Translations under genes and position numbers: made by a program
DNA from: Roseofilum reptotaenium CS-1145
GTDB lineage: Bacteria > Cyanobacteriota > Cyanobacteriia > Cyanobacteriales > Desertifilaceae
Assembly (NCBI RefSeq): GCF_028330985.1
Contig: NZ_JAQMUE010000074.1
Span: 62,001-126,000, forward strand
Direction: 5' to 3'
DNA length: 64,000 bases
Shown: one piece after another, positions 1 to 64,000 of the stretch
Position numbering within the stretch: position 1 is the first letter of the stretch
How the letters are laid out: each line of letters starts with the position of its first letter
The notes under the pieces: model-generated
What the model was told of the DNA's origin: nothing
Seen by the model: the letters and a program-made list of their open reading frames with translations, nothing else
The model's database searches: none

Positions 1-2
1 TA

Positions 3-521
3 TCTTTACCCTGGAAACAGGATTGGAAACAATTTGAACGCTGGCAACAGGGAATTACCGGATTTCCTTTAGTAGATGCCAATATGAGAGAGTTATCCAC
101 CACTGGGTTTATGTCGAATCGAGGTCGGCAAAATGTCGCCAGTTTTCTGACCAAAAATTTGGGTATGGATTGGCGCATGGGCGCGGAATGGTTTGAATCG
201 TGTTTAATCGATTATGATCCCTGTAGCAATTGGGGAAATTGGAATTATTTGGCAGGAGTTGGCAATGATGGACGTGGATTCCGCTATTTTAATATTGCTA
301 AACAATCTCAAGAGTATGATCCTAAAGGACAATATGTTAAGCATTGGTTGCCTGAATTAGCCCATGTTCCACCGACTAAAATTCATCAACCGTGGAAGTT
401 ATTAGCAGTGGAACAAAAACGGTTTGGTGTGCAGATGGGGGTGGATTATCCTTTACCGATGGTCGATTTAAGTGAATCGATGCAAATGAATCGCCATATT
501 TATGAGATTACTAAATCTTAG
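3..521 (+). CDS. DASH-type cryptochrome/photolyase, C-terminal part (5' end outside window)
   Basis: The visible 172 residues are the end of the FAD-binding helical domain of a cryptochrome/photolyase family protein. The reading frame is open back to base 3, so the gene begins outside the window. The run [20 protein letters not shown] and the later [14 protein letters not shown] are the conserved FAD/DNA-contact blocks, and the wording ([19 protein letters not shown]) is that of the DASH subfamily, which repairs cyclobutane dimers in single-stranded DNA and binds FAD plus MTHF. The N-terminal antenna domain cannot be seen, so a different photolyase class is not fully excluded. Spacer repeats follow the stop codon. 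Confidence 0.85.
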
Positions 522-875
522 GGAATAGGGAGTAATAGAATTGCCTTCATCTGCGTGTCTGGAGTTGCCCGCGTCTGGAGCGTCCCCCTATCCCCGTATC
601 AACCCTTACTCAAGATAGTGGAGAGTATATCTTTCATAAATCTTTGGTTAAAGATCCGTATTTTCACAGGATTAATTAATCACATGATAGAATCCCCCTA
701 TACGCTTTAAGTTTCTTTCAACCTCAATTCAGTATTCTCGACAATTTACGGAAATGGATGATTTAAATTATTCTGAGAGATACGTGTGCTTCTAAAGGAT
801 ATCATCCCGCTTCTCATGAGAGGGTGATATCAAAAAAGACAAACAACAACAGACAGAGTTTTAGCAGAATTAATC
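522..875. other. Intergenic spacer with minisatellite-like tract and one hairpin
   Basis: No gene is supported here. Bases about 565-600 are a degenerate GTCTGGAG/CCCC tract of the same style as other spacers in the window (near 38140, 58050 and 60510). Bases 798-831 form a hairpin, with arms GATATCATCCC and GGGTGATATC, followed by AAAAAA. It lies about 45 bases before the PEP-CTERM gene and could be a leader structure, but nothing in the sequence proves a function. Confidence 0.5.
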
Positions 876-2492
876 ATGACCTACAAGACGACAACTCAGT
901 TCCTTGGAACATTAACGACTCTCGGTTTAGCTACACTCTTTACCTCCCCTGCACAAGCAGCCTCTTTAGGAGGAACGTTCAGCGTTTTCCTCGATTGTAA
1001 CAATGATGGCATGGCCCACCAGAGAAACCAAAACATCAATGGTTGGCAATTCACTCAAGATGCAGTTGGAGATAATACAGACGGCCCGCTATACGACATG
1101 CGAGGAATGGCTACTACGGTAACCAACGATGGGAAAGTCGTTGTGGTGATGACTGGGAACACAAGCATTAATGGCGAAGGACGCGATCGCAGTAGCAACG
1201 CGATCGCTTGGGGTGACCTCTTCTTCACTTCTGGTAAGCAAACCTTTGAAGAAGCTCAAAACGCCGGTAAGCTCTTTGCGATTCACTTCTCCCAAGCCAA
1301 TGATTCTAATGCTCCTGAAGTCGGTGTTTACAATAGTGTGACCGCTCAAGGGGTAGGCATGCACAACTTTGGTCACCGCACCTATAGCAACTACATGGAT
1401 TTGGTGGACTCTGATGTCACCAACTTCTTTGGAGATATCCAATCCAATGAGCTAGGTGGGAATAACCCCTACTACAACCTCACTGGGCCAGGATACAATG
1501 TGATGGCTCAAGGAACTCGTGCCTACAATGATGGATTTTCCTTTGTTGACAGCACTCGTTTGAGTGATTTAGGATTTGATGCTTCTGGATTTGATCATGC
1601 AGGAGAACACCTCATTGCCTTTGAATTCAATCTCAAGGCTTTGACCCAACCGCTCCCTCTAGATGAGCAAGCCGAACAACTAGGTGTGGAATGGATTTGG
1701 GATGATGACTTCCAGACCATCAAGGATGAGTATAATCGTCTCCAGGCTGAACAAAAGCGGATCTGGAATAAAGAAATTAAAGACCATCACGAAGAGAACA
1801 AAGAGATTCGGACAGGAACTCCTGGTTTCAATGAAATCTGGGCTAATCGACAAGCCGCTTTAAACGTCAGAAATGCAGCGAATAAAATTCAAAAGCAGGT
1901 TAAGTTGATTTCTAAAACAGAAGGGCAGATTGCCGAGTTGAATGAGAGAGAAGCCAACGATCCCACCTGGAACACCAAAGACGAGAAATACCGCAAGTTC
2001 CTCCAGGATGAGATTAAGAACGCCAACAAGGAAATCCAGAAGATTAATGAGAAGTACGGAACAGAGGCTTTAGCCACAGCTCAGGATGACTGGAAAACGG
2101 CAAACCGTGCTTATGGCAACCTGATTAATCAAATCCGTGCAGATAACCCTAGATATGTAGACAATGAAGAAGCGATGGTAGAACCGACTGCACGTCGCAA
2201 AGCAGCGATCGCCGAACGCAATGTGCAAAAACAAAAGCGTAAAGATTTAGAGCGGGAGATTCAAGACATTCTTGCCGGTATGCGCCAGGAGATTGTTGCA
2301 CAAGCTGAGGCCAAAGAACAGGTCTTGGAGGAAAAATATGGAGTACGGACTTCAGCGAGCGATCGCACCGTCACCACCGTCTCTGAGTTTGAAGATCCCG
2401 TTGATGTACCCGAACCCTCTGTTCTGGCTGGTTTAATGTTATTTGGCTTAGGCTACGGCAGTACTCAACTGCTCAGAAGAAAGCAAGGTTAA
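876..2492 (+). CDS. PEP-CTERM exosortase-dependent surface protein with coiled coil
   Basis: This 538-residue exported protein has a signal peptide (about residues 1-28, ending AQAA). A globular domain of about 240 residues, rich in Gly, Asn and Asp, follows. Next comes a long Lys/Glu/Gln-rich region (about 275-490) that looks like coiled coil. It ends with a PEP-CTERM sorting tail: VPEPS at 512-516, a hydrophobic helix, then RRKQG. Such tails are recognised and cut by exosortase, and the proteins reach the cell surface or extracellular matrix. The N-terminal domain resembles cyanobacterial exosortase-dependent surface proteins, but I cannot name the subfamily. The long charged coiled coil between domain and anchor is unusual for the group. 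A perfect hairpin follows the stop codon. Confidence 0.85.
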   Translation: MTYKTTTQFLGTLTTLGLATLFTSPAQAASLGGTFSVFLDCNNDGMAHQRNQNINGWQFTQDAVGDNTDGPLYDMRGMATTVTNDGKVVVVMTGNTSINGEGRDRSSNAIAWGDLFFTSGKQTFEEAQNAGKLFAIHFSQANDSNAPEVGVYNSVTAQGVGMHNFGHRTYSNYMDLVDSDVTNFFGDIQSNELGGNNPYYNLTGPGYNVMAQGTRAYNDGFSFVDSTRLSDLGFDASGFDHAGEHLIAFEFNLKALTQPLPLDEQAEQLGVEWIWDDDFQTIKDEYNRLQAEQKRIWNKEIKDHHEENKEIRTGTPGFNEIWANRQAALNVRNAANKIQKQVKLISKTEGQIAELNEREANDPTWNTKDEKYRKFLQDEIKNANKEIQKINEKYGTEALATAQDDWKTANRAYGNLINQIRADNPRYVDNEEAMVEPTARRKAAIAERNVQKQKRKDLEREIQDILAGMRQEIVAQAEAKEQVLEEKYGVRTSASDRTVTTVSEFEDPVDVPEPSVLAGLMLFGLGYGSTQLLRRKQG

Positions 2493-2532
2493 GATTGTCC
2501 GAATCTCAATTAACCCAGCAGATTGATTTCAT

Positions 2533-2561
2533 CCCCCCTTCATATGGATTGTGAAGGGGGG
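2533..2561 (+). terminator. Perfect 10-bp stem-loop after PEP-CTERM gene
   Basis: CCCCCCTTCA (2533-2542) pairs perfectly with TGAAGGGGGG (2552-2561) around a 9-base loop, 40 bases after the stop codon. The following bases are only moderately T-rich, so it may stop transcription or simply protect the mRNA 3' end. Confidence 0.55.
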
Positions 2562-3007
2562 TGTTGATTTTATAGAGCAATAGAAAAATACTCAGCAGAT
2601 GACAACCAGCTTAAATATAAGGCTGGGTTTAGCTTTGAACTGCCTTATCTCCCCTTGAAGGAGTAAACATGAGATAAAATATAGACATTTATGTCTCACT
2701 TAAGTTAATATAGTCTCATAGACAACCCAACCTTCTCGAAAAGTTGGGTTCAGCGATTACAAGCAAGGGAGGTTATCAAAAAAACAAGAATTGAGCCTGG
2801 TAACACCAGTCGCGTTGCAGTAGAAGGATTAACCGAAAAGTTCCTTTTGCTCAATCCGCTCATCAACAACGACAGTTCAAGAACCGTTGCAAAAAAGGTC
2901 AATTAGCGCCATTCATCGGTGCATCCCAAGAAATGGAGATCCCAATCATAACGGAATTATCCAAAGTTTTCCTCTAGAAAATTTAAACTAAAGGAGAGGG
3001 CAAGAAA
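2562..3007. other. Spacer before radical SAM gene, with hairpin; otherwise unexplained
   Basis: Nearly 450 bases lie between the terminator and the radical SAM gene. A hairpin at 2724-2750 (arms AACCCAACCTT and AAGTTGGGTT) resembles common cyanobacterial AACCCAAC palindromes. A plus-strand frame is open from about 2700 to the TAG near 2905 but has no plausible start codon, so I do not call it. A strong ribosome site, AAGGAG (2991-2996), precedes the next gene. The whole stretch lacks HIP1. Confidence 0.45.
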
Positions 3008-4264
3008 ATGAAAGTTTATTTAATTAAAGCATCCGCAGGAAGCGACTTTTCCAAGTACAAAGCCGAAACTGGAGGCCCGCCGCAAAATATTTTTTCTACA
3101 GCAGCCGCAACACCTGCATGGATTGACATTGAAATGACAGATGAGACGATTGGCATGAAAACCAATTTTAATTCCCAGGCAGACCTAGTTGCAATTTTCA
3201 TGTCTACACCCGATGCATTGAGAGCCTACGAAATAGCCGATCGATTCCGTGCCCAGGGCAAAGCGATTGTACTGGGAGGACTGCATACAAAATTTATGCC
3301 TGTTGAAGCCGCAAAGTACGCAGATACGCTTTTAATTGGGGAATCAGAAGAAATTTGGGAACAACTGCTGCAAGATTATCAGGACGGTCGATTAGAAAAA
3401 CAATACAAGCGGGAAACTCCTTTCGACCTGTCAAAAGTCAACCCTTATCCGATTGATATCATTCCCCCTTCTCGATATCATTATACTTGGTCAGTTCTCG
3501 TTTCGAGAGGATGCCCAATGCATTGTGATTTTTGTTTGGTTCATGAATTCTTTGATCAATTTCAGTTGAGACCGGTAGAGCAAATTGTTGCAGAAGTAAA
3601 AAGGCTCAAAAAGCTTGGAGTTCAATGGGTAGAACTGCATTCTGACAATTTAACCGCAAACCGGAAATATGCCCTAAAATTATTCAAAGCTTTGGCTCCT
3701 TTGAACATGAATTTTTATGGAGAAACAACGATCTTAATCGCTAGAGATGAAGAACTCTTGCAAGCAGCGAAAGAAGGTGGGGTAAAAGCTTTACTATTTG
3801 GGATTGAAACGCCGTCAGAAGCTGTGTTAAAAGCCCAAGGAAAGAGCTTTGTGAAGCCGGCACGGATCAAAGAGTATGTCCAAAAGGTCAAAAGTTATGG
3901 AATAGAAGTCTGGGGTGACTTTCTTTTTGGTCTGGATGAGGAAGAGAAAGAGATTTTTCAAGAAGCACGATACTTTATCGAAGAGATAGGAATAGATAAG
4001 GCAATTCCCCATTTGATGATTCCTTTCCCTGGTTCAAAGACATTTGAAAAACTGGATTGTGAAGGGAGAATTTTAACTAAGGACTGGTCAAAATATGATG
4101 GTACACATGCCGTATATCAACCCCAAAACATGACTCCTGAAGAACTCGAAAATGGCCTGTACTGGCTTTGGGTAGAGCAAAGTTGGGGCTGGGCAAGTGC
4201 CTTGAATGCAACCCGAAACCTAATGAGTTCTATCAAAAATCACTTGTTTAACCCTACTTCATAG
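3008..4264 (+). CDS. B12-binding-domain radical SAM protein, function unknown
   Basis: A 418-residue enzyme. The N-terminal 130 residues look like a cobalamin-binding Rossmann domain (AIVLGGLHTKFMPVEAAKYA, residues 86-105). The radical SAM core follows with the cluster motif CPMHCDFC, giving Cys169, Cys173 and Cys176 as [4Fe-4S] ligands. A helical C-terminal part completes it. Family members use SAM plus cobalamin for methylations or ring rearrangements on lipids, pigments or peptides. The substrate here cannot be read from the sequence. The start is supported by AAGGAG 11 bases upstream. The gene stands alone between repeat-bearing spacers, has no partner and no HIP1 octamer in its length, which hints at a different history from its neighbours. 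Confidence 0.85.
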   Translation: MKVYLIKASAGSDFSKYKAETGGPPQNIFSTAAATPAWIDIEMTDETIGMKTNFNSQADLVAIFMSTPDALRAYEIADRFRAQGKAIVLGGLHTKFMPVEAAKYADTLLIGESEEIWEQLLQDYQDGRLEKQYKRETPFDLSKVNPYPIDIIPPSRYHYTWSVLVSRGCPMHCDFCLVHEFFDQFQLRPVEQIVAEVKRLKKLGVQWVELHSDNLTANRKYALKLFKALAPLNMNFYGETTILIARDEELLQAAKEGGVKALLFGIETPSEAVLKAQGKSFVKPARIKEYVQKVKSYGIEVWGDFLFGLDEEEKEIFQEARYFIEEIGIDKAIPHLMIPFPGSKTFEKLDCEGRILTKDWSKYDGTHAVYQPQNMTPEELENGLYWLWVEQSWGWASALNATRNLMSSIKNHLFNPTS

Positions 4265-4325
4265 ACATTGTTGATTGGGAAGTTTGGATAGCAGTTAACT
4301 GAGGAAATTTTGTCTGCAATGACAC

Positions 4326-4432
4326 TATAGCAGAGAAGGATTTTTTTAGGACAGTGAAGTTATTGTTTTAGGCAATAGGCAGTAGGTAATAGAGCAATAA
4401 AAAATGTCCTCACTCTTCCTTTCTCTGCTATA
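4326..4432. repeat. MITE-like palindromic element, family 1 (complete copy)
   Basis: A 107-bp element bounded by near-perfect inverted repeats, TATAGCAGAGAAGGA at the left and TCCTTTCTCTGCTATA at the right. Inside are paired AGGACA and TGTCCT blocks and the heptamer-like GGCAATAGGCAGTAGGTAATAG. Related copies lie at 7369-7460, 24292-24378, 26408-26480 and, as a hybrid, 43890-43995. Confidence 0.7.
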
Positions 4433-4496
4433 CCCGTTAAACCTATAACTTTTGTTTCAATTCCGGTATCTGTATGTTCGTGTTGTCTCTTATTCG

Positions 4497-5093
4497 TCAG
4501 ACTTTATAAGGGGTGTACCTATAGTATTTAGGCCGAGAATCTAAGCGAATATGGAGCCAGGAAACCCCCATGCCAGCCGTATTTAACCAAATTGGTGAAA
4601 CGGGCGATCGCCTCAATTGAGCCACCATTTCTCCAGCTATAGTTGCCCATAATTCGTGCTGTTGAGACTCTGGAACCTCTCGCACAAAGGAAGCTAAATG
4701 AACATAACTTGAGTTAGGACCAATTGGACAAGGCACAATTAAACGAGCATCCTTGCCCAAATTGGGAAAACTAACCACTGTTTCCCCAACAGAGACTGAA
4801 TCAAAATAGGTCTTAAAGGCATCTGGATCGGGAGAACGGCATAAACTCGGTTGATTAATCAGTACATATTCAAAGATGCGATCCAGAGTTTGGGAAGTAC
4901 AAGGAGGCATTTCCCAGCGAAAGGCAGAAAAGCGGCAATCAGCAAGTATATAACTATAAAATAAGCGAAAGTCAGGGTTATCTTGCCACAGTTGCAAGAC
5001 TTCTTGAACGTGCAGATAATCCTTGCCGGTACGGATACGATATTGGACAATCTGACCGACTTGTATTTCCTTAGCTTCAATCTCCCACATCAT
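4497..5093 (-). CDS. Conserved cyanobacterial hypothetical protein (possibly DUF6940)
   Basis: A 198-residue soluble protein with no signal peptide and no membrane segment. The FRWEMPPCT motif near residues 58-66, the early YLHVQEVLQLWQ and a C-terminal WLHIRLDSRPKYYRY block look conserved and recall the uncharacterised DUF6940 family; I make that link from memory with limited confidence. No catalytic motif is obvious. The coding frame is clean, and the start ATG at 5091-5093 has a second ATG directly after it. It stands alone on the minus strand between a family 1 palindromic element and a HEPN-gene remnant. Function unknown. Confidence 0.65.
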   Translation of the reverse strand: MMWEIEAKEIQVGQIVQYRIRTGKDYLHVQEVLQLWQDNPDFRLFYSYILADCRFSAFRWEMPPCTSQTLDRIFEYVLINQPSLCRSPDPDAFKTYFDSVSVGETVVSFPNLGKDARLIVPCPIGPNSSYVHLASFVREVPESQQHELWATIAGEMVAQLRRSPVSPIWLNTAGMGVSWLHIRLDSRPKYYRYTPYKV

Positions 5094-5118
5094 ACGATTA
5101 TCTCATCGGATTACTTGT

Positions 5119-5307
5119 TTAGAAGATTTGATGCATACTCTCAACGACTTGTTCAATAAAATCAACTGCATCATTAACTATTATTGCATCAATCGGCCAG
5201 CGATTACCGATACCAAAACTCAGATCAATGTCAGGTTTATGGGCAATTTTATTGCGTCGATCCACAATTAAGCTGAGTGGTTGTTTCACATCTTTTGCCG
5301 ATCGCCT
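5119..5307 (-). pseudogene. C-terminal remnant of a HEPN-domain protein
   Basis: Too short for a normal gene, but translation on the minus strand gives about 62 residues including LIVDRRNKIAHKPDIDLSF and a tail RWPIDAIIVNDAVDFIEQVV, ending at TAA (5119-5121). RNKIAH is the Rx4H signature of HEPN ribonuclease domains, and the surrounding wording fits the C-terminus of RiboL-PSP-HEPN-like proteins. An in-frame stop (5308-5310) closes the frame upstream, and a palindromic element begins 20 bases further on. The 5' part of the gene is therefore missing, probably lost with or after the element's insertion. Confidence 0.6.
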
Positions 5308-5326
5308 TTAATATCACCTACAAGAA

Positions 5327-5412
5327 TTACAGCGCTTTGCGCTGCTATGAGGGACAGTATTGAATCCTTAAAGCCATATACCACAACCCTATTCCCTAGC
5401 GCAAAGCGCTAT
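5327..5412. repeat. MITE-like palindromic element, family 2, copy 1
   Basis: Perfect 13-bp inverted repeats, AGCGCTTTGCGCT (5331-5343) and AGCGCAAAGCGCT (5398-5410), bound a short core. The left 70 bases are almost identical to 42841-42910, with about two differences. The element sits just upstream of the HEPN remnant. Confidence 0.75.
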
Positions 5413-5676
5413 ATGTTGTTACGGTCTAAGACTGGAATTGTTTTTTGAGAAATACTTTCTTGTATTTTCTCGGCCTAGGTTTTAAGAGCTGCCGTTTCCT
5501 TGTTGTTTCTTATGCGATAATTTTAGACCATGATTCCTACTATCTTGGGAGACAAAAATTGAGAAGCTAGAATTAAAACGGTTGTAAGCTTAAGATTTTC
5601 TTATTTTTTGAAACAAGGGCTTTCTTGCGATCGCCCCAACCCTTATCATTAACGGGTCGGTCTAGAAAAAGTTGAC
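5413..5676. other. Spacer upstream of rsmB
   Basis: AT-rich spacer. On the minus strand a short frame (about 5413-5470) reads AEKIQESISQKTIPVLDRNN before a stop; it may be another scrap of the broken HEPN gene, but I cannot support that. The rsmB promoter should lie in the last 100 bases; no consensus box is convincing. Confidence 0.35.
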
Positions 5677-7014
5677 ATGCCTAACGCTAATCCTCGTCAA
5701 GTTGCATTTTCAATTCTCAAGGAAATTGATCGCCACGACACTTATACCGATGTAGCCTTAAATCGGGGCTTGAATGGGGCACAACTGGCAATGGTAGACC
5801 GGGGTTTGGTCACAGAATTGGTGTATGGGGTCGTGCGACGCAAGCGATCGCTCGATGCGCTGATCGGTCAATTTGCTCGTAAACCGATTGAGCAGCAACC
5901 GGCGGATTTACGGTTAATTTTCTATTTAGGCTTGTATCAACTGCGGTATCTGAATCAAATTCCAGCTCCTGCGGTGGTGCATACGACGGTGGAGTTGGCA
6001 AAAAATAATGGTTTACGAGGCTTATCTGGAGTGGTAAATGGAGTATTACGACAGTATACGAGGTTACCTGGCGATCCCCTGAAGTTACCCGATCCAGTTG
6101 CCCAACGTTTGGCAATTCTCCATAGTTATCCCGACTGGATCGTGGAAAAATGGTTAACCCAACTCGGGGAAACGGAAACGGAACAGTTATGTGAGTGGTT
6201 TAACCATCCTCCCCATCTGGATCTGCGGGTGAATATTCATAAAACTTCGGTGGAAGCAGTCGAAAAGGCTTTCCAGGACTCGGATATTCCGGTGGAGCGA
6301 CTGCCCTATTCTCCCCAAGGGTTGAGATTATTGAAAAAAGTAGGAGCGGTGCAGCAGTTACCCGGTTTTGAGCAAGGATGGTGGAGCATCCAAGATGGTA
6401 GCGCCCAACTGGTGGGGTATTTGCTCGATCCACAACCCGGAGAAGTGGCGATCGATGGGTGTGCTGCTCCTGGAGGCAAAACCACCCATTTAGCCGAATT
6501 AATGGGCGATCGCGGCACAATTTGGGGATGCGATCGCCAAGGTTCGCGCTTGAAAAAGGTAAACCAAAATGCCCAACGTCTGGATTTACACTCAATTAAA
6601 ACCCGTGTGGGGGATCTGCGCGAGATTGAAGATTTTTCCCAAAAAGGCGATCGCGTCTTAGTTGATGTTCCCTGTTCCGGGTTAGGGACACTCCACCGTC
6701 ATGCCGATGCCCGGTGGCGACAGTCTCCAGAGTCCATTGAACAGCTATCGATGCTACAACAGGAACTGTTGACAAAAGCCGCATCTTGGGTGAAACCTGG
6801 GGGACTTTTGGTCTACTCCACTTGTACCCTCGACCCCCAGGAAAATGAGCAGGTGATTAGCCTCTTTTTAGACCAGAACCCCCAGTGGAAGATTTCTCCC
6901 GTGCGATCGCCGGAACCCTTAGCTCATTTGTCTACCCCTGAAGGCTGGATTAAGATTTGGCCTCACCGTCATCAGATGGATGGCTTTTTTATGGTGCGTC
7001 TCCAACTCACGTAG
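5677..7014 (+). CDS. rsmB: 16S rRNA (cytosine-967-C5)-methyltransferase RsmB
   Basis: At 445 residues this has the normal length for RsmB (Sun/Fmu). An N-terminal NusB-like RNA-binding domain (about 1-145) precedes the Rossmann methyltransferase domain. The SAM-binding motif DGCAAPGGKT lies at 260-269. The two RNA m5C cysteines are present: Cys333 in VDVPCSG (product release) and Cys383 in YSTCTLD (nucleophile). The enzyme methylates C967 of 16S rRNA in the small subunit. The ATG is the first codon of the family's conserved start. It is a single gene, convergent with the small thylakoid-protein gene behind it. Confidence 0.95.
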   Translation: MPNANPRQVAFSILKEIDRHDTYTDVALNRGLNGAQLAMVDRGLVTELVYGVVRRKRSLDALIGQFARKPIEQQPADLRLIFYLGLYQLRYLNQIPAPAVVHTTVELAKNNGLRGLSGVVNGVLRQYTRLPGDPLKLPDPVAQRLAILHSYPDWIVEKWLTQLGETETEQLCEWFNHPPHLDLRVNIHKTSVEAVEKAFQDSDIPVERLPYSPQGLRLLKKVGAVQQLPGFEQGWWSIQDGSAQLVGYLLDPQPGEVAIDGCAAPGGKTTHLAELMGDRGTIWGCDRQGSRLKKVNQNAQRLDLHSIKTRVGDLREIEDFSQKGDRVLVDVPCSGLGTLHRHADARWRQSPESIEQLSMLQQELLTKAASWVKPGGLLVYSTCTLDPQENEQVISLFLDQNPQWKISPVRSPEPLAHLSTPEGWIKIWPHRHQMDGFFMVRLQLT

Positions 7015-7043
7015 AGCGCTACGCACTAGAGGAGAACAAAGCT

Positions 7044-7229
7044 TTAAGAGTCCGTTTTGTCTTTATTCATGTCGGGAATATAATCGGGTTTTTCTGCATC
7101 TTCCCATCCTGCGGGGCGCTTAGAGTTGTACCAGGCGATCGAACCGATCGCCACCGCAGCAATAAATCCAACCACATAAACCAGGGTAAAGGCGAGAGGA
7201 AACGATCCAGCTTCCATGAGGATTAACAT
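7044..7229 (-). CDS. Small single-pass membrane protein, probably Psb35-like (Ssl2148 family)
   Basis: A 61-residue protein with one transmembrane helix (FTLVYVVGFIAAVAIGSIAW) and a polar tail with the stretch YNSKRPAGWEDAEKPDYIPD. The layout fits the cyanobacterial Psb35 (Ssl2148) protein, which stabilises the CP47 assembly module of photosystem II with high-light-inducible proteins; the identification is from memory, so moderate. I chose the ATG at 7229 because AGGA lies 9 bases upstream; the frame stays open to an ATG at 7256 and a further start at 7217 is possible. It is convergent with rsmB, only 29 bases away. Confidence 0.6.
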   Translation of the reverse strand: MLILMEAGSFPLAFTLVYVVGFIAAVAIGSIAWYNSKRPAGWEDAEKPDYIPDMNKDKTDS

Positions 7230-7337
7230 ACGATGAAGTCCTGTTTTAAAAGTCATCTTTCAGGATATAGCGGTTTCGGCAATTGATCGCCCAAACCACT
7301 AATTTATAATCCTTTCAACTATCTATCAGACCGGATT

Positions 7338-7365
7338 GTAAGAGCGAACAGCCGTTCACTCTTAC
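7338..7365. other. Stem-loop in spacer
   Basis: GTAAGAGCGAAC and GTTCACTCTTAC form a 12-bp imperfect stem (one mismatch) around a 4-base loop. It lies just beside a family 1 palindromic element and behind the 3' end of the SH3b gene. No T-run on either side, so the function is open. Confidence 0.4.
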
Positions 7366-7368
7366 AGC

Positions 7369-7460
7369 TATCGCAGTGAATGAGTTGGTTAGGACAGTTA
7401 GGTTATGGTTTTAGGCAATAGGCAATAGAAAATGTCCTAACTCTCCTTTTTTCTGCTATA
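7369..7460. repeat. MITE-like palindromic element, family 1 (second copy)
   Basis: Starts TATCGCAGTGAA and ends TTCTGCTATA. Inside, GGTTAGGACA pairs with TGTCCTAAC, and the core carries AGGTTATGGTTTTAGGCAATAGGCAATAG. Its inner core matches, in reverse orientation, the element at 24292-24378. Confidence 0.7.
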
Positions 7461-7527
7461 TCATAAGCTACCCGATCAAACGCTAAAACCCGACGTACCA
7501 AAAGCTATTGCCTTGTCCCTCTTGCGT

Positions 7528-8346
7528 TTATCGAGTAGTCCCACACGAGACAGGCCTTAAATTGCGTTTATTTCCCTCAAACCCATCCGAAACCCAACCG
7601 GAGACTGGGGAAATGATAGAAACCCAAGATCGCCCGGTACTATCCATTCGAGCTGTTGTCGATCGCAGCATGACCAAAGTTCCTGGAGTTAAAGTCTCAA
7701 CAACCGTCCCTGCTTCCGTAGGTACAGAGCGCACATTGAGACCATCATCAACTAAAGGGGTAACTCGATGACATAAACTCGTGCTGGGTTGAGCCAGAGC
7801 AGTTGAGGTACGACTCGGTAGAGCAGGAACTCTTGAAGAGGACTCTTCACACTCCTTTAAGCGCCCTTGTTGAATAAATCCCGGACGGGGTTCTAGTACC
7901 GTACGCCATCCATCTACTAACTCTGTTGTCATCACAACAGATTCATCAGGAAGAACACTTCTAATCGGTTTAGATCCGGTAGAAGGGTCTTGATAAATAA
8001 ATGTACCCACACTAGCACAGAGGGTAATTTTTTCCGTTGTACAGAGTTTGAGGTCTCTAGTACGGACAAAACCTACAGTTGGCTCAGTGATAGCGATCCA
8101 TCCATTTTGTACGTTTCCCCCTAAGATCACCCGATCGTTGACTTGAAGGGCACGAATTTTGCCCGAATCATCACTAGGTTCGTAGTGGATGAAAGTTCCC
8201 CGACCAGCAGCCCGACATTCTCCGGTAATATCTTCAGCCTGGGACACATAGGATGGTATTGGAGAGGCGATCGCTGGTAGCGATCGACCTGGAAAATGAG
8301 CCATCATTAATCCGAAAACGACTAACCCATGAAGGCCGTATTTCAT
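7528..8346 (-). CDS. Exported protein with three SH3b repeats
   Basis: A 272-residue protein with an N-terminal signal peptide (hydrophobic LVVFGLMMA, cleavage near residue 28). Three bacterial SH3-like modules follow at about 43-103, 108-165 and 190-258, each with the pattern 'short acidic strand - R.L - .. V.. - GW..I..P..GFV/GWV'. Cysteines flank the modules (for example CRAAGRG and CTTEK), suggesting disulfides in the periplasm. SH3b domains usually bind peptidoglycan or other wall polymers; no enzymatic domain is attached here. It is divergent from the COP23 gene, and the 3' end lies near a palindromic element. Confidence 0.75.
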   Translation of the reverse strand: MKYGLHGLVVFGLMMAHFPGRSLPAIASPIPSYVSQAEDITGECRAAGRGTFIHYEPSDDSGKIRALQVNDRVILGGNVQNGWIAITEPTVGFVRTRDLKLCTTEKITLCASVGTFIYQDPSTGSKPIRSVLPDESVVMTTELVDGWRTVLEPRPGFIQQGRLKECEESSSRVPALPSRTSTALAQPSTSLCHRVTPLVDDGLNVRSVPTEAGTVVETLTPGTLVMLRSTTARMDSTGRSWVSIISPVSGWVSDGFEGNKRNLRPVSCGTTR

Positions 8347-8575
8347 ACTGCTATACTCCTCAAGTAATCTGAATCCTGAGCAAGCTATGACCCACTGCTG
8401 TTGGAGTGCGATCTTCTGCCCTTTAGTCTTTTCAGTTAAGGATATATCATCAAATCCCCTTTGATCCGGTTCTTTATTCCGGAGTCAGAAATGGTAAAGT
8501 AGAACCTGAACTAGCATAGTCAGTTGTCCACCTTTGTATTTTTTTTGTCTAGCTTCAGTTATCCCAAATACTCCT

Positions 8576-9100
8576 ATGAAGCTCAAATCTACAGTTACAG
8601 CCTTGATATTGTCCTTATTGGCGGTTGGGGCAACCGCCCAAATCAAGAGCAATCAAACTCAAACCTTTGCTTGTGGCGCTTCCCGTGATGGTATTCCCAC
8701 AACGCTTGCTCTCGTTCCTAGAGGAAATATTCCCATTATTCGCTGGGTTTCTGAATATTTTACGCCTTTTGGCTACGATCCTCAGACTCGATGCGAACAA
8801 GTTTCCAATCGCCTACAAACCTACCAGGAACAGGGAATTGCTAATTTTATCACTACGGGTATTCAAGATGGTCTGGATGTCATTTGTGTCTCTAGTGTCT
8901 TGGGAGGACCCTGTACAGGACTCCTGTTTACCCTCCAACCAGGAGAGAGTGCAAGTCGTGTCATTCAGGATTTATTTGATGTCGGTCAATATGGTTTAAA
9001 TCCTTTATTACAAGGGTCAAATACGGATCAAATCTATATTGATTTAAACCAACTCATGGATCAAGCTACCGTAGAAAATGATTCAGTAAATTCTCGTTAG
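8576..9100 (+). CDS. COP23-domain exported protein
   Basis: A 174-residue protein from the ATG at 8576. The frame opens earlier, at 8534, but only the 8576 start gives a clean signal peptide (KLKSTVTALILSLLAVGATA). The mature part, with TFACGASRDGIPTTLAL and RCEQVSNRLQTYQEQG and paired cysteines, matches COP23, first described as a circadian-oscillating membrane/periplasmic protein in unicellular cyanobacteria. Its biochemical role is unknown. It is transcribed away from the SH3b gene across a shared promoter region, and a good terminator follows. Confidence 0.75.
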   Translation: MKLKSTVTALILSLLAVGATAQIKSNQTQTFACGASRDGIPTTLALVPRGNIPIIRWVSEYFTPFGYDPQTRCEQVSNRLQTYQEQGIANFITTGIQDGLDVICVSSVLGGPCTGLLFTLQPGESASRVIQDLFDVGQYGLNPLLQGSNTDQIYIDLNQLMDQATVENDSVNSR

Positions 9101-9123
9101 TCAGAGCTAAAAAATATTCTTAG

Positions 9124-9147
9124 GAACCGAGATCGGTTCTTTTTTTG
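9124..9147 (+). terminator. Rho-independent terminator after COP23 gene
   Basis: GAACCG and CGGTTC form a stem around AGAT, followed directly by eight T residues (9140-9147). It lies 23 bases past the COP23 stop codon. Confidence 0.8.
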
Positions 9148-9780
9148 TCTTTTCTCTATTGAACTAACTCCCTAATTTTTGTTCGCAAACTTGAATTGAT
9201 CCATTTTTCTCGCTACACTAATTAATAAACTCAACACAACCGTAGCTAGTGTTTAAACTGCCCTTGTGTTAAGTGTTCTTTCTTCCTCACTACTGTTGTT
9301 CACTTACTCAATTGGCTCAGTGCTTTTTTATACTTAATAGCTCAATTAAATGACACCAAAGACCCAACTCAACCTTGATGGGTGATTTAGATTCAATCCC
9401 TCGGTTTCAAGGGAGCAACATGTAATTTTTTGCACTCAAAAATGAGGACTACTGAAAGAATAATTCACGAGTAATGCTCTGATGATCCGGACAATTGACT
9501 GAACTGAATGAACTACAAAATAGTCTTTCTGATTAATCTCTCTCTTTTAAGTTCCTACTGTTCTTTCTGTTGGACTGTTTTTCTAGTCCTACTTATTGGC
9601 ATAAATTTGGATACTTGCTTTCGTAGAGGGGTGGGAAGCTACCTCGAATTTCATACAAGGGGTTTTACCCCTATTCCCATAAACGGTATTATGTGATATG
9701 GAGGAGTGCATTTTAGCAAGCCAAGCCCATCAGAATAGAGGTGGGATGAGGGTAATTCATAGATTGGGAGTGGATTAACA
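9148..9780. other. 630-base spacer, no supported gene
   Basis: AT-rich sequence without HIP1, repeats of the window's families or a convincing gene. A 62-codon frame at 9508-9696 is hydrophobic at first but has no ribosome site and an unlikely tail. The last 60 bases carry a purine-rich stretch (GGAGTGG) serving the protease gene. Confidence 0.4.
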
Positions 9781-12222
9781 ATGAAACGCCTCGTGATAGT
9801 GTTGGTGGCTGGTGTAAGCAGTTTATCCCTAGGGCTATCCTTAAAACTGCTTCATGAGCAAGTGTCTTATCCTCTCTGTAACCATACTCCTAGTGGAACT
9901 AGCTTATCATATACAGAAATAAAAAACATAGCTCAGACAATTACAGTTAAGGTAAATACTGGAACCACTGGGGGTTCAGGAACCTTAATTCACCGAGATG
10001 GAGCAATTTATACGGTTTTAACGACTCGTCATGTCATTGCGACAGGAGATTCTTATCAGATCGAAATGCCTGATGGTCGGGTTTATCGAGCTAGGGTTCT
10101 CCAAGATTTACCTCTGAATCAGCAAGATGTAGAACTCCTACAATTCCAATCATCAGAGGATTATCAAGTTGCTCAACTGGGATCATCGGCGACGTTAATG
10201 ATCAATGAAAAAGTTATAGCAGCGGGATTTTCAGATGAGACACAAACTTTGAATTTAACCAAAGGCGAAATTACATTGATTCCCGATCAATCCCTACAAC
10301 AGGGATATCAGATCGGATATACCAACGATATTTATAAAGGGATGAGTGGGGGCCCAGTCCTAAATTTGAGGGGAGAACTGATGAGTATTAATGGCATGAT
10401 GCCTTACCCTCTCTGGGGCAATCCCTATGTTTTTGAGGATGGATCTCGACCTAAGGTTCCCTTGCAAAATCAAATGAGAGAAGTGGCTTGGGGTATTCCC
10501 ATACACCGAATCGCTGAAGCTGTTCCAGAATGGGTTAATCTGAACTTAGTTCACCAAGTGGATGCGATCGCCCAAAAAACAACGGTCTTGATTGCTAACT
10601 CTAAAAGTATTGGCTCTGGGATCATCATTGGCCAGAATAATTCAACCTATTATGCCTTAACCGCCGAACATGTTATCCGTAACCCAACGGATTATCACCT
10701 GGTGGCTCCAGATGGTCAGTGTTACCCCATCAACCCAGAACAAATACGACCTCTAAAAGGTGTAGATTTAGCCATTGTAGAATTTGAGAGTCATCGACCG
10801 TATCAAGTCGCGACGTTAGGAAACTATGATTGGCGTAGCTCCGAGAGCTTAAATTATGTCTTTGTATCCGGTTGGCCAGTATCTTCTCCAAAGCGAACCT
10901 CCCATCCTCCCACACGCCTCTTAAGTACTGGGCGGTTGCTCAGTCAGGATTCCCAGATCCAAAGTGCCCTAGAAGTAACCCAAAGGCAACCGGGAATTGA
11001 GTCTTTATCTCTAACCTATGGCTATGAAATGGTTTACTCTAATTTGACTGCTCCAGGAATGAGTGGAGGATTAATATTAGATACTCAAGGTCATGTGATT
11101 GGGGTTCATGGTCGGGGTTCGGGAGAAATTAAAGAAGATGAAGAGGGGGAAATTCGTCCCCTGAAGTTGGGCTATGGAGTGGGAATCCCCATTGAGACCT
11201 TTTTGGACTTAGCCTCTTCTGTGGAAATTGATCCCGCCTGGCTAAAGTTAGACTCTAATCCTCCCCCGCAGTTACACGCCACTGCACTTGAGCATATCCG
11301 GGACTCTCTGTTGAAACATTTGGAAATACCAGGGAGTAGTACGGATAAGATTGCCTGGTTTAATTATGGCATGAACCTCTGGCAATTGGAGCAGTACGAA
11401 GAAGCAATGCTGGCCTTTAATTGGGCTATTCAACAGGATCAATCTTTCTATCAAGCTTGGTACGGTTTAGGCATGATGTTGCGCTTTCAAAAACGCTACA
11501 ACGAGGCATTAGCTGCTTTTGAAGAAGCCATTACTGAAAGTGAGGGCACCTTTGCACCGGCTTGGCGGGCGCGAGCAGAAGAGCTAGTCTGGTTAAATCG
11601 ATATGATGAAGCTCTGAAATCCATTGAACAGGCGATTACTTTAGTTCCTCATGATATTCATCTCCAAGAGCTACAAGGTCATTTATTACAAAGACTCCAG
11701 CGCTACTCAGAGGCAATTCAGGTGTATGAAGAAGCTCTGAAATTATGGCATAGAGATCAAGGGGTTGGCCTTTCCGCCCAGATCGCCGATCAGGAGGGGG
11801 GTGAACATCAGGCTTTATGGGATCATTCATCTCCTTTGAATTTACCAGAAAATATGGCGATGATCTATGAAAATCGGGGAGATATGAGAGGAGCAGTCAC
11901 GGGAAAATTACGGGTGATTTCCCATGGGGATTCCCAGAACGTGACCTTAATGTTAAATTTAGCTCTGGCTTATCTCAATCGAGGCAATCGCTATGCTGGG
12001 AAAGAACAATGGCAAGATGCGATCGCCGATTATAGTCGAGCGCTAGAACTTGAACCTCAGAATGCTTTTACCTACGGAAACCGGGGGTTAGCCCGGTCTC
12101 GAATTGGAGATCAGCAAGGGGCGATCTCTGATTTACAACAAGCTGCTGCGCTTTTTGATACTCAAGCAGATGTTACAAATTTTAAACGCGCCCTGGACGC
12201 TTTGAAGCAATTGGGCAGTTGA
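9781..12222 (+). CDS. Exported tandem trypsin-like serine protease with TPR repeats
   Basis: At 813 residues this combines an N-terminal signal/anchor helix (about 1-25), two chymotrypsin-fold protease domains and a C-terminal TPR array. Both protease domains keep the full triad: His84 (TTRHVI), Asp116 (QQDVELL) and Ser189 (GMSGGPV) in the first, and His297 (TAEHVI), Asp329 (GVDLAIV) and Ser428 (PGMSGGL) in the second. TPR motifs run from about 515 to 800 (AWFNYGMNLWQLEQYEEAML, YGNRGLARSRIGDQQGAISD). No PDZ domain is seen, unlike Deg/HtrA proteins. It likely acts in the periplasm or thylakoid lumen on unknown substrates chosen through the TPRs. It stands alone, ending convergent with the lipoprotein gene. 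Confidence 0.85.
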   Translation: MKRLVIVLVAGVSSLSLGLSLKLLHEQVSYPLCNHTPSGTSLSYTEIKNIAQTITVKVNTGTTGGSGTLIHRDGAIYTVLTTRHVIATGDSYQIEMPDGRVYRARVLQDLPLNQQDVELLQFQSSEDYQVAQLGSSATLMINEKVIAAGFSDETQTLNLTKGEITLIPDQSLQQGYQIGYTNDIYKGMSGGPVLNLRGELMSINGMMPYPLWGNPYVFEDGSRPKVPLQNQMREVAWGIPIHRIAEAVPEWVNLNLVHQVDAIAQKTTVLIANSKSIGSGIIIGQNNSTYYALTAEHVIRNPTDYHLVAPDGQCYPINPEQIRPLKGVDLAIVEFESHRPYQVATLGNYDWRSSESLNYVFVSGWPVSSPKRTSHPPTRLLSTGRLLSQDSQIQSALEVTQRQPGIESLSLTYGYEMVYSNLTAPGMSGGLILDTQGHVIGVHGRGSGEIKEDEEGEIRPLKLGYGVGIPIETFLDLASSVEIDPAWLKLDSNPPPQLHATALEHIRDSLLKHLEIPGSSTDKIAWFNYGMNLWQLEQYEEAMLAFNWAIQQDQSFYQAWYGLGMMLRFQKRYNEALAAFEEAITESEGTFAPAWRARAEELVWLNRYDEALKSIEQAITLVPHDIHLQELQGHLLQRLQRYSEAIQVYEEALKLWHRDQGVGLSAQIADQEGGEHQALWDHSSPLNLPENMAMIYENRGDMRGAVTGKLRVISHGDSQNVTLMLNLALAYLNRGNRYAGKEQWQDAIADYSRALELEPQNAFTYGNRGLARSRIGDQQGAISDLQQAAALFDTQADVTNFKRALDALKQLGS

Positions 12223-12251
12223 GGGTGATGGAGGAATGGGGAGATGGGGAG

Positions 12252-12268
12252 ATAGGGATATTCCCTAT
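12252..12268. terminator. Short palindrome between convergent genes
   Basis: ATAGGGA and TCCCTAT flank TAT in the 62-base gap between the protease gene (+) and the lipoprotein gene (-). It could end transcription from both sides, but the stem is only 7 bp and lies inside a GGGAGATGGGGAGATAGG minisatellite tract. Confidence 0.35.
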
Positions 12269-12284
12269 TACCCATTACCCATTA

Positions 12285-13142
12285 TTAACGCCGTCTTCTG
12301 CGACCACTGCTGAATCCGGAAGAGCGACGGGAGGTTCCGCTGCCAAAACTGGATGTACGCTGTTTGGATTGGGAATTGCCAGAAGAGCGCAAGTTAGAGC
12401 TACCATACCCAGAACCCGTCGAGCGATTGGCATTAGTCGAATTGGGTTTACCGTTGGTGGTGGTACTGGGAGAACGGAGATTGCCAGTTGTGCGAAGGGT
12501 TTGACGATTTTTAACTGCTGCTGGCGGTTGATTATAGCGACTTTGGTAACTGTTTACAGCTTGGCTATAGGTATTGCCATAGCCACCATAACCAGTCATT
12601 ACTGTTCCAGCTTGATAGACAGGGGGTACATAATAAGTTGGACTAAAGAGCATATTGGCAACTGCCTGTCCTGCTAATGCTCCTGCAAACGGTGTCCAGA
12701 AATTAGATTCTCGGCGCACAATAACCGTTTCTGTTTGTCCCGTTTGCGGGTTAGTGCGATCTTCAGTCACATTATGAACATATTGGATTTGAAAATCTGG
12801 AGTCATATAGAGAAGAGCGCGATCGCCTTCAATTTCAGCATAAGTGCTTTTTCCCGCTTGAATCTGCTCATCCGTGAGTCGTGCCATCTGTACATCACTC
12901 GTGCGAAATAGGGGGCCAGTTCCTGCCGGAGTATTCAGTAACATCAAGCCATACTCCCCCGTACCATCATCATAGGTAGCTTGTTGTACCGGATATTCTC
13001 CGCTAGAGACCGGGTTACGCACGGGCGCAGGAGCGCTCGCGGTTTGGGTTGAACTGACCGTTTGCTTCGATGAGCCACCACAAGCAGTTGTGGTCAGGAG
13101 TAAGGTAAAACACAGAAAGACAGTTAAGAATTTGCGCCACAT
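12285..13142 (-). CDS. Lipoprotein of unknown function with Ser/Arg-rich tail
   Basis: A 285-residue protein with a lipoprotein signal: hydrophobic LTVFLCFTLLLTTTAC, the lipobox cysteine being Cys21. The centre (about 50-165) holds a conserved-looking region with GEYGLMLLNTPAGTGPLFRTSDV and QIQYVHNVTEDRTNPQTGQTETV. After about residue 200 it becomes low-complexity, rich in Ser, Gly, Asn and Arg, ending SSGRRRRR. Such tails could bind polyanions or the cell wall; this is inference. I do not recognise the family. It probably sits on the periplasmic face of a membrane. The next gene upstream (DUF1517) is 53 bases away on the same strand. Confidence 0.7.
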   Translation of the reverse strand: MWRKFLTVFLCFTLLLTTTACGGSSKQTVSSTQTASAPAPVRNPVSSGEYPVQQATYDDGTGEYGLMLLNTPAGTGPLFRTSDVQMARLTDEQIQAGKSTYAEIEGDRALLYMTPDFQIQYVHNVTEDRTNPQTGQTETVIVRRESNFWTPFAGALAGQAVANMLFSPTYYVPPVYQAGTVMTGYGGYGNTYSQAVNSYQSRYNQPPAAVKNRQTLRTTGNLRSPSTTTNGKPNSTNANRSTGSGYGSSNLRSSGNSQSKQRTSSFGSGTSRRSSGFSSGRRRRR

Positions 13143-13195
13143 AGAATTGAATTGGGTTATGTTATCAGGTTTCCTTAAAGCTATTGTGCCATGAG

Positions 13196-13762
13196 CTAGA
13201 GAGGGATCAGCTCAGAGAAATTGAGTAACAGTTGATCCTCCGTGAGGCGATCGCCCAATCGAGCGGGAGAAAAATGGACTTGCACTGCTCGCAATCGGTC
13301 TTGATAATGGAGATTAATCATTGTTTTTAATCCCTTCTGTAGAGCGCTGAAGCTGGCTAAATCCGTTTCTAGATCGGGCGATTCTCCTTCAAAGGCGATC
13401 GTCATCATCACTACAATATTCTCTGTAATCGGCAGGGAAAGCAAATCGTCATCGTCATTATCACTTAAATCTGGCTGGCTCAAATAGCGCTGGGCCGAAT
13501 CCGTAAACAACTCTTGCACATAATCTGCTGCTTCCGCCTCCTTCCATATCACATCCCCTTCATTCGCCGCCGATCGCCAATAGGATTCAGATTGCAGTAA
13601 AGATTCAGCAATATCGACCAACCCTTCACCCAAAACGCTGATATCCCCTTCTGCATTAATCGCTTCTTGTGCCTTTTCATTCAATACCCCCAGCAAAGGC
13701 GCAATCCGATCCCCTGCTAAATGGAGCATCAGCCGACAAACGACAAATCGAGTTCTAGCCAT
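13196..13762 (-). CDS. DUF1517 family protein (truncated relative to usual members)
   Basis: A 188-residue soluble protein starting MARTRFVVCRLMLHLAGDRI. The blocks GDISVLGEGLVDIAESLLQS, SYWRSAANEG and ENIVVMMTIAFEGESPDL fit the DUF1517 family common in cyanobacteria and chloroplasts, whose function is unknown. Usual members carry an N-terminal membrane and glycine-rich part that is missing here, so this is the short, soluble form. It lies between the lipoprotein gene and cofH on the same strand, with gaps of 53 and 64 bases, so the three may share transcripts. Confidence 0.75.
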   Translation of the reverse strand: MARTRFVVCRLMLHLAGDRIAPLLGVLNEKAQEAINAEGDISVLGEGLVDIAESLLQSESYWRSAANEGDVIWKEAEAADYVQELFTDSAQRYLSQPDLSDNDDDDLLSLPITENIVVMMTIAFEGESPDLETDLASFSALQKGLKTMINLHYQDRLRAVQVHFSPARLGDRLTEDQLLLNFSELIPL

Positions 13763-13826
13763 AGAATATCAATCCGTTAACGATGGAGAAAATGAACCAT
13801 TAAGATACTTTTATCATTATTCGCCA

Positions 13827-14966
13827 TTACCCGGGAATAGCCCTATAAAGGGTATCTCGCTGTTGTGGATCTCGGCCGATGGAGCGAATCGCAGTTTGTA
13901 GGCTTCCCACTTCCATACAAGTTCCTCCCTGGGCCCCCGCCATGGTACTAATATGTTCTTCCATCAGAGTTCCACCGATATCATTACATCCCCAATTTAA
14001 GGCTTCGGTTGCCCCATCTAAGCCTAATTTTACCCAACTGGGTTGATGGTTCATAATCCAATTACCCAGAAAAATTCGAGCAACTGCGGTGAGCAATAAA
14101 GCATCAGATAATAGGGGTTGATCTCGTCCAACTCGATGACGAATAATGGGCGGTGCGTCTTGACCAACAAAGGGCAACAAAATAAATTCTGTAATGGCTG
14201 ATGGATAGGATTCTAGGGACTTTTGCTGTAGGGTTCGCAGATGATTTAAGTGGGTGATTTGCTGTTCGGGGGTTTCAATATGTCCAGATAATAGGGTGCT
14301 AGTAGTGGGCATTCCTAAACGGTGAGCAGTGCTGATAATTTCTACCCAGGTTTGGGTGTTGATTTTTTCGGGGCAAAGGATGGATCTAACGCGATCGTCA
14401 AGCACTTCAGCAGCGGTTCCTGGTATTGATCCCAGCCCCGCTTCTTGTAGGCTAGAGATGACACTTTCATAACTCATTTGATCTTCTCTGGCGATAAACT
14501 GGATTTCTTGAGGAGAGAAGGCATGAAGATGGAGTTGGGGATAGTGGCTTTTGATCTCTTGTACAAGTTTGACATAATAGGTTAAGGTGCTTCCTTCGAT
14601 TTTTGCTGCTGGATTTAAGCCCCCTTGCATACAAATCTCGGTAGCTCCTCGCTCTACTGCATTCGTCGTTTTCTGGAGCATCGTTTCTATGGTTAACCAA
14701 TAGGATTCTGGAGCGTTGGCATCTCGACGAAAAGCACAAAAACTGCAATGTTGTTCGCAAATGTTGGTGAAATTAATGTTGCGATTGATGACATAGGTGA
14801 CGGTGTTGCCGATTTTCTGTTTTCGCAGGCGATCGCTGGTTTCTCGAATCGCTTCAATTACTCCACAATCCCTTTGCTGTAATAATAGAATGGCTTCATC
14901 CGTTGAAATATCTTGACCTGATAGGGCCCGATCTAAAATGGTGTCTATTGGACTAATGGTAATCAC
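13827..14966 (-). CDS. cofH: FO synthase subunit 2 (CofH)
   Basis: A 379-residue radical SAM enzyme. The cluster motif CEQHCSFCAF gives Cys70, Cys74 and Cys77. The blocks ATEICMQGGLNP, LHAFSPQEI and SIPGTAAEVLDD are diagnostic of CofH. With CofG it joins a tyrosine-derived fragment to the flavin precursor 5-amino-6-ribitylaminouracil, making 7,8-didemethyl-8-hydroxy-5-deazariboflavin (FO). In cyanobacteria FO serves as the light-harvesting antenna of class I photolyases. No cofG is in the window. It lies 80 bases downstream of the MocR regulator on the same strand. Confidence 0.93.
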   Translation of the reverse strand: MITISPIDTILDRALSGQDISTDEAILLLQQRDCGVIEAIRETSDRLRKQKIGNTVTYVINRNINFTNICEQHCSFCAFRRDANAPESYWLTIETMLQKTTNAVERGATEICMQGGLNPAAKIEGSTLTYYVKLVQEIKSHYPQLHLHAFSPQEIQFIAREDQMSYESVISSLQEAGLGSIPGTAAEVLDDRVRSILCPEKINTQTWVEIISTAHRLGMPTTSTLLSGHIETPEQQITHLNHLRTLQQKSLESYPSAITEFILLPFVGQDAPPIIRHRVGRDQPLLSDALLLTAVARIFLGNWIMNHQPSWVKLGLDGATEALNWGCNDIGGTLMEEHISTMAGAQGGTCMEVGSLQTAIRSIGRDPQQRDTLYRAIPG

Positions 14967-15046
14967 CTGATTTGCTCCTTAAGTGTCTATAGTATGAAGT
15001 GCTGGTCATGGGGAATTAGGTCATTAGCTATCTTCCCCATCTTCCC

Positions 15047-16486
15047 TCATTTCTCCTGTTCGCTAATTAACTGTCCCAAGGTTTCCATGGCTTGTTCGAT
15101 TTGTGGTGACCACGGTAAACCGGAATTGAGCCGGAAACAATTGCCATAGCTTCCAGATGGTGAAAACATAATTCCTGGGGAAATACTGATCTTATGTTGA
15201 CCCGCTCTGTAGAAGAGGTCCATGGCATCGAAGTGGGGAGGAAGTTCAATCCAAAGTACATGACCGCCTGTAGGACGCGTAACTTTTGTGTCTTCAGGGA
15301 AGTGATGACAAATGGCTTGAATCATTTGTAGCATTTGCTGTTCATAAGCGCGGCGCAGGTTTCGCACATGGCGATCGTATCCTCCATTGGCTAAAAAGGC
15401 ACTGATCGCCAGTTGACTCGCCGGAGAGGTACTCATATTTACTGTTAGCTTAAGTCGTTCCACTATAGATTGATAGCGTCCAGGAACGGCCCAACCGACT
15501 CGTAACCCAGGAGATAAGACCTTACTAAAGGATGCACAGTATAGAACAAATCCATCTTTATCAAAGGCTTTTATGGCTTTAGGACGATCGCCATCAAAGG
15601 ACAAGTCACCATAAACATCATCTTCAATCAGGGGAATTTGATGCCGGGCGAGTAATTCCACTAGGTCTTGTTTTTTCTCATTGCTCATGCAAGTTCCCAG
15701 GGGATTACTAAAATTAGAGACTAGGGCACAGGCGCTAATTTGTTTCCGTTTGAGAGCCGTTTCTAGGGCAGTGAGACAAATTCCTTCCCTGGGATGGGTG
15801 GGAAGTTCTAAGGCTCGTAAATGAAGTGTAGATAGGGTTTCGAGTAATCCATAATAGCACGGTGAGGCGATCGCCACGGTGTCTCCGGGTTGGGTGGTTG
15901 CTCGTAAGGATAAATACACTGCTTCCGTGGCTCCATGGGTGGCCACAATTTGATCTGGGGTTACTGCACAGTCCGCATCCAATAACCGTCTGGCGATCGC
16001 CCGGCGAAATTCAAGACATCCTGGAGGCGGAGTATAACTATGGGCTAAGGTTGGATTTTGGCGCATCACTTGACCCATGAGACGGTTTAAGGTGGACAGA
16101 GGAAATAAGTCCATTCCGGGTACAGCAGCTCCAAGTTGAATGATTTCTGGATCGCGGAGCATAGAATTCACTTGAAAGACGAGGGACGTATCCACTCGAC
16201 AGGATTTTTGGGTTGGGGAAGAGCGATCCGGTTCCGGAGGCGATTTAAGCGAGCGTACAAAATAGCCAGATTGGGGTTTAGCCCCAATGAGTCCCCGGTC
16301 TTCTAAGAGACGATAGGCTTCTAAGGCAGTAGAAATACTCACTGACATTTGTTGATGAACTTTTCGCACCGAAGGCAGGCGATCGCCCGGTTGCAGGGTT
16401 CCTTCAGCAATTAAGACCTGAATACGATTGGCCACCTGTTCATATAAGTTAGCACCTTGGGTTTGCTCAATAGGTCGTAAGTGCAT
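15047..16486 (-). CDS. MocR-type regulator: GntR HTH fused to aminotransferase fold
   Basis: A 479-residue protein. A winged helix of the GntR family (1-75, with GDRLPSVRKVHQQMSVSIST) is joined by a linker to a class I aminotransferase fold (about 110-475). The PLP lysine is Lys322 in CASFSKVLSPGLRVGW. MocR proteins bind PLP and regulate vitamin B6, GABA or taurine genes; some are real aminotransferases. Which one applies here is unclear. Its target may be cofH, 80 bases downstream, or itself. The start ATG (16486) is followed by a conserved N-terminus. Confidence 0.85.
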   Translation of the reverse strand: MHLRPIEQTQGANLYEQVANRIQVLIAEGTLQPGDRLPSVRKVHQQMSVSISTALEAYRLLEDRGLIGAKPQSGYFVRSLKSPPEPDRSSPTQKSCRVDTSLVFQVNSMLRDPEIIQLGAAVPGMDLFPLSTLNRLMGQVMRQNPTLAHSYTPPPGCLEFRRAIARRLLDADCAVTPDQIVATHGATEAVYLSLRATTQPGDTVAIASPCYYGLLETLSTLHLRALELPTHPREGICLTALETALKRKQISACALVSNFSNPLGTCMSNEKKQDLVELLARHQIPLIEDDVYGDLSFDGDRPKAIKAFDKDGFVLYCASFSKVLSPGLRVGWAVPGRYQSIVERLKLTVNMSTSPASQLAISAFLANGGYDRHVRNLRRAYEQQMLQMIQAICHHFPEDTKVTRPTGGHVLWIELPPHFDAMDLFYRAGQHKISISPGIMFSPSGSYGNCFRLNSGLPWSPQIEQAMETLGQLISEQEK

Positions 16487-16696
16487 AATGCTCCAGTACA
16501 GTTCTTGATTTTATTAACCATAACAGTTTCTAGAAGGAAAACTGTTATGGTTACAATTTAGCTCAATTGCATCTGTTTTTTTTTCTGGCTTTTGTCCAAA
16601 CTAGAGATATAGCAAGTAGGGGCAACGAATTTTTCGATTATTGACAGATTTCTATCCCCTGTCTACCACCATTGATCAGCATTGAGGGCACGATCC

Positions 16697-16990
16697 ATGA
16701 AAAATACCACTACTGTTCCAGAAATCACGAAAGGATCGCAGTTACATTTAACCGATCTAAAAAGCGTACCTCAGCTTCCCCATTCTATTTTTCCAGGCGA
16801 TCGCCTCCAGAAGCTTTGGAACTATTTTGTTGCCATTTGGTGGTACAGCGATGAACCTCGCATTACCGAGAAAAAAGACCGAGATGGGAATTGGATTTAT
16901 CACGTTTACGATCCCCTCAGCCACCAACACTTGATGTTTGACTCCGAGCAAGAGGTACGGGTTTGGCTAGAAGAACGCTATTACGAGTAA
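16697..16990 (+). CDS. Conserved small hypothetical protein
   Basis: A 97-residue soluble protein. The frame can be read from a TTG at 16682, but the ATG at 16697 is the more likely start. The C-terminal half is the conserved-looking part: KLWNYFVAIWWYSDEPRI, then ITEKKDRDGNWIYHVYDPLS and FDSEQEVRVWLEERYYE, the last like a short helical module. No catalytic or nucleic-acid-binding motif is obvious. It is divergent from the MocR gene. Function unknown. Confidence 0.6.
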   Translation: MKNTTTVPEITKGSQLHLTDLKSVPQLPHSIFPGDRLQKLWNYFVAIWWYSDEPRITEKKDRDGNWIYHVYDPLSHQHLMFDSEQEVRVWLEERYYE

Positions 16991-17012
16991 GGGAAAAATC
17001 GGGTTTTTTTCC
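16991..17012. terminator. Terminator-like hairpin between convergent genes
   Basis: GGGAAAAA and TTTTTTTCC pair around TCGGG directly after the stop codon of the 97-residue protein, with a T-run on the plus strand. It could also serve proB, which ends at 17049 on the other strand. Confidence 0.55.
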
Positions 17013-17048
17013 ATTCCTTATTCTGAATTCCCTCCCCTCAGCGCTCTA

Positions 17049-18155
17049 TTACATCAAAACTAAATCATCTCGATGAACCACCGTATCCGAACCTTCATAT
17101 CCTAAAAGGTCAGGAATGTCATCCGAACGATAGCCCTTAATTAAATCTAATTCATCACTGCCATAGTTGACGATTCCGCGAGCGACTTCCTTACCCTCAA
17201 GATCGCAAAGCGTCACGGCTTCTGAGACCTGAAATTGGCCGATTACCTCAGAAATTCCGACGGCTAATAGGGATTTTCCGCGATCGCAAATGGCTTTAAC
17301 TGCGCCTGGATCGAGAACCACGGTGCCAGAGGGAACCAACCCATTAGCAATCCACCGTTTACGAGCATTTAGTGTTCGGGGAGCGGGATGAAATTGAGTG
17401 CCAATTTCATCCCCATCTAAAATCCGTGGAATTTGGTTGGGATAGCGTCCTTGCATAATCACCATCCGCACTCCTGCATTGGTGGCAATACGAGCAGCGG
17501 CGATTTTGGTACTCATGCCTCCGGTACCCCAGGTAGAAGCCTCTCCCGCTTCCACCTCGGTTAACTCCTCCAGGTTATGAACGTGGGCAATAGGTTGCGC
17601 ATCGGGAACCAAGTGGGGATCGGCAGAATAGAGTTTATCCACATCTGTGAGTAAAAATAGCCAATCTGCTTCCACTAGACTAGCAACTAGGGCAGCTAGG
17701 GTATCGTTATCTCCAAATTTCCGTCTCAGTTCGTCTGTAGCAACGGTATCGTTTTCATTGACGATGGGGATCACGCCCAAATCGAGTAGTTCTTGAAAGG
17801 CATCGTAGGCGTTGACATAGGAGACTCTTGATTCTAGATCTCTGCGAGTCAGTAGTACTTGCGCGATCGCCTGATCGAGAGTGGTGAATAGGTCATCGTA
17901 AATCCGCATTAAGCGACCTTGGCCAACAGCGGCGATCGCCTGTTTGAGGGCAATATCACGGGGGCGCTTTTTCAAGCCTAACCGCGAACACCCGACTCCG
18001 ATGGCTCCCGAAGAGACTAAAATCACACGATGACCTTGGTGGCGCAGTTGGCTTAAGACTTCAACTAATAGGGCTAAGGTCGATAGGGCCAGATTTCCGG
18101 TTTCCGGATCGGTCAGGCTGGACGTACCAATTTTAATGACAAGGGTTAGGGACAT
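17049..18155 (-). CDS. proB: Glutamate 5-kinase
   Basis: A 368-residue enzyme that phosphorylates glutamate with ATP in the first step of proline synthesis. The amino-acid kinase fold occupies about 1-255: [11 protein letters not shown] at the start, VSSGAIGVG, the glutamate/Mg site [19 protein letters not shown], and [16 protein letters not shown] domain (about 275-350, [14 protein letters not shown]-like) follows, as in the E. coli enzyme, where it takes part in proline feedback. The start [11 protein letters not shown] is the family's usual one. No proA is next to it; the gene lies 399 bases downstream of yqeG on the same strand, with repeats in between. Confidence 0.95.
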
Positions 18156-18222
18156 AGAATATGCAACCCAAAATACAGCAGTTTACTCTGTTATAGAGTA
18201 CAGGGTTGAATTCTCAAAACCT

Positions 18223-18254
18223 AAGTAGGGGCGAAAAACTTTTCGCCCCTACTT
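18223..18254. repeat. Perfect 15-bp palindrome, GTAGGGGCGAAAA type
   Basis: AAGTAGGGGCGAAAA (18223-18237) and TTTTCGCCCCTACTT (18240-18254) are separated by two bases. This is a common type of dispersed cyanobacterial palindrome; here it lies 68 bases before the start of proB on the upstream side. A T-rich CTTTTT follows on the plus strand. Confidence 0.7.
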
Positions 18255-18554
18255 CTTTTTGCCTGTAGCAGAGAAAGGGAGCGTTCGCACATTTTCTATT
18301 GCCTATTGCCTAGCGCGAAGCGGTATATCTCGGCGATCGCAGAAGCGATCCCCAGTCTTACAGCAGCTTCCTTTACGATGCGGAAAGCGCCGGCTTCTCT
18401 ATAGTGAGGGCCAGCGCTTTACCAGGGTAAAATATTTACAGGGATTTATCTTTAGGGTCTTTATATTGGCTGACCCCATTTGAACTAATTCTCATAATTG
18501 CATCAATTTGTTGATGATCCCCGATTCGTAATCTTTTCTTTATATTTCGTTTTT
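18255..18554. other. Spacer with partial palindromic elements
   Basis: No gene seen. About 18265-18330 carries pieces of both spacer-element families: GTAGCAGAGAAAGG, then ATTTTCTATTGCCTATTGCC and CCTAGCGCGAAGCGGTATA. About 18340-18425 is GC-rich with several short inverted repeats. The last 120 bases are AT-rich and lie downstream of yqeG. Confidence 0.5.
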
Positions 18555-19103
18555 TCAGGTTTTATCAAGATTTGTAAAGTTTTGTACGGAAGGACTCAAG
18601 CGAGCGCCCAACATCTGAGATAACCACACTTCAAAGGATCGAACATCAAACGGTCGATAACCGTGGTGGGGATCAACCATGGGTTCAACTAGAATTGTAA
18701 ACATTCCCAAACGATTCCCAGCTAAGACATCTGTGAACAGGCGATCGCCAACCATTGCGATTTGCTCAATCGGTAAACCCATATTTTCGGCAGCCTGACG
18801 CAATTTTCGCCGGGAAGGTTTAGCCGCTCCCATCATAAACGGTAAGTCTAAACACTCAGCGATCGCCCGAATTCTAATCCAATTTAGGTTATTACTCACA
18901 AGCCAAATGGGAACCAAGGGTTTGATCTGTGCAATCCAGTTTTTTAAGTCATCAGAAGCACCTGGTGAATTTATGGGCACAAGAGTATCATCAACATCTA
19001 GGATCAAACCTTTGAGATCGTGCAAGCGCAACAAATCTGGCGTTAAATCCAAAATTGGGCCACCAAGAACGAGATCCGGTTGCAAGAGAAGATTAGAAGA
19101 CAT
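18555..19103 (-). CDS. YqeG family HAD-type phosphatase
   Basis: A 182-residue member of the HAD superfamily, subclass IIIA. Motif I is LILDVDDTLVP, with Asp36 (nucleophile) and Asp38 (acid/base). Motif II is VSNN, motif III the lysine in GAAKPSRRKL, and motif IV MVGDRLFTDVLAGNRLG. Relatives dephosphorylate phosphatidylglycerolphosphate (Gep4/PTPMT-like role in phosphatidylglycerol synthesis), and this is plausible for the cyanobacterial enzyme because phosphatidylglycerol is essential in thylakoids. It follows mltG by 26 bases and probably shares its transcript. Confidence 0.85.
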   Translation of the reverse strand: MSSNLLLQPDLVLGGPILDLTPDLLRLHDLKGLILDVDDTLVPINSPGASDDLKNWIAQIKPLVPIWLVSNNLNWIRIRAIAECLDLPFMMGAAKPSRRKLRQAAENMGLPIEQIAMVGDRLFTDVLAGNRLGMFTILVEPMVDPHHGYRPFDVRSFEVWLSQMLGARLSPSVQNFTNLDKT

Positions 19104-19129
19104 AGGAAAAAAATGAGACCCATTTAGGG

Positions 19130-20212
19130 TTAACGTTGTTGGGCAACTTGGTTAATCGCTTGGTTATGTTCATTGAGAGTGCGACTAAAAATATGTGTCC
19201 CATCATAGCGAGCCACAAAATACAGATACTCCGTTGTTTCCGGATAGAGGGTTGCTTCTAAGCTCGCTGTTCCAGGAGCAGCAATCGGCGTGGGCGGTAA
19301 TCCTGGATTCAAATAGGTATTATAAGGATTCGGAGTATTCACATCCTTTAAAGTTAACGGTTGATCCGGGGTTTGCTTAATTCCCAAACCATATTCCACC
19401 GTGGGATCAGCGCCTAGAGTCATTCCTGTTCGCAGTCGATTATGAAATACCCCAGAAATCACCCCTCGTTCTTGAGCCACAACCGACTCTTTTTCTACAA
19501 TACTCGCCAAGGTCACCCACTCCAAAAGACTCAAATCCGTTTGCGCTTGAGCTTTTTGATACAGAGGCAGGGCCACCCGTTCAAATTGAGTTAACATCTG
19601 TTGAACAATGCGATCGGCTGTCAAATTATCCCCAGAAATCTGATAAGTATCTGGAAATAAAAACCCCTCCAATTTTGGCACAGAAGGTAACCAAGGATAA
19701 TCTTGGGCAGAAACTCGATTAACTGCGTCTAAAAACTCTTGGGATGTAAAAAATCCTTGGTCTTCAAAATAATCCCCCATTTGGGTCAACGTCCAGCCTT
19801 CTGGAATGGTATAGGTGGTTTGTATTACGGTTCCCGATCGAATTTGAGCCGCAATTTCCGGTAAGGACTGGGTGGGAGACAACTGATACGTTCCCGCTTG
19901 GAAATAGCCTTCTAACTCCGGTTGAAGTTTGGCTTGTAATCTAAGCCATTTTGCCCAAATATTCCAAGCCTGTTCTGAGCGAATGAGATCGAGATCGGCT
20001 AAATCCGCACCAATTTGTTGTCCGGAAGTTCCGAGGCCAATTTCAACTAGCACTTGATGATCCCTGGCCTCAGCACTTGCAGACATAACAGGACTAATAG
20101 CCCAACTCCACCACCGCCATCCTTGCCATCCAGAGAAGGCAACAACGATGGGTAAAAGCATTAAATAAAAGAACCACTTTGTGATTCGTGAATTACGGGT
20201 TGTCATAACCAA
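19130..20212 (-). CDS. mltG: Endolytic murein transglycosylase MltG
   Basis: A 360-residue inner-membrane protein (YceG-like). One N-terminal membrane helix (about 13-30) anchors it. A LysM-like region (about 52-130) precedes the catalytic domain, with LASIVEKESVVAQERGVISG holding the catalytic glutamate (Glu240) and later GADPTVEYGLG and NPYNTYLNPGLPPTPIA. The enzyme cuts nascent glycan strands in the membrane and is thought to end peptidoglycan polymerisation. It lies in the conserved cyanobacterial order ruvX - DUF3727 - mltG - yqeG. Confidence 0.95.
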   Translation of the reverse strand: MVMTTRNSRITKWFFYLMLLPIVVAFSGWQGWRWWSWAISPVMSASAEARDHQVLVEIGLGTSGQQIGADLADLDLIRSEQAWNIWAKWLRLQAKLQPELEGYFQAGTYQLSPTQSLPEIAAQIRSGTVIQTTYTIPEGWTLTQMGDYFEDQGFFTSQEFLDAVNRVSAQDYPWLPSVPKLEGFLFPDTYQISGDNLTADRIVQQMLTQFERVALPLYQKAQAQTDLSLLEWVTLASIVEKESVVAQERGVISGVFHNRLRTGMTLGADPTVEYGLGIKQTPDQPLTLKDVNTPNPYNTYLNPGLPPTPIAAPGTASLEATLYPETTEYLYFVARYDGTHIFSRTLNEHNQAINQVAQQR

Positions 20213-20292
20213 GCAAGTTTTATCTGATTTTACGGATGCACCCTAAATATTTTGGCGATTTATGCCATGACTAAGGATTGTGTTCTCAGGCG

Positions 20293-20841
20293 TTAAGCCA
20301 AGAGTTCTTCTTCTAACGTCTGTTCAATCTCTGGTAGTAAATGTTCAATTTTCTTGAGTTCACTTTCAGACAGCTCGGTGGCTTTACCATTATCTGCCAT
20401 TTTCCCGAGCAAGAAAAGTGGGTCTAAAGGTGTGGAAATTTCATACTCATCTTCACCAAAATAGAAGCTGGCTAATAACTGGAATGATTCGAGATCGGCA
20501 TCAATATCTTCATCATCCTCTTCTTCTAAATCAGGAATATCTCCTTCTACAGTGAGTGTAATTCCGGTACGTTTGAGTTGCAGATTTTGTTCGGATAAAA
20601 CCGCTTTAGCTAAGTTAAACAGTTCATCAATCACAGAGGGATCTTCTACCGGAACTAGATTTTCTTCCTCTCCAGAAGTTTGCCAGACAAAAATTTCGAC
20701 AGGGGTATCTTTGGGCAGTAAAACGAAATAGTTTTCGTTTTCATGGGTAAAGGAATATTCAATTGTGCATTCTAATTCCTGTCCCCCAGAATCGGTTAAG
20801 AATACAGTCAGGGGATCGTTCTCCATTGCTTCTTGAGCCAT
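20293..20841 (-). CDS. DUF3727 (DUF1292-like) protein
   Basis: A 182-residue acidic, soluble protein. The N-terminal part, FLTDSGGQELECTIEYSFTH followed by NYFVLLPKDTPVEIF, is the DUF1292-like domain. The acidic linker DLEEEDDEDIDADLE leads to the conserved second half with DPLFLLGKM and ending in a helix (ELKKIEHLLPEIEQTLEEE). Function unknown; its constant place between ruvX and mltG in cyanobacteria suggests a cell-wall or translation link, which is inference. The stop is 80 bases from mltG. Confidence 0.85.
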   Translation of the reverse strand: MAQEAMENDPLTVFLTDSGGQELECTIEYSFTHENENYFVLLPKDTPVEIFVWQTSGEEENLVPVEDPSVIDELFNLAKAVLSEQNLQLKRTGITLTVEGDIPDLEEEDDEDIDADLESFQLLASFYFGEDEYEISTPLDPLFLLGKMADNGKATELSESELKKIEHLLPEIEQTLEEELLA

Positions 20842-21012
20842 GAGGGTTACTTCCTATTGACCGCAGCGATCGCGGATTCACTTCGACCTTTCATCATATC
20901 TTATATGCGCTTCGCGCGGCACAAGGGTAATCGGTAATGGGTAAAAGGATTTGATCGGGTTCTGTCTCTCTTCGTTTAATGGAGAGGTGAATATCCTAGG
21001 GTATTGTTCAAG

Positions 21013-21426
21013 TTATGCGCGATTGTCGAGCCAACGTTGCAAAATTAAGGCGGCAGCTTGGGCATCAATTAATCCTTTATTGTGAGATGGGGAGCGTTTT
21101 CGGGAGACGAGGATTTCTTTGGCTTCCAGGGACGTGCAGCGCTCATCTACATACTCGACGGGTAATTGAAGAGCCTGTTGCAGGCGATCGCTATATTTTT
21201 GCACTTGTTGAGCTTGAGTGCCTAATTGTCCATCCATCAGATAGGGCAAACCGATGATTAGAATACTGACTTCCCGTTCAATAATGATCGGTTTGAGGAG
21301 CGCCACATCTGTCTCAAAAGATTCACGATAGATGGTGGTGAGAGGGGTTGCGAGTAATCCGAGGCGATCGCATCCTGCCACCCCAATCCGTTTCTGACCG
21401 ATATCCAAACCCAAAGCTGAAATCAT
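21013..21426 (-). CDS. ruvX: Putative Holliday junction resolvase RuvX/YqgF
   Basis: A 137-residue RNase H-fold nuclease. The first strand ALGLDIGQKRIGVAGCDRLG holds the conserved Asp, VSILIIGLPYLMDGQLG matches the family's IVVGLP block, and YVDERCTSLEAKEIL and KGLIDAQAAALILQRWLD carry the remaining acidic residues. Members process pre-16S rRNA 5' ends and have Holliday-junction activity in some species. It is the first gene of the ruvX - DUF3727 - mltG - yqeG run; the gap of 171 bases to DUF3727 carries an AGCGC-palindrome half (about 20905), so transcription may restart there. Confidence 0.92.
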   Translation of the reverse strand: MISALGLDIGQKRIGVAGCDRLGLLATPLTTIYRESFETDVALLKPIIIEREVSILIIGLPYLMDGQLGTQAQQVQKYSDRLQQALQLPVEYVDERCTSLEAKEILVSRKRSPSHNKGLIDAQAAALILQRWLDNRA

Positions 21427-21485
21427 GCAATCTCCTGTAACTTCGATCTCGCTTATCTTATATTAATAAGTTATTGCGAGGCTTT

Positions 21486-21638
21486 AGAAACCGGGTTTCT
21501 CCGAGAAGTTAGGGTAAGAGCCTCAAGAGAGTCAGAAACCGGGTTTCTTCGACTACGGCGATCGCACTAGCAACCAGAAACCGGGTTTCTCCCAGAACTT
21601 AGAATAAGAGCCTGAAGATAGTCAGAAACCCGGTTTCT
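21486..21638. repeat. Four AGAAACCGGGTTTCT palindromes in a duplicated unit
   Basis: The 15-bp palindrome lies at 21486-21500, 21534-21548, 21576-21590 and, in the reverse form AGAAACCCGGTTTCT, at 21624-21638. The sequence between copies 1 and 2 recurs between copies 3 and 4 (AGAACTT/AGAAGTT, TAAGAGCCT, AAGA-AGTC), so a unit of about 63 bases was duplicated. A HIP1-like site separates the two units. They fill the gap between the GNAT gene and ruvX. Confidence 0.85.
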
Positions 21639-21648
21639 GCGATTGAAA

Positions 21649-22941
21649 TTATTGATCCACCGATGAACTGTTCTCCCCAGTGCCATCGCCTTCAACGCCA
21701 CCATTACCCTCTTTGCCACCAGGGGAGAGGTCTTCAGCATTCTCTTCCAAACTCAAAGAATGGAGAATCGACATCCGTCCCGGAATCGGTTTTCCAGCCG
21801 GTTGCAAGCCTTGCAGCATATCCGAGAGTTGTAAACCTTCGAGAGACACTAACTTAGACTCGCGCAATTTATGCCAAACCGATCGCGACATCATCAACGT
21901 ATGACCGATCCGACTTGCACCAATTTGCTGCAAATGTTCCTCCCGTTCCGGTTGATAATCTGCCGAAGCTAAATATAAAGGTTGGGGGGGAAACTCTTGG
22001 GTAATGCGAGCCATTTGCGCCATCAATTCTGGGTAGAGCCAAGTATAAGCAGGATGAACCGTCAACTCCGCTTGATGGTAGCCCTCACCTTGACGTTGCA
22101 AGTGTAACTGAAAATAGCCGATCGCCGCTTGCCGTTGCGTTTCAAACACATAGCCACTCACCACCTCAGTTTTTGTCCACCATTGCTTAATCCCGTCAAT
22201 CACCGATTGCACCAAGGGAGTCTTAAAGTCATCCACATGGCGGTCAAAGACCTGGCGTACAAAAGGCGGCATGGCGACGGTATCTAATTGATACAGCGGT
22301 CCCGCATCAGCATTACTCACTGGTAGGAGATTGGGCAAATCCGGCTCCCGTTGGGCTAACTTCGCGAGCTGTTCCGGGGCGATCGCCCAATAGGTCATGT
22401 GAGCTAAAGGCTGAAACCCATTTTGCCGATACAGGGCAATTTCATCCGCCTCATTCACATCCACTTCCAACAACCAAGTTCTGGCTTCTCGTACCGCTTG
22501 CATACAATAGCGCAGGAGTACGGAACCAATCCCCGATCGCGAGACTCCTGGTTTCACTCCCACGCGATCAACGCGCCAGGTACTGCGAGTGCGGTTAAAA
22601 GGCGAAATTTCGATCACCCCCACCACTTGTTCATCCGTACTTTCGGAGCGCTGACGCTGCCCTGCCACATGGATTGACAGCTTATAGCGCCAGGGATTAG
22701 GAAATAAACTCAACAGTTTTAAGACTCCAAACCACTGGCGAATATCCTGTCCCGAATAGGGTTTATCCTTACCCAGCATCGGAGAAGAAGCCCCCGTATC
22801 AAGTAAAGCTTCCACCACATCGAGGTCTCGATGTTGCAAACTCCGGATTTCCGTCTGTTTTTCTAAATTTTGGGGAGACGCTGGTATCATGGGGTATTCT
22901 CTCAATTGACAGGGGGGATTAGGCAAGAGGTACTCTAGCAA
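21649..22941 (-). CDS. GNAT family N-acetyltransferase, two-domain form
   Basis: A 430-residue protein. The N-terminal acetyltransferase domain (about 30-185) has the acetyl-CoA loop VDRVGVKPGVSRSGIGSVLL and ALYRQNGFQPLAHMTYW, as in GNAT enzymes. The C-terminal half (about 210-370) may be a degenerate second GNAT fold (QLHLQRQGEGYHQAELTVHP, LASADYQPEREEHLQQIGAS). The last 60 residues are low-complexity, rich in Gly, Glu and Ser. The substrate is unknown. It begins 29 bases after the F420-ligase-like gene and most likely shares its operon, a pairing worth noting for function. Confidence 0.8.
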   Translation of the reverse strand: MLEYLLPNPPCQLREYPMIPASPQNLEKQTEIRSLQHRDLDVVEALLDTGASSPMLGKDKPYSGQDIRQWFGVLKLLSLFPNPWRYKLSIHVAGQRQRSESTDEQVVGVIEISPFNRTRSTWRVDRVGVKPGVSRSGIGSVLLRYCMQAVREARTWLLEVDVNEADEIALYRQNGFQPLAHMTYWAIAPEQLAKLAQREPDLPNLLPVSNADAGPLYQLDTVAMPPFVRQVFDRHVDDFKTPLVQSVIDGIKQWWTKTEVVSGYVFETQRQAAIGYFQLHLQRQGEGYHQAELTVHPAYTWLYPELMAQMARITQEFPPQPLYLASADYQPEREEHLQQIGASRIGHTLMMSRSVWHKLRESKLVSLEGLQLSDMLQGLQPAGKPIPGRMSILHSLSLEENAEDLSPGGKEGNGGVEGDGTGENSSSVDQ

Positions 22942-22970
22942 TAGGAAAACCCTTTCTTTGAAGTTGTCGC

Positions 22971-24137
22971 CTACCCTTGGGGTCGAATCAGAACAATGGG
23001 GGTTTGTTCGTCAGCATTACCTGCTGGGTTACTTCTGAGGGCTTTGGTGAGCAACTCCGTCGATAAATCTGGGGTCGCTGCTAATATTTTAACGGCTTTC
23101 AAGTCATTGACATCCACGATCGCCGCCGATAATCCCGTTTTTTCTTTAATTTTAGCCACCACCTCTTCCGGTTTCTCTGGCCCCAGAACAATAAATTGAT
23201 CGAAGGGGGGCAAGGTTCCCGTCACATCATCAATTAACCGCGCTTGCTCTCCAGCGAGTTGATAAAAGACACCGGGTTTACGCAACAGAGCTTTGGCTAA
23301 AGCCCCGACCACAAAGGCAAACGCCACTCGCACTGGCCCCACGATATCTACTAAGGTCTGCATTCCGCAAGCCGTGGCTAAACTCGATGTCGGGAGAAAA
23401 TAATAACAAATCCGTTTGGCTACCCATCCGGGTTTTACCGTAGTAGGATGGCGCAGCCGACCTTGCATGAGGGCGATCGGGGTTTCTCCAATAGTCACGA
23501 TATCTCCGGGTTGAGCATGAGGCAAAACATACCGCTCCACGACCGCCGCTGGATCGTCCTGATCGGTTAAAATATGGGTCGGAATCGGAAACACCCGCGC
23601 CCCTTCTGCCTCTCGTCCTGAAGCCAATTGGGAGGTATCGGGATACTGGAGCGCATAGACCGAATGACCCGTTTTTGGAATCCGCCCTTCTGGACCATAG
23701 GTGACATAATTGACTTTAATCCAAGCCGTTTGCACCCGATCCAAATTCGGCCCTGTAATCTCAATGCTAATTTTGAACCGTGTCTGTTTACCCACTTTGA
23801 CAATATAGGCAAACCAATAATCATCATCTCGACTCGGAGCATCCGAGTGCAGGGGAATCACGCGAGTTTTCCAGCTTACTCCCTCCAACGATCCCTTACT
23901 AAGCAGTTCCACGTCTACGGAAACTTCGGGAACCATAATTTCCAAGGTCGAGGTTTCATTGATTAAAACTGCTTCTCCCACCAACTGATAATGGTCAGCC
24001 GCCAAAAATTCTCCTTGCCACTGTTCAAACTTCAGGGCCAGTTCATTCCCAGGGCGACCTCGATACTGATTCTCTATCGCCCATAAAAGCAGGAGAGCTG
24101 AACCTCCTAAACCAATTCCAATACTTTCTGCAATCAC
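22971..24137 (-). CDS. F420-0:gamma-glutamyl ligase-like membrane protein
   Basis: A 388-residue protein with an N-terminal membrane helix (about 4-22). A beta-rich extracytoplasmic-looking domain (about 30-160) precedes a region like CofE/FbiB, with PTHILTDQDDPAAVVERYV, GDIVTIGETPIALMQGR and FQLAGEQARLIDDV-type blocks. CofE adds glutamates to F420-0. Cyanobacteria make FO but generally not F420, so the real substrate is uncertain; the family name comes from the fold. It is conserved in cyanobacteria as a membrane-anchored variant. The GNAT gene follows 29 bases downstream. Confidence 0.75.
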   Translation of the reverse strand: MIAESIGIGLGGSALLLLWAIENQYRGRPGNELALKFEQWQGEFLAADHYQLVGEAVLINETSTLEIMVPEVSVDVELLSKGSLEGVSWKTRVIPLHSDAPSRDDDYWFAYIVKVGKQTRFKISIEITGPNLDRVQTAWIKVNYVTYGPEGRIPKTGHSVYALQYPDTSQLASGREAEGARVFPIPTHILTDQDDPAAVVERYVLPHAQPGDIVTIGETPIALMQGRLRHPTTVKPGWVAKRICYYFLPTSSLATACGMQTLVDIVGPVRVAFAFVVGALAKALLRKPGVFYQLAGEQARLIDDVTGTLPPFDQFIVLGPEKPEEVVAKIKEKTGLSAAIVDVNDLKAVKILAATPDLSTELLTKALRSNPAGNADEQTPIVLIRPQG

Positions 24138-24291
24138 AACCGAACCTAACCCAACGCTGATTATTTGTCTCGATTCACTATACCTGAATGGCTTGCAATT
24201 GCCATCTTCTGTTGATCTATATTGGGGATCTCAGTGTCCAACAGACGTGGAGGAAAGCGTCAGACTTCAACTCGTGCAAAATTTAGGCAAC

Positions 24292-24378
24292 TATAGCAGT
24301 GAAATGAAGAACTAGGACATTGCCTGTTCTCTATTGCCGATTGCTTCAAACCATAACCTAACTGTTCTAACCAACTCC
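24292..24378. repeat. MITE-like element, family 1, inverted and lacking the right end
   Basis: Starts with TATAGCAGTGAA. The core, AAACCATAACCTAACTGTTCT after ATTGCCGATTGC, is the reverse complement of the core at 7385-7430. The right terminal CTGCTATA is missing. It occupies part of the 315-base gap between the F420-ligase-like gene and the SDR remnant; the rest (24138-24291 and 24379-24452) shows nothing I can name. Confidence 0.6.
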
Positions 24379-24452
24379 TTCTTTGCGCTTAGGTAGATGG
24401 GAAATCCCCGTCCAGAGCAGTGCGCCCGGCGGGGAGGATGTCAAAGGATAAA

Positions 24453-24817
24453 TTAAACGGCAGCAAACAAATCGGAAAAGCTTTTTTCTACGGCTTGTTC
24501 CTGAGTGACGATTTCTACAATTTTATTCCGAGACTCTGGACAGAATAGGGCTTCTACACAGACTTGCGCCACTTTCTGACGAGGAATACTCCCTTCAAAT
24601 AAGGTATCAGCTTGAGACATAACGATCGCCTGGCTATTGTCTTCATTTTTTAATCCCCCAGGCCGGACAATGGTGTAGGGTAAGCCACTTCTGGGAGAAT
24701 GGAGCGGGCGGCTTGGCGATCGCGCACCAAGGCGATCGTGGGAATCTCGCGCTTCACTAACTCGTGAACAATCCGTTTTCCGGTTTCTCCAGTTGCTCCG
24801 GCTACAAATGCTTTCAT
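24453..24817 (-). pseudogene. NAD(P)-binding SDR-like gene with large internal deletion
   Basis: From ATG at 24817 the frame reads MKAFVAGATGETGKRIVHEL, a Rossmann GxxGxxG start, through to RDRQAARSILPE. A different frame then continues GLPYTIVRPGGLKNEDNSQ and ends with the normal-looking tail PESRNKIVEIVTQEQAVEK and stop at 24453. The two parts are the ends of an atypical short-chain dehydrogenase (Ycf39/NmrA-like) of about 220 residues. Roughly 100 central residues are missing and the joint near 24685 shifts the frame (365 bases is not a multiple of three). The gene is dead unless the sequence has an assembly error there. Confidence 0.8.
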
Positions 24818-24903
24818 GGTTTTTCGGGGGATTAAAATTTCTCTACAAATATTAACATTACAGCCTCGACCTTGCTTTTCTAAGGGTTTTCAGACCGCTG
24901 CCG

Positions 24904-24934
24904 ATCCAGATCTCTGCCTAGGTGTGATCTGGAT
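24904..24934. other. Nine-base stem-loop in spacer
   Basis: ATCCAGATC and GATCTGGAT form a perfect 9-bp stem around 13 bases, followed by an A-rich stretch. It lies between the divergent SDR remnant and the DUF1997 gene; it may be a promoter-proximal structure or part of the dead gene's old regulation. Confidence 0.4.
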
Positions 24935-25099
24935 TATAAAAAAATAAGAATAGATTTGTACACTAAGCATTAGGTCAAATGGATTGACCCAATTGAGCCA
25001 GAAATTGGGGATCAAATCATTTGCTCGATTGAGTAAATGTGCTGGTGATAGCTTCTATCCCAGTGGCCAATTGTCGAATTATGGGGATAGTTCAAAATC

Positions 25100-25777
25100 A
25101 TGAAGCTTCAATCGAGTTTAAGTTTAGAGCAAGACCACAATCAATCGGATGTAATTTTGGGGGCAGTTCCAGAGTACACGTCATTGGAAACTGTGGCGCA
25201 GGAAGAAATCGTCAAGGAACCGTTCCAATTTTCCACATTAGCTGAAGGCAAACTTTTATTTAATGCCCACCCCCAAACCGTTGCTGAGTATCTTGACGAT
25301 CATCAAGGATGGTTTTGCCGTTGTGCAGCTCCCATGAAAGTTCGCCCGATTAGCAAAAATGGCTATGCTTTAATTATTGGTCAATTCGGTGCATTTGGCT
25401 ATAATGTGGAGCCAAAAGTCGGCTTGGAAATGCAACCCCAACTGCAAGGGATCTATACGATTGACTCTATTCCTGTCCCCAATGATGTAGATCTCGGCTA
25501 TGAGGTTGATTTTCGCTCTTCGATGGAGTTAGTAGAAGCGGTCGATCGGGTGAGTGAAGAGGGGAGGATGACTTATGCCCAATGGACGCTAGATTTAAAG
25601 GTGAAGGTGTACTTTCCCCAATTTATTCATGCTTTGCCCCAAGGTTTAATTCAAAAAACAGGCGATCGCCTCTTAGCCCAAATTGTACGTCAGGTTTCCC
25701 ATTGTCTCAATCATAAAATTCTCAAGGACTTTCACCAGACCTACAACTGTCCTTTCCCTCGCCAACCGAAAAATTAG
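25100..25777 (+). CDS. DUF1997 protein
   Basis: A 225-residue soluble protein. The conserved region begins around residue 43 (FSTLAEGKLLFNAHPQTVAE) with HQGWFCRCAAPMKVRPISKN and YALIIGQFGAFGYNVEPKVG, the DUF1997 family of cyanobacteria and plants. A related plant protein affects chloroplast function, but the biochemical role is unknown. The start has no strong ribosome site, and the first 30 residues are variable. It is alone on the plus strand and convergent with the DUF4079 gene. Confidence 0.8.
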   Translation: MKLQSSLSLEQDHNQSDVILGAVPEYTSLETVAQEEIVKEPFQFSTLAEGKLLFNAHPQTVAEYLDDHQGWFCRCAAPMKVRPISKNGYALIIGQFGAFGYNVEPKVGLEMQPQLQGIYTIDSIPVPNDVDLGYEVDFRSSMELVEAVDRVSEEGRMTYAQWTLDLKVKVYFPQFIHALPQGLIQKTGDRLLAQIVRQVSHCLNHKILKDFHQTYNCPFPRQPKN

Positions 25778-25854
25778 GGATTGGATCTATTCCCTATTCT
25801 CTAATGCTGCTTTGGACAAGGGGGTTTGAAGCCCCTTGCCTTTCGAGGATGGAT

Positions 25855-26325
25855 TTAAGAGAACATATTCTCTAAAATACGGTTCACAATATCCAGACCT
25901 GTCACTGCTTGCCAGGCAAATAAACCAACTAAAACGGTATTGAGCGTAATATGGCTATATCGAGCGATATCGTTTCCTTTTTGCATCCAAGGGGTCAGTG
26001 CTGCCGAAAGAGAAATAACTCCAGTCATTGCCAAACCGACGATTAAATGAGGACCAACAAAGAGCTTACCATTATTAATGTAAGTAACGGCCATTCCTCC
26101 GAGAGTTCCTGTCACCATCAAGGCTAGAATAACGGAACTAATTTTGTGGTGTCTGGCGTTAAATTTTCCTTTGATTAATTCTTTTTTTGTGTCACCGGTA
26201 GCGCTGCGGGTTTCGCGAATTTTGAAACCCAGATACATGCTATAGAGGATAAGGGCTAATAAAACCCACATTAAGAAGGGGTGGAAGAATTGACTCCATA
26301 GCTTAATGGATTCTGGAATCTCCAT
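25855..26325 (-). CDS. DUF4079 membrane protein
   Basis: A 156-residue protein with four hydrophobic helices (about 14-31, 60-80, 92-110 and 127-145). A cytoplasmic loop with TRSATGDTKKELIKGKFNAR separates helices 1 and 2. Histidines (FHPFLMW, NARHHKISS, GPHLIVGLA, SHITLN) lie near the helix ends, like haem ligands in cytochrome b561-type proteins; the family is uncharacterised, so haem binding is inference. The start ATG at 26325 has a purine-rich GAGACACCC stretch upstream. It is convergent with DUF1997. Confidence 0.8.
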   Translation of the reverse strand: MEIPESIKLWSQFFHPFLMWVLLALILYSMYLGFKIRETRSATGDTKKELIKGKFNARHHKISSVILALMVTGTLGGMAVTYINNGKLFVGPHLIVGLAMTGVISLSAALTPWMQKGNDIARYSHITLNTVLVGLFAWQAVTGLDIVNRILENMFS

Positions 26326-26407
26326 GGGTGTCTCCGTGAGAAGTTGTTTACAAAACTTAACTTATCACAAAAACTGTCCCTAGTACCGTGGTGGAGCTAA
26401 TTTGATG

Positions 26408-26480
26408 TATAGCAGTGAACTCGTTAAATTAGGACATGTAGGTTATGGTTTGAGCTAAGAGTAAAGTGCCCTAACTCTGC
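26408..26480. repeat. MITE-like element, family 1, right end decayed
   Basis: Starts TATAGCAGTGAAC; then TTAGGACAT, AGGTTATGGTTT and CCCTAACTCTGC. The right end has lost the CTATA. It lies between DUF4079 and ureB, in the place where ureC would be expected to follow. Confidence 0.55.
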
Positions 26481-26535
26481 ACCGAGTGTCTAATACACGA
26501 CTTTAGAGCAATCCAGGCACTAGGCTGGATTACGG

Positions 26536-26865
26536 TTAGTTAGGTAAAGGGCCATTAATCTGAGCTTGGAAGCCATAGACCTGGCGATCGCCTACAAAGG
26601 GAACGAGATTCACTTCCCGTTCATCCCCTGGTTCAAAACGGACAGCCGTTCCAGCCGGAATATCTAAGCGCATTCCCAAGGCCCGATCTCGCTCAAAATG
26701 TAGAGCTAAATTGACTTCATAAAAGTGGAAATGGGAGCCGATTTGAATTGGACGATCGCCCTGATTCGCTACGGAAATCGTCACCGTGGGGCGATCGGCA
26801 TTCAGTTCAATTTCTCCAGGTTCAACCAACAGTTCTCCAGGAATCATAAACCTTACCTCATGCAC
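26536..26865 (-). CDS. ureB: Urease subunit beta
   Basis: A 109-residue urease small subunit. The signatures [38 protein letters not shown] and [19 protein letters not shown] are the family hallmarks. Urease splits urea into ammonia and carbamate at a dinickel site in UreC; UreB is a structural subunit. The ATG at 26865 overlaps the end of ureA by 8 bases, so the two are translationally coupled. The usual next gene, ureC, is absent: a palindromic element and DUF4079 follow. Confidence 0.95.
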
Positions 26866-27163
26866 GAATTGGATCGTGGACTGTAACTAATTTTGTGCCA
26901 TCTGGAAATGTGGCTTCTACTTGCACTTCGGCTAACATTTCACGAATCCCATCCATCACATCTTCTTGAGTTAACAAGGTTGTTCCCAATTGCATCAGTT
27001 CTGCTACTGTTTTCCCTTCCCTTGCTCCTTCGAGGATAGCCGATGAAATATAGGCCACAGCTTCCGGATAATTTAGCTTCAACCCTTTTTCTTTACGTCT
27101 TTCTGCTAATAGCGCCGCCGTAAAAATCAACAATTTGTCTTTTTCTTGGGGAGTGAGTTGCAT
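26858..27163 (-). CDS. ureA: Urease subunit gamma
   Basis: A 101-residue small urease subunit, [27 protein letters not shown], then [21 protein letters not shown] and [14 protein letters not shown]. It is full length, at the usual 100 residues. It assembles with UreB and UreC into the urease trimer. It sits 82 bases downstream of ureD and overlaps ureB by 8 bases, as in other cyanobacterial ure clusters. Confidence 0.96.
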
Positions 27164-27245
27164 AGTCCCTTAGCCGATTAATCTATCTTTTTTTATAGCA
27201 TTTATTGACAATTTTCGATCAAAATGCCATAATTAAGACTTAATG

Positions 27246-28109
27246 CTATAATAGCCAAATTATATTCATAGATTTTTTGTCTCGTCCCCGATCTGGAGAC
27301 AAAATCTGCCAAATCCCCATAAACAAACGCTTTCCCTCTTCCGTAGAATATCCTCGATAGCGACAGAGGAGTCCTTGAGGCAGTCGAGTAACCCCAACGG
27401 AGAACTTTTTTTCAGAACGAGGCAAAAAGGCTTGTATCTCTTCTAGGAGCGATCGCCCGATCTCCCTCCCCAACCAACAGAACGATCCCACCACAGGATA
27501 TCCTCCCAAGCCATAATCAGCGTCTAAAGCTCTTTGCTGGGTCAAGCTACTCTGGGCATCAATCCATAGGGGCATTCCTTTCTGGGTAACTTGAGTTCGA
27601 GAGCGCCATTGTCCGCGATCGAAACCCTCCCCTAGGGCCGTGCGCCCCAACCTTGTCCACTCCCAGCCACACCAAATCGCTCCAGGAGATAATTCCACCT
27701 GAAGATCCTGCTGATAAAGAGCACCGTTAAACAAAATCGTCTCCAAAGGAAACCAAGTTAAGCTTGCACCTGCTTCAATCCGGATCTGTACCTGAGTTCG
27801 AGCCATTTCCCCCGCAGAGCGATAAACTTTAGTTGCGGAAGGCGTAGTCCAGAATACGGACGTTTCTGGCCTTAAATGTAGAGAGACACAAAGGCGATCT
27901 CCGCCCACTAACCCCCCTGCCGTATGCAAAAGAACACTTTGGCAGTTACCCGATCCTAGGTTGTAAAATGGACGTTGCAGCTTCAGAGGTGCAACCATCT
28001 CCTCAACAACGGGATAGGTTCGGCCCGCAGACAACTGATACTGAACCGATAATTTTCCCTGCCATTGAGTAGACTGGAGGTTCAATCTTGCTTGTGTAGG
28101 ATCAAGCAT
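27246..28109 (-). CDS. ureD: Urease accessory protein UreD
   Basis: A 287-residue accessory protein. The blocks LHTAGGLVGGDRLCVSLHL, ATKVYRSAGEMARTQVQIRI and LEWFPLET-type wording (LTWFPLETILFNGALYQQDL) identify UreD, which with UreF and UreG delivers nickel to apo-urease. Cyanobacteria often carry ureD first, then ureA, ureB and ureC; the first three are present here. The other accessory genes (ureE, ureF, ureG) are not in the window. It is divergent from the large sensor kinase gene. Confidence 0.93.
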   Translation of the reverse strand: MLDPTQARLNLQSTQWQGKLSVQYQLSAGRTYPVVEEMVAPLKLQRPFYNLGSGNCQSVLLHTAGGLVGGDRLCVSLHLRPETSVFWTTPSATKVYRSAGEMARTQVQIRIEAGASLTWFPLETILFNGALYQQDLQVELSPGAIWCGWEWTRLGRTALGEGFDRGQWRSRTQVTQKGMPLWIDAQSSLTQQRALDADYGLGGYPVVGSFCWLGREIGRSLLEEIQAFLPRSEKKFSVGVTRLPQGLLCRYRGYSTEEGKRLFMGIWQILSPDRGRDKKSMNIIWLL

Positions 28110-28288
28110 TTAGCCAATGTAACGAGAACTAAGTGGGATCTTCGAGTAAAATTTAGATCTAGCATCTATCCTAACCTCTCCAAAACTCGATCAATGGGGG
28201 CTTTTGCTTTTAAGGTTAAAAACGGTTTACCGATTACCCATGACCTATTCCAGCGCTTCATGCTGTAATTGCTGAGAGACTTAAGAGT

Positions 28289-31200
28289 ATGGCACAATCT
28301 GAATTTACTGACCTGACCATGATACCCCAAACCTTCCTGCTCTCAGCAGTTTGGGATCAAAGTTCAGTAGCGATGGGCATTGTTGACCAGGACGCAACCT
28401 TAATCTATCTCAATTATGCTTATGCTAAACTCCACAATGCTGCCATAGAGGATCTAGTCGGTAAACCTCTGACGTTCTTTTTCCCTTCGGATCTAGAGCA
28501 AGTCAGTCTAGAAACCCTTCTACCCATGAGCGATCGCCAAGACTATACTTGGACGCTCCAAAATACTCCCGGAAAGTTGCTTAATGTAGAGATTACCCCC
28601 TTATCCCAAACGCCTAAATTCTGGCTCATTGAACTCACGCCTAAAGCTCTAAGCGATGGCCAACCAATCGAAGCTCAACTTCAAGAAAGTCAAGACTGCC
28701 ATCGGATTATGACCGACAATACGCAAGACTTAATCGCTCGCTATAGTCCCCAAGGAATTTGTTTATATGCCTCTGGCGCTTGTGAAAAACTACTCGGTTA
28801 TACCCCTCAAGAACTGCTGGGAACCCACGTCGAAGATTTATTCCATCCCCAAGATTTACAACGCTTACAAAAAGCAGGTCAACGTCTTCTCGATCCCGCA
28901 GATATTTGCATCCTAACCTATCGGATGGGCCATAAACAGGGGCATTACTTATGGTTTGAAACCACCATTGGCCGATTATATGATCCCCAAACCCACGAAC
29001 TCCAAGAACTAATTACAGTTTCTCGTGATATTACCGAGCGCCAAGATACCCAAGCAAGCTTTGAACAACAGGCAGAAAAAATCACTAAGATTTTAGAAAG
29101 TATTAGTGATGCCCTCTTAACGGTCGATCAACAAAATCATGTAACGTATGTTAATGCCCAAGCTCAATGCCTTTTGTTTTCAGAACAGCACAAAGTTTTA
29201 GGACAACCCTTGTGGGATTTATTGCCCGAATTTTGGCAAAAAATCTTGAAACCGGAATGTGACCAAGCTACTTTGGAGCAGAAAGCAAGACATTTGGAAA
29301 CATTTCACTCTAGTTTAACTAGATGGTTAGAAGTAGCCATTTATCCCTACATAGAGGGTCTATCGATTTCTATCCATGATATTTCCGAACGTAAACAAGC
29401 AGAAGCCGCTTTATTAGAACGATCGCAACTGTCTACTTTAGCGGCTGAAATCGGAAAAACTTTAGGACAAGGCGGAGATTTACCTGCACTTTTAGATCGC
29501 TGTACGCAAATTTTAATTGAGCAACTCGAAGCGATTGGTGCTAGAATTTGGACATTTGATGCCGAAAGTCAAATGTTGGAATTGCAAGCCTTAGCTGGGT
29601 CAATTACCTTAACGGATCCCCTACAGGCTAGAATTCCCTTAGGTATTTCCGTGATTGGATTTATCGCTACCCGCCAACAGGCTTACTGTACCAATCATAC
29701 GGCTAATGATGTTTGCATTGGCGCTCCGGCTTGGATTTCTGATCAACAGATCCAAGCCTTTGCTGGATATCCTCTGATTGTCGAAGAGCGCTTATTGGGG
29801 GTGTTAGCAGTCTTCGGTCGAAATCCCTTCAGCGAAGACGTTTATCAGATGTTAGCGTGGATCTCTGATGCGATCGCTTTAGCTATTGACCGCTCTTGGG
29901 CAAGAACTGAATTAATTAGCCGTCGAGAAGGCTTATTATTTGGATTAGCCAGTCAAATTCGTAAGTCCTTAGATCTTAATACTATTCTAGATACCGCCGT
30001 CCATGAAATTCGCAATCTTTTGCAAATTGATACCTGTCATTTTCTCTGGTGCATTTTACCCACGAAAGATAGTCTATCCATTCATCTACCTATTTTAACG
30101 ATTACTCATGAAGCTCAAGAGCGAGATTTGCCCAGTTTATTAGGTGAATATCCCATTACTCAAGTGGAGGAAGTGGTGGAGAAATTCCAGTCTTTGGATA
30201 TTTTCCGCATTGATGATACCCGGATCAATAGTGATGAACATCCCTATCATCAAGAATTATTAGAACAATTTGGCATTATGTCAGAATTATTAGTCCCTTT
30301 GCGAACTCACACCGGTCAATTGGGGGCAATTGTCTGTAGTCAATGTCACAAATCGCGAGTCTGGACCGATAGTGAGGTGGAACTGTTACGAGCAGCCTGT
30401 GACCAACTGGCGATCGCCATTGACCAATCTGAACTTTATACCCAAACCCGTGCCGCTGCCTTCCATGCCCAAGCCCAAGCTCAACAATTAGAACAGACTT
30501 TGAAAAAGCTCAAACAAACTCAAGCGCAATTAGTGCAAACGGAAAAAATGTCAGGCTTAGGACAAATGGTGGCGGGTATTGCCCATGAAATTAATAATCC
30601 CGTTAATTTTATTAATGGCAATCTTCTTCATACCAGTAATTATATTGAAGACTTATTAAGACTTTTAGAACTCTATCAGAGACACTATCCAGAACCGGAT
30701 GAAGACATTCTGGACGAATCCGAAGATATTGATATTGATTTTCTGCGCGAAGATTTACCGAAAATGCTCGATTCGATGAAAGTGGGAGCGGATCGAATTA
30801 GTCAAATTGTCCTGTCACTCCGGAATTTCTCCCGGTTAGATGAAGCGGAAATGAAACCGGTTCAAATTGATGAGGGCATCGATAATACCTTGCTAATTTT
30901 GCAGCATCGTCTGAAAGCTAAAGGCTCATTTGGTGGCATCGATGTGATTAAAAACTATGGTGATTTGCCCCAGGTTGAATGTCACGCCAGTCAACTCAAT
31001 CAAGTGTTTATGAATATCATTAGTAATAGTATTGATGCTCTGGAAAATCGAGCAGAACCTCGCCAAATTACCATTGTGACAGACCGGGGAAAACCCAAGG
31101 ATTGGAAAACTCCCCATGTGGCGATCCGAATTCAAGATAATGGTCAAGGGATGACGGAAGAAGTTAAACGCCGATTATTTGATCCGTTTTTTACTACTAA

Positions 31201-31345
31201 ACCGGTCGGTAAAGGAACAGGATTAGGCCTGTCAATTAGTTATCAGATTGTCGTCGAAAAACATCGGGGAAACATTGATTGTTTCTCGGAACCTGGAAAA
31301 GGAACGGAATTTGTAATTAGAATTCCCATTAAGCCGGTGGGGTGA
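28289..31345 (+). CDS. Multi-sensor histidine kinase (PAS-PAS-PAS-GAF-GAF-HisKA-HATPase)
   Basis: A 1018-residue cytoplasmic kinase without a signal peptide or membrane helix. Three PAS domains occupy about 15-125, 135-260 and 265-375. Two GAF domains follow (about 380-550 and 550-735), with no cysteine in bilin position. The HisKA-like box reads GQMVAGIAHEINNPVNFING with His766 as phosphate acceptor; the ATPase end has DNGQGM and GKGTGLGLSISYQIV. This HEINNP type is common in cyanobacteria. The input is unknown, and no receiver gene is adjacent. A related kinase lies at 47201-48643 with nearly the same transmitter. Confidence 0.9.
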   Translation: MAQSEFTDLTMIPQTFLLSAVWDQSSVAMGIVDQDATLIYLNYAYAKLHNAAIEDLVGKPLTFFFPSDLEQVSLETLLPMSDRQDYTWTLQNTPGKLLNVEITPLSQTPKFWLIELTPKALSDGQPIEAQLQESQDCHRIMTDNTQDLIARYSPQGICLYASGACEKLLGYTPQELLGTHVEDLFHPQDLQRLQKAGQRLLDPADICILTYRMGHKQGHYLWFETTIGRLYDPQTHELQELITVSRDITERQDTQASFEQQAEKITKILESISDALLTVDQQNHVTYVNAQAQCLLFSEQHKVLGQPLWDLLPEFWQKILKPECDQATLEQKARHLETFHSSLTRWLEVAIYPYIEGLSISIHDISERKQAEAALLERSQLSTLAAEIGKTLGQGGDLPALLDRCTQILIEQLEAIGARIWTFDAESQMLELQALAGSITLTDPLQARIPLGISVIGFIATRQQAYCTNHTANDVCIGAPAWISDQQIQAFAGYPLIVEERLLGVLAVFGRNPFSEDVYQMLAWISDAIALAIDRSWARTELISRREGLLFGLASQIRKSLDLNTILDTAVHEIRNLLQIDTCHFLWCILPTKDSLSIHLPILTITHEAQERDLPSLLGEYPITQVEEVVEKFQSLDIFRIDDTRINSDEHPYHQELLEQFGIMSELLVPLRTHTGQLGAIVCSQCHKSRVWTDSEVELLRAACDQLAIAIDQSELYTQTRAAAFHAQAQAQQLEQTLKKLKQTQAQLVQTEKMSGLGQMVAGIAHEINNPVNFINGNLLHTSNYIEDLLRLLELYQRHYPEPDEDILDESEDIDIDFLREDLPKMLDSMKVGADRISQIVLSLRNFSRLDEAEMKPVQIDEGIDNTLLILQHRLKAKGSFGGIDVIKNYGDLPQVECHASQLNQVFMNIISNSIDALENRAEPRQITIVTDRGKPKDWKTPHVAIRIQDNGQGMTEEVKRRLFDPFFTTKPVGKGTGLGLSISYQIVVEKHRGNIDCFSEPGKGTEFVIRIPIKPVG

Positions 31346-31483
31346 GGAGAACACGGAAACACTCAGACGCACAGAAGGGTATAGTTTTTAAGGTCTAACC
31401 TTTAATCTCAGTAGTGGTGACAATCTAAGGAGCGTGCTATAATGGAAGATGGTGTCTTTAGAACAGAGGTGAACCAGTTACCC

Positions 31484-31786
31484 ATGGCTAAAAAGGGTAT
31501 GATCGAGCGGGAAAAGAAACGCCAAAAGCTAGTACAGAAGTATGCTCAGAAGCGCCAAGAGTTACTTGAGCAGTTCCGGAAAGCTGATGATCCAGGGGAA
31601 AAATTTGAACTCCATCGTCAAATCCAACGTCTCCCCCGTAATAGTGCTCCCAGTCGTTTGCGCAATCGCTGTTGGGCGACAGGCCGTCCTAGAGGATATT
31701 ACCGCGATTTTGGCCTATCTCGCCATGTGATTCGGGAAATGGCCCACGAGGGGCTATTACCAGGAGTGGTCAAATCCAGTTGGTAG
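31484..31786 (+). CDS. rpsN: 30S ribosomal protein S14
   Basis: A 100-residue ribosomal protein of the zinc-free type. [20 protein letters not shown] and [20 protein letters not shown] are diagnostic; [17 protein letters not shown] is the conserved end. A longer frame exists from 31442, but the family begins at MAKKGMI, so the ATG at 31484 is chosen. The gene stands alone, as is common for cyanobacterial rpsN. Confidence 0.97.
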
Positions 31787-31814
31787 ATTAGAGATAGGGA
31801 TTGGCTGACAATCC

Positions 31815-32147
31815 CTAGCCTTGACCACAACAAGTATCAATCCCTAGACTTTGAAGCAATAAATCACTTACTGCATTGGCGATCGCAAATTCGCCATAAA
31901 AGCTTTCGGAAAAATCAAATCCCTGCATTTCAGTGACAATCGCAATCACTAGGGAACCGAGATCTGTTTCCCCTTCCAATCGATGTCGTACATAGACTTG
32001 GGTGGCTCGCTGGGCAATCTGATGATTGACTGGTTCTGGTAGAAACTCTCGATCGAGCCACTGATGCAGGGTTTTTTGTAACCATTGTCCCTCCTGTTGT
32101 GCATCTCTAGCTAGAGGTAACGTAATCGGTTGAATCGGTTCAGTCAT
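31815..32147 (-). CDS. Conserved small hypothetical protein
   Basis: A 110-residue soluble protein, MTEPIQPITLPLARDAQQEG, with LHQWLDREFLPEPVNHQIAQ and TDLGSLVIAIVTEMQGFDFS. The last part, LLLQSLGIDTCCGQG, ends with two adjacent cysteines. I think it is conserved in cyanobacteria, but I do not know a named family. It is convergent with rpsN (29 bases) and divergent from aat. Function unknown. Confidence 0.6.
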   Translation of the reverse strand: MTEPIQPITLPLARDAQQEGQWLQKTLHQWLDREFLPEPVNHQIAQRATQVYVRHRLEGETDLGSLVIAIVTEMQGFDFSESFYGEFAIANAVSDLLLQSLGIDTCCGQG

Positions 32148-32336
32148 AGATATAGTGCTTTTTTCTGGTAAGGGGTAATCAGTAATGGGGAATAGTTATA
32201 AATAATAAGTTAAGGTCTTTCGCCGTTTTGTCAATGGACAAGCCGAGAGGTAAACAGCACGACTCAATCGGGACAACCAAGTTTTCCCCTTTCCTTGAAG
32301 AGCCACCTTCAGATTGATGAATTATAGTAGAATACT

Positions 32337-32930
32337 ATGGATTATGATATCCCCTTAATTGTTGACGGGTATCGCCAAGGCTTTTTCTTGATGTCCGAAG
32401 ACGAGGATGAAAAAAAATCCTCGACCTTAAGCTGGTATTCAAGTAACGCTCGTACTCTGATCCCCCTCGACGATCGCTTCCGATATCCGAAATCCCTGCA
32501 ACGCGTTCTGAACCAAAACCGGTTTTCGGTAGCCATTAATCGTGATTTTGAGGCAGTTGTAGAAGGATGTGCCGATCGCCCCTCAACCTGGATTTCCTCA
32601 GAACTCAAAGCTATTTATTTGGCTCTGTACCGCGCGGGATGGGCCTATAGTTTTGAAACCTGGCAGGATGATACCCTAGCTGGAGGGATTTTAGGTATCG
32701 TCATTGGTGGGGCTTTTATTGGGGAATCCATGTTTTTTCGGATTCCCGATGGCTCTAAGGTAGCCATGGTCAAATTAGTTGAATGGTTGCGCGATCGCCA
32801 CTTTCTCCTCTTTGATGCACAAATGATGAACCCCCATTTAGCTCGGTTCGGTGCCTATATTATCAGTAATTCAGAGTATCAGGCTCTCTTACCAATAGCC
32901 GTTAAACGACCTTGCTCGTTTTACCCTTAA
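32337..32930 (+). CDS. aat: Leucyl/phenylalanyl-tRNA-protein transferase
   Basis: A 197-residue enzyme that adds Leu or Phe from aminoacyl-tRNA to the N-terminal Arg or Lys of proteins, marking them for ClpS/ClpAP-type degradation (N-degron pathway). The wording YRQGFFLMSEDEDEKK, LSWYSSNARTLIPLD, RNRFSVAINRDFEAV-like sequence and FIGESMFFRIPDGSKVAMVKL fits the family, and MNPHLARFGAYII replaces the usual HLxSLGA. It is shorter than the E. coli enzyme (234), mainly at the N-terminus. A GTAGAATACT stretch precedes the start. It stands alone. Confidence 0.93.
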   Translation: MDYDIPLIVDGYRQGFFLMSEDEDEKKSSTLSWYSSNARTLIPLDDRFRYPKSLQRVLNQNRFSVAINRDFEAVVEGCADRPSTWISSELKAIYLALYRAGWAYSFETWQDDTLAGGILGIVIGGAFIGESMFFRIPDGSKVAMVKLVEWLRDRHFLLFDAQMMNPHLARFGAYIISNSEYQALLPIAVKRPCSFYP

Positions 32931-32990
32931 TTTAATCACTGAAAAGAGAACTGCTATAGTATAGCGTTACGATTTTCTACCACTCGAGCT

Positions 32991-33911
32991 TCAACTGACC
33001 CGTTGCTCTAAGAAAGCATATTGCCGAATCAACTCCACAATTTTTTTATCTTCAAACTGTTCAGCTAACTCAAGAATGCAATGGGCAAATTTCAAATAGC
33101 TCGGGCTTAAAGCTTTCAAGCGTAAACTTTCCTGTTCAATTACCTCAATATCGCCAATTTGAGCCGCATTATATAGGGTTATCAGTTCGCCACTGGGAGG
33201 AATCTGAGAAGCCTCTAAGGAAACTTCTATAGAGGGTTGAGAAGCTAAACTCTTATATTCCCTGAATTCCTCTCTTTCAAAGGGATTAAGCATCCGATGC
33301 ATAGTTTGCAGAACTTGATGACTACAGATTTCAATGCTGTCTAAGTGAGATTTTTGTTGTGGAGTTAGATCCGACTCACGATAGAGCATTTGGATATGAC
33401 CTAAAATGCCATGTAAGGGAGTGCGAATCTCATGATTGAGATGATCGATCCAGGTTAGTTCTAGAGGTTGGTAATCAGCGACAGGAGAAGGAGAATGATG
33501 TTCTTCTTGAGTGTGAAGGTCTTGAAATTGATGGGACACTTGGAAATGGGTTTCTAATCGCGATAATAATTCTTCTGCTTCAAAGGGATTGAGTAAGTAA
33601 TCGATTTGATAATCGAGATAAAAAGGATAATGATCCATGAGATCTTCTAAGGTTGTCATCGCTACCATAGGAATCGATTTCATCACAGCTTGACCACATA
33701 AGGACGTAATCCATGCCAGATTTTCCGGATGTGCCTCACGACGATCAATTAAGATTAAGTCAGGGCGATCTTTTAGAATTTTAGTAGATTGCCCTTCTCT
33801 ATAGGATAGGGTTTGCACTTGATAGCCACTCTCTTGCAAAAGGCTCAGGATGCTTTTTAAATCGCTTAAAGCGTTGTAGATGACTAAAATCTTTTGCTCA
33901 GGAGTTAGCAT
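32991..33911 (-). CDS. Degenerate receiver fused to a HisKA domain, no ATPase
   Basis: A 306-residue two-component-type protein. The receiver-like N-terminus (1-125) keeps Asp56 (LILIDRREA) but replaces the conserved lysine by Asn108 (DYLLNPFEAEE), so its phosphorylation chemistry is likely altered. A HisKA box follows (DHLNHEIRTPLHGILGH, His160). The usual HATPase domain is missing; the protein ends with about 100 residues of helices (SYLKFAHCILELAEQFEDKK). That tail resembles linkers after histidine kinases' own dimer domain. It could serve as a phosphotransfer or dimerisation partner for another kinase. The small gene 27 bases upstream is probably co-transcribed. Confidence 0.75.
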   Translation of the reverse strand: MLTPEQKILVIYNALSDLKSILSLLQESGYQVQTLSYREGQSTKILKDRPDLILIDRREAHPENLAWITSLCGQAVMKSIPMVAMTTLEDLMDHYPFYLDYQIDYLLNPFEAEELLSRLETHFQVSHQFQDLHTQEEHHSPSPVADYQPLELTWIDHLNHEIRTPLHGILGHIQMLYRESDLTPQQKSHLDSIEICSHQVLQTMHRMLNPFEREEFREYKSLASQPSIEVSLEASQIPPSGELITLYNAAQIGDIEVIEQESLRLKALSPSYLKFAHCILELAEQFEDKKIVELIRQYAFLEQRVS

Positions 33912-33938
33912 AGTTTTAAATTCCTTTATTAACTGGGA

Positions 33939-34235
33939 TTATTTTTTGGACGAATTGGCTGCAACACGACTTTGAGGTTGATTCATGTTTTTGCTCAACT
34001 TTAAGATTTGTTCTTGTCCTTGGATCGCAAGCGTTTCTAAGGTAGCAACCCGTTGTTCTAGGGCTACGTACTGTTCGGGGGTCGGTTGATCGGAGGGTAG
34101 TATTCCCTGTTCTACACAGCGCTCCATAAAGCTGATAAATGCTTCTGTAGCGGTGGTTTTGCCACAAACGGTTTTGAAATCTTTCCAAAGCTTCTCATCC
34201 GTCTTAAAGGTGACTAACTTACGTTTGGCAGTCAT
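33939..34235 (-). CDS. Small ribbon-helix-helix-like protein with coiled-coil tail
   Basis: A 98-residue protein. The start MTAKRKLVTFKTDEKLWKDF followed by TATEAFISFMERCVEQG resembles a ribbon-helix-helix DNA-binding domain, then a coiled-coil segment (EQYVALEQRVATLETLAIQG). It lies 27 bases upstream of the receiver-HisKA gene on the same strand. RHH proteins of this size often act as autoregulators or partition proteins; the link to the neighbour is inference. An overlapping frame at 33916-34188 is a shadow. Confidence 0.6.
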   Translation of the reverse strand: MTAKRKLVTFKTDEKLWKDFKTVCGKTTATEAFISFMERCVEQGILPSDQPTPEQYVALEQRVATLETLAIQGQEQILKLSKNMNQPQSRVAANSSKK

Positions 34236-34373
34236 CAGCCTATCTTTTATCTATACGTCATCTATATGATAACATGGGTGAATAGGTTATGGACAAGTTA
34301 AGAGTGGAAGGAAATCTAAAAAATATAGCGCGAAGCGCTAGGCAATAAGCCATCTCCGTGTCCCCGTGTCTCC

Positions 34374-35453
34374 CTATCCCCCGATCGCACCCTCAATTTC
34401 GATCGCATGATAGCCTCGATCCAGCAGTTGGGGATTTTCGTACTCGTGGAGTGCCTGCTGCCAAATGCTGTAACCCTGGCGACTCAGATGAATGCCATCA
34501 GTCGTTAGATTCCGGTCTAGGTTTCCTTGGTCGTCGGTAAATTGAGAATAGAGATCGAGATAGGTAGCTCCTTCTTGATGGGCGATCGCTGCTAACTGTC
34601 CATTAAGATAACGAATACGCCCATTGCCAATCGCCTCTAATCTTGTGGGTAACAGGGACTGGAGAATAATTTCTGAGTTGGGGTGCTTGTGGCGTAAGGT
34701 TTCCACGATGGTGCGCCAATTTTGGATAATGACCTGATTACTGACTCCCTGACGCAAGTCATTAATTCCAGCTAAAACAAAAATGCGATCGGGTTGGGTG
34801 GAGTTGAAAAAATGCAAGCGTTGGAGAATATGTCGAGTTGCTTCTCCTGAGACACTTTGATTCAGCCATAATTTACCTGGGGGGAGTTGGTCATGGGGAA
34901 ACCAAACACTGAGGGAGTCTCCCACCAATACATTTAAGCGATTTTTTCCTTGACCGCTGGCGATCGCCTTAGCTTCTAGCTCTAATAACCATTGCCATTG
35001 TTGATGAGTCGGTTGTTCTATTGCCTTGGTCCAGCGATCGGCAAAACTATTAACCGACAAACGAGTATAGATTTTCCCTGCCTTCAACGCCGCCAGTCTT
35101 TGTTGATACAATTGCTTCCCGGATACCGGCCGCCATTCAACGGCAGCCGCAGAGGTTACGGTTTGGGGCGTTACAGGCCGTAAACTCGCCGGTCGATCCA
35201 GACTCCACTGAGCTACCCGATTCGATTGACTAAACTGGGGTTGAAAGTCATCAACTGTAGGCAAAGTATCTAACACTTCCTCAACGATTCGTGCTAAGGA
35301 CAGATCGGAGGAAGCATCGGATACGGGAGGAACGAACTCATCCATTGGCAGAACGGTGAGCAGTCCATCCCCCAGATTGCTACCTGTGCCTTGGGCCAAT
35401 AGACTGAGGGCCAATAAACTATAGTGACTCATACTAGCGGATACTAACAACAC
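34374..35453 (-). CDS. SGNH/GDSL-type hydrolase, exported
   Basis: A 359-residue protein. The first 21 residues are hydrophobic and may be a signal or anchor. After a low-complexity linker, the SGNH core begins at 174: block I LVGDSLSVWF with Ser180, block III AGINDLRQG with the Asn of the oxyanion hole, and block V DGIHLSRQGY with the Asp and His of the triad. It should hydrolyse an ester or acetyl group, perhaps on polysaccharides; the substrate is unknown. Neighbours do not help. The start near a TTTTTTC-rich stretch has a weak ribosome site. Confidence 0.85.
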   Translation of the reverse strand: MLLVSASMSHYSLLALSLLAQGTGSNLGDGLLTVLPMDEFVPPVSDASSDLSLARIVEEVLDTLPTVDDFQPQFSQSNRVAQWSLDRPASLRPVTPQTVTSAAAVEWRPVSGKQLYQQRLAALKAGKIYTRLSVNSFADRWTKAIEQPTHQQWQWLLELEAKAIASGQGKNRLNVLVGDSLSVWFPHDQLPPGKLWLNQSVSGEATRHILQRLHFFNSTQPDRIFVLAGINDLRQGVSNQVIIQNWRTIVETLRHKHPNSEIILQSLLPTRLEAIGNGRIRYLNGQLAAIAHQEGATYLDLYSQFTDDQGNLDRNLTTDGIHLSRQGYSIWQQALHEYENPQLLDRGYHAIEIEGAIGG

Positions 35454-35572
35454 TTTTTTCTTTGACAGCCGTGAGTATCCGAGTCAGGATAAGTTGGAAT
35501 CAGGCCATAGGTAATGGCAAAGGTAATACTATCAAGTTCGAGTAATTAGTTTAACAATGCAGGGATTGAAAC

Positions 35573-35611
35573 GCACTCCTGCATTGTTCTGGTAGAACAA
35601 TGCAGGAGTGC
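35573..35611. repeat. Perfect 18-bp inverted repeat, 3-base loop
   Basis: GCACTCCTGCATTGTTCT (35573-35590) and AGAACAATGCAGGAGTGC (35594-35611) pair without mismatch around GGT. A partial direct copy, AACAATGCAGG, lies at 35553-35563. It sits in the 273-base spacer between the start of the SGNH gene and the end of pnp. Confidence 0.8.
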
Positions 35612-35686
35612 CTGTTGCCCAAGGTGAAGCATGGCATCATAGCCAATTAACCAGACTTGATCTAACGCTCAAAACATGACCTATTC

Positions 35687-35713
35687 CCACATTAACCTTT
35701 CGGTATAATGTGG
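35687..35713 (-). terminator. Stem-loop downstream of pnp
   Basis: CCACATTA and TAATGTGG, extended inward by ACC/GGT around TTTC, form a stem of 11 pairs with one bulge, 14 bases past the pnp stop codon on the minus strand. No strong T-run follows, so it may act mainly as mRNA 3' protection. Confidence 0.5.
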
Positions 35714-35726
35714 TCTTCTGGGCAAA

Positions 35727-37883
35727 CTAGCTAAAAGATTTGACCTCTTGTCTAGCCTTTTCTGCTTCCTCCGGATGAATGCCCAAGCGAGTCAGATTAA
35801 TGCGTCCTTTATTATCAATATCGCGCACTTTGACAATCACTTCATCGCCTACAGCCACCACATCTTCGACTTTACCGACTCGTCGATCTTCCAACTGGGA
35901 AATATGGATCATGCCTTCTTTACCCGGAAGGTACTCGACAAAAGCGCCAATGGGAATAATACGAGTGACTTTGCCCAGATAAACATCCCCTTCTTCAGGC
36001 TTTTTCGTCATGTTTTGGATCAGGTATTGAGCTTGTCTAGCTTTTTCCGGATCGGAACTATAGACCATGACCGTGCCATCATCTTCGATATCGACTTTAG
36101 CTCCAGTTTGTTCCGTAATGCCCTTAATCGTTTTTCCACCTGGCCCAATCACTAAGCCAATCCGTTCGGGGTCAATTTTGAATGTGACGATCCGAGGGGC
36201 ATAGGACGATAGGTTTTCGCGAGGGGTGCTGATGGTGCCGGTCATCTTTTCTAGGATATGTAACCGGGCTGGTTTGGCTTGTTTAATCGCATCAGCAATC
36301 ACACTTACCGGTAATCCAGTAATTTTCATATCCAGTTGCAGGGCGGTAATTCCGGAGTCAGTTCCGGCAACCTTAAAGTCCATATCGCCAAGAAAGTCTT
36401 CGATGCCTTGGATGTCGGTCAAGATACGCACTTCATCCCCTTCTTTAATCAGGCCCATGGCTGCACCACTCACGGGTTGAGAAATGGGGACACCGGCATC
36501 CATGAGACTTAGGGTTGAGCCACAGACCGATCCCATGGAGGTGGAACCGTTGGAGGAGAGAACTTCAGAGACCACCCGGATCACATAGGGGAAGTCATCT
36601 TTAGGAGGTAGTACGGGGATAATGGCCCGTTCGGCTAGAGCACCGTGACCAATTTCCCGACGACCGGGCGATCGCATGGGTTTGGTTTCTCCCACAGAAT
36701 AAGGAGGGAAGTTGTAGTGATGGATATAGCGTTTTTGGGCATCGGGATGCAGGTCATCGAGTTCTTGGGCATCTCCAGAGGTTCCCAGGGTGACGATGGA
36801 CATCACTTGGGTTAATCCTCGGTTAAAGAGAGCACTACCGTGAACCCTAGGCGGTAATAGGCCAACCATGCAGGAGATGGGACGAACTTCATCGAGTTTG
36901 CGTCCATCGACACGCACTCCGTCGTCCACAATTTGTTTACGCATCAGCTTCTTCGTCAAGCTTTTGAAGGTTTTGGAGATCGCCTTATCATCAGCTTCTG
37001 CGGCTTGACGAATGGAGTCGTTTTCTGGGAGTTCGGCGATCGCCCAGGAGACTTCAGTTTCTTTAATGTCGTCTAGGAGCTGATCGCGGGTGGGTTTATC
37101 CAGGTCAAATTGGGAAAGAATGCCTTTAATTTTCTCCGTAGCGCGATCGCTAATAAATTGCGTTAGGGTTTCATCTTCTTGAGGGACTTCGGGAATGACT
37201 AATTCGATGCCCATTTCTGCCATTAATTCCCGTTGGGCAGTAATTAAGTCACAAACCGCTTCGTAACCAAAATCGATCGCCTCGATGATATCTTGTTCTG
37301 GCAGTTTGTTGGCTCCCGATTCCACCATAATCACACCATCGGGCGATCCAGCCACCACTAGGTCGAGGTCACCATTCTCCACTTCTGTATAGGTGGGGTT
37401 AATCACAAAATCATCGCCAACTAATCCCACTCGTACAGCAGCCATGGGCCCGTAAAAGGGGATTTTCGCTAACATCACCGCTAGGGACGCGCCAGTGACC
37501 GCTAAAATATCGGGGGGAACCCGGTCATCCATCGATAGGGTTGTGGCTACGACTTGAATATCATCCCGTAACCAGGAGGGAAACAGGGGACGTAAGGGGC
37601 GATCGATTAAGCGACTGGTTAATATGGCTTTTTCCGAGGGTTTTCCTTCTCGACGCAAAAATCCACCTGGGACTCGCCCCGCAGCATAGAGTCGCTCTTC
37701 ATAGTCAACCAGTAGGGGTAGAAAATCGATTCCTTCCCGTGCTTCAGCACGAGTTGCCGTCACTAAAACTGCTGTATCTCCCGATTGGATCAGAACTGAA
37801 CCACCAGCTTGAGGCGCAAGAATTCCTACTTTGAGCCGAATATCCCGTCCATCAAAGGATATTGACTTGTCTATCTCTACCAT
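35727..37883 (-). CDS. pnp: Polyribonucleotide nucleotidyltransferase
   Basis: At 718 residues this is a complete PNPase. Two RNase PH domains (about 10-225 and 305-540) surround an all-helical part. KH (about 555-615: [16 protein letters not shown]) and S1 (about 620-690: [20 protein letters not shown]) domains follow. It degrades RNA phosphorolytically, and in cyanobacteria also adds A-rich tails. Start [15 protein letters not shown] is the family's usual one. A small hairpin lies about 70 bases upstream in the leader, on the same strand. Confidence 0.97.
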
Positions 37884-37951
37884 GCCGTTCGTTACCTTTT
37901 ATTGACACATCTTTTCATTTCTTCTCTGTGGCAATCCTAACATTGATGTTT

Positions 37952-37975
37952 ACCTGATGGTGAGAACGATCAGGT
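37952..37975 (-). promoter_or_regulatory. Stem-loop in the pnp leader
   Basis: ACCTGAT and ATCAGGT form a 7-bp stem about 70 bases upstream of pnp. E. coli pnp is autoregulated through a stem-loop in its leader, so a similar role is possible, but the match is only positional. A TTTTT run follows on the plus strand, where no gene would use it. Confidence 0.3.
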
Positions 37976-38192
37976 TTTTGAGTGTTTCAGCAGAGAGGAC
38001 AGGGAAGCAAAGACTTTATTTTATCAGGGTTGGGGACAGTTGAGAAGCGATCGATTTCCAGCCCACAGTGGAACGAATATTTGTCCAAGGGGATTTATAC
38101 TCATATCAAATCTTTAAAAGGCTTGCTACAGAGGATTGACACAGAGACACGGAGACACGGGGACACGGAGATTGGTGTGTGGCACGAATAAA
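37976..38192. other. Spacer with ACACGGAG minisatellite
   Basis: Together with the pnp leader (37884-37975) this makes a stretch of 309 bases without a gene. Bases 38138-38175 are a degenerate tandem tract of GACACGGAGACACGGG type. The rest shows one HIP1-like site and no supported coding region. Confidence 0.45.
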
Positions 38193-38333
38193 TCAATTTG
38201 ATAGTAAGATAAGCGACATCGTTTTCAAAAGCCTATTGAGTTTAAGATCAGCTTCTGTTTTTATTGTTTTCAAGGCTAACTTGTACAGATTATTCCTTAA
38301 TTCAAGCTCTAGTGATTTACGATTAATATCCAT
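38193..38333 (-). CDS. Possible 46-residue small protein
   Basis: On the minus strand, ATG at 38331-38333 (GGAA lies 7 bases upstream) opens a frame of 46 residues, MDINRKSLELELRNNLYKLA, then KTIKTEADLKLNRLLKTMSL, ending at TGA (38193-38195). It is Lys- and Leu-rich and would form amphipathic helices. It lies 24 bases downstream of the creatininase-family gene in the same direction. Composition looks coding-like, but I recognise no family and the length alone proves nothing. Confidence 0.35.
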   Translation of the reverse strand: MDINRKSLELELRNNLYKLALKTIKTEADLKLNRLLKTMSLILLSN

Positions 38334-38357
38334 AAGCTATTCCATCAATGCATCAAA

Positions 38358-39182
38358 TTAGTTGTGTCGCGGCGCTAGGTTGGGTTTAGAAAAATCATAG
38401 ATATCTTGGAATACTTGTGCCCAACTTTGAGCCAGGGAGTCGAGGAGGCGATCGCCAATTTCAGAGGTTGCACCTGTTGGATCGCCAAATACCCCACTTT
38501 GACTCAGTTCATGGGTTGCCCAAGCAAAGGGGAGTTTTCCTTCCATAGACAGTAGGCTATCTTCTGGGGGTAACCCTTGAGGATATTCTTTCACGGCTCG
38601 TTCCATATGCACTTGATCGGGGAGTAGGGAGAGCAAAAGACTGGTTTCTCCCAGATCGGCGTGAATACTTAATTCTGGATGGGGTTGTTGTTTGAGCAGT
38701 TCACCCGATGCATTGGGAACGCGCCAGACAAAGAGGGGAAAGACCATCAGATCCGGGTATTGGAGATGCAAATCACGGGCAATAATGCTAATAACTTCAG
38801 GTTGTCCTCCATGGGCGTTGAGAAAAACAAGTTTGCGAAAACCAGCGCGATAAATGCTCTCTCCTAGTTCTTTGAGTACCGCAAGCAAGGTTTGGGCACT
38901 GAGGGTAATGGTTCCTGGAAAGTTAATGTGTTCGTTAGATTTGCCGTAATATTGGGTGGGTAAGGCGTATACTGGTAGTGTTTCGGGAATGAGTTCTAAG
39001 GCTTTTCCTAATACTCCAGTGGCGATCGCCGAATCCACAATTAAGGGTAAATGAGGTCCATGTTGCTCAATTGCCCCTATAGGTTGCACAATCACCACAT
39101 TTTCTTTATGGGGCATATCCCGAATCTCGGTCCAAGTTAAATAAGGGAAAAAGCGATGGGGAGGAATAAAGCTATGCATCAT
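38358..39182 (-). CDS. Creatininase family amidohydrolase
   Basis: A 274-residue protein. The metal-site block PIGAIEQHGPHLPLIVDS (Glu39, His41, Asp50) and NAHGGQPEV and HADLGETSLLLSL (Glu of the second metal site) define the creatininase/MftE/ArfB family. Members cleave cyclic amides, peptide ends or FAPy-type pyrimidines in riboflavin/FO precursors (ArfB in archaea). Cyanobacterial members have no proven substrate. Neighbours (GGDEF gene, small protein) give no pathway. The start ATG at 39182 is preceded by another Met codon inside the first residues. Confidence 0.85.
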   Translation of the reverse strand: MMHSFIPPHRFFPYLTWTEIRDMPHKENVVIVQPIGAIEQHGPHLPLIVDSAIATGVLGKALELIPETLPVYALPTQYYGKSNEHINFPGTITLSAQTLLAVLKELGESIYRAGFRKLVFLNAHGGQPEVISIIARDLHLQYPDLMVFPLFVWRVPNASGELLKQQPHPELSIHADLGETSLLLSLLPDQVHMERAVKEYPQGLPPEDSLLSMEGKLPFAWATHELSQSGVFGDPTGATSEIGDRLLDSLAQSWAQVFQDIYDFSKPNLAPRHN

Positions 39183-39200
39183 TTTAATTGAGGCCGTCCA

Positions 39201-40610
39201 CTAGGCACATTCTAGGCGATCGCGTCCTTTTTGTTTCGCTTGATATAAAGCACGATCAGCTTGAGCAATGAGTAACTCCGGAGATTGAATATCCCCAGGA
39301 ACCACCGCACTGACTCCTAAACTTAACGTTACCCAGGAACACACCTGAGAATGGGCATGATCAAGCCTGAGTGTATGAATGGCTTGGCGAAGACTCTCTC
39401 CCACTTGAGCCGCTTGCTCCAAGGACGTTTGGGGAAGAATAATCCCAAATTCTTCCCCCCCATAGCGAGCGGCCAAACTTTCGGCTGTCGGTAAATGATG
39501 GGAAAGGGTTTGAGCTACTTTAATTAAACAGCGATCGCCCCCTTGATGGCCATAATTATCGTTATAGAGCTTAAAATAATCCACATCTGCCAAAATTAAC
39601 GCCAAAGGCCGTTGCTCTAGCTTCAACTGTTGCCATTGCTCGGCCAAATACTGATCGAAATAGCGACGATTGGCAATTTGAGTCAGACCATCCAGATTCG
39701 CTTGATTGGTTAATTCTAAATTCGCTTTCTCCAGGGCTAACTCAATCTGTTTGCGCTTAGTAATATCCCGAAACGTTACCGTTAACCCATCTCCAAGTTT
39801 GACTAACAAAATCTCAAACCAACATTCAATGTCATCATGAGCATAATAAATTTCTTTTTGGATCGCATGTGAGGTTTCTACCACCGAGATAAACTCATTG
39901 AATAGCCCATCGAGTTTTAAACCCGGCAAGGCTTGCAATAACGATTTACTCGATAATTGAGATTGGCCTAATAATTGATAGGCCATAGGGTTAAGCAATA
40001 AGCAGCGAAAATCAATTATCTTTTCTTGATGATCTCGGATAGCTTCTAAGGCCGCTATACCATCTAGGGAACTGTTTAAGATTCCTGATAGTAGGGAACG
40101 GGATTGAGCTAAAGAGGCTTCGATAGACTTGCGCTTTTCGATTTCTGCGTATAAATGTTGATTTTGGGTTTGCAGTTGCAGTTGTAGAGAGCGCAACCGG
40201 AGCTGATTTTCAATTCTGGCTAAAACTTCTATCCCTTCAAAAGGCTTAGTAATATAATCGACCCCTCCCACTCCAAACGCTGTCACTTTATCCAAGATTT
40301 CATCAGAAGCACTCAAAAAAATAATCGGGATATCTTGGGTTTTAGGGTTGGATTTTAGATACTCACAAACTTGATAGCCATTCATTTCTGGCATCATTAT
40401 ATCCAATAAAATCAGACTTGGAGGAGAAGACAATGCAGAGCGTAAGGCAAACTCACCATTACGAGCAACTCGGACTTTATAGCCTTCTTTCGATAACAGT
40501 TGGGTGAGTACACTTAAGTTCGCTGAAGTGTCATCAACCACCAAGATATCGATTTGATCTGTATGGTTCTGATAGTGATCCATAGCCAGTGAATAGTCGA
40601 TAGTGGACAT
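39201..40610 (-). CDS. Receiver-PAS-GGDEF diguanylate cyclase
   Basis: A 469-residue protein from the ATG at 40610; the frame extends 15 codons further, with an unlikely leader. The receiver domain (20-140) has ILVVDD and Asp70 in LILLDIMMPEMNG, and the lysine in YITKPFEG. A coiled coil (about 155-195) and a PAS-like domain (about 205-310, CWFEILLVKLGDGLTVTFRD) precede the GGDEF domain with DGLTQIANRRYFDQYL, DVDYFKLYNDNYGHQGGD and the active signature ARYGGEEFGII. The inhibitory RxxD site is degenerate (PTAE), so product inhibition is probably weak. It should make cyclic di-GMP when phosphorylated by an unknown kinase. Confidence 0.9.
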   Translation of the reverse strand: MSTIDYSLAMDHYQNHTDQIDILVVDDTSANLSVLTQLLSKEGYKVRVARNGEFALRSALSSPPSLILLDIMMPEMNGYQVCEYLKSNPKTQDIPIIFLSASDEILDKVTAFGVGGVDYITKPFEGIEVLARIENQLRLRSLQLQLQTQNQHLYAEIEKRKSIEASLAQSRSLLSGILNSSLDGIAALEAIRDHQEKIIDFRCLLLNPMAYQLLGQSQLSSKSLLQALPGLKLDGLFNEFISVVETSHAIQKEIYYAHDDIECWFEILLVKLGDGLTVTFRDITKRKQIELALEKANLELTNQANLDGLTQIANRRYFDQYLAEQWQQLKLEQRPLALILADVDYFKLYNDNYGHQGGDRCLIKVAQTLSHHLPTAESLAARYGGEEFGIILPQTSLEQAAQVGESLRQAIHTLRLDHAHSQVCSWVTLSLGVSAVVPGDIQSPELLIAQADRALYQAKQKGRDRLECA

Positions 40611-40689
40611 TGACTTCTTACAGAAGTCAGGCAAAAGGCACAAGGCAAGAGGCAAGAGTCATAAGAATATATGATGACTGCATTACTAT

Positions 40690-40714
40690 TCCCTATTCCC
40701 TAGCGCGAAGCGCT
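40690..40714. repeat. AGCGCGAAGCGCT palindrome with heptamer tail
   Basis: CCCTATTCCCTAGCGCGAAGCGCTAT lies directly before the 40725 gene. The same AGCGC(G/A)AAGCGCT motif with flanking AGGGAATAGGG or AGGCAATAGGC is found near 18315, 34330, 42277 and 42927, and resembles the right end of the family 2 element. Confidence 0.65.
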
Positions 40715-40724
40715 ATAAGATCTT

Positions 40725-42116
40725 ATGTTTAGACTTCCTGAAGGCATTCCCAATTTACCCGATCTTACCCATGCCGACGAATTAATGCAGTTTGGCAGTC
40801 ATATTTTTAATGCTTTTCTCATTTTTATTCTGGTGGTGGCAGGATTTGGTTTTGTCTTAGCGGCTTTGGGTTTTGCCCTGCGACGGGATCGAGATCCTTC
40901 GGCTTGGACGCATAAATGGTTACAACGCTATGATCGGCTCTTGGAACTTCTGCAACATGGTGTGGTACTGTTGATGGCGATCGCGATCGGCTTTTTCTTC
41001 TGTACGACTCTAGCTAACCGTTATCATCATTGGGAACAAGCCAAAGTCGTTGAATCTGCCCAGATCCTCTCTAGGGAGAGATTGGAACAAGCTGCTCCCC
41101 AAGTGCGCTACACCATTCCTGAAACCTATCGCTATAACCAATATGTCGATGGTGAGTATGTGGAGGTGGAGGAAGTCCGAGAGGTCAACCGCTATTTGAC
41201 TTTAGAAGCTTCTGAGATTGACGTATTGCTCAATCAGGTGATGGATGTGCAAACGAATCTCCCGGTTTATCAGGTTTCTTTTGATGCTCAGTATCAGGTA
41301 ACGAATCTCTTGGGAGAGAAGGAGGCTTTTTTCTTTGAAATCCAGCCTCCCTACAGCTATACGATCCTCCAGAATTTTCGTATCGATCGCGATGGGCAGC
41401 GTTTAGAACCCATTAATCCCGGAGATTACGGTTTTCCGTTTAGCTTAGAGTCTAAAGAAACTGCCCAATTTCGGGTTACTTATCAAGTTCAAGGGTCTCC
41501 GCGATGGGTCTATAATGCCAATGGACAATTATTATCCAATTTTCAGTTAACGGCGATCGCCAATTTTCCTAAAGCTGATTTTGCCAGTGGTATCGTCCCC
41601 ACTCAAACCCTCGAAGAAGGACAAGGTAAACGGTTTATCTGGGTATTTGAAGATAACGTTTCTGTCCGTAATCCCTTCGGTGTATTTACCGCTACGAGTC
41701 CTGTGGGCAGAACAGGAGTCTTGCCCCGTCTACTGTTACTCACTCCTGGTTTATTGCTCTGGTGGATTGGCTTGCTGTATTTATCGTTACCTTTGCAACT
41801 GCGAGATGTGGCGATCGCCTGTGGCGTGTTTTTCGCCTGTATTTTTGCCCTCACCTACGCCAGTCGCGTCCTTAGCCCAGAACTATCCTGGGTTCTCCTC
41901 TCTTTTGTGTTACTTCCCCTAGCTTGGGGATTAGGTGACAATCGTCGAGAATCCTCTGCTGCACTCATTGCCACTATCTCCGGAGCCGTTTTACCCGTTT
42001 TAGGGCTATTGGTTGCCTATAGTGGGTTAACCTTAAGTTTAGCTGCCCTCTTATCCGTCACTTGGTTAGCCGTTCATCACTGGTATGGGTGGTATGTCAT
42101 TCCGCCGAGACTTTAG
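40725..42116 (+). CDS. Polytopic membrane protein of unknown function
   Basis: A 463-residue protein. Two membrane helices (about 25-48 and 75-95) flank a short cytoplasmic loop with RRDRDPSAWTHKWLQRYDRL. A large domain, probably extracytoplasmic (about 105-330), is rich in beta strands (RYTIPETYRYNQYVDGEYVE, QVSFDAQYQVTNLLGE). Then come five or six helices to the C-terminus. Topology resembles CreD-like inner-membrane proteins, but I cannot claim homology. No catalytic motif is seen. It is alone on the plus strand, with a palindrome immediately upstream. Confidence 0.65.
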   Translation: MFRLPEGIPNLPDLTHADELMQFGSHIFNAFLIFILVVAGFGFVLAALGFALRRDRDPSAWTHKWLQRYDRLLELLQHGVVLLMAIAIGFFFCTTLANRYHHWEQAKVVESAQILSRERLEQAAPQVRYTIPETYRYNQYVDGEYVEVEEVREVNRYLTLEASEIDVLLNQVMDVQTNLPVYQVSFDAQYQVTNLLGEKEAFFFEIQPPYSYTILQNFRIDRDGQRLEPINPGDYGFPFSLESKETAQFRVTYQVQGSPRWVYNANGQLLSNFQLTAIANFPKADFASGIVPTQTLEEGQGKRFIWVFEDNVSVRNPFGVFTATSPVGRTGVLPRLLLLTPGLLLWWIGLLYLSLPLQLRDVAIACGVFFACIFALTYASRVLSPELSWVLLSFVLLPLAWGLGDNRRESSAALIATISGAVLPVLGLLVAYSGLTLSLAALLSVTWLAVHHWYGWYVIPPRL

Positions 42117-42328
42117 AAGGGATGAGGGAATGGGGAGATAGGGAGATAGGGAGACGTGGAGATGGGAGGATAGAGAGATAAGAAAAAATTATAACTTTTC
42201 TCTCTCCATATGAAGTATAGCTTAAAGCCTTAGACCCTAAGCCATACAAGCTATTGCTATTCGTGCCTATTGCCTAGCGCGAAGCGCTATAGAATCAAAT
42301 AACCTTTAGCTTTTTAATCTAACTATTT
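42117..42328. repeat. Spacer with GGGAGATAGG minisatellite and AGCGC palindrome
   Basis: Bases 42122-42182 are a degenerate tract of GGGGAGATAGGGAGATAGGG repeats. Bases about 42266-42292 carry GCCTATTGCCTAGCGCGAAGCGCTATAG, a half-element of the AGCGC family. No gene is seen. Confidence 0.6.
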
Positions 42329-42814
42329 ATGTTTTATCAAATTGCCTTAGCCTCCATTATTGCTTTGTTCTCGATTGAGTCTTTACCGACGATCGCGTCT
42401 GCGACTGACGTATTCAACTCACGCTATGAACGAGATTCATCTGAGACTAAAGAAGTTGAAGAGAGAGCAAAAATCCAAGCCTTACTCGACGAAAACTTAA
42501 ACGCTATCAATGCAGAAAATGTTGAGAGATATATGAACACAATGCACCCGGATTCTCCCCAATGGGAAATCACAGAACAAACGGTGCTCTATTCCATAGA
42601 TTTAATGGATTTAAGATATGAAGTGAACGATTGGGAAATTGTTGAACTCATGGGTGATAAAGCTCAAATTATGGCCACTCAAACGACGACCAAAATTGGA
42701 GGTGATGCTCAATTTAGAGACAACCAACTGATCGTACTTCATACCTTAAAAAAATATAAGGGTAAATGGAAATTTTGGACATCGGAGATTCAAAGTATAG
42801 AATTTCTGAATTAA
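42329..42814 (+). CDS. Exported NTF2/SnoaL-like protein
   Basis: A 161-residue protein with a signal peptide (FYQIALASIIALFSIESLPT, cleavage near ASA). The mature part has the helix ALLDENLNAINAENVERYMN followed by beta strands (WEIVELMGDKAQIMATQTT, KWKFWTSEIQSIEFL), which is the cone-shaped NTF2/SnoaL layout. These folds bind small ligands or act as dimer modules; no catalytic residues are clear. It acts outside the cytoplasm. A family 2 palindromic element follows within 27 bases of the stop codon. Confidence 0.65.
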   Translation: MFYQIALASIIALFSIESLPTIASATDVFNSRYERDSSETKEVEERAKIQALLDENLNAINAENVERYMNTMHPDSPQWEITEQTVLYSIDLMDLRYEVNDWEIVELMGDKAQIMATQTTTKIGGDAQFRDNQLIVLHTLKKYKGKWKFWTSEIQSIEFLN

Positions 42815-42840
42815 AGAACTTCCCCGATCGTAAGATAACT

Positions 42841-42942
42841 ATTACAGCGCTTTGCACTGCTATGAGGGACAGTATTGCATCCTTAAAGCCATATACCACA
42901 ACCCTATTCCCTATTCCCTATTCCCTAGCGCAAAGCGCTATA
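42841..42942. repeat. MITE-like palindromic element, family 2, copy 2
   Basis: Left inverted repeat AGCGCTTTGCACT (42845-42857), right AGCGCAAAGCGCT (42927-42939). The inner part matches 5327-5397 almost base for base; this copy has extra CCCTATT heptamers (42902-42926). It lies in the gap between the NTF2-like gene and the 2OG oxygenase gene. Confidence 0.75.
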
Positions 42943-42975
42943 ACTGTTCACTATCAACTCTACACTGTTCATCCA

Positions 42976-43884
42976 ATGAGTAGCCAAACATCAGTAGCCG
43001 CAGTTCAAACCATTAAAGTCACCCTGCTCTTAGCTGGAGGTCATCAGTATACCCTGTCTCTGCCCTCCAATTCTCCTATCCTGGTAGCGGTGATGAAAGT
43101 CTTGGCTGCCCAGATAGGAAACCAGGGAAGCTCTGGTTCTCAATTATTTCAAATTCCCTTAAATGACGATCGCCAGGCGCTATGTTTTCCCAGTCATCAA
43201 CTCATTGGAGTCCTTACAGAGCCGCCATTATATGTGCAACAGAAAACACAGCAGATGGCTACTCCTGCACCTCAACCCCCGGCTCCCATATCGAATACCA
43301 TTACCTCCCGCTTTGTCCATTTAGATAACTTCCTGAGTGACGAAGAGTGCGATCGCTTACTCAAATATGTCAAAAAACGTCAAAAAGATTTCACGAGTAC
43401 CACTACATCCACTGGAGAAGCAGACTATCGCTATTCCACCGTTCTCTATCACTTCCCCGAATTCTCCGAGATGATGATTGAACGGATAAAAGGGATAATA
43501 CCAGAAGTTTTACCCCAACTCGATCGCCCCCTGTTTGAACCCCACGATGTGGAAGCCCAATTAACCGCCCATAATGATGGTCATTATTTTAGGCTCCATA
43601 ATGATAATGGCTCTCCAGATACTGCCACCCGAGAGCTAACCTATGTTTACTATTTCCATAATCAACCCAAAAACTTTAGTGGGGGAGAGCTGCTCCTTTA
43701 CGACAGTACCATCAAAAATGGGTATTATGCTAAAGCAGATACGTACCAAACGGTTGAACCCCGACATAACAGTATTGTCTTTTTCCTCAGTCGTTATTTA
43801 CATGAAGTCCTACCGGTGCGTTGTCCCTCGAAAAAGTTTACCGATAGTCGGTTTACGATTAACGGTTGGGTGAGAAGAGCGTAG
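42976..43884 (+). CDS. 2-oxoglutarate/Fe(II)-dependent oxygenase (prolyl 4-hydroxylase type)
   Basis: A 302-residue enzyme from ATG 42976; the frame is open to 42766 through the palindromic element, but that start is not believable. An N-terminal domain (about 8-85, VAAVQTIKVTLLLAGGHQYT) is unrecognised. The P4Hc fold follows (about 112-302) with iron ligands His208 and Asp210 (RLHND) and His276 (YLHEVLP), and Arg292 for 2-oxoglutarate. It probably hydroxylates a protein or peptide side chain. The mix of an unknown N-domain and P4Hc suggests substrate recognition by the first part. No partner gene is adjacent. Confidence 0.9.
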   Translation: MSSQTSVAAVQTIKVTLLLAGGHQYTLSLPSNSPILVAVMKVLAAQIGNQGSSGSQLFQIPLNDDRQALCFPSHQLIGVLTEPPLYVQQKTQQMATPAPQPPAPISNTITSRFVHLDNFLSDEECDRLLKYVKKRQKDFTSTTTSTGEADYRYSTVLYHFPEFSEMMIERIKGIIPEVLPQLDRPLFEPHDVEAQLTAHNDGHYFRLHNDNGSPDTATRELTYVYYFHNQPKNFSGGELLLYDSTIKNGYYAKADTYQTVEPRHNSIVFFLSRYLHEVLPVRCPSKKFTDSRFTINGWVRRA

Positions 43885-43889
43885 TAATC

Positions 43890-43995
43890 TATAGCGCTGC
43901 ACGCTAGGGAATAGGGAATGGGGAATAGGGAATAGGTTATGTTAGCTGGGTTTCAGTATTGAACCGGAGTCCTAACCGACTCTTTCTCTGCTATA
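43890..43995. repeat. Hybrid palindromic element
   Basis: Starts with TATAGCGCTGCACGCTAGGG (family 2 style) and ends with CTCTTTCTCTGCTATA (family 1 style). The interior has AGGGAATAGGGAATGGGGAA heptamers and GTCCTAACCGAC. It therefore looks like two element ends joined. It lies directly after the 2OG oxygenase gene and next to the Uma2 remnant. Confidence 0.55.
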
Positions 43996-44013
43996 ACTGG
44001 TATTCACCTCCCT

Positions 44014-44112
44014 TTAGTTGATGCACTTCTGATTATCCACAGGGGTTTCATCCGAGTCCGGTAAATCTTGAGCTGAGGGTAAGTCATGTTTGGGATGGTA
44101 TTGGAAGTGCAT
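44014..44112 (-). pseudogene. N-terminal remnant of a Uma2 family endonuclease gene
   Basis: On the minus strand, ATG at 44112 starts 32 residues ending at TAA (44014-44016): HFQYHPKHDLPSAQDL, then PDSDETPVDNQKCIN. LPDSDETPVDNE is a characteristic N-terminal block of Uma2 (DUF820) proteins, the PD-(D/E)XK-fold nucleases expanded in cyanobacteria. The rest of the protein is gone; the break is about 18 bases from the hybrid palindromic element. Confidence 0.65.
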
Positions 44113-44140
44113 AAGTTCACAAGGAATTTCTCTTTATTCC

Positions 44141-45856
44141 CTAATTTTGATGGGCAGCATAATGAACCAGTTGACCGAGTTTGTGACGCAGGGTTTCTAA
44201 ACCCAGACGCGCACTAGCGGAGATAAACAGAGCTTGGGGATAGTTTTCTTGAGCTAGAGCCAGGGTATCGCCATCGACGCGATCGATTTTGTTAAACACC
44301 ATCAAACTAGGACAAGGTTCGATCTCCAGATCCGATAACAGGGTAGTTACCGACTCCACTTGTTGTTCCCACGCAGGATGGGAGAGATCGACCAAATGCA
44401 ACAGGGCATCCGCTTCAGTGACTTCCTCTAAAGTCGCCCGGAATGCATCCACCAGGGGAGGGGGCAGTTCGTGGATAAATCCCACGGTATCTGTCGTTAG
44501 AATAGTTTGCGCTGCTCCAGTAACGGCATGGGGAACAACTAAACGGCGGGTGGTGGCATCCAGGGTAGCGAACAACTGGTCAGCCGTATAAACTTCAGCA
44601 TTGGTTAGGGTGTTGAGCAGGGTGGATTTACCTGCGTTCGTATATCCAACAATGGCGATCGCCGGAATTTCCCGATGTTGCCGCTGATGACGCAAACGAC
44701 CTCGGTGAGCTTGCAGTTGGCTCACTTCCCGTTGCAAACGAGACAAGCGTCGTGAAATCACCCGCCGCTCAGTCTCTAACTTGGTTTCCCCTGGGCCTCT
44801 GGTTCCAATACCTCCACCCAACCGAGACATCATTTGACCGCGCCCCGTCAACCGAGGCAACATATATTCAAGTTGCGCTAACTCCACCTGGAGTTTCCCG
44901 GCACGGGACTGGGCCCGTTGGGCAAAGATATCTAAAATTACTTCAGTACGGTCTAAGACTCGAATACCAATTTGGGTTTCCAAATTTCGCACTTGGGCTG
45001 GGGATAAATCCCGGTCAAATACGACTAAGGTGGCTCCTAGGGTTTGGGCGGTTAAGGCAATATCCGAGACCTTACCCTTACCAACCACGGTTTGCGGATG
45101 GGGCTGCGATCGCTTCTGCTGCATGCTTTCCAAGACGATACCGCCAGCCGTTTCCACCAACCGAGCTAACTCTTGCAACCCTTCTGAGAACCGTTCGGGA
45201 CTAGCTCGATCCACCTGTAGACCCACCAATAATACCCGGTCTTGCTCCGTATCAACGGCTTGAGCAACCGCTTCTCTGCGAAATTCATTTTCCAGTTCTT
45301 CTACCAAGTCCAGAAAATCTGAATCAGTCAATTCCTCCAAACTCACAGGAGGAGAAAGAATCCAATTCAGTTGCGGATCGGCAATTAAATGGGCGAGATA
45401 GGCTGATTTAACATAGCCCGTCGCCCCTTTACCACTACGATAGGAACCCCCACCACTGAGAGTTAACACCGCTAGAGCATCCAACCGTTGTAAAGCCATG
45501 GCAGTGAGCGATGACTTATTGGGCGGAGTCTGCTTCAGTTGGGTGGCAATACAGCGAATACCGCTCAGTCGCTCCATGCCATATCGGGGCAGTTCCAGAG
45601 GGGGGATCTGGGTTTGGTGGGGACTCCCGACTCCTACGCGAATGACGTGACCGCGACGGTTAATGTAGCTACAGACGGGTTGATTAATATCTGAGCTAAT
45701 GGCAGCAACGCGCTGGGCAAATTCGGACGTAGTTAGGCGATCGCCCGGTAGCCGTTGATGATACAACCGTTGCAATTGTTTGAGTTGACTCGGCTTTAAT
45801 CCTTGAATGTTGCCGTAGATAGTATCGATAGGCTCTCTCTCCCTGAGCAGTCGCAC
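44141..45856 (-). CDS. hflX: GTPase HflX
   Basis: A 571-residue ribosome-associated GTPase. The C-terminal G domain has G1 GYTNAGKSTLLN (about 400-412), G3 DTVGFI and G4 FNKID. The HflX core (about 185-370, GKGKVSDIAL, QVRNLETQIGIRVLDRTEVI, GRGQMMSRLGGGIGTRGPGE) precedes it. The first 170 residues are an extra N-terminal region typical of cyanobacterial and plastid HflX and absent from E. coli HflX (426). HflX splits stalled ribosomes under stress. The first start, MRLLREREPIDTI, is kept. Confidence 0.95.
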   Translation of the reverse strand: MRLLREREPIDTIYGNIQGLKPSQLKQLQRLYHQRLPGDRLTTSEFAQRVAAISSDINQPVCSYINRRGHVIRVGVGSPHQTQIPPLELPRYGMERLSGIRCIATQLKQTPPNKSSLTAMALQRLDALAVLTLSGGGSYRSGKGATGYVKSAYLAHLIADPQLNWILSPPVSLEELTDSDFLDLVEELENEFRREAVAQAVDTEQDRVLLVGLQVDRASPERFSEGLQELARLVETAGGIVLESMQQKRSQPHPQTVVGKGKVSDIALTAQTLGATLVVFDRDLSPAQVRNLETQIGIRVLDRTEVILDIFAQRAQSRAGKLQVELAQLEYMLPRLTGRGQMMSRLGGGIGTRGPGETKLETERRVISRRLSRLQREVSQLQAHRGRLRHQRQHREIPAIAIVGYTNAGKSTLLNTLTNAEVYTADQLFATLDATTRRLVVPHAVTGAAQTILTTDTVGFIHELPPPLVDAFRATLEEVTEADALLHLVDLSHPAWEQQVESVTTLLSDLEIEPCPSLMVFNKIDRVDGDTLALAQENYPQALFISASARLGLETLRHKLGQLVHYAAHQN

Positions 45857-45958
45857 AAGATTAAACAGATGTTATCCCAATGGGGATAACACGATTGTAG
45901 TATATCGATTCTGTCCGGTTGTCTTTAGCGATAAATTTTAATGGAAATCTGGCCGCGA

Positions 45959-47083
45959 TCATAAGCGAATCTCGATGATCTGTCCGGGTTGAATGATGAC
46001 TGGCAGATAAGGATTGACAGAAGTCAGGCGATCCGATTGTCCTTGAATGGGGAAGGTACGGTCAGAGCCTAGAATAATCGCAGTGGCTTGAAAGCGACTC
46101 TGTTGGCCTTGGGTTTCAAATTGCCCAATTACCCGTGTTCCTACGGGGATCAGTAAACTCCCCTGCCGATCTGTGATGGCTTCATGAACCATTAACACTT
46201 CTTGTAGGGGAATACCGGGAGTGAGGTAAATGCTCTCCTGGCCTGGATAGCGCAATTTTAAACGAGTTCCGCGAGGGAGGGACGATCTAGGATTCTGAGC
46301 AATTCTGGTTCCTGAATTCGACGAGGGCAAATCTTGCCCAAACTCGATGGTAGGAATCACTGTAGAGCGGATAGGGGGCACATCCAAAGTGGGGGCAGGA
46401 GCTTGAGGGAGAGATCGCCTTCTGATTCCGACTAAATCTGGTGTCGTTTCTACGGATGCCGGCTGGGTGACCAGGGAAGCGGCTGATGCTCCAGGGGTGG
46501 GTTCTTCCGTATTGCCAGTTGGCGCTTGGGACTGACGGGGAAATAGGGGAGGAACCGAGACGAGGGGCTGATTGGCTGGAGGTTCAAATGTGGCTGGAGG
46601 GAGAGTTAGGGTTGATGTTGAGCGATCTTGAGTAATCAAGGGACGAATCACGGTTCTATAGAATCCAGCAGATGTGGGAGAGGATTCGATCTGCACTGAT
46701 TCTGGGGCTAATGTCACCCCAGGAGATAAGTATAAAATTAACTTTGTCTTATCGGATTCTGAAGTCTCTAAGGAAATTTCCTGAATCAATCCAGAGTAAA
46801 AATTGCGATCCGTAGGTACTTGAGTTTCTGTATCCGGTAATTCTAAAATAATTCTCAGGGGATTCTCGACAACGAAGTAGCGAGGTGTTATTTCTCCTTG
46901 AAAGATTAATTCCAATTGAGTCTTCAGGGGGTCATATTGCCATTGTCTAAGTTCGGCAGCTAGAGCGGGAAAAGCCAGGAAATATAAGGCGATTGCTCCA
47001 ATCCACCCTAAGGAATCCAGGACAATGTTGAGTGGAGACCTCCAAAGTCTCCGACTTAATGCTTGCATTTGTCTGTAATTCAT
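45959..47083 (-). CDS. AMIN-domain exported protein
   Basis: A 374-residue protein from the ATG at 47083, which has AAGGTG 5 bases upstream; the frame starts nine codons earlier at 47110. An N-terminal signal/anchor (VLDSLGWIGAIALYFLAF) leads to an AMIN domain (about 50-150: LELIFQGEITPRYFVVENPL, SPGVTLAPESVQI). AMIN domains bind peptidoglycan or outer-membrane parts of envelope machines such as PilQ secretins and amidases. A long Pro/Ser/Thr linker and a C-terminal beta-rich domain (PGIPLQEVLMVHEAITDRQG) follow. No amidase or secretin domain is attached. It probably tethers an envelope complex. Confidence 0.75.
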   Translation of the reverse strand: MNYRQMQALSRRLWRSPLNIVLDSLGWIGAIALYFLAFPALAAELRQWQYDPLKTQLELIFQGEITPRYFVVENPLRIILELPDTETQVPTDRNFYSGLIQEISLETSESDKTKLILYLSPGVTLAPESVQIESSPTSAGFYRTVIRPLITQDRSTSTLTLPPATFEPPANQPLVSVPPLFPRQSQAPTGNTEEPTPGASAASLVTQPASVETTPDLVGIRRRSLPQAPAPTLDVPPIRSTVIPTIEFGQDLPSSNSGTRIAQNPRSSLPRGTRLKLRYPGQESIYLTPGIPLQEVLMVHEAITDRQGSLLIPVGTRVIGQFETQGQQSRFQATAIILGSDRTFPIQGQSDRLTSVNPYLPVIIQPGQIIEIRL

Positions 47084-47200
47084 ATCACACCTTTTTGAGC
47101 GAATAATCACAAGTTGATTAGGGTATTGTCACATCAAGATTTCATGAATTCTTAGATACTAATAGATAGAGTTGCGTAAACCTAGGGGGGAAACGATGCT

Positions 47201-48643
47201 ATGTACTTGTATGAACACTACTCAAAACCTGAGACCCATATTCGACGGATGAATTTTTCTGAGGGCATTGACCCCCGCTCAACCCCCAATATCCATCAAA
47301 GACTGGTGAAACGAACCCAACAAATGGCCCAAGCTAACTTAGAGTTAGCGGATGAGGTTGCCAAACGGAGGCAGGCAGAAGAAAAATATCGCTCCATGTT
47401 TGAGAATGCCATGGAGGGAATATTTCAAAGCACTCCAGAGGGTGAGTTAATCAGTGCGAACCCAGCTCTGGCTGGGATTTATGGTTATTCTACTGTAGAA
47501 GCTCTGAAGAATGAGGGAATTCGAGTAGGAGATCTGTATGTAGATAGAGACCGTCGCCAGGAGTTTGTAGAGCAATTAACGAAATACGGACAGGTGTGGG
47601 GTTTTGAATCCCAAATTCGCCAACCGGATGGCCAAGTGATTTGGATTTCGGAAACGGCTAGGGAAGTGCGGAATCCGGCAGGAATTCTTCTATATTATGA
47701 AGGGATAGTTCAGAATATCACCGATCGCAAACAAACAGAATTGGCGCTTAAAGAGTCAGAGACTTCTTATCGTCAACAGTCCGAAGCGCTGCAACAGGCT
47801 TTAGAGCAAGTACAACTGGCCCAAAGTCAATTGGTACAACAGGATAAGATGTCTTCCTTGGGGCAGTTGGTTGCGGGAGTAGCCCATGAAATTAATAATC
47901 CAGTCAGTTTTGTCTGTGGGAATTTGACCCACGCGATCGCCTATACTCAAGACTTGTTAGAGTTAGTAACACTCTACCAAAACCAATATCCAGAACCTGG
48001 GGCCGAAATTCAACAGGCCCAAGAGAATCTAGATGTAGAGTTTTTGGTGGCAGATTTACCCCAAGTTCTTGCTTCTATGGAAGTGGGAGCCAACCGCATT
48101 AATCAACTGGTTCGGAGTTTGCGTCATTTTTCCCGTACAGACGATCAAACTCTGCAACCGGTTGATTTGCATGAAGGTTTGGATAGCACCTTGATGATTT
48201 TACATAATCGCTTGAAAGCGAAAGGCAGTCAACCGGAGATTGTAGTACAGAAACACTATGGTGAAATTACGCAGGTTGTCGGATATGGGGGACAACTCAA
48301 TCAAGTTTTCATGAACTTGTTAAGTAATGCGATCGATGCGATCGAAGAAAGACTCGAACAAGGGGGGTATAAGACGGAAGATCCCCAGATTCAGATTACG
48401 ACTTCCTTATCTTCTAGCGATCGTGTAGAGATTCGCATTGCGGATAATGGTACAGGTATGACTCCAGAGGTTCAAGAGAAAGTTTTTAAAACTTACTTTA
48501 CCACCAAGCCCCTGGGTAAAGGAACAGGATTGGGACTATCTCTGAGCCAACAAATTATTACTGAACGCCATAATGGACAGTTGCGATGTGAATCTCAACC
48601 AGGTGAAGGAACAGCATTCATTATTGAGTTAGAGCTTACCTAA
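47201..48643 (+). CDS. PAS-domain histidine kinase (HEINNP type)
   Basis: A 480-residue kinase. A coiled coil (about 30-65) leads to one PAS domain (about 62-185, YRSMFENAMEGIFQSTPEGE). A second coiled coil reaches the HisKA box QLVAGVAHEINNPVSFVCGN with His229. The ATPase domain ends with ADNGTGM and GKGTGLGLSLSQQII. No membrane helix or signal peptide is present, so it senses an intracellular cue. Its transmitter resembles that of the 28289 kinase closely. ATG at 47201 has AGGGGGGAAA upstream; an in-frame ATG at 47249 is possible. No receiver gene is adjacent. Confidence 0.9.
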   Translation: MYLYEHYSKPETHIRRMNFSEGIDPRSTPNIHQRLVKRTQQMAQANLELADEVAKRRQAEEKYRSMFENAMEGIFQSTPEGELISANPALAGIYGYSTVEALKNEGIRVGDLYVDRDRRQEFVEQLTKYGQVWGFESQIRQPDGQVIWISETAREVRNPAGILLYYEGIVQNITDRKQTELALKESETSYRQQSEALQQALEQVQLAQSQLVQQDKMSSLGQLVAGVAHEINNPVSFVCGNLTHAIAYTQDLLELVTLYQNQYPEPGAEIQQAQENLDVEFLVADLPQVLASMEVGANRINQLVRSLRHFSRTDDQTLQPVDLHEGLDSTLMILHNRLKAKGSQPEIVVQKHYGEITQVVGYGGQLNQVFMNLLSNAIDAIEERLEQGGYKTEDPQIQITTSLSSSDRVEIRIADNGTGMTPEVQEKVFKTYFTTKPLGKGTGLGLSLSQQIITERHNGQLRCESQPGEGTAFIIELELT

Positions 48644-48647
48644 GCCA

Positions 48648-49253
48648 TTATCGATTGCTATCACTATATCGCTCTTGTGCCCAGGGTTCTCCGCGACGAT
48701 GATAGCCATTACTCTCCCAAAAGCCTAACTCTTCGCGATCGAGAAATTCTAAACCATGAATCCACTTGGTGCTTTTCCAAGCATATAGATGGGGGATGAC
48801 GAGGCGAACGGGGCCCCCATGGTCTGCGGATAGAGGTTCACCAAAGAGAGTATGTGCAAAGAAGTTATCTTCTTTTAAGAAATCCTCCAGAGTCAGATTA
48901 GTGGTATATCCTCCATAGGCATGTTGCATCAGATAGGTCGCTGTAGGGTTAAGGTCTACCTGTTTCATGAAATCCATGACCCGAACCCCACGCCATTGCA
49001 CATCTAGCTTTGACCAGTGGGTAACACAATGAAAATCTTTGGTGAAGTCATGTTGGGGCATCGCCATCAAGTCGGAGAAGGTGAAGCTCACTTCTTTGGC
49101 TAATCCCCATACCTTCAATTGCCAGGCATCGGCCGTAACTTCGGGCGTTTCCCCATACGTGAGGACGGGAAACCCCTTACTGAGATGTTGCCCAGGTGGA
49201 GTGCGATCTTGCAAGGACGGATCGGGTTTGCTGAAAAATTTACCAATTGCCAT
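48648..49253 (-). CDS. Sulfite-oxidase-fold molybdopterin oxidoreductase
   Basis: A 201-residue oxidoreductase of the sulfite oxidase/MsrP superfamily. Cys76 in DFHCVTHWSKLDVQWRG is the expected molybdenum ligand. YTTNLTLEDFLKEDNFFAH and LSADHGGPVRLVIPHLYAWK complete the molybdopterin fold. It has no signal peptide and no haem or dimerisation domain, so it is the short cytoplasmic YuiH-like type with an unknown electron acceptor and substrate. Molybdate/cofactor genes are not in the window. It is convergent with the PAS kinase, only 5 bases away. Confidence 0.85.
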   Translation of the reverse strand: MAIGKFFSKPDPSLQDRTPPGQHLSKGFPVLTYGETPEVTADAWQLKVWGLAKEVSFTFSDLMAMPQHDFTKDFHCVTHWSKLDVQWRGVRVMDFMKQVDLNPTATYLMQHAYGGYTTNLTLEDFLKEDNFFAHTLFGEPLSADHGGPVRLVIPHLYAWKSTKWIHGLEFLDREELGFWESNGYHRRGEPWAQERYSDSNR

Positions 49254-49350
49254 ACCACAAAGCGTTGAGGGTTTTCCTCTCTATAATAGTCAAGAATGGG
49301 TGACCTGATGCCACCCATTCCCAGACCTTTCCCCAGTTTTGATAGGCAAT

Positions 49351-49521
49351 TTACTCTTCTTCTTCATCCTCATCAGAAGGATAGACAAAATTGGATCGTC
49401 CCGTAAGGATGGACTTACCCAGAGACATAGCTTTCTGGGCTTCTAGTGCTGCCTTGCGTTTCCAGACAGCGCGACGCTGATTGCGTTTTGTTTTAGAGGT
49501 TTTCTTCTTTGGAACAGCCAT
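49351..49521 (-). CDS. rpmF: 50S ribosomal protein L32
   Basis: A 56-residue ribosomal protein found by translating the minus strand; the frame is short. It starts [20 protein letters not shown], the universal L32 beginning, then [19 protein letters not shown] and an acidic tail, DEDEEEE. The cysteine zinc motif is absent, as in many cyanobacterial L32 proteins. The stop TAA is at 49351-49353. It lies between the sulfite-oxidase-fold gene and the pseudo-caspase gene. Confidence 0.93.
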
Positions 49522-49580
49522 AGGATGTCAGAGTCCCTTTTAAGAGGGCAATTTTTCCACAACCTTTCAATTATACAGAA

Positions 49581-49612
49581 GGCAATAGGCAATAGGCAAT
49601 AGGCAATAGGCA
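49581..49612. repeat. GGCAATA heptamer tandem repeat
   Basis: About four and a half copies of GGCAATA between rpmF and the pseudo-caspase gene. The same heptamer occurs inside the family 1 elements. A CCCAT-rich tract (49635-49690) follows. Confidence 0.85.
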
Positions 49613-49776
49613 AATGAGTCAAGGTTTCTCTCTCCCATTCTCCTCCATCTCTGGGTCTCGAGTGTGCCCATGTCCCCCATCCAACCCCCTCTTGTGACCA
49701 AGGACAATACCCGATACATTAAAGACAAATTCAAAGACACTAACCATCAAGGCACTAGGTATATTAGGAGTGGGTC

Positions 49777-51606
49777 ATGGGAAAAACTAGGGCGATCGCC
49801 ATCGGCATTAATCAGTATCAGTATTTCCAGCCGTTAAGCTATGCCCAACAAGATGCCCAAGCATTTTGTGATTTTTGGACGTATCAAGCTGGGTTATCTC
49901 TGGATCAATGCTTACTCCTGAGTGAGGTTTCTCAACCCATTCAGGGTGAATCAACTTACCCGGATCGCCCCACAATAGAAGGATGGATGGAGAAAATTTC
50001 TAGTGGCAATCATCCACAATTCCAGCTCGATCCAGAAGATCGCCTCTGGCTGTTCTTTAGTGGTTACGGTTCCAGTGTCGATGGCCAAGACTATCTGATG
50101 CCCATTGACAGCGATCCCAATCAAGTCAGCACCACAGGAATCTCTATGGCTTGGTTATTCAACTCTCTCGCCAACTTACCGACTCAAAATCTGTTGGTGG
50201 TGTTAGATATGAATCGGCCATCGAGTTTGCAAATTGGGGGACTTTTAGGGAATCAGACCGCTAATTTAGCGCGAGAACTAGAAATTGCCACTCTTCTTTC
50301 GTGTCAACCCGGTCAATTTTCCCAAGAGACCTTAGAATTACGACAAGGGTTATTTACGGCTGCTTTGCTGGAAGGATTGCGATCAGGTCAATGCAGTACA
50401 TTAGCGAGTTTAGATCATTATCTGCACCGTCGGCTAATGGAATTGAGCGATCAACACAATCGACCCAACCAACAAGCCTTGATGGTGGTGAATCCTCCCG
50501 GCCGAGTTCATCGGGTGATTTTACCGATTGAGGAGACCGAAACAGAGGAAGCCTTTTCTCAAAGTTCCAGTACCGCTGAACCACTAAGTGTTCCGTCCGG
50601 TTCTGGGGTTATTCCTCAGCCAAGCCCTGTTGCCCAGAAAACCTCAACAGATATTCATAAGCCTATGGAACCTGACAAAAAACCCCAATCTCAAGACCCC
50701 AAATCCAATGAAGAAGATGCACAATTTTGGCGATTACTGATTCTGGCTTGGGGGGGTATTGCCCTAATTTTGATTGGAGGAGTCTTTTTACGCAATCGTA
50801 ATGCGTTAACTACGGTCGAAACACCACCTAGTCCAGCAGTGACTGATCCAGTTGCGGGTTCTCCGGCTCCAACTCCTGCCGCAAGTCCTTCGGAAGTGGT
50901 GGTGATTCCTGCCCCGGCTGATTCTCCAGTCGCGGCGACTCCAGCTCCTTCTCCAGCGGTTCCTCAAGCTCCAGCGACTGTAGCTACACCGGCTCCCGCT
51001 CCCCAACCTCAGCCAGCGAGTGCCCCAACCTTGACCCAGGTGACGAGTATTTTAGGCTCTCAGCAAGCATCGCTGTATGTAAAGGCGATTGAAGAAGCGC
51101 GGAAAATTTCGGCAGATAATCCCAATTATGCTGAGGCTCAAGGAAAAATTGAGCTATGGAGTCAAGCCATTATGGATATTGCCATGGGTCGGGCAGCTCA
51201 AGGGCAGTTTGAGGGGGCGATCGCCGCTGCTCAACTGGTGCCACCCGAAGTCTCGGCTTATTCAGCAGCCCAAAGTTCAATCACCACTTGGCAACAGCAG
51301 GCAGCTCAAGCCAAGGCGAATCAGGTGGTGATTCAACAAGCCAGTAGTAAGATTAAGGCCAATCAAGCGTCTTCTTATAATCAGGCAATCGCCCAGGTGA
51401 AGACCATTGGGGCGGATCAACCCCGATATAACCAAGCTCAAACACTGGCCAACCAATGGAGTAGTGAAATCCTCAAAATTGCCTACCGTCGGTTAGCCAG
51501 TGATGGTCCGGCACAGGCGATCGCGGCAGCTAAATTGGTTCCCGAAAACACAGGAGCTTATGCAGAGGCCCAACGGGCGATCGCCGTTTGGCAAACTCGC
51601 TTATAA
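49777..51606 (+). CDS. Pseudo-orthocaspase (caspase-like p20 fold, catalytic pair replaced)
   Basis: A 609-residue protein. The N-terminal caspase/peptidase C14 fold (1-250) has the family start RAIAIGINQYQYFQPLSYAQ. The catalytic histidine of FFSGHG is Tyr97 (FFSGYG), and the catalytic cysteine position of LDxCR appears as Asn146 (VLDMNRPS), so protease activity is very unlikely. A charged linker, one membrane helix (319-338) and a Pro/Ala-rich spacer (about 345-425) lead to a C-terminal domain with two similar helical units (SLYVKAIEEARKISADNPNY, ASSYNQAIAQVKTIGADQPR). This suggests a membrane-anchored binding protein. It is alone, followed by a strong hairpin. Confidence 0.85.
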   Translation: MGKTRAIAIGINQYQYFQPLSYAQQDAQAFCDFWTYQAGLSLDQCLLLSEVSQPIQGESTYPDRPTIEGWMEKISSGNHPQFQLDPEDRLWLFFSGYGSSVDGQDYLMPIDSDPNQVSTTGISMAWLFNSLANLPTQNLLVVLDMNRPSSLQIGGLLGNQTANLARELEIATLLSCQPGQFSQETLELRQGLFTAALLEGLRSGQCSTLASLDHYLHRRLMELSDQHNRPNQQALMVVNPPGRVHRVILPIEETETEEAFSQSSSTAEPLSVPSGSGVIPQPSPVAQKTSTDIHKPMEPDKKPQSQDPKSNEEDAQFWRLLILAWGGIALILIGGVFLRNRNALTTVETPPSPAVTDPVAGSPAPTPAASPSEVVVIPAPADSPVAATPAPSPAVPQAPATVATPAPAPQPQPASAPTLTQVTSILGSQQASLYVKAIEEARKISADNPNYAEAQGKIELWSQAIMDIAMGRAAQGQFEGAIAAAQLVPPEVSAYSAAQSSITTWQQQAAQAKANQVVIQQASSKIKANQASSYNQAIAQVKTIGADQPRYNQAQTLANQWSSEILKIAYRRLASDGPAQAIAAAKLVPENTGAYAEAQRAIAVWQTRL

Positions 51607-51642
51607 CGCATAGCCCTGAAAGCCAACAGATTCACAACTCTG

Positions 51643-51672
51643 AAGGGATACAACGAACCGGTTGTATCCCTT
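51643..51672 (+). terminator. Strong hairpin after the pseudo-caspase gene
   Basis: AAGGGATACAAC (51643-51654) and GTTGTATCCCTT (51661-51672) pair perfectly around 6 bases, 36 bases past the stop. ATTCATT follows instead of a clean T-run. Confidence 0.65.
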
Positions 51673-51827
51673 ATTCATTAGAAAATTTATTACCGATTGC
51701 CTTGGGGCACAGCAGAATCCTAAAAAAGGTTTAAACTTCTTTACGCACAGTTCCCCTTCCAATCTTTTATACTGGCCAAGCTACCGATCAAGGCAATGAT
51801 AGTTACTTTTTCCCCCTTATAAATTCC

Positions 51828-54824
51828 ATGTCCGATGAGTATATTGTGGTTAAAACCAGTGAATATACTTCCCTTCAAGAGGAAGTAAAACGCCTCAGAG
51901 AACGGGTATGGGCACTTGAACAGCCGACCCAAATTCAACCTGAACCTATCCAGGTGGCTCAACAAAAAGCCCTTTTAGCCGTCATTACACGCATTCGTCA
52001 ATCTCTGGATGTGGAAACTATTTTCCAATCAACAGCGATAGAAGTACGACAACTGTTAAATGCCGATCGGGTAGGCATGTATCAATTTGCTGAAAACTCT
52101 AACTACCAATGGGGGGAATTTGTCTCCGAGGATGTCTTACCTCCTTTTTCTTCCACTTTAGCTGCTCGGATTGAAGATCACTGTTTTGGCGATAATTATG
52201 CCCAATATTACCAAGAAGGACGAATTTGGGCTTGCAATGATATTTATGCACAAGGTTTAAATACTTGTCATATTCAGATCTTAGAACAATTCCAAGTCCA
52301 AGCTAATTTGGTGGTTCCCCTCCTAAAGGGAGAGATATTATGGGGACTTCTCTGTATTCATCAGTGTGGCGATCCTCGATGTTGGCAACCCCAAGAAATA
52401 GAATTTGTTTCCCAAATCGCGGTTCATTTAGGAGTTGCTCTACAGCAGGCAGAAGTCTTAGCCGGGCAAAAACAACAGTCAGATCGGTTAGCTAAAGCGG
52501 TAGCTCAGGCTGTGGATCGGGAACAGGCGATCGCTGCTGTAATCACGAAAATCCGCCAATCCCTCGATCTCGATACTATTTTTCGCACCACCACCGATGA
52601 AGTCCGTCAACTGCTCAAAGCCGATCGAGTCGTCATTTATCGTTTTAACGAAGATTGGAGTGGAGAATTTGTTGTAGACTCCGTCGCTCCGATGTGGAAA
52701 TCCTTAATTATCGGGCAACAGAAAAATCCAAATTTGAACGGTCAGATTAGTGAATGTAGTCTCAAAAACCTAGAACATTTGTCCGTCACAGATACTTACT
52801 TCCAGCAAACCCAAGGCCAATTATTTAATCAAGTGCAATTATTTCGGGTTTGTTCAGATATCTATAATAGTAATTTTTCTGAATGTTATATTCAGGCCTT
52901 AGAATCCTATCAAGCTAGAGCCTATGCCATTGTCGCCATTTATCAACACCAGCGTCTATGGGGCTTATTAGCTGTCTTTCAAAATTCCGGCCCCAGAGAT
53001 TGGCAAGAGATTGAAATCAACTTCTTAGTTCAGATTAGTTCTCAATTAGGAGTGGCGATTCAACAAGCAGAATTATTAGCCCAAACCCAAAAACGCTCTA
53101 GCGAATTAAAAAGCACATTAGATGCCCAACTGCAAAAACGAGCCAATGAATTAGAGCAAGAAGCACAACGGGAGAAGGCGATCGCTGAAGTAATTGATAA
53201 AATTCGTCGTACCCTAGACTTAGAGACTATTTTTCAAACGGCTGCAACAGAAGTCCGACAACTGCTAAATGCAGATCGAGTCGCTATTTTTGAGTTTGAT
53301 CGCGAGTCCGACTGTACTCAGGGAAAATTTGTTTCTGAAGATGTCTTACCTAGCTTTGAATCAACCTTAACTCAAAAAGTTTATGATTATTGTTTTGATT
53401 GGCATCAGAACAATAATCATAAACCCGGAAAACTACAAGCCATTTCCGACATTTTTACGGCAGATCTATCTCCTTGCTATTTTAATATCTTAAACAAATT
53501 TCAAATTCGTGCCAATCTAGTTCTCCCCCTAGTTAAAGGGAATCAGTTATGGGGTTTGCTATGTATTCATCAATGTTCCAAAGCCAGAACTTGGGACCCC
53601 AAAGAAATTGAATTTACCCGTAAAATTGCCATTCAGTTAGGCGTAGCCTTACAACAGGCAGAATTACTCTCTCAAGCACAAAAGCGATCCAGTGAATTAC
53701 GAATAACCCTAGCAGATTTAAATGCCATTGTTGATAATTTAGCCGATGGCTTATTAGTGACTGATACCCAAGGGAGAGTAACTCGGTTTAATCCTGCTCT
53801 TTTGTCGATGTTTAACTTAGAACGATGGCAACTAGAAGGACAGAATGTTTGGACGATTTTCTCCCCTGAATTAGAGGAGTTGATCGCATTAATTCATAAT
53901 CGAAATCAAGAAATTATTACCCTTGATGTGAAGTTGGGGAATCATCGCGAAGGTCAAGCCTTAGCGACGAGTATTATTAAGGAAGGAGAAGGAATGGAAG
54001 GGGATCAATGTATGGGTTCAGTGATTCTCATTCGAGATGTCACTGTCGAGCGGGAAGTAGATCGGATGAAAACTGATTTCTTAAACACAGTTTCCCATGA
54101 ATTGAGAACCCCTTTAACTTCAGTACTAGGATTTGCAGAAATGATTCAGGAGAAGCTGGAAGAAATTATTTTTCCTGCAACTATACAACAGGATAGAAAA
54201 GTGAAGCGATCGGTTGTCGCAGTCAGTAATAACATTGACATTATCATTTCTGAAGCAGAACGGTTAACCTCCCTAATCAATGATGTATTAGATATTGCAA
54301 AAATGGAATCTGGTCGAGTAGACTGGAATATTCAACCCGTTAATCCAAAGGTGATTTTAGATCGAGCGATTGCCGTAACTTTTTCTCTCATCAACAGTAA
54401 TAATTTACAGTTAATCAAAAAAATCCATCCAGATTTACCCGTGATTGAAGTTGATACCGATCGCCTGATTCAAGTCCTCATTAATTTAATCTCTAATGCT
54501 GTAAAATTTACCGAACAAGGAACCATTACTTGTGAAGCAGAGGTTGCAGACAATCACCTGGTGGTTTCCATTATTGATACAGGTATAGGTATTGCACCAG
54601 AAAACCAGGATACTGTATTTGAGCGGTTTAAGCAAGTGGGGGATATTTTAACGAATAAACCTAAAGGAACAGGTTTAGGATTAGCAATTTGTAAACAGAT
54701 TATTGAATATCATGGGGGTAAAATTTGGGTTGAAAGTGCCCTTAATCAAGGAAGTAAGTTTTCTTTTTTGCTTCCCCTCGATCCAAAAGTGGTTAGACAG
54801 CATATAGAGGAATTCAATGAATAA
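51828..54824 (+). CDS. Candidate DXCF cyanobacteriochrome histidine kinase (GAF-GAF-GAF-PAS-HisKA-HATPase)
   Basis: A 998-residue cytoplasmic kinase. Three GAF domains: GAF1 (about 45-210), GAF2 (about 232-415) and GAF3 (about 450-612). GAF1 has DHCF (Cys119) and CH (Cys147-His148); GAF3 has DYCF (Cys522) and CY (Cys550-Tyr551). In both, the cysteines are 28 residues apart, as in the DXCF cyanobacteriochrome TePixJ, where they hold a bilin. GAF2 has the second cysteine only (Cys353-Tyr354). A PAS domain (about 632-742), HisKA (His757 in SHELRTP) and HATPase (NLISNAVKF, DTGIGI, GTGLGL) follow. It overlaps the next gene by 8 bases. Bilin binding is inferred, not shown. Confidence 0.85.
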   Translation: MSDEYIVVKTSEYTSLQEEVKRLRERVWALEQPTQIQPEPIQVAQQKALLAVITRIRQSLDVETIFQSTAIEVRQLLNADRVGMYQFAENSNYQWGEFVSEDVLPPFSSTLAARIEDHCFGDNYAQYYQEGRIWACNDIYAQGLNTCHIQILEQFQVQANLVVPLLKGEILWGLLCIHQCGDPRCWQPQEIEFVSQIAVHLGVALQQAEVLAGQKQQSDRLAKAVAQAVDREQAIAAVITKIRQSLDLDTIFRTTTDEVRQLLKADRVVIYRFNEDWSGEFVVDSVAPMWKSLIIGQQKNPNLNGQISECSLKNLEHLSVTDTYFQQTQGQLFNQVQLFRVCSDIYNSNFSECYIQALESYQARAYAIVAIYQHQRLWGLLAVFQNSGPRDWQEIEINFLVQISSQLGVAIQQAELLAQTQKRSSELKSTLDAQLQKRANELEQEAQREKAIAEVIDKIRRTLDLETIFQTAATEVRQLLNADRVAIFEFDRESDCTQGKFVSEDVLPSFESTLTQKVYDYCFDWHQNNNHKPGKLQAISDIFTADLSPCYFNILNKFQIRANLVLPLVKGNQLWGLLCIHQCSKARTWDPKEIEFTRKIAIQLGVALQQAELLSQAQKRSSELRITLADLNAIVDNLADGLLVTDTQGRVTRFNPALLSMFNLERWQLEGQNVWTIFSPELEELIALIHNRNQEIITLDVKLGNHREGQALATSIIKEGEGMEGDQCMGSVILIRDVTVEREVDRMKTDFLNTVSHELRTPLTSVLGFAEMIQEKLEEIIFPATIQQDRKVKRSVVAVSNNIDIIISEAERLTSLINDVLDIAKMESGRVDWNIQPVNPKVILDRAIAVTFSLINSNNLQLIKKIHPDLPVIEVDTDRLIQVLINLISNAVKFTEQGTITCEAEVADNHLVVSIIDTGIGIAPENQDTVFERFKQVGDILTNKPKGTGLGLAICKQIIEYHGGKIWVESALNQGSKFSFLLPLDPKVVRQHIEEFNE

Positions 54825-55206
54825 AAAAGTCTTAATTGTTGATGATGAACCTAACATCCTTATCCTCATGGAACAAGCTCTTGAAAAATTGGAGGATGAA
54901 GATGACGTAATTCTCTTAACAGCTAAAAACGGTCAAGAAGCATTGCAGGTAATTGAAGAAGAAAACCCTGACTTAGTTTTTTTAGATGTGATGATGCCTA
55001 AGATGAATGGACTAGAAGTTTGTGCCCAAGTTAAAGAAAATTCTAAGTTTGATAATATCTATATTATTATGCTGACGGCAAAAGGTCAAGAGTTTGATAG
55101 AAAAACAGGCATAGCTGTAGGAGCAGATTTGTATATGACTAAACCTTTTCGTCCGAAGGAAGTATTGGCTAAATCAAGAGAAATTCTTGGATTTATAAAT
55201 GAGTAA
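54817..55206 (+). CDS. CheY-like response regulator
   Basis: A 129-residue single receiver domain. VLIVDDEP at the start, the phosphate acceptor Asp57 in LVFLDVMMPKMNG, and the lysine in LYMTKPFRPKE are all intact. No output domain. The start codon overlaps the kinase gene by 8 bases, so the two are translationally coupled and almost certainly partners. It should take phosphate from the kinase's His757 and act on the next gene product or a shared target. Confidence 0.93.
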   Translation: MNKKVLIVDDEPNILILMEQALEKLEDEDDVILLTAKNGQEALQVIEEENPDLVFLDVMMPKMNGLEVCAQVKENSKFDNIYIIMLTAKGQEFDRKTGIAVGADLYMTKPFRPKEVLAKSREILGFINE

Positions 55207-55212
55207 ATTTTA

Positions 55213-56598
55213 ATGATAAATATTAATTTTAAAAAAATTGTCCTCAAGCCTAGAATAAAAAAAATCATCCAGCGGCTCACTAACGATAATCATCAGATAG
55301 GGATTTTAGACGATCGTCAAATTCCCATTTTAGGAGAGCTAACCCTAGCTAATGCCCAAGGATATGAAATTGCTGTAGAAGATAAAATTTTAGGTTGGGT
55401 CGTCAGCGAAGATATCCATGATTCGATTGCCCAACTGGTTATTTATTTAATTGAAATAGAAGTCAACAAAAAAGTGTTAGCGGCTGATGCTTTAGACAAA
55501 TACGAAGAACTAAACTTTTTGTATGATATCTCCTCTAAAATATCTACGTGTTTGCATGTCCATGAAGTGATCAAGCTCATGGCGAATGAAGCATTCAAAC
55601 AAATACCGGGTAATGCATTAGTGGTCATGATTTATAATGCTTATGAACAATCTATGCAAACTTTTTATCCTAAAACTGATGAAAATCAAGTCATCTTAGG
55701 GAAGAAAATTCCAACTAATATCGGAATTTATGGTTCTGTTTTTAATTCAGGAAAGGCGGAAATTGTAAATCAGGTGACTTTAGATCCTCGATTTATTCCT
55801 CAAGATTTTGAAATTGTGTCTATGATGTGTTGTCCGTTAATGACACAAACGGGGAAATTAGGCATAATTCAAATTAGTAGCGATCGCGCTCTAGACTATA
55901 CAGCCCAAGACCTCAAATTATTTACAGCTCTAGCTTCCCAAGCCGCCGCATCAATTCAGAATGCTCTATTTTATGAACAACTCCGGGACTATTCCTATAC
56001 CTTAGAGAGAAAAGTAGCTGAAAGAACCGCTGAATTAGAGCGAGTAAACCAAGAATTAAATCAACTGGCTAATTTAGATGGCTTAACCCAAGTGGCAAAC
56101 CGTCGCTGTTTGCAAGAAACATTTGATCGAGAATGGTCTCGACTGGCAAGGGAGAAATTGCCCCTATCCATTATTATCTGTGATGTAGATTATTTTAAGC
56201 GTTATAATGATACTTATGGGCATCAAATGGGAGATGAATGCTTACAAAAAATAGCCGAAGCAATCAAACAAGCTTTAAAAAGACCAGCGGATTTAGTGGC
56301 TCGATATGGTGGAGAAGAATTTGTCGTAATTTTGCCCAATACTCAAGCATCTGGAGCTTGGATAGTTGCTCAAGAAATCCAAGAGCATGTGCGTCAACTA
56401 TCCCTCGATCATCAAGCCTCACTCGTTAGTCCTTTTATTACGATGAGTATGGGACTCTCTTCAACCATCCCCACTCACGAAACGTCAGGAGAAGAATTGT
56501 TTGAAATTGCGGATCAAGCCCTCTACGAAGCTAAAAAACAGGGTCGCGATCGCATGATATTTCGGGAATTCAAATCGCCAGATCTTCAACCTCAATAA
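55213..56598 (+). CDS. GAF-GGDEF diguanylate cyclase
   Basis: A 461-residue protein. An N-terminal region (about 1-90) of unknown fold is followed by a GAF domain (about 100-255) without the bilin cysteines. A coiled coil (about 255-285) leads to the GGDEF domain with DGLTQVANRRCLQ, DVDYFKRYNDTYGHQMGD and the active ARYGGEEFVVI (366-370). The inhibitory I-site RPAD (357-360) is present at the usual 5-residue spacing, so cyclic di-GMP should inhibit it. It lies 6 bases after the receiver gene and belongs to the same operon. Confidence 0.92.
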   Translation: MININFKKIVLKPRIKKIIQRLTNDNHQIGILDDRQIPILGELTLANAQGYEIAVEDKILGWVVSEDIHDSIAQLVIYLIEIEVNKKVLAADALDKYEELNFLYDISSKISTCLHVHEVIKLMANEAFKQIPGNALVVMIYNAYEQSMQTFYPKTDENQVILGKKIPTNIGIYGSVFNSGKAEIVNQVTLDPRFIPQDFEIVSMMCCPLMTQTGKLGIIQISSDRALDYTAQDLKLFTALASQAAASIQNALFYEQLRDYSYTLERKVAERTAELERVNQELNQLANLDGLTQVANRRCLQETFDREWSRLAREKLPLSIIICDVDYFKRYNDTYGHQMGDECLQKIAEAIKQALKRPADLVARYGGEEFVVILPNTQASGAWIVAQEIQEHVRQLSLDHQASLVSPFITMSMGLSSTIPTHETSGEELFEIADQALYEAKKQGRDRMIFREFKSPDLQPQ

Positions 56599-56606
56599 CC
56601 CAAAGT

Positions 56607-56632
56607 GCCAGAGAATGATGGTATCTCTAGGC
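56607..56632 (+). terminator. Probable terminator of the light-signalling operon
   Basis: GCCAGAGA and TCTCTAGGC form a stem with one mismatch right after the GGDEF gene, followed by TTTAGTGT. It is of moderate strength. Confidence 0.45.
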
Positions 56633-56723
56633 TTTAGTGTATCATTCATCATTCATAGTGAATTCAATATTTCATTGCTAAACTAAGATCGGATCGCAAT
56701 CTTACGTTGAGAACCCAAACGCT

Positions 56724-58040
56724 ATGGTTGATGCAAAAAACCAACCCTCTGTCCCCCATGTCGTGATTGTTGGAGGAGGCTTTGGGGGGCTTTATGCAGC
56801 CCAAAGCCTAGGCAAAGCACCGGTTAAACTGACCTTAATCGATAAACGCAATTTCCACCTATTTCAACCCTTACTGTATCAAGTGGCGACGGGCAGTTTA
56901 TCTCCTGCGGATATTTCTTCTCCTCTGCGCTTGGTTTTAAATCAAAATAAAAACACCCAAGTCCTTTTAGATCATGTAAAGGATATTGATCCCGATCGCC
57001 AACAGCTTACCCTCGACAACCGTACCCTCTCCTACGATACCCTGATTCTGGCCACGGGTGTGAAGCATCACTATTTTGGCAACGACCAATGGCAAAATAT
57101 TGCCCCTGGTTTGAAAACTATCGAAGATGCTCTGCTCATGCGTCGCCGCATTTATGGCGCATTTGAAGCCGCAGAAAAAGAAACTGATCCCGAAAAACAA
57201 AAAGCTTGGCTGACGTTTGTGATAGTCGGTGGTGGCCCGACTGGAGTAGAATTAGCAGGGGCGATCGCCGAATTAGCCCATAGCGTCCTCAAAAACGACT
57301 TTCATCACATCAACACCACCAGCGCCCAAATTTTGCTCCTAGAGGGTGTAGATCGCATCTTACCTCCTTACGCGCCAGAATTGTCCATTAGAGCAGAAGA
57401 AGACCTTACCCAGCTAGGAGTAAGGGTACAAACTCAGACCCTAGTCACCCAAGTCACGGACAGTTCAGTAACCGTGCGGCAAGGAGAAAAAGAAAACGTA
57501 ATTCCTGCTCGTACCATTCTCTGGGCTGCTGGGGTCAAGGCTTCGAGTCTTGGGAAAGTACTCAATCAGAAAACCGGAGTTGCCCTAGATCGGGCAGGTC
57601 GGGTAAGGGTAGAAGAGAACCTAAGCATTCCCGGTTATCCGAACATTTTCGTTATTGGTGACCTAGCCAACTTCTCCCATCAAGGAGAGCAACCCTTACC
57701 CGGTATTGCCCCGGTCGCTATGCAACAAGGTAAATATGTGGCCCAATGGATAAAACAGGAACTGCGCGGCCAAACCCATTCCCCCTTCCGCTATACCGAA
57801 GTTGGAAGTCTAGCCGTAATTGGTCAAAATGCGGCGGTGGTAGACTTAGGATGGATTAAGCTCACCGGATTTATTGCCTGGTTAACCTGGGTATTCGCCC
57901 ATATCTATTATTTAATCGAGTTTGATAATAAATTAGTCGTCATGGTCCAATGGGGATGGAACTACCTGACCAGTGGAAGAGGAGCACGGTTGATTACCGG
58001 TGAAGATTCTCTTCCCAAAGGAGTAATGAGTAATGAGTAA
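56724..58040 (+). CDS. Type 2 NADH dehydrogenase (NDH-2)
   Basis: A 438-residue membrane-associated flavoprotein that passes electrons from NAD(P)H to quinone without pumping protons. The FAD-binding start VVIVGGGFGGLYAAQSLG, the second nucleotide site FVIVGGGPTGVELAGAIAEL and GRVRVEENLSIPGYPNIFVI with GDLANF are the family's signatures. The C-terminal hydrophobic stretch (WIKLTGFIAWLTWVFAHIYY) is the membrane anchor. It probably acts in thylakoid or plasma-membrane respiration and as a redox sensor, as shown for Synechocystis Ndb proteins. Which of NdbA/B/C it matches cannot be decided here. Confidence 0.93.
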   Translation: MVDAKNQPSVPHVVIVGGGFGGLYAAQSLGKAPVKLTLIDKRNFHLFQPLLYQVATGSLSPADISSPLRLVLNQNKNTQVLLDHVKDIDPDRQQLTLDNRTLSYDTLILATGVKHHYFGNDQWQNIAPGLKTIEDALLMRRRIYGAFEAAEKETDPEKQKAWLTFVIVGGGPTGVELAGAIAELAHSVLKNDFHHINTTSAQILLLEGVDRILPPYAPELSIRAEEDLTQLGVRVQTQTLVTQVTDSSVTVRQGEKENVIPARTILWAAGVKASSLGKVLNQKTGVALDRAGRVRVEENLSIPGYPNIFVIGDLANFSHQGEQPLPGIAPVAMQQGKYVAQWIKQELRGQTHSPFRYTEVGSLAVIGQNAAVVDLGWIKLTGFIAWLTWVFAHIYYLIEFDNKLVVMVQWGWNYLTSGRGARLITGEDSLPKGVMSNE

Positions 58041-58097
58041 TAGGACATTTCCCCGTGTCTCCGTGTCCCCGCATCCCCGTGTCTCTCCCATTCCCCC
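58041..58097. repeat. CCCCGTGTCTCCGTG minisatellite
   Basis: Degenerate tandem CCGTGTCTCCGTGTCCCCG units fill the gap between the NDH-2 and YjbQ genes. The complement-like GACACGGAG tract is seen at 38138-38175 and 60508-60535. Confidence 0.7.
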
Positions 58098-58517
58098 ATG
58101 ACCCATTATCAAACCCAATTGCATATCAAAACCACAGGAAAGAACTTTTCTGCTATCACGGCTCAAATTAAACAAGTAGTCAAAGAATCCGGGATTCAAA
58201 CTGGATTATGTACTCTGTTTTTAAGGCATACTTCCGCCAGTTTAGTCATTCAAGAAAATGCCGATCCTGATGTTTTGCAAGATTTAGCTAACTTTTTTGC
58301 CAAATTAGTTCCTGAAGATGGAATAAGTTATATTCATGATGCTGAAGGGCCAGATGATATGCCCGCTCATATCCGCAGCGCATTAACCAAAACGTCAGAA
58401 CAAATTCCCATTCACCAAGGACGCTTACTGTTAGGGACTTGGCAGGGGATTTACTTATGGGAACATCGCAGTCGGAGTCACCACCGGGAACTGGTCGTTC
58501 ATATTAGTGGAAATTAG
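58098..58517 (+). CDS. YjbQ family protein (secondary thiamine-phosphate synthase)
   Basis: A 139-residue enzyme-like protein, HIKTTGKNFSAITAQIKQV at the start, then GLCTLFLRHTSASLVIQENA, DPDVLQDLANFFAKLVPED and the end GTWQGIYLWEHRSRSHHREL. These are the YjbQ/UPF0047 hallmarks; conserved His and Glu/Asp residues form a probable active site. E. coli YjbQ has weak thiamine-phosphate synthase activity in vitro; the true role is unclear. It lies 12 bases before the first solute-binding gene in the same direction. Confidence 0.9.
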   Translation: MTHYQTQLHIKTTGKNFSAITAQIKQVVKESGIQTGLCTLFLRHTSASLVIQENADPDVLQDLANFFAKLVPEDGISYIHDAEGPDDMPAHIRSALTKTSEQIPIHQGRLLLGTWQGIYLWEHRSRSHHRELVVHISGN

Positions 58518-58529
58518 GAAAACATTCAG

Positions 58530-59432
58530 ATGCAGAAAAAACTAGCGATCGCTACAGCTCTATTGAGCTTAATTCCCCTTTCTATTGCTTATCCCAGTTG
58601 GGCAGCTAATGTTCTTGAACAAGTGAATCAAAGCGGAACCTTACGAGTTGCCGTTCGCCAAGATACCATTCCCTTTGGATTCAAAAATGATCGAGGACAA
58701 TGGATGGGGTTTTCTGTGGATTTAGTTAAGCGTATTCAAGCCGAGCTAGAAGCAGAACTGAATAAAACTATTGAGATAGAATGGGTCGAAGTTGATACCC
58801 AAAATCGGTTTCAAGCCATTCAAGAGAATCAGGTAGATCTCGATTGTGGCTCAAACTCTTTTACTTGGGAACGAGATGAAATCGTCGATTTTTCTATTAG
58901 CTACTTTAGCACAGGTACTCAGCTTTTGGTTCCCCAACAAACTAAGCTAGGAAACCCAGAATCTTTACAGGGGAAACGGATAGGAGTTATTGAAAATACC
59001 ACCAATGCTGAAATCATTCAAAAGATCCAACCCAATGCTGAATTTATCTGGGTGCGCGATCGCGTCCAGGGATTGCAACAATTAGAACAAGGAAACATTG
59101 ATGCCCTAGTGAGTGATGGAGTTCTCCTAGAAGCTCTCCGGAGAACCGCCAAAGACCCCCAAGCCTGGAGAGTGACCCCCAGTCGTCCTTACAGCTTAGA
59201 ATCCTATGCTTGTATTCTCCCAGAAAACAATTCTCGTTGGCAATCAATGATTAATTACAGCTTGGTTAAATATATGCAAGGATTTTTAACCGATAAACCG
59301 GCTGAAATTGCCATTTTTCAACGCTGGTTTGGAACAGATGGCTTACTTCCCTATCCTCGACAAGCCGTTTATTTTCATTATCAAGAAACTCTAAACTCTT
59401 TACAGTGGCTTCCAGAAAATGAATGGGAATAA
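58530..59432 (+). CDS. Amino-acid-type solute-binding protein (SBP_bac_3), copy 1
   Basis: A 300-residue periplasmic binding protein. A signal peptide (LAIATALLSLIPLSIAYPSWA) precedes the two-lobed fold: TLRVAVRQDTIPFGFKNDRG, MGFSVDLVKRIQAEL, and DLDCGSNSFTWERDEIVDFS, as in glutamate/polar amino acid binding proteins. The hinge SLQGKRIGVIENTTNAEIIQ and the second-lobe block LVSDGVLLEALRR match. No permease or ATPase gene is adjacent. It forms a tandem pair with the next gene, from which it differs by about half its residues. Confidence 0.87.
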   Translation: MQKKLAIATALLSLIPLSIAYPSWAANVLEQVNQSGTLRVAVRQDTIPFGFKNDRGQWMGFSVDLVKRIQAELEAELNKTIEIEWVEVDTQNRFQAIQENQVDLDCGSNSFTWERDEIVDFSISYFSTGTQLLVPQQTKLGNPESLQGKRIGVIENTTNAEIIQKIQPNAEFIWVRDRVQGLQQLEQGNIDALVSDGVLLEALRRTAKDPQAWRVTPSRPYSLESYACILPENNSRWQSMINYSLVKYMQGFLTDKPAEIAIFQRWFGTDGLLPYPRQAVYFHYQETLNSLQWLPENEWE

Positions 59433-59581
59433 CTGTAAGATGGGGAGGAAAATCCCTGACAAGCGATTTCATCTTCCTACAAATTCACCGTATTGTTATT
59501 TGTAATAGCGATAAAAATTGACAATGAAGATAAGCCTTGAGTATCATGCAGCAGATGAATTAATTCAGTGAGGGAAAAACC

Positions 59582-60475
59582 ATGAAACGGAATTTAGCAA
59601 TCGCCGTCCTAACTTTGCTGTTTTCAGGCAGTCTATCCCTACCCAGTTGGGCAGAGACAGTGATAGAAAAAGTCATGCGTACAGGGGTACTCACGGCAGG
59701 AACTCGTACCCATACAGCACCTTTTGCTTATATTAATGAGCAAGAAGAGTTAGTGGGCTATTCGATTGATATGCTTGACCGAATTCGCCAAGAAATGGAA
59801 GCTCAACTGGGGAAAGAAATCACCTTAGAGTTAGTTGAAGTCACGCCGGATACTCGCATTCCTGCAATTACCAATCGCACGGTTGATTTAGTCTGTGGAG
59901 TCACCAGTTTTACTTGGGATCGGGATGTTTTTGTAGACTTTTCCTTAAGTTATGCTGTCACCGGGACTCGTTTATTGGTTCAACAAGGAAATCGATTAGA
60001 ATCACCAGACTCTTTAAAAGGTAAAAAAGTAGGTGTATTACTGGGAACGACAAATGAACAGGTCATTCAACTGATTCAACCGGATGCCGATCTGGTTCCT
60101 ATGCGCGGTAGTGCGGAAGGATTAGCTGCTCTCCAAGATGGTAAGATTGATGCGTTTGCGTGGGATGGTGTGCTTTTAGAAGGTTTACGCAAAACGGCCA
60201 GCGATCCAGATCAATTTAAGGTTGTCCCTGAAGTTCCTTATACCCGTGAAGGAATTGCTTGTATGATGCCAGAAGATAATTCTAAATTCCGCGATCTGGT
60301 TAACTATAGCTTGGCTAAATTCATGCAAGGTTACCTGATGGAGAGACCGGATGATGTAGCCGTCATTAATCGCTGGTTTGGGTCTGAAGGAGTTATTCCC
60401 ATTAATCAGGATTTAGTGGTTGAGTTTTTTCAGGATGTTATTGATACCCATGGTCAAGTGCCAATCGCCCCATAG
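59582..60475 (+). CDS. Amino-acid-type solute-binding protein (SBP_bac_3), copy 2
   Basis: A 297-residue paralogue of the previous protein. Signal peptide (LAIAVLTLLFSGSLSLPSWA), then VLTAGTRTHTAPFAYINEQE, VGYSIDMLDRIRQEM, DLVCGVTSFTWDRDVFVDFS and FAWDGVLLEGLRKTA in the same order. The ligand pocket differs in key places (AGTRTHTAPFAY against VRQDTIPFGF), suggesting a different ligand. GTGAGGGAAAAACC before the ATG holds a good ribosome site (AGGGA). The pair arose by duplication; neither has a transporter next to it. Confidence 0.87.
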   Translation: MKRNLAIAVLTLLFSGSLSLPSWAETVIEKVMRTGVLTAGTRTHTAPFAYINEQEELVGYSIDMLDRIRQEMEAQLGKEITLELVEVTPDTRIPAITNRTVDLVCGVTSFTWDRDVFVDFSLSYAVTGTRLLVQQGNRLESPDSLKGKKVGVLLGTTNEQVIQLIQPDADLVPMRGSAEGLAALQDGKIDAFAWDGVLLEGLRKTASDPDQFKVVPEVPYTREGIACMMPEDNSKFRDLVNYSLAKFMQGYLMERPDDVAVINRWFGSEGVIPINQDLVVEFFQDVIDTHGQVPIAP

Positions 60476-60507
60476 CTCCCCCTTTCAAGGGAATGATTGG
60501 ACTGGGG

Positions 60508-60535
60508 ATGACACGGAGAAACGGAGAAACGGAGA
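60508..60535. repeat. ACACGGAGAAACGGAG minisatellite
   Basis: About three degenerate GAAACGGA units follow the second solute-binding gene. The rest of the 193-base spacer shows only the HNH terminator. Confidence 0.55.
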
Positions 60536-60642
60536 CTCTCTAGACAAGGAGAATGGGTAATGACCAATCTGCTGGGTTGAGGAGCCTTTCCTCCATATTC
60601 CCTAGAGATTTGCACATCATTACCCATCATTTAGCGTTGAAA

Positions 60643-60670
60643 AAACCCCTGAAGATGAAGTCAGGGGTTT
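60643..60670 (-). terminator. Terminator of the HNH nuclease gene
   Basis: AAACCCCTGA (60643-60652) and TCAGGGGTTT (60661-60670) pair perfectly around 8 bases; on the minus strand the stem ends in TTTTTTC. It overlaps the stop codon of the HNH gene. Confidence 0.85.
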
Positions 60671-61166
60671 AGATGCCAATCACATATTTTTTCCATTCTT
60701 GATGTGTACCGCTTGTCACATGCTTTTGCAGCTCGAAATAGAGACTGCTGTATGGCTTTCGCGGGGGATGAGATAAAGTCATAGAAGCTTCTTCTGGAGT
60801 CCGGTTTCCTTTTTTGACATTACAGCGAACACAGGCTGTGACTAAGTTTTCCCAGGTATCTCCTCCTCTGCGCGATCGCGGAATTACATGATCGAGCGTT
60901 AGACCCTCTCCCTTGTATCCACAGTATTGACAGCAATGGGAGTCTCTGTACAAAATATTTCGTCTTGTCAAGGGAATTTCTTTATAGGGAACTTGGATAT
61001 AGTGCCGCAGTCGAATTACGGTTGGTAAGGGAAAACCAGGGCACAACAACTTACCATTGTGTTCTACTTGTTCGGCTTTTCCCTTGAGCAACAGAATAAC
61101 CGCCCGTCGCCAGGTAGCGATATTGAGCGGTTCGTAAGAGGCATTTAACACCAGAACCTTGCTCAT
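60669..61166 (-). CDS. HNH endonuclease, cyanobacterial housekeeping type
   Basis: A 165-residue protein from the ATG at 61166 ([19 protein letters not shown]), the family's conserved start; the frame extends to 61244 without support. The zinc-stabilised HNH motif reads [20 protein letters not shown], then [20 protein letters not shown], giving two CxxC pairs and the His of the active site. This small HNH family is present in almost every cyanobacterium as a single gene; no restriction or phage context is near. Its natural substrate is not known. The terminator overlaps the stop codon. Confidence 0.9.
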
Positions 61167-61420
61167 GGATATAGATAATTGCAAAAAGATTTTCAAATAG
61201 CCTAGCACATTGTTTTCCTTTAAGCATGAAATCAGGGATTGCAATCCATCTGTTCAGCTCCTTATTGATGGTGCTAAGGCTTGAAGCTGTATTCCATAGA
61301 AGAGAGAAGCCCCATATTATATTTTTGGCGTTACCGATCTAAAAATAATCTAAAATTTTCTAGTTCTTCCCAAAAAGATATAATAAATTATACTAGAATA
61401 TAAATAAAAATACTAAATCC

Positions 61421-62779
61421 ATGCCAACAGATGAGTATGCATTAGAGTCTGCATTGACTCCAGGATCAGCGATCGCCGGAACCCCTAGCGCTGATACTTT
61501 GATTGGAACCCCGAACCCGGATAAAATCATTACTTATGCTGGAGACGATTGGATTGCCGGAAATCAAGGCTCAGATACTCTCAAAGCCAATACAGGCCAA
61601 GATCTACTTTATGGCGGACAAGACTCGGATCTGCTCCATGGAGGTCAAGGAAATGATACCCTCTACGGGGACAAGGGGAGCGATCGCCTTTCCGGAGACC
61701 TCGGTTCAGACCTCCTGATCGGGGGGGCAGATCGAGACTTCTTTATCCTCAGTCAGCCATCCTCCGCAAACCAGACCCAAACAGATTGGATACTTGATTT
61801 TGAAGACGGTCAAGATTATATCCAACTTATGGGTGGTTTAACTTATGAGCGACTAATCATTGGTTTAGGAACCGATAACTTAACCGGTACAACCCTCATT
61901 CAAGATCTCCTCACCGGCCAAACCCTTACCATTTTATCCGGTATTCATCCCAATCAATTAACCCCTGAAGACTTTATCAGTGAGGCTCTCCCCTTTAACC
62001 TCAGCCAAAGCGCACCATCCGATTCTCCCTTACTCCTAGCCCCTCCCGAAACCCCCACCTCATTTAACATTGAATTTGACTATCGATTCGATCACAGTGG
62101 TTTTTTCAACGATCCTAACTGTCGTCAAATCCTAGAAACTGCTGCCTCCTTCTGGGAGCGCCATATTCTGGATGAATTTGCAGATCTAGCTCCCGGAACC
62201 TCCATTTACATCAAAAATCCCACCACTCGAAGCACCGTATCGTTTACCCTAGACCGTCCCATTGATGATGTACTCGTCTTTGTTGGTGCAGCGCCCCTCT
62301 CCTCTCCAATTCTTGCTCAAGCAGGGCCAAGTGGCAATTGGACTCCTGGTAGTGACCTCGATCGCCGATTTAACAGTGCCAACTTTGAGCCTTGGACGGG
62401 TCATATCAGTTTTAATTCAAGCATTAATTGGTTTATCGATCCAACGCCCCAAACCCATAATGATATTCCGCCAGGACAAGTCGATTTAATGACCGTTGCG
62501 GCCCATGAACTCGGCCATATTCTGGGTATAGGTAAATCCCAAGCCTTTAACCAATGGATATCCGGTCAAACCTTCATCGGACCCAATGCCCTAGTGATGA
62601 CTGAGGGTTTAGGGGTTCCCTTAGCTGACGATTTATCCCATATTGAAGACCATTTCTTACCCAATGGCATCAGTGGAGATTCCTTACTCACACCCTTTGT
62701 TTCTTTAGGGGTACGACAATTCCCTACCCTTCTCGATTTAGTGCTCTTACAAGACGTTGGATATCAGATTACGGTTTAG
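61421..62779 (+). CDS. RTX calcium-binding protein with matrixin-like metalloprotease domain
   Basis: A 452-residue protein with no signal peptide. The RTX nonapeptide region (about 40-105: GGQDSDLLHGGQGNDTLYGD) binds calcium and usually marks type I secretion, although RTX repeats are normally C-terminal and here they come first. The C-terminal zinc-protease-like domain (about 215-452) has AAHELGHILGIGKS: His362, Glu363 and His366 are in place, but the third ligand of HEXXHXXGXXH is Lys372. Activity is therefore uncertain. AT-rich sequence upstream (61320-61420) carries the promoter. It stands alone. Confidence 0.8.
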   Translation: MPTDEYALESALTPGSAIAGTPSADTLIGTPNPDKIITYAGDDWIAGNQGSDTLKANTGQDLLYGGQDSDLLHGGQGNDTLYGDKGSDRLSGDLGSDLLIGGADRDFFILSQPSSANQTQTDWILDFEDGQDYIQLMGGLTYERLIIGLGTDNLTGTTLIQDLLTGQTLTILSGIHPNQLTPEDFISEALPFNLSQSAPSDSPLLLAPPETPTSFNIEFDYRFDHSGFFNDPNCRQILETAASFWERHILDEFADLAPGTSIYIKNPTTRSTVSFTLDRPIDDVLVFVGAAPLSSPILAQAGPSGNWTPGSDLDRRFNSANFEPWTGHISFNSSINWFIDPTPQTHNDIPPGQVDLMTVAAHELGHILGIGKSQAFNQWISGQTFIGPNALVMTEGLGVPLADDLSHIEDHFLPNGISGDSLLTPFVSLGVRQFPTLLDLVLLQDVGYQITV

Positions 62780-62856
62780 GGAATGGGGAATAAGAACAAC
62801 CCAGTTTTGCCCTTTCCTTGGATATTCCATAAATAAAGCACTTGAGTGTTAAATTA

Positions 62857-64000
62857 TCAAACAATCTCTAACATACCCATCATACCTTGATCTTCATGGT
62901 CGAGGATATGACAGTGGTAAACGGTTTTGCCGATAAAATCTTGATACTGAATTCGCAAGCGAACGGTTTCACCACGACGGACATTAACCACATCTTTCCA
63001 GGCTAAAAGCGGTTCAGGAGTTTGATTGCGGCCGATCACTTGGAATGAGTTGAGATGGATATGAAAGGGATGATCCATTCCTCCTGGATTAATGATTTCC
63101 CACTCTTCAATTTGATTCAATTTGACCCTAACATCGATACGTTGATGATTAAAGACCCGATCGTTAATCAAAAATACCATTCCCCTTCCTGGAGTCATGC
63201 CATGATTGAGGGTAAACTGGCGCAGGGTTTGCGGTTCAGGTAACGGTGTAATGGGAATCAGGGTTTTGGGTAGGGGAATGGGGGCGACAGGTTCAGTATA
63301 CTTGAACGTGGCGATCGCCTGAGTTTGGTTGCTGCTAGAGGATAATCTCATATGCCCCATCATGCCCACGGTTCCCCGGTCATAGGGTAAACTCGATAAC
63401 GTATACTGGGATGGGGGGCGATCGCCTGAAATTAAAACCTGTACTCGCTCTCCTGGCGCTAACAGTAATTCTCTTAATTCTACCGGTTCGGAAATTGCAC
63501 CCCCATCTGTAGCAATTAAATAAAAGGGATGTTCATCTAAGGATAAGCGATAAAACCGAGAACTGGACGCATTCAACAAGTGTAAGCGCAGCAAACCTTG
63601 GGCAGGAATAGAAAACTCTGGCTTGATTTTCCCATTCACCGTCACCAATTCTCCTTCTCTCCCTAACATAATTGCCCCATGGGAGAGGTGGGCATTACGA
63701 TTAGCACTAAAATCTTGTAACACTAAAAATTCTTCAGAAGCGGCTTTAATTTCTGGAATTTCGTCTAATTCACCCCGGACAATCAACAAGCCAGCTAATC
63801 CTTTAAATACCTGTTCTGCTACTTGTCCATGGTAATGGGGATGATACCAAGAGGTGACCGCCGGATGATTTTCAGGCAGCGTAAATTCATAGCTGAATTG
63901 TTCTCCAGGAGGAACAGCAATAAACACATTATCAGCCTTTCCTGTGGGCGGAATATGCAATCCGTGATAATGAAGGTTGCTCGTTTGGGGTAATTGATTC
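62857..64000 (-). CDS. Multicopper oxidase (5' part outside window)
   Basis: The frame is open to the window edge, so the N-terminus is missing; 381 residues are visible. Copper-binding blocks: HYHGLH (at the edge) and WYHPHYHG for type 2/3 copper, HPFHIHLNSF, and HCHILDHEDQGMMGMLE, with the type 1 Cys. The domain order fits three-cupredoxin laccase/CueO/SufI-type oxidases. It oxidises phenols or metals with oxygen, probably in the periplasm. A signal peptide may lie outside the window. Confidence 0.88.
   Translation of the reverse strand, partial: NQLPQTSNLHYHGLHIPPTGKADNVFIAVPPGEQFSYEFTLPENHPAVTSWYHPHYHGQVAEQVFKGLAGLLIVRGELDEIPEIKAASEEFLVLQDFSANRNAHLSHGAIMLGREGELVTVNGKIKPEFSIPAQGLLRLHLLNASSSRFYRLSLDEHPFYLIATDGGAISEPVELRELLLAPGERVQVLISGDRPPSQYTLSSLPYDRGTVGMMGHMRLSSSSNQTQAIATFKYTEPVAPIPLPKTLIPITPLPEPQTLRQFTLNHGMTPGRGMVFLINDRVFNHQRIDVRVKLNQIEEWEIINPGGMDHPFHIHLNSFQVIGRNQTPEPLLAWKDVVNVRRGETVRLRIQYQDFIGKTVYHCHILDHEDQGMMGMLEIV

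Follow-up and report, generated by a model that had tools for sequence, protein, structure and literature searches.

An output domain is built into many response regulators, among them PleD and WspR, two REC-GGDEF proteins of the same type as CdgS, and in SesA and Cph2 the sensor and the GGDEF domain are parts of one protein. SesA (Tlr0924) and Cph2 have been named as light-dependent c-di-GMP proteins (PMC8846402, PMC10581220). The Anabaena PCC 7120 pair CdgK-CdgS resembles the locus described here in that a kinase and a GGDEF protein are encoded in one operon; its authors suggest that cyclase activity rises upon phosphorylation (PMC9927289). In TePixJ, both C494 and C522 bind bilin (PMC6955287), and the published insert-Cys pattern places a CXXR/K motif, which supplies the second Cys, in the insertion loop ahead of D-X-Y (PMC5240096).

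The window analyzed here, a stretch of 64,000 nucleotides from Roseofilum reptotaenium CS-1145, contains three neighboring genes whose products probably convert short-wavelength light into a cyclic di-GMP signal. R. reptotaenium is described as gliding and positively phototactic (PMC4284477), and c-di-GMP is reported to affect such behavior in cyanobacteria (PMC10581220); a role of these genes in gliding or in mat formation can be envisaged.

Locus layout and predicted phosphotransfer

The first gene (51828..54824, plus strand) encodes a 998-aa sensor histidine kinase with the domain architecture GAF1-GAF2-GAF3-PAS-HisKA-HATPase_c, recognized by Pfam, motifs, and the cassette profile. It overlaps by 8 bases the gene for a 129-aa stand-alone receiver (54817..55206, plus strand; Pfam Response_reg, motif, and cassette receiver profile), which is followed after a 6-base gap by the gene for a 461-aa GAF-GGDEF protein (55213..56598, plus strand; Pfam and motif) with the GGEEF motif at positions 56308-56322. 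This is precisely the layout that had been read from the sequence, and the suggestion of an operon gains from the identical order of the three genes in this genome and five others of the same genus. A promoter and terminator scan was uninformative, the sites numbering fewer than in shuffled sequences (11 versus a mean of 14.2 and 1 versus 4.3, respectively). All of the NCBIfam matches of the kinase were below the family cutoffs among the 25 of 86 listed, and when named genomes were searched with the cyclase, just three of the best 80 of 247 confirmed loci matched over the full length, two from Roseofilum and one from UBA2566.

By motif, the phosphoacceptors are His757 of the kinase and Asp57 of the receiver. 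The remaining features that mark a two-component pair are also in place, namely the ATP-binding motifs in the kinase and the conserved acidic pair, Thr, and Lys in the receiver. In the reading favored here, in which we place somewhat more confidence than doubt, the genes form a light-to-cyclic-di-GMP cassette that signals from the kinase through the receiver to the N-terminal module of the cyclase in trans. Light absorbed by the three GAF domains would alter kinase activity at His757, and the phosphoryl group would pass to Asp57 of the receiver, as the motifs and the gene order suggest. The phosphorylated receiver would then contact the N-module in trans and set, upward or downward, the diguanylate cyclase activity, a step to which co-occurrence, adjacency, and motif point, and binding of the product at the I-site, predicted from its motif, would limit the cyclase.

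Kinase core, receiver, and N-module across genomes

The N-module (55213..55980, plus strand) comprises about the first 255 residues of the cyclase and combines, according to the comparison and the tree, an unnamed N-terminal domain (about aa 1-105) with a GAF domain that falls outside the cyanobacteriochrome clade. Within the R. reptotaenium genome, its putative partners stand out clearly. The kinase core scored 455 bits against the cassette profile and the core of a second cassette scored 412 bits, with the next of 89 matches at 198 bits; the receiver scored 240.5 bits against its own profile and the second one 205 bits, with the third-best of 98 matches at 110.7 bits. Both outstanding receivers and both outstanding kinase cores adjoin the two N-modules found in this genome, and the second version of the trio ends in a class III cyclase.

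The kinase core, the receiver, and the N-module co-occur closely, whatever the output. Among 290 genomes, which are not phylogenetically independent of each other, the N-module was detected in 67, the cassette receiver in 66, the kinase core in 66, all three in 62, and none in 220; leaving out nine genomes that had donated rows to the profiles, all three were found in 54 of 281. Scoring in these class searches was limited to the best first-look candidates, 14 per genome for the receiver and 9 for the N-module and the kinase, which makes an absence less certain than a presence. The N-module carries a GGDEF domain, a class III cyclase, a histidine kinase, a SpoIIE phosphatase, a Ser/Thr kinase, or no output at all. 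At 60 of the 74 N-modules (56 on the same strand), a cassette receiver was encoded on the stretch examined; it was absent there at the other 14. The combination of a cyanobacteriochrome kinase, a receiver, and a GGDEF protein, which the sequence-only reading had called uncommon, indeed occurs at just 10 N-module loci out of 74, and one genus contributes six of the 10; the label does not extend to the trio as a whole, given its presence in 62 genomes. A cyanobacteriochrome kinase with the canonical Cys was found at all 10 GGDEF loci that had a cassette kinase on the stretch examined, six of the ten coming from that single genus, and at 2 of 30 loci with other outputs.

The most serious alternative is that the receiver has a CheY-like output of its own, for instance to the motility machinery, or serves as a phosphate sink, and that the cyclase is merely cotranscribed and answers to the ligand of its own GAF domain. 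The receiver lacks an output domain, and the single-protein REC-GGDEF architecture is not seen here: none of the 74 N-module proteins is fused to a receiver. Moreover, some genomes encode the receiver and kinase without the N-module (G098 and G119), as do loci L062 and L069 on the stretches examined, and others encode an N-module-GGDEF protein and the kinase core with no receiver above the threshold (G043 and G286). Single cases were also seen of the N-module alone (G066 and G326), the receiver alone (G134), and the N-module and receiver without the kinase (G084). However, the N-module and the receiver were found together in 63 of the 70 genomes that encode either, even where their genes lie apart (e.g., G136, G145, and G168) and irrespective of the output, and this alternative appears unlikely.

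Under the preferred kinase-receiver-N-module scheme, the receiver is a separate protein with a constant partner module, and what varies, among five kinds, is the enzyme that this module carries. If the receiver does act on the N-module, a single phosphotransfer step would reach c-di-GMP, cyclic-nucleotide, histidine kinase, phosphatase, and Ser/Thr kinase signaling, and the arrangement would offer a ready optogenetic architecture. The trio is seemingly an undescribed plug-and-play signaling system, in which the sensor and the output are swapped and the middle stays constant; no paper on it was found by title or the start of the abstract, in a search whose coverage leaves out most subscription journals. 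A broader proposal, to which we give about an even chance, is that the N-terminal ∼105 residues represent a new receiver-docking domain that, with its dedicated receiver and kinase core, would provide a universal cyanobacterial signaling socket for varied sensors (bilin, Cache/HAMP, and PAS) and varied outputs (c-di-GMP, class III cyclic nucleotide, histidine kinase, SpoIIE phosphatase, and Ser/Thr kinase). These first 105 residues, taken from six members, matched no Pfam family above its cutoff, and a profile search of PDB gave no clear relative (best E value, 0.13). The structure model of the N-module, built from only four sequences, had a mean pLDDT of 49, with residues from about 11 to 80, modeled as a helix, four strands, and a helix, at 68 to 86. 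Foldseek returned no match to this model at an E value of ≤0.001; the best row was the HD-GYP phosphodiesterase 4MCW (E value, 0.0021), followed by phytochrome and phosphodiesterase GAF proteins with TM-scores near 0.2 to 0.3. Given the poor model and the lack of a significant match, no fold is claimed.

The three GAF domains of the kinase

The kinase contains, in the order DXCF, insert-Cys, DXCF, three candidate dual-cysteine cyanobacteriochrome domains. In phmmer searches of PDB, cyanobacteriochrome-type bilin GAF proteins ranked at the top for each of them, and in a midpoint-rooted tree all three fell into one clade with six references from solved cyanobacteriochromes (one an engineered descendant and one a variant chain), apart from the GAF domains of the cyclase proteins (support, 99/97). 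The assignment of GAF1 and GAF3, which the sequence-only reading had staked on their placement in this clade, withstood that trial. Given these PDB matches and the conservation of the cysteines in relatives, the motifs are not due to chance. Two heme oxygenases and the bilin reductases PcyA, PebA, and PebB, all encoded in the same genome, could supply the chromophore, and the three domains can be predicted to bind bilin. With three dual-cysteine GAF domains of these kinds, near-UV to blue light is the likely input in the dark-adapted states.

GAF1 (aa 48-212; 51969..52463, plus strand), identified by alignment and the tree, has the canonical Cys147-His148 and, 28 residues earlier, Cys119 in a DHCF motif; both cysteines are kept in all six same-genus kinases. 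At the positions corresponding to TePixJ residues 503 and 507 it has Tyr and Arg, and Tyr replaces Trp at 499. GAF3 (aa 450-612; 53175..53663, plus strand), identified by alignment, has Cys522 in a DYCF motif and the canonical Cys550-Tyr551, again 28 residues apart; both pairs had been correctly noted before. Its pocket residues are weaker, with no equivalents of Tyr503 and Arg507 of TePixJ. GAF3 is the doubtful one of the three and most likely the weak or blind one, since neither GAF3 cysteine survives in one of the six same-genus genomes, whose kinase (L056, genome G003) has DCSF and SDSY instead.

GAF2 (aa 232-418; 52521..53081, plus strand) was earlier thought to keep only its second cysteine. 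That residue, in the canonical Cys353-Tyr354, is correct; overlooked was Cys310 (codon at 52755..52757, plus strand), which lies in the insertion loop, in ECSLK, 12 residues ahead of the DTY of DTYF. By alignment, this CSLK matches the published insert-Cys pattern (PMC5240096), with the Cys present in 10 of 10 and CXXK in 9 of 10 GAF2-type domains examined. The CSLK insert-Cys led us to reject a blind middle GAF, and the earlier choice between three serial chromophores and a blind middle domain has to be reworded, GAF3 being the likelier weak or blind one. GAF2 lacks the Trp of WXDXXL, named as the XRG motif in PMC11284453, and its nearest references in the tree are JSC1_58120g3 and the red/green pair. 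A structure model of GAF2 was discarded (pLDDT of 38).

It can be argued that the GAF domains are largely blind, their cysteines merely inherited, and that the kinase responds to another stimulus, light entering by way of GAF1 if at all. The weak pocket and the occasional cysteine loss of GAF3 would fit this view, as would the Tyr that takes the place of His after the canonical Cys in GAF2 and GAF3. So would L063, a more distant kinase with 52% identity, in which one bilin-type GAF is kept without the canonical Cys. However, C119, C147, C310, and C353 are conserved in six of six same-genus kinases and have equivalents in the distant kinases L059, L060, and L062 (59 to 64% identity over the matched parts), and the PDB search alignment shows the same CY in miRFP670nano, a bilin protein of the cyanobacteriochrome family, which makes largely blind GAF domains quite improbable. 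With its three dual-cysteine domains, which are of two kinds, the kinase would make it possible to test directly how cyanobacteriochromes in series add up; a natural variant, with the GAF3 cysteines gone, is available in G003.

The GGDEF protein, and comparison of the locus with known systems

As claimed before, the cyclase combines a GGEEF motif (aa 366-370) with an RxxD I-site, RPAD (aa 357-360; 56281..56292, plus strand), five residues ahead of it. Receptors exist among GGDEF proteins and the I-site is present, yet it is very improbable that this protein has no cyclase activity and serves instead as a receptor that binds c-di-GMP at that site, given its intact GGEEF and FKRYNDTYGH stretches, its GGDEF domain score of 179 bits in Pfam, and the relatives L056 (NPTD) and L060 (HPRD), which lose the I-site R and keep GGEEF, whereas a receptor would need the reverse.

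Compared with TePixJ, a blue/green cyanobacteriochrome of the DXCF type, the DXCF candidates share the DXCF and canonical Cys residues 28 positions apart, and GAF1 also shares the CH. In contrast, the PDB chain of TePixJ is named a methyl-accepting chemotaxis protein, not a kinase; neither GAF1 nor GAF3 groups with it inside the clade; and GAF3 has CY. GAF2 resembles the insert-Cys domains Mbr3854g4, Mbl3738g2, NpF2164g3, and NpR1597g2 in its loop CXXK, D-T-Y, and canonical Cys, a likeness in motif; it differs in its CY and in the Cys-to-Asp spacing, 12 residues versus 26 in Mbr3854g4 and 14 in Mbl3738g2 by the residue numbers of that paper (PMC5240096). In the CdgK-CdgS pair, the GGDEF protein CdgS doubles as the response regulator, with Asp60 as its phosphoacceptor, and CdgK, a membrane hybrid kinase, has CHASE, PAS, and a single GAF domain (PMC9927289), whereas here the receiver is a separate protein and the sensor is a candidate cyanobacteriochrome. 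With SesA and Cph2, the locus shares the coupling of a cyanobacterial bilin GAF to c-di-GMP, which in this case would run through three proteins and a proposed phosphotransfer step.

Gene order and the N-module

All three genes lie on the plus strand and encode a histidine kinase (51828-54824; Pfam domains GAF, in three copies, PAS, HisKA, and HATPase_c), a stand-alone receiver (54817-55206; Response_reg), and a GAF-GGDEF protein, here called the cyclase (55213-56598; GAF and GGDEF). The receiver gene overlaps the kinase gene by 8 bases and is separated from the cyclase gene by 6, exactly as the sequence-only reading had placed them; two of its motif assignments also held, namely the 28-residue spacing of Cys119/Cys147 and Cys522/Cys550 in the kinase and the RxxD I-site of the cyclase (RPAD, residues 357 to 360), five residues ahead of GGEEF (366 to 370). 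The source genome, judging by its sequence, is that of a cyanobacterium near Roseofilum: among the best 80 of 247 loci, cyclase identity in named genomes was 97% (UBA2566), 84% (R. acuticapitatum), and 79% (R. halophilum). The operon is kept in the five same-genus genomes examined (G001 to G005), and the three genes also occur in four other genomes (G014, G026, G015, and G312), the cyanobacteriochrome kinase being larger there. The proteins that match the cyclase in G010 and G006 align with its residues 1 to 255 only, and their C-terminal part is a class III nucleotide cyclase.

This N-terminal region, the N-module, was searched for in 290 genomes of the class with an 11-row profile of residues 1 to 256 (E ≤ 1e-25) and was found in 67 of them, in 73 places, with the best 9 candidates per genome scored. 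In six members, its first 105 residues scored above the cut-off of no Pfam family; the best PDB match to this region had E 0.13. The 74 N-modules classified (66 of the 73 places plus eight loci from outside the 290-genome sample) carry GGDEF (13), class III cyclase (29), histidine kinase (13), or other (7) outputs, or are short (12). Two short ones are followed by a separate class III cyclase frame (L163:6001-7567 and L166:5244-6810), the pair forming one gene in relatives. Five of the seven "other" proteins were scanned with Pfam: two contain a fused SpoIIE phosphatase (L157 and L173), two a Ser/Thr protein kinase (L185 and L191), and one no output family; in the tree, the remaining two, L193 and L194, group with the rows that carry a Ser/Thr kinase. 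In the genomes of the four fusions, the cassette receiver is encoded elsewhere than at the N-module locus. The GGDEF rows occupy one side of a branch (97/80) in the N-module tree, which gave long-branch warnings.

Co-occurrence of N-module, receiver, and kinase core

The receiver and kinase-core profiles (13 and 12 rows) were applied to these 290 genomes, each with a threshold fixed beforehand, which for the receiver came from the score gap seen in the source genome; the best 14 candidates per genome were scored for the receiver and the best 9 for the kinase core. In the source genome, two receivers of 98 matches stand out with 240 and 205 bits, the third reaching 111 bits, as do two kinase cores (455 and 412 bits; next, 198) of at least 89 matches among the best 150 of 199 candidates; all adjoin the two N-modules found there. 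The second trio (L153:2871-7790, contig C101) consists of a kinase with HAMP, a weak dCache match, and a PG_binding_1 match at residues 102 to 144, an N-module joined to a class III cyclase, and a receiver.

Among the 290 genomes, 66 have the receiver, 66 the kinase core, and 67 the N-module; 62 have all three and 220 none. Without the nine genomes that lent profile rows, all three occur in 54 of 281. As far as the candidates scored show, the exceptions are G066 and G326, which have only the N-module, G134, which has only the receiver, and five genomes with two of the three parts: G084 lacks the kinase, G098 and G119 lack the N-module, and in G043 and G286 no receiver among the best 14 candidates passed the threshold. 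In G043, the cyanobacteriochrome kinase and the N-module-GGDEF gene (L065 and L066) lie far apart. Fisher tests of co-occurrence gave extreme values but treat related genomes as independent; because the genomes are related, more weight is placed on the agreement within genome families f33 and f7, where members with and without the trio parts stand side by side.

The receiver is found on the same stretch as 60 of the 74 N-modules (on the same strand in 56 cases and within 400 bases in 43), and the kinase on the same stretch as 40. Among these 40 loci, kinases with canonical-Cys cyanobacteriochrome sensors accompany GGDEF outputs in 10 of 10 cases (six of them from one genus), cyclase in 1 of 7, histidine kinase in 1 of 12, and other outputs in 0 of 11; one locus of the last group, L063, has a bilin-type GAF domain that lacks the canonical Cys.

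GAF domains of the kinase

The top PDB match of both GAF1 and GAF3 in phmmer searches was the dual sensor kinase 6OAP, a bilin GAF protein, and that of GAF2 was the bilin GAF 6BHN (NpR6012g4). In a midpoint-rooted 49-row tree with some long branches, GAF1, GAF2, GAF3, and all six references from solved structures form one clade, with the cyclase GAFs outside (99/97); GAF1 and GAF3 thus stay within the cyanobacteriochrome clade, one of the two points on which the sequence-only reading had staked its proposal. GAF2 sides with the red/green and JSC1_58120g3 references (98/96), and no grouping of TePixJ with GAF1 or GAF3 was found in this tree.

That reading had GAF2 keeping only its second cysteine, but besides the canonical Cys353 this domain has Cys310, in the ECSLK motif of an insertion and twelve residues ahead of DTYF. 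An insert Cys, 10 to 12 residues ahead of the Asp, is present in all 10 GAF2-type domains compared (own, five same-genus, L059, L060, L062, and L155), and CXXK in 9, with Q in L062. PMC5240096 describes insert-Cys as a poorly conserved CXXR/K within the insertion loop, followed by Asp and Tyr that are important for photoconversion, and gives a sensing range from near-UV to orange for the four domains studied; CSLK followed by DTY matches this pattern, so that by motif the GAF order is DXCF/insert-Cys/DXCF. The kinase is a further member of an already known kind.

Cys119, Cys147, Cys310, and Cys353 are invariant in six same-genus kinases, as are the additional Cys136 of GAF1 and Cys342 of GAF2 (codons 52233-52235 and 52851-52853), each 11 residues ahead of the canonical Cys. 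Cys522 and Cys550 are absent from one of the six, L056, and GAF3 has Tyr directly after the canonical Cys, with His and Lys at the positions of the TePixJ Tyr and Arg. On these residues, the doubtful bilin domain is GAF3, not GAF2. The Tyr by itself is no bar to bilin, because miRFP670nano also carries it (alignment from the GAF1 phmmer search against PDB). L056 (L056:3564-8344, genome G003) is a natural variant in which GAF3 reads DCSF and SDSY, with both cysteines gone, and the I-site Arg is lost (NPTD). For bilin supply, the source genome encodes two heme oxygenases, together with three bilin reductases of the phycocyanobilin, 15,16-dihydrobiliverdin, and phycoerythrobilin types, each scoring above its NCBIfam cut-off. 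PF01590 matches this genome in 89 places; a further DXCF cyanobacteriochrome-type GAF, with DHCF and His after the canonical Cys, is found at L002:1501-1932 (contig C77).

Predicted pathway and known systems

Light would alter a transfer from His757 of the kinase to Asp57 of the receiver, both phosphoacceptors predicted by motif, and the receiver would then act through the N-module on GGDEF and c-di-GMP, which would feed back on the cyclase at the I-site. Such a chain is likely. Its parts and their co-occurrence are observed; every transfer step, and the sign of the effect, is a matter of prediction. No trio of kinase, receiver, and N-module in which inputs and outputs are exchanged was found in the titles, abstract beginnings, and passages searched, a scope with most subscription journals outside it. 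For the CdgK-CdgS system, the authors of PMC9927289 suggest that cyclase activity is raised by phosphorylation. There, the receiver is part of the cyclase protein, whereas in the cassette described here it is a separate protein.
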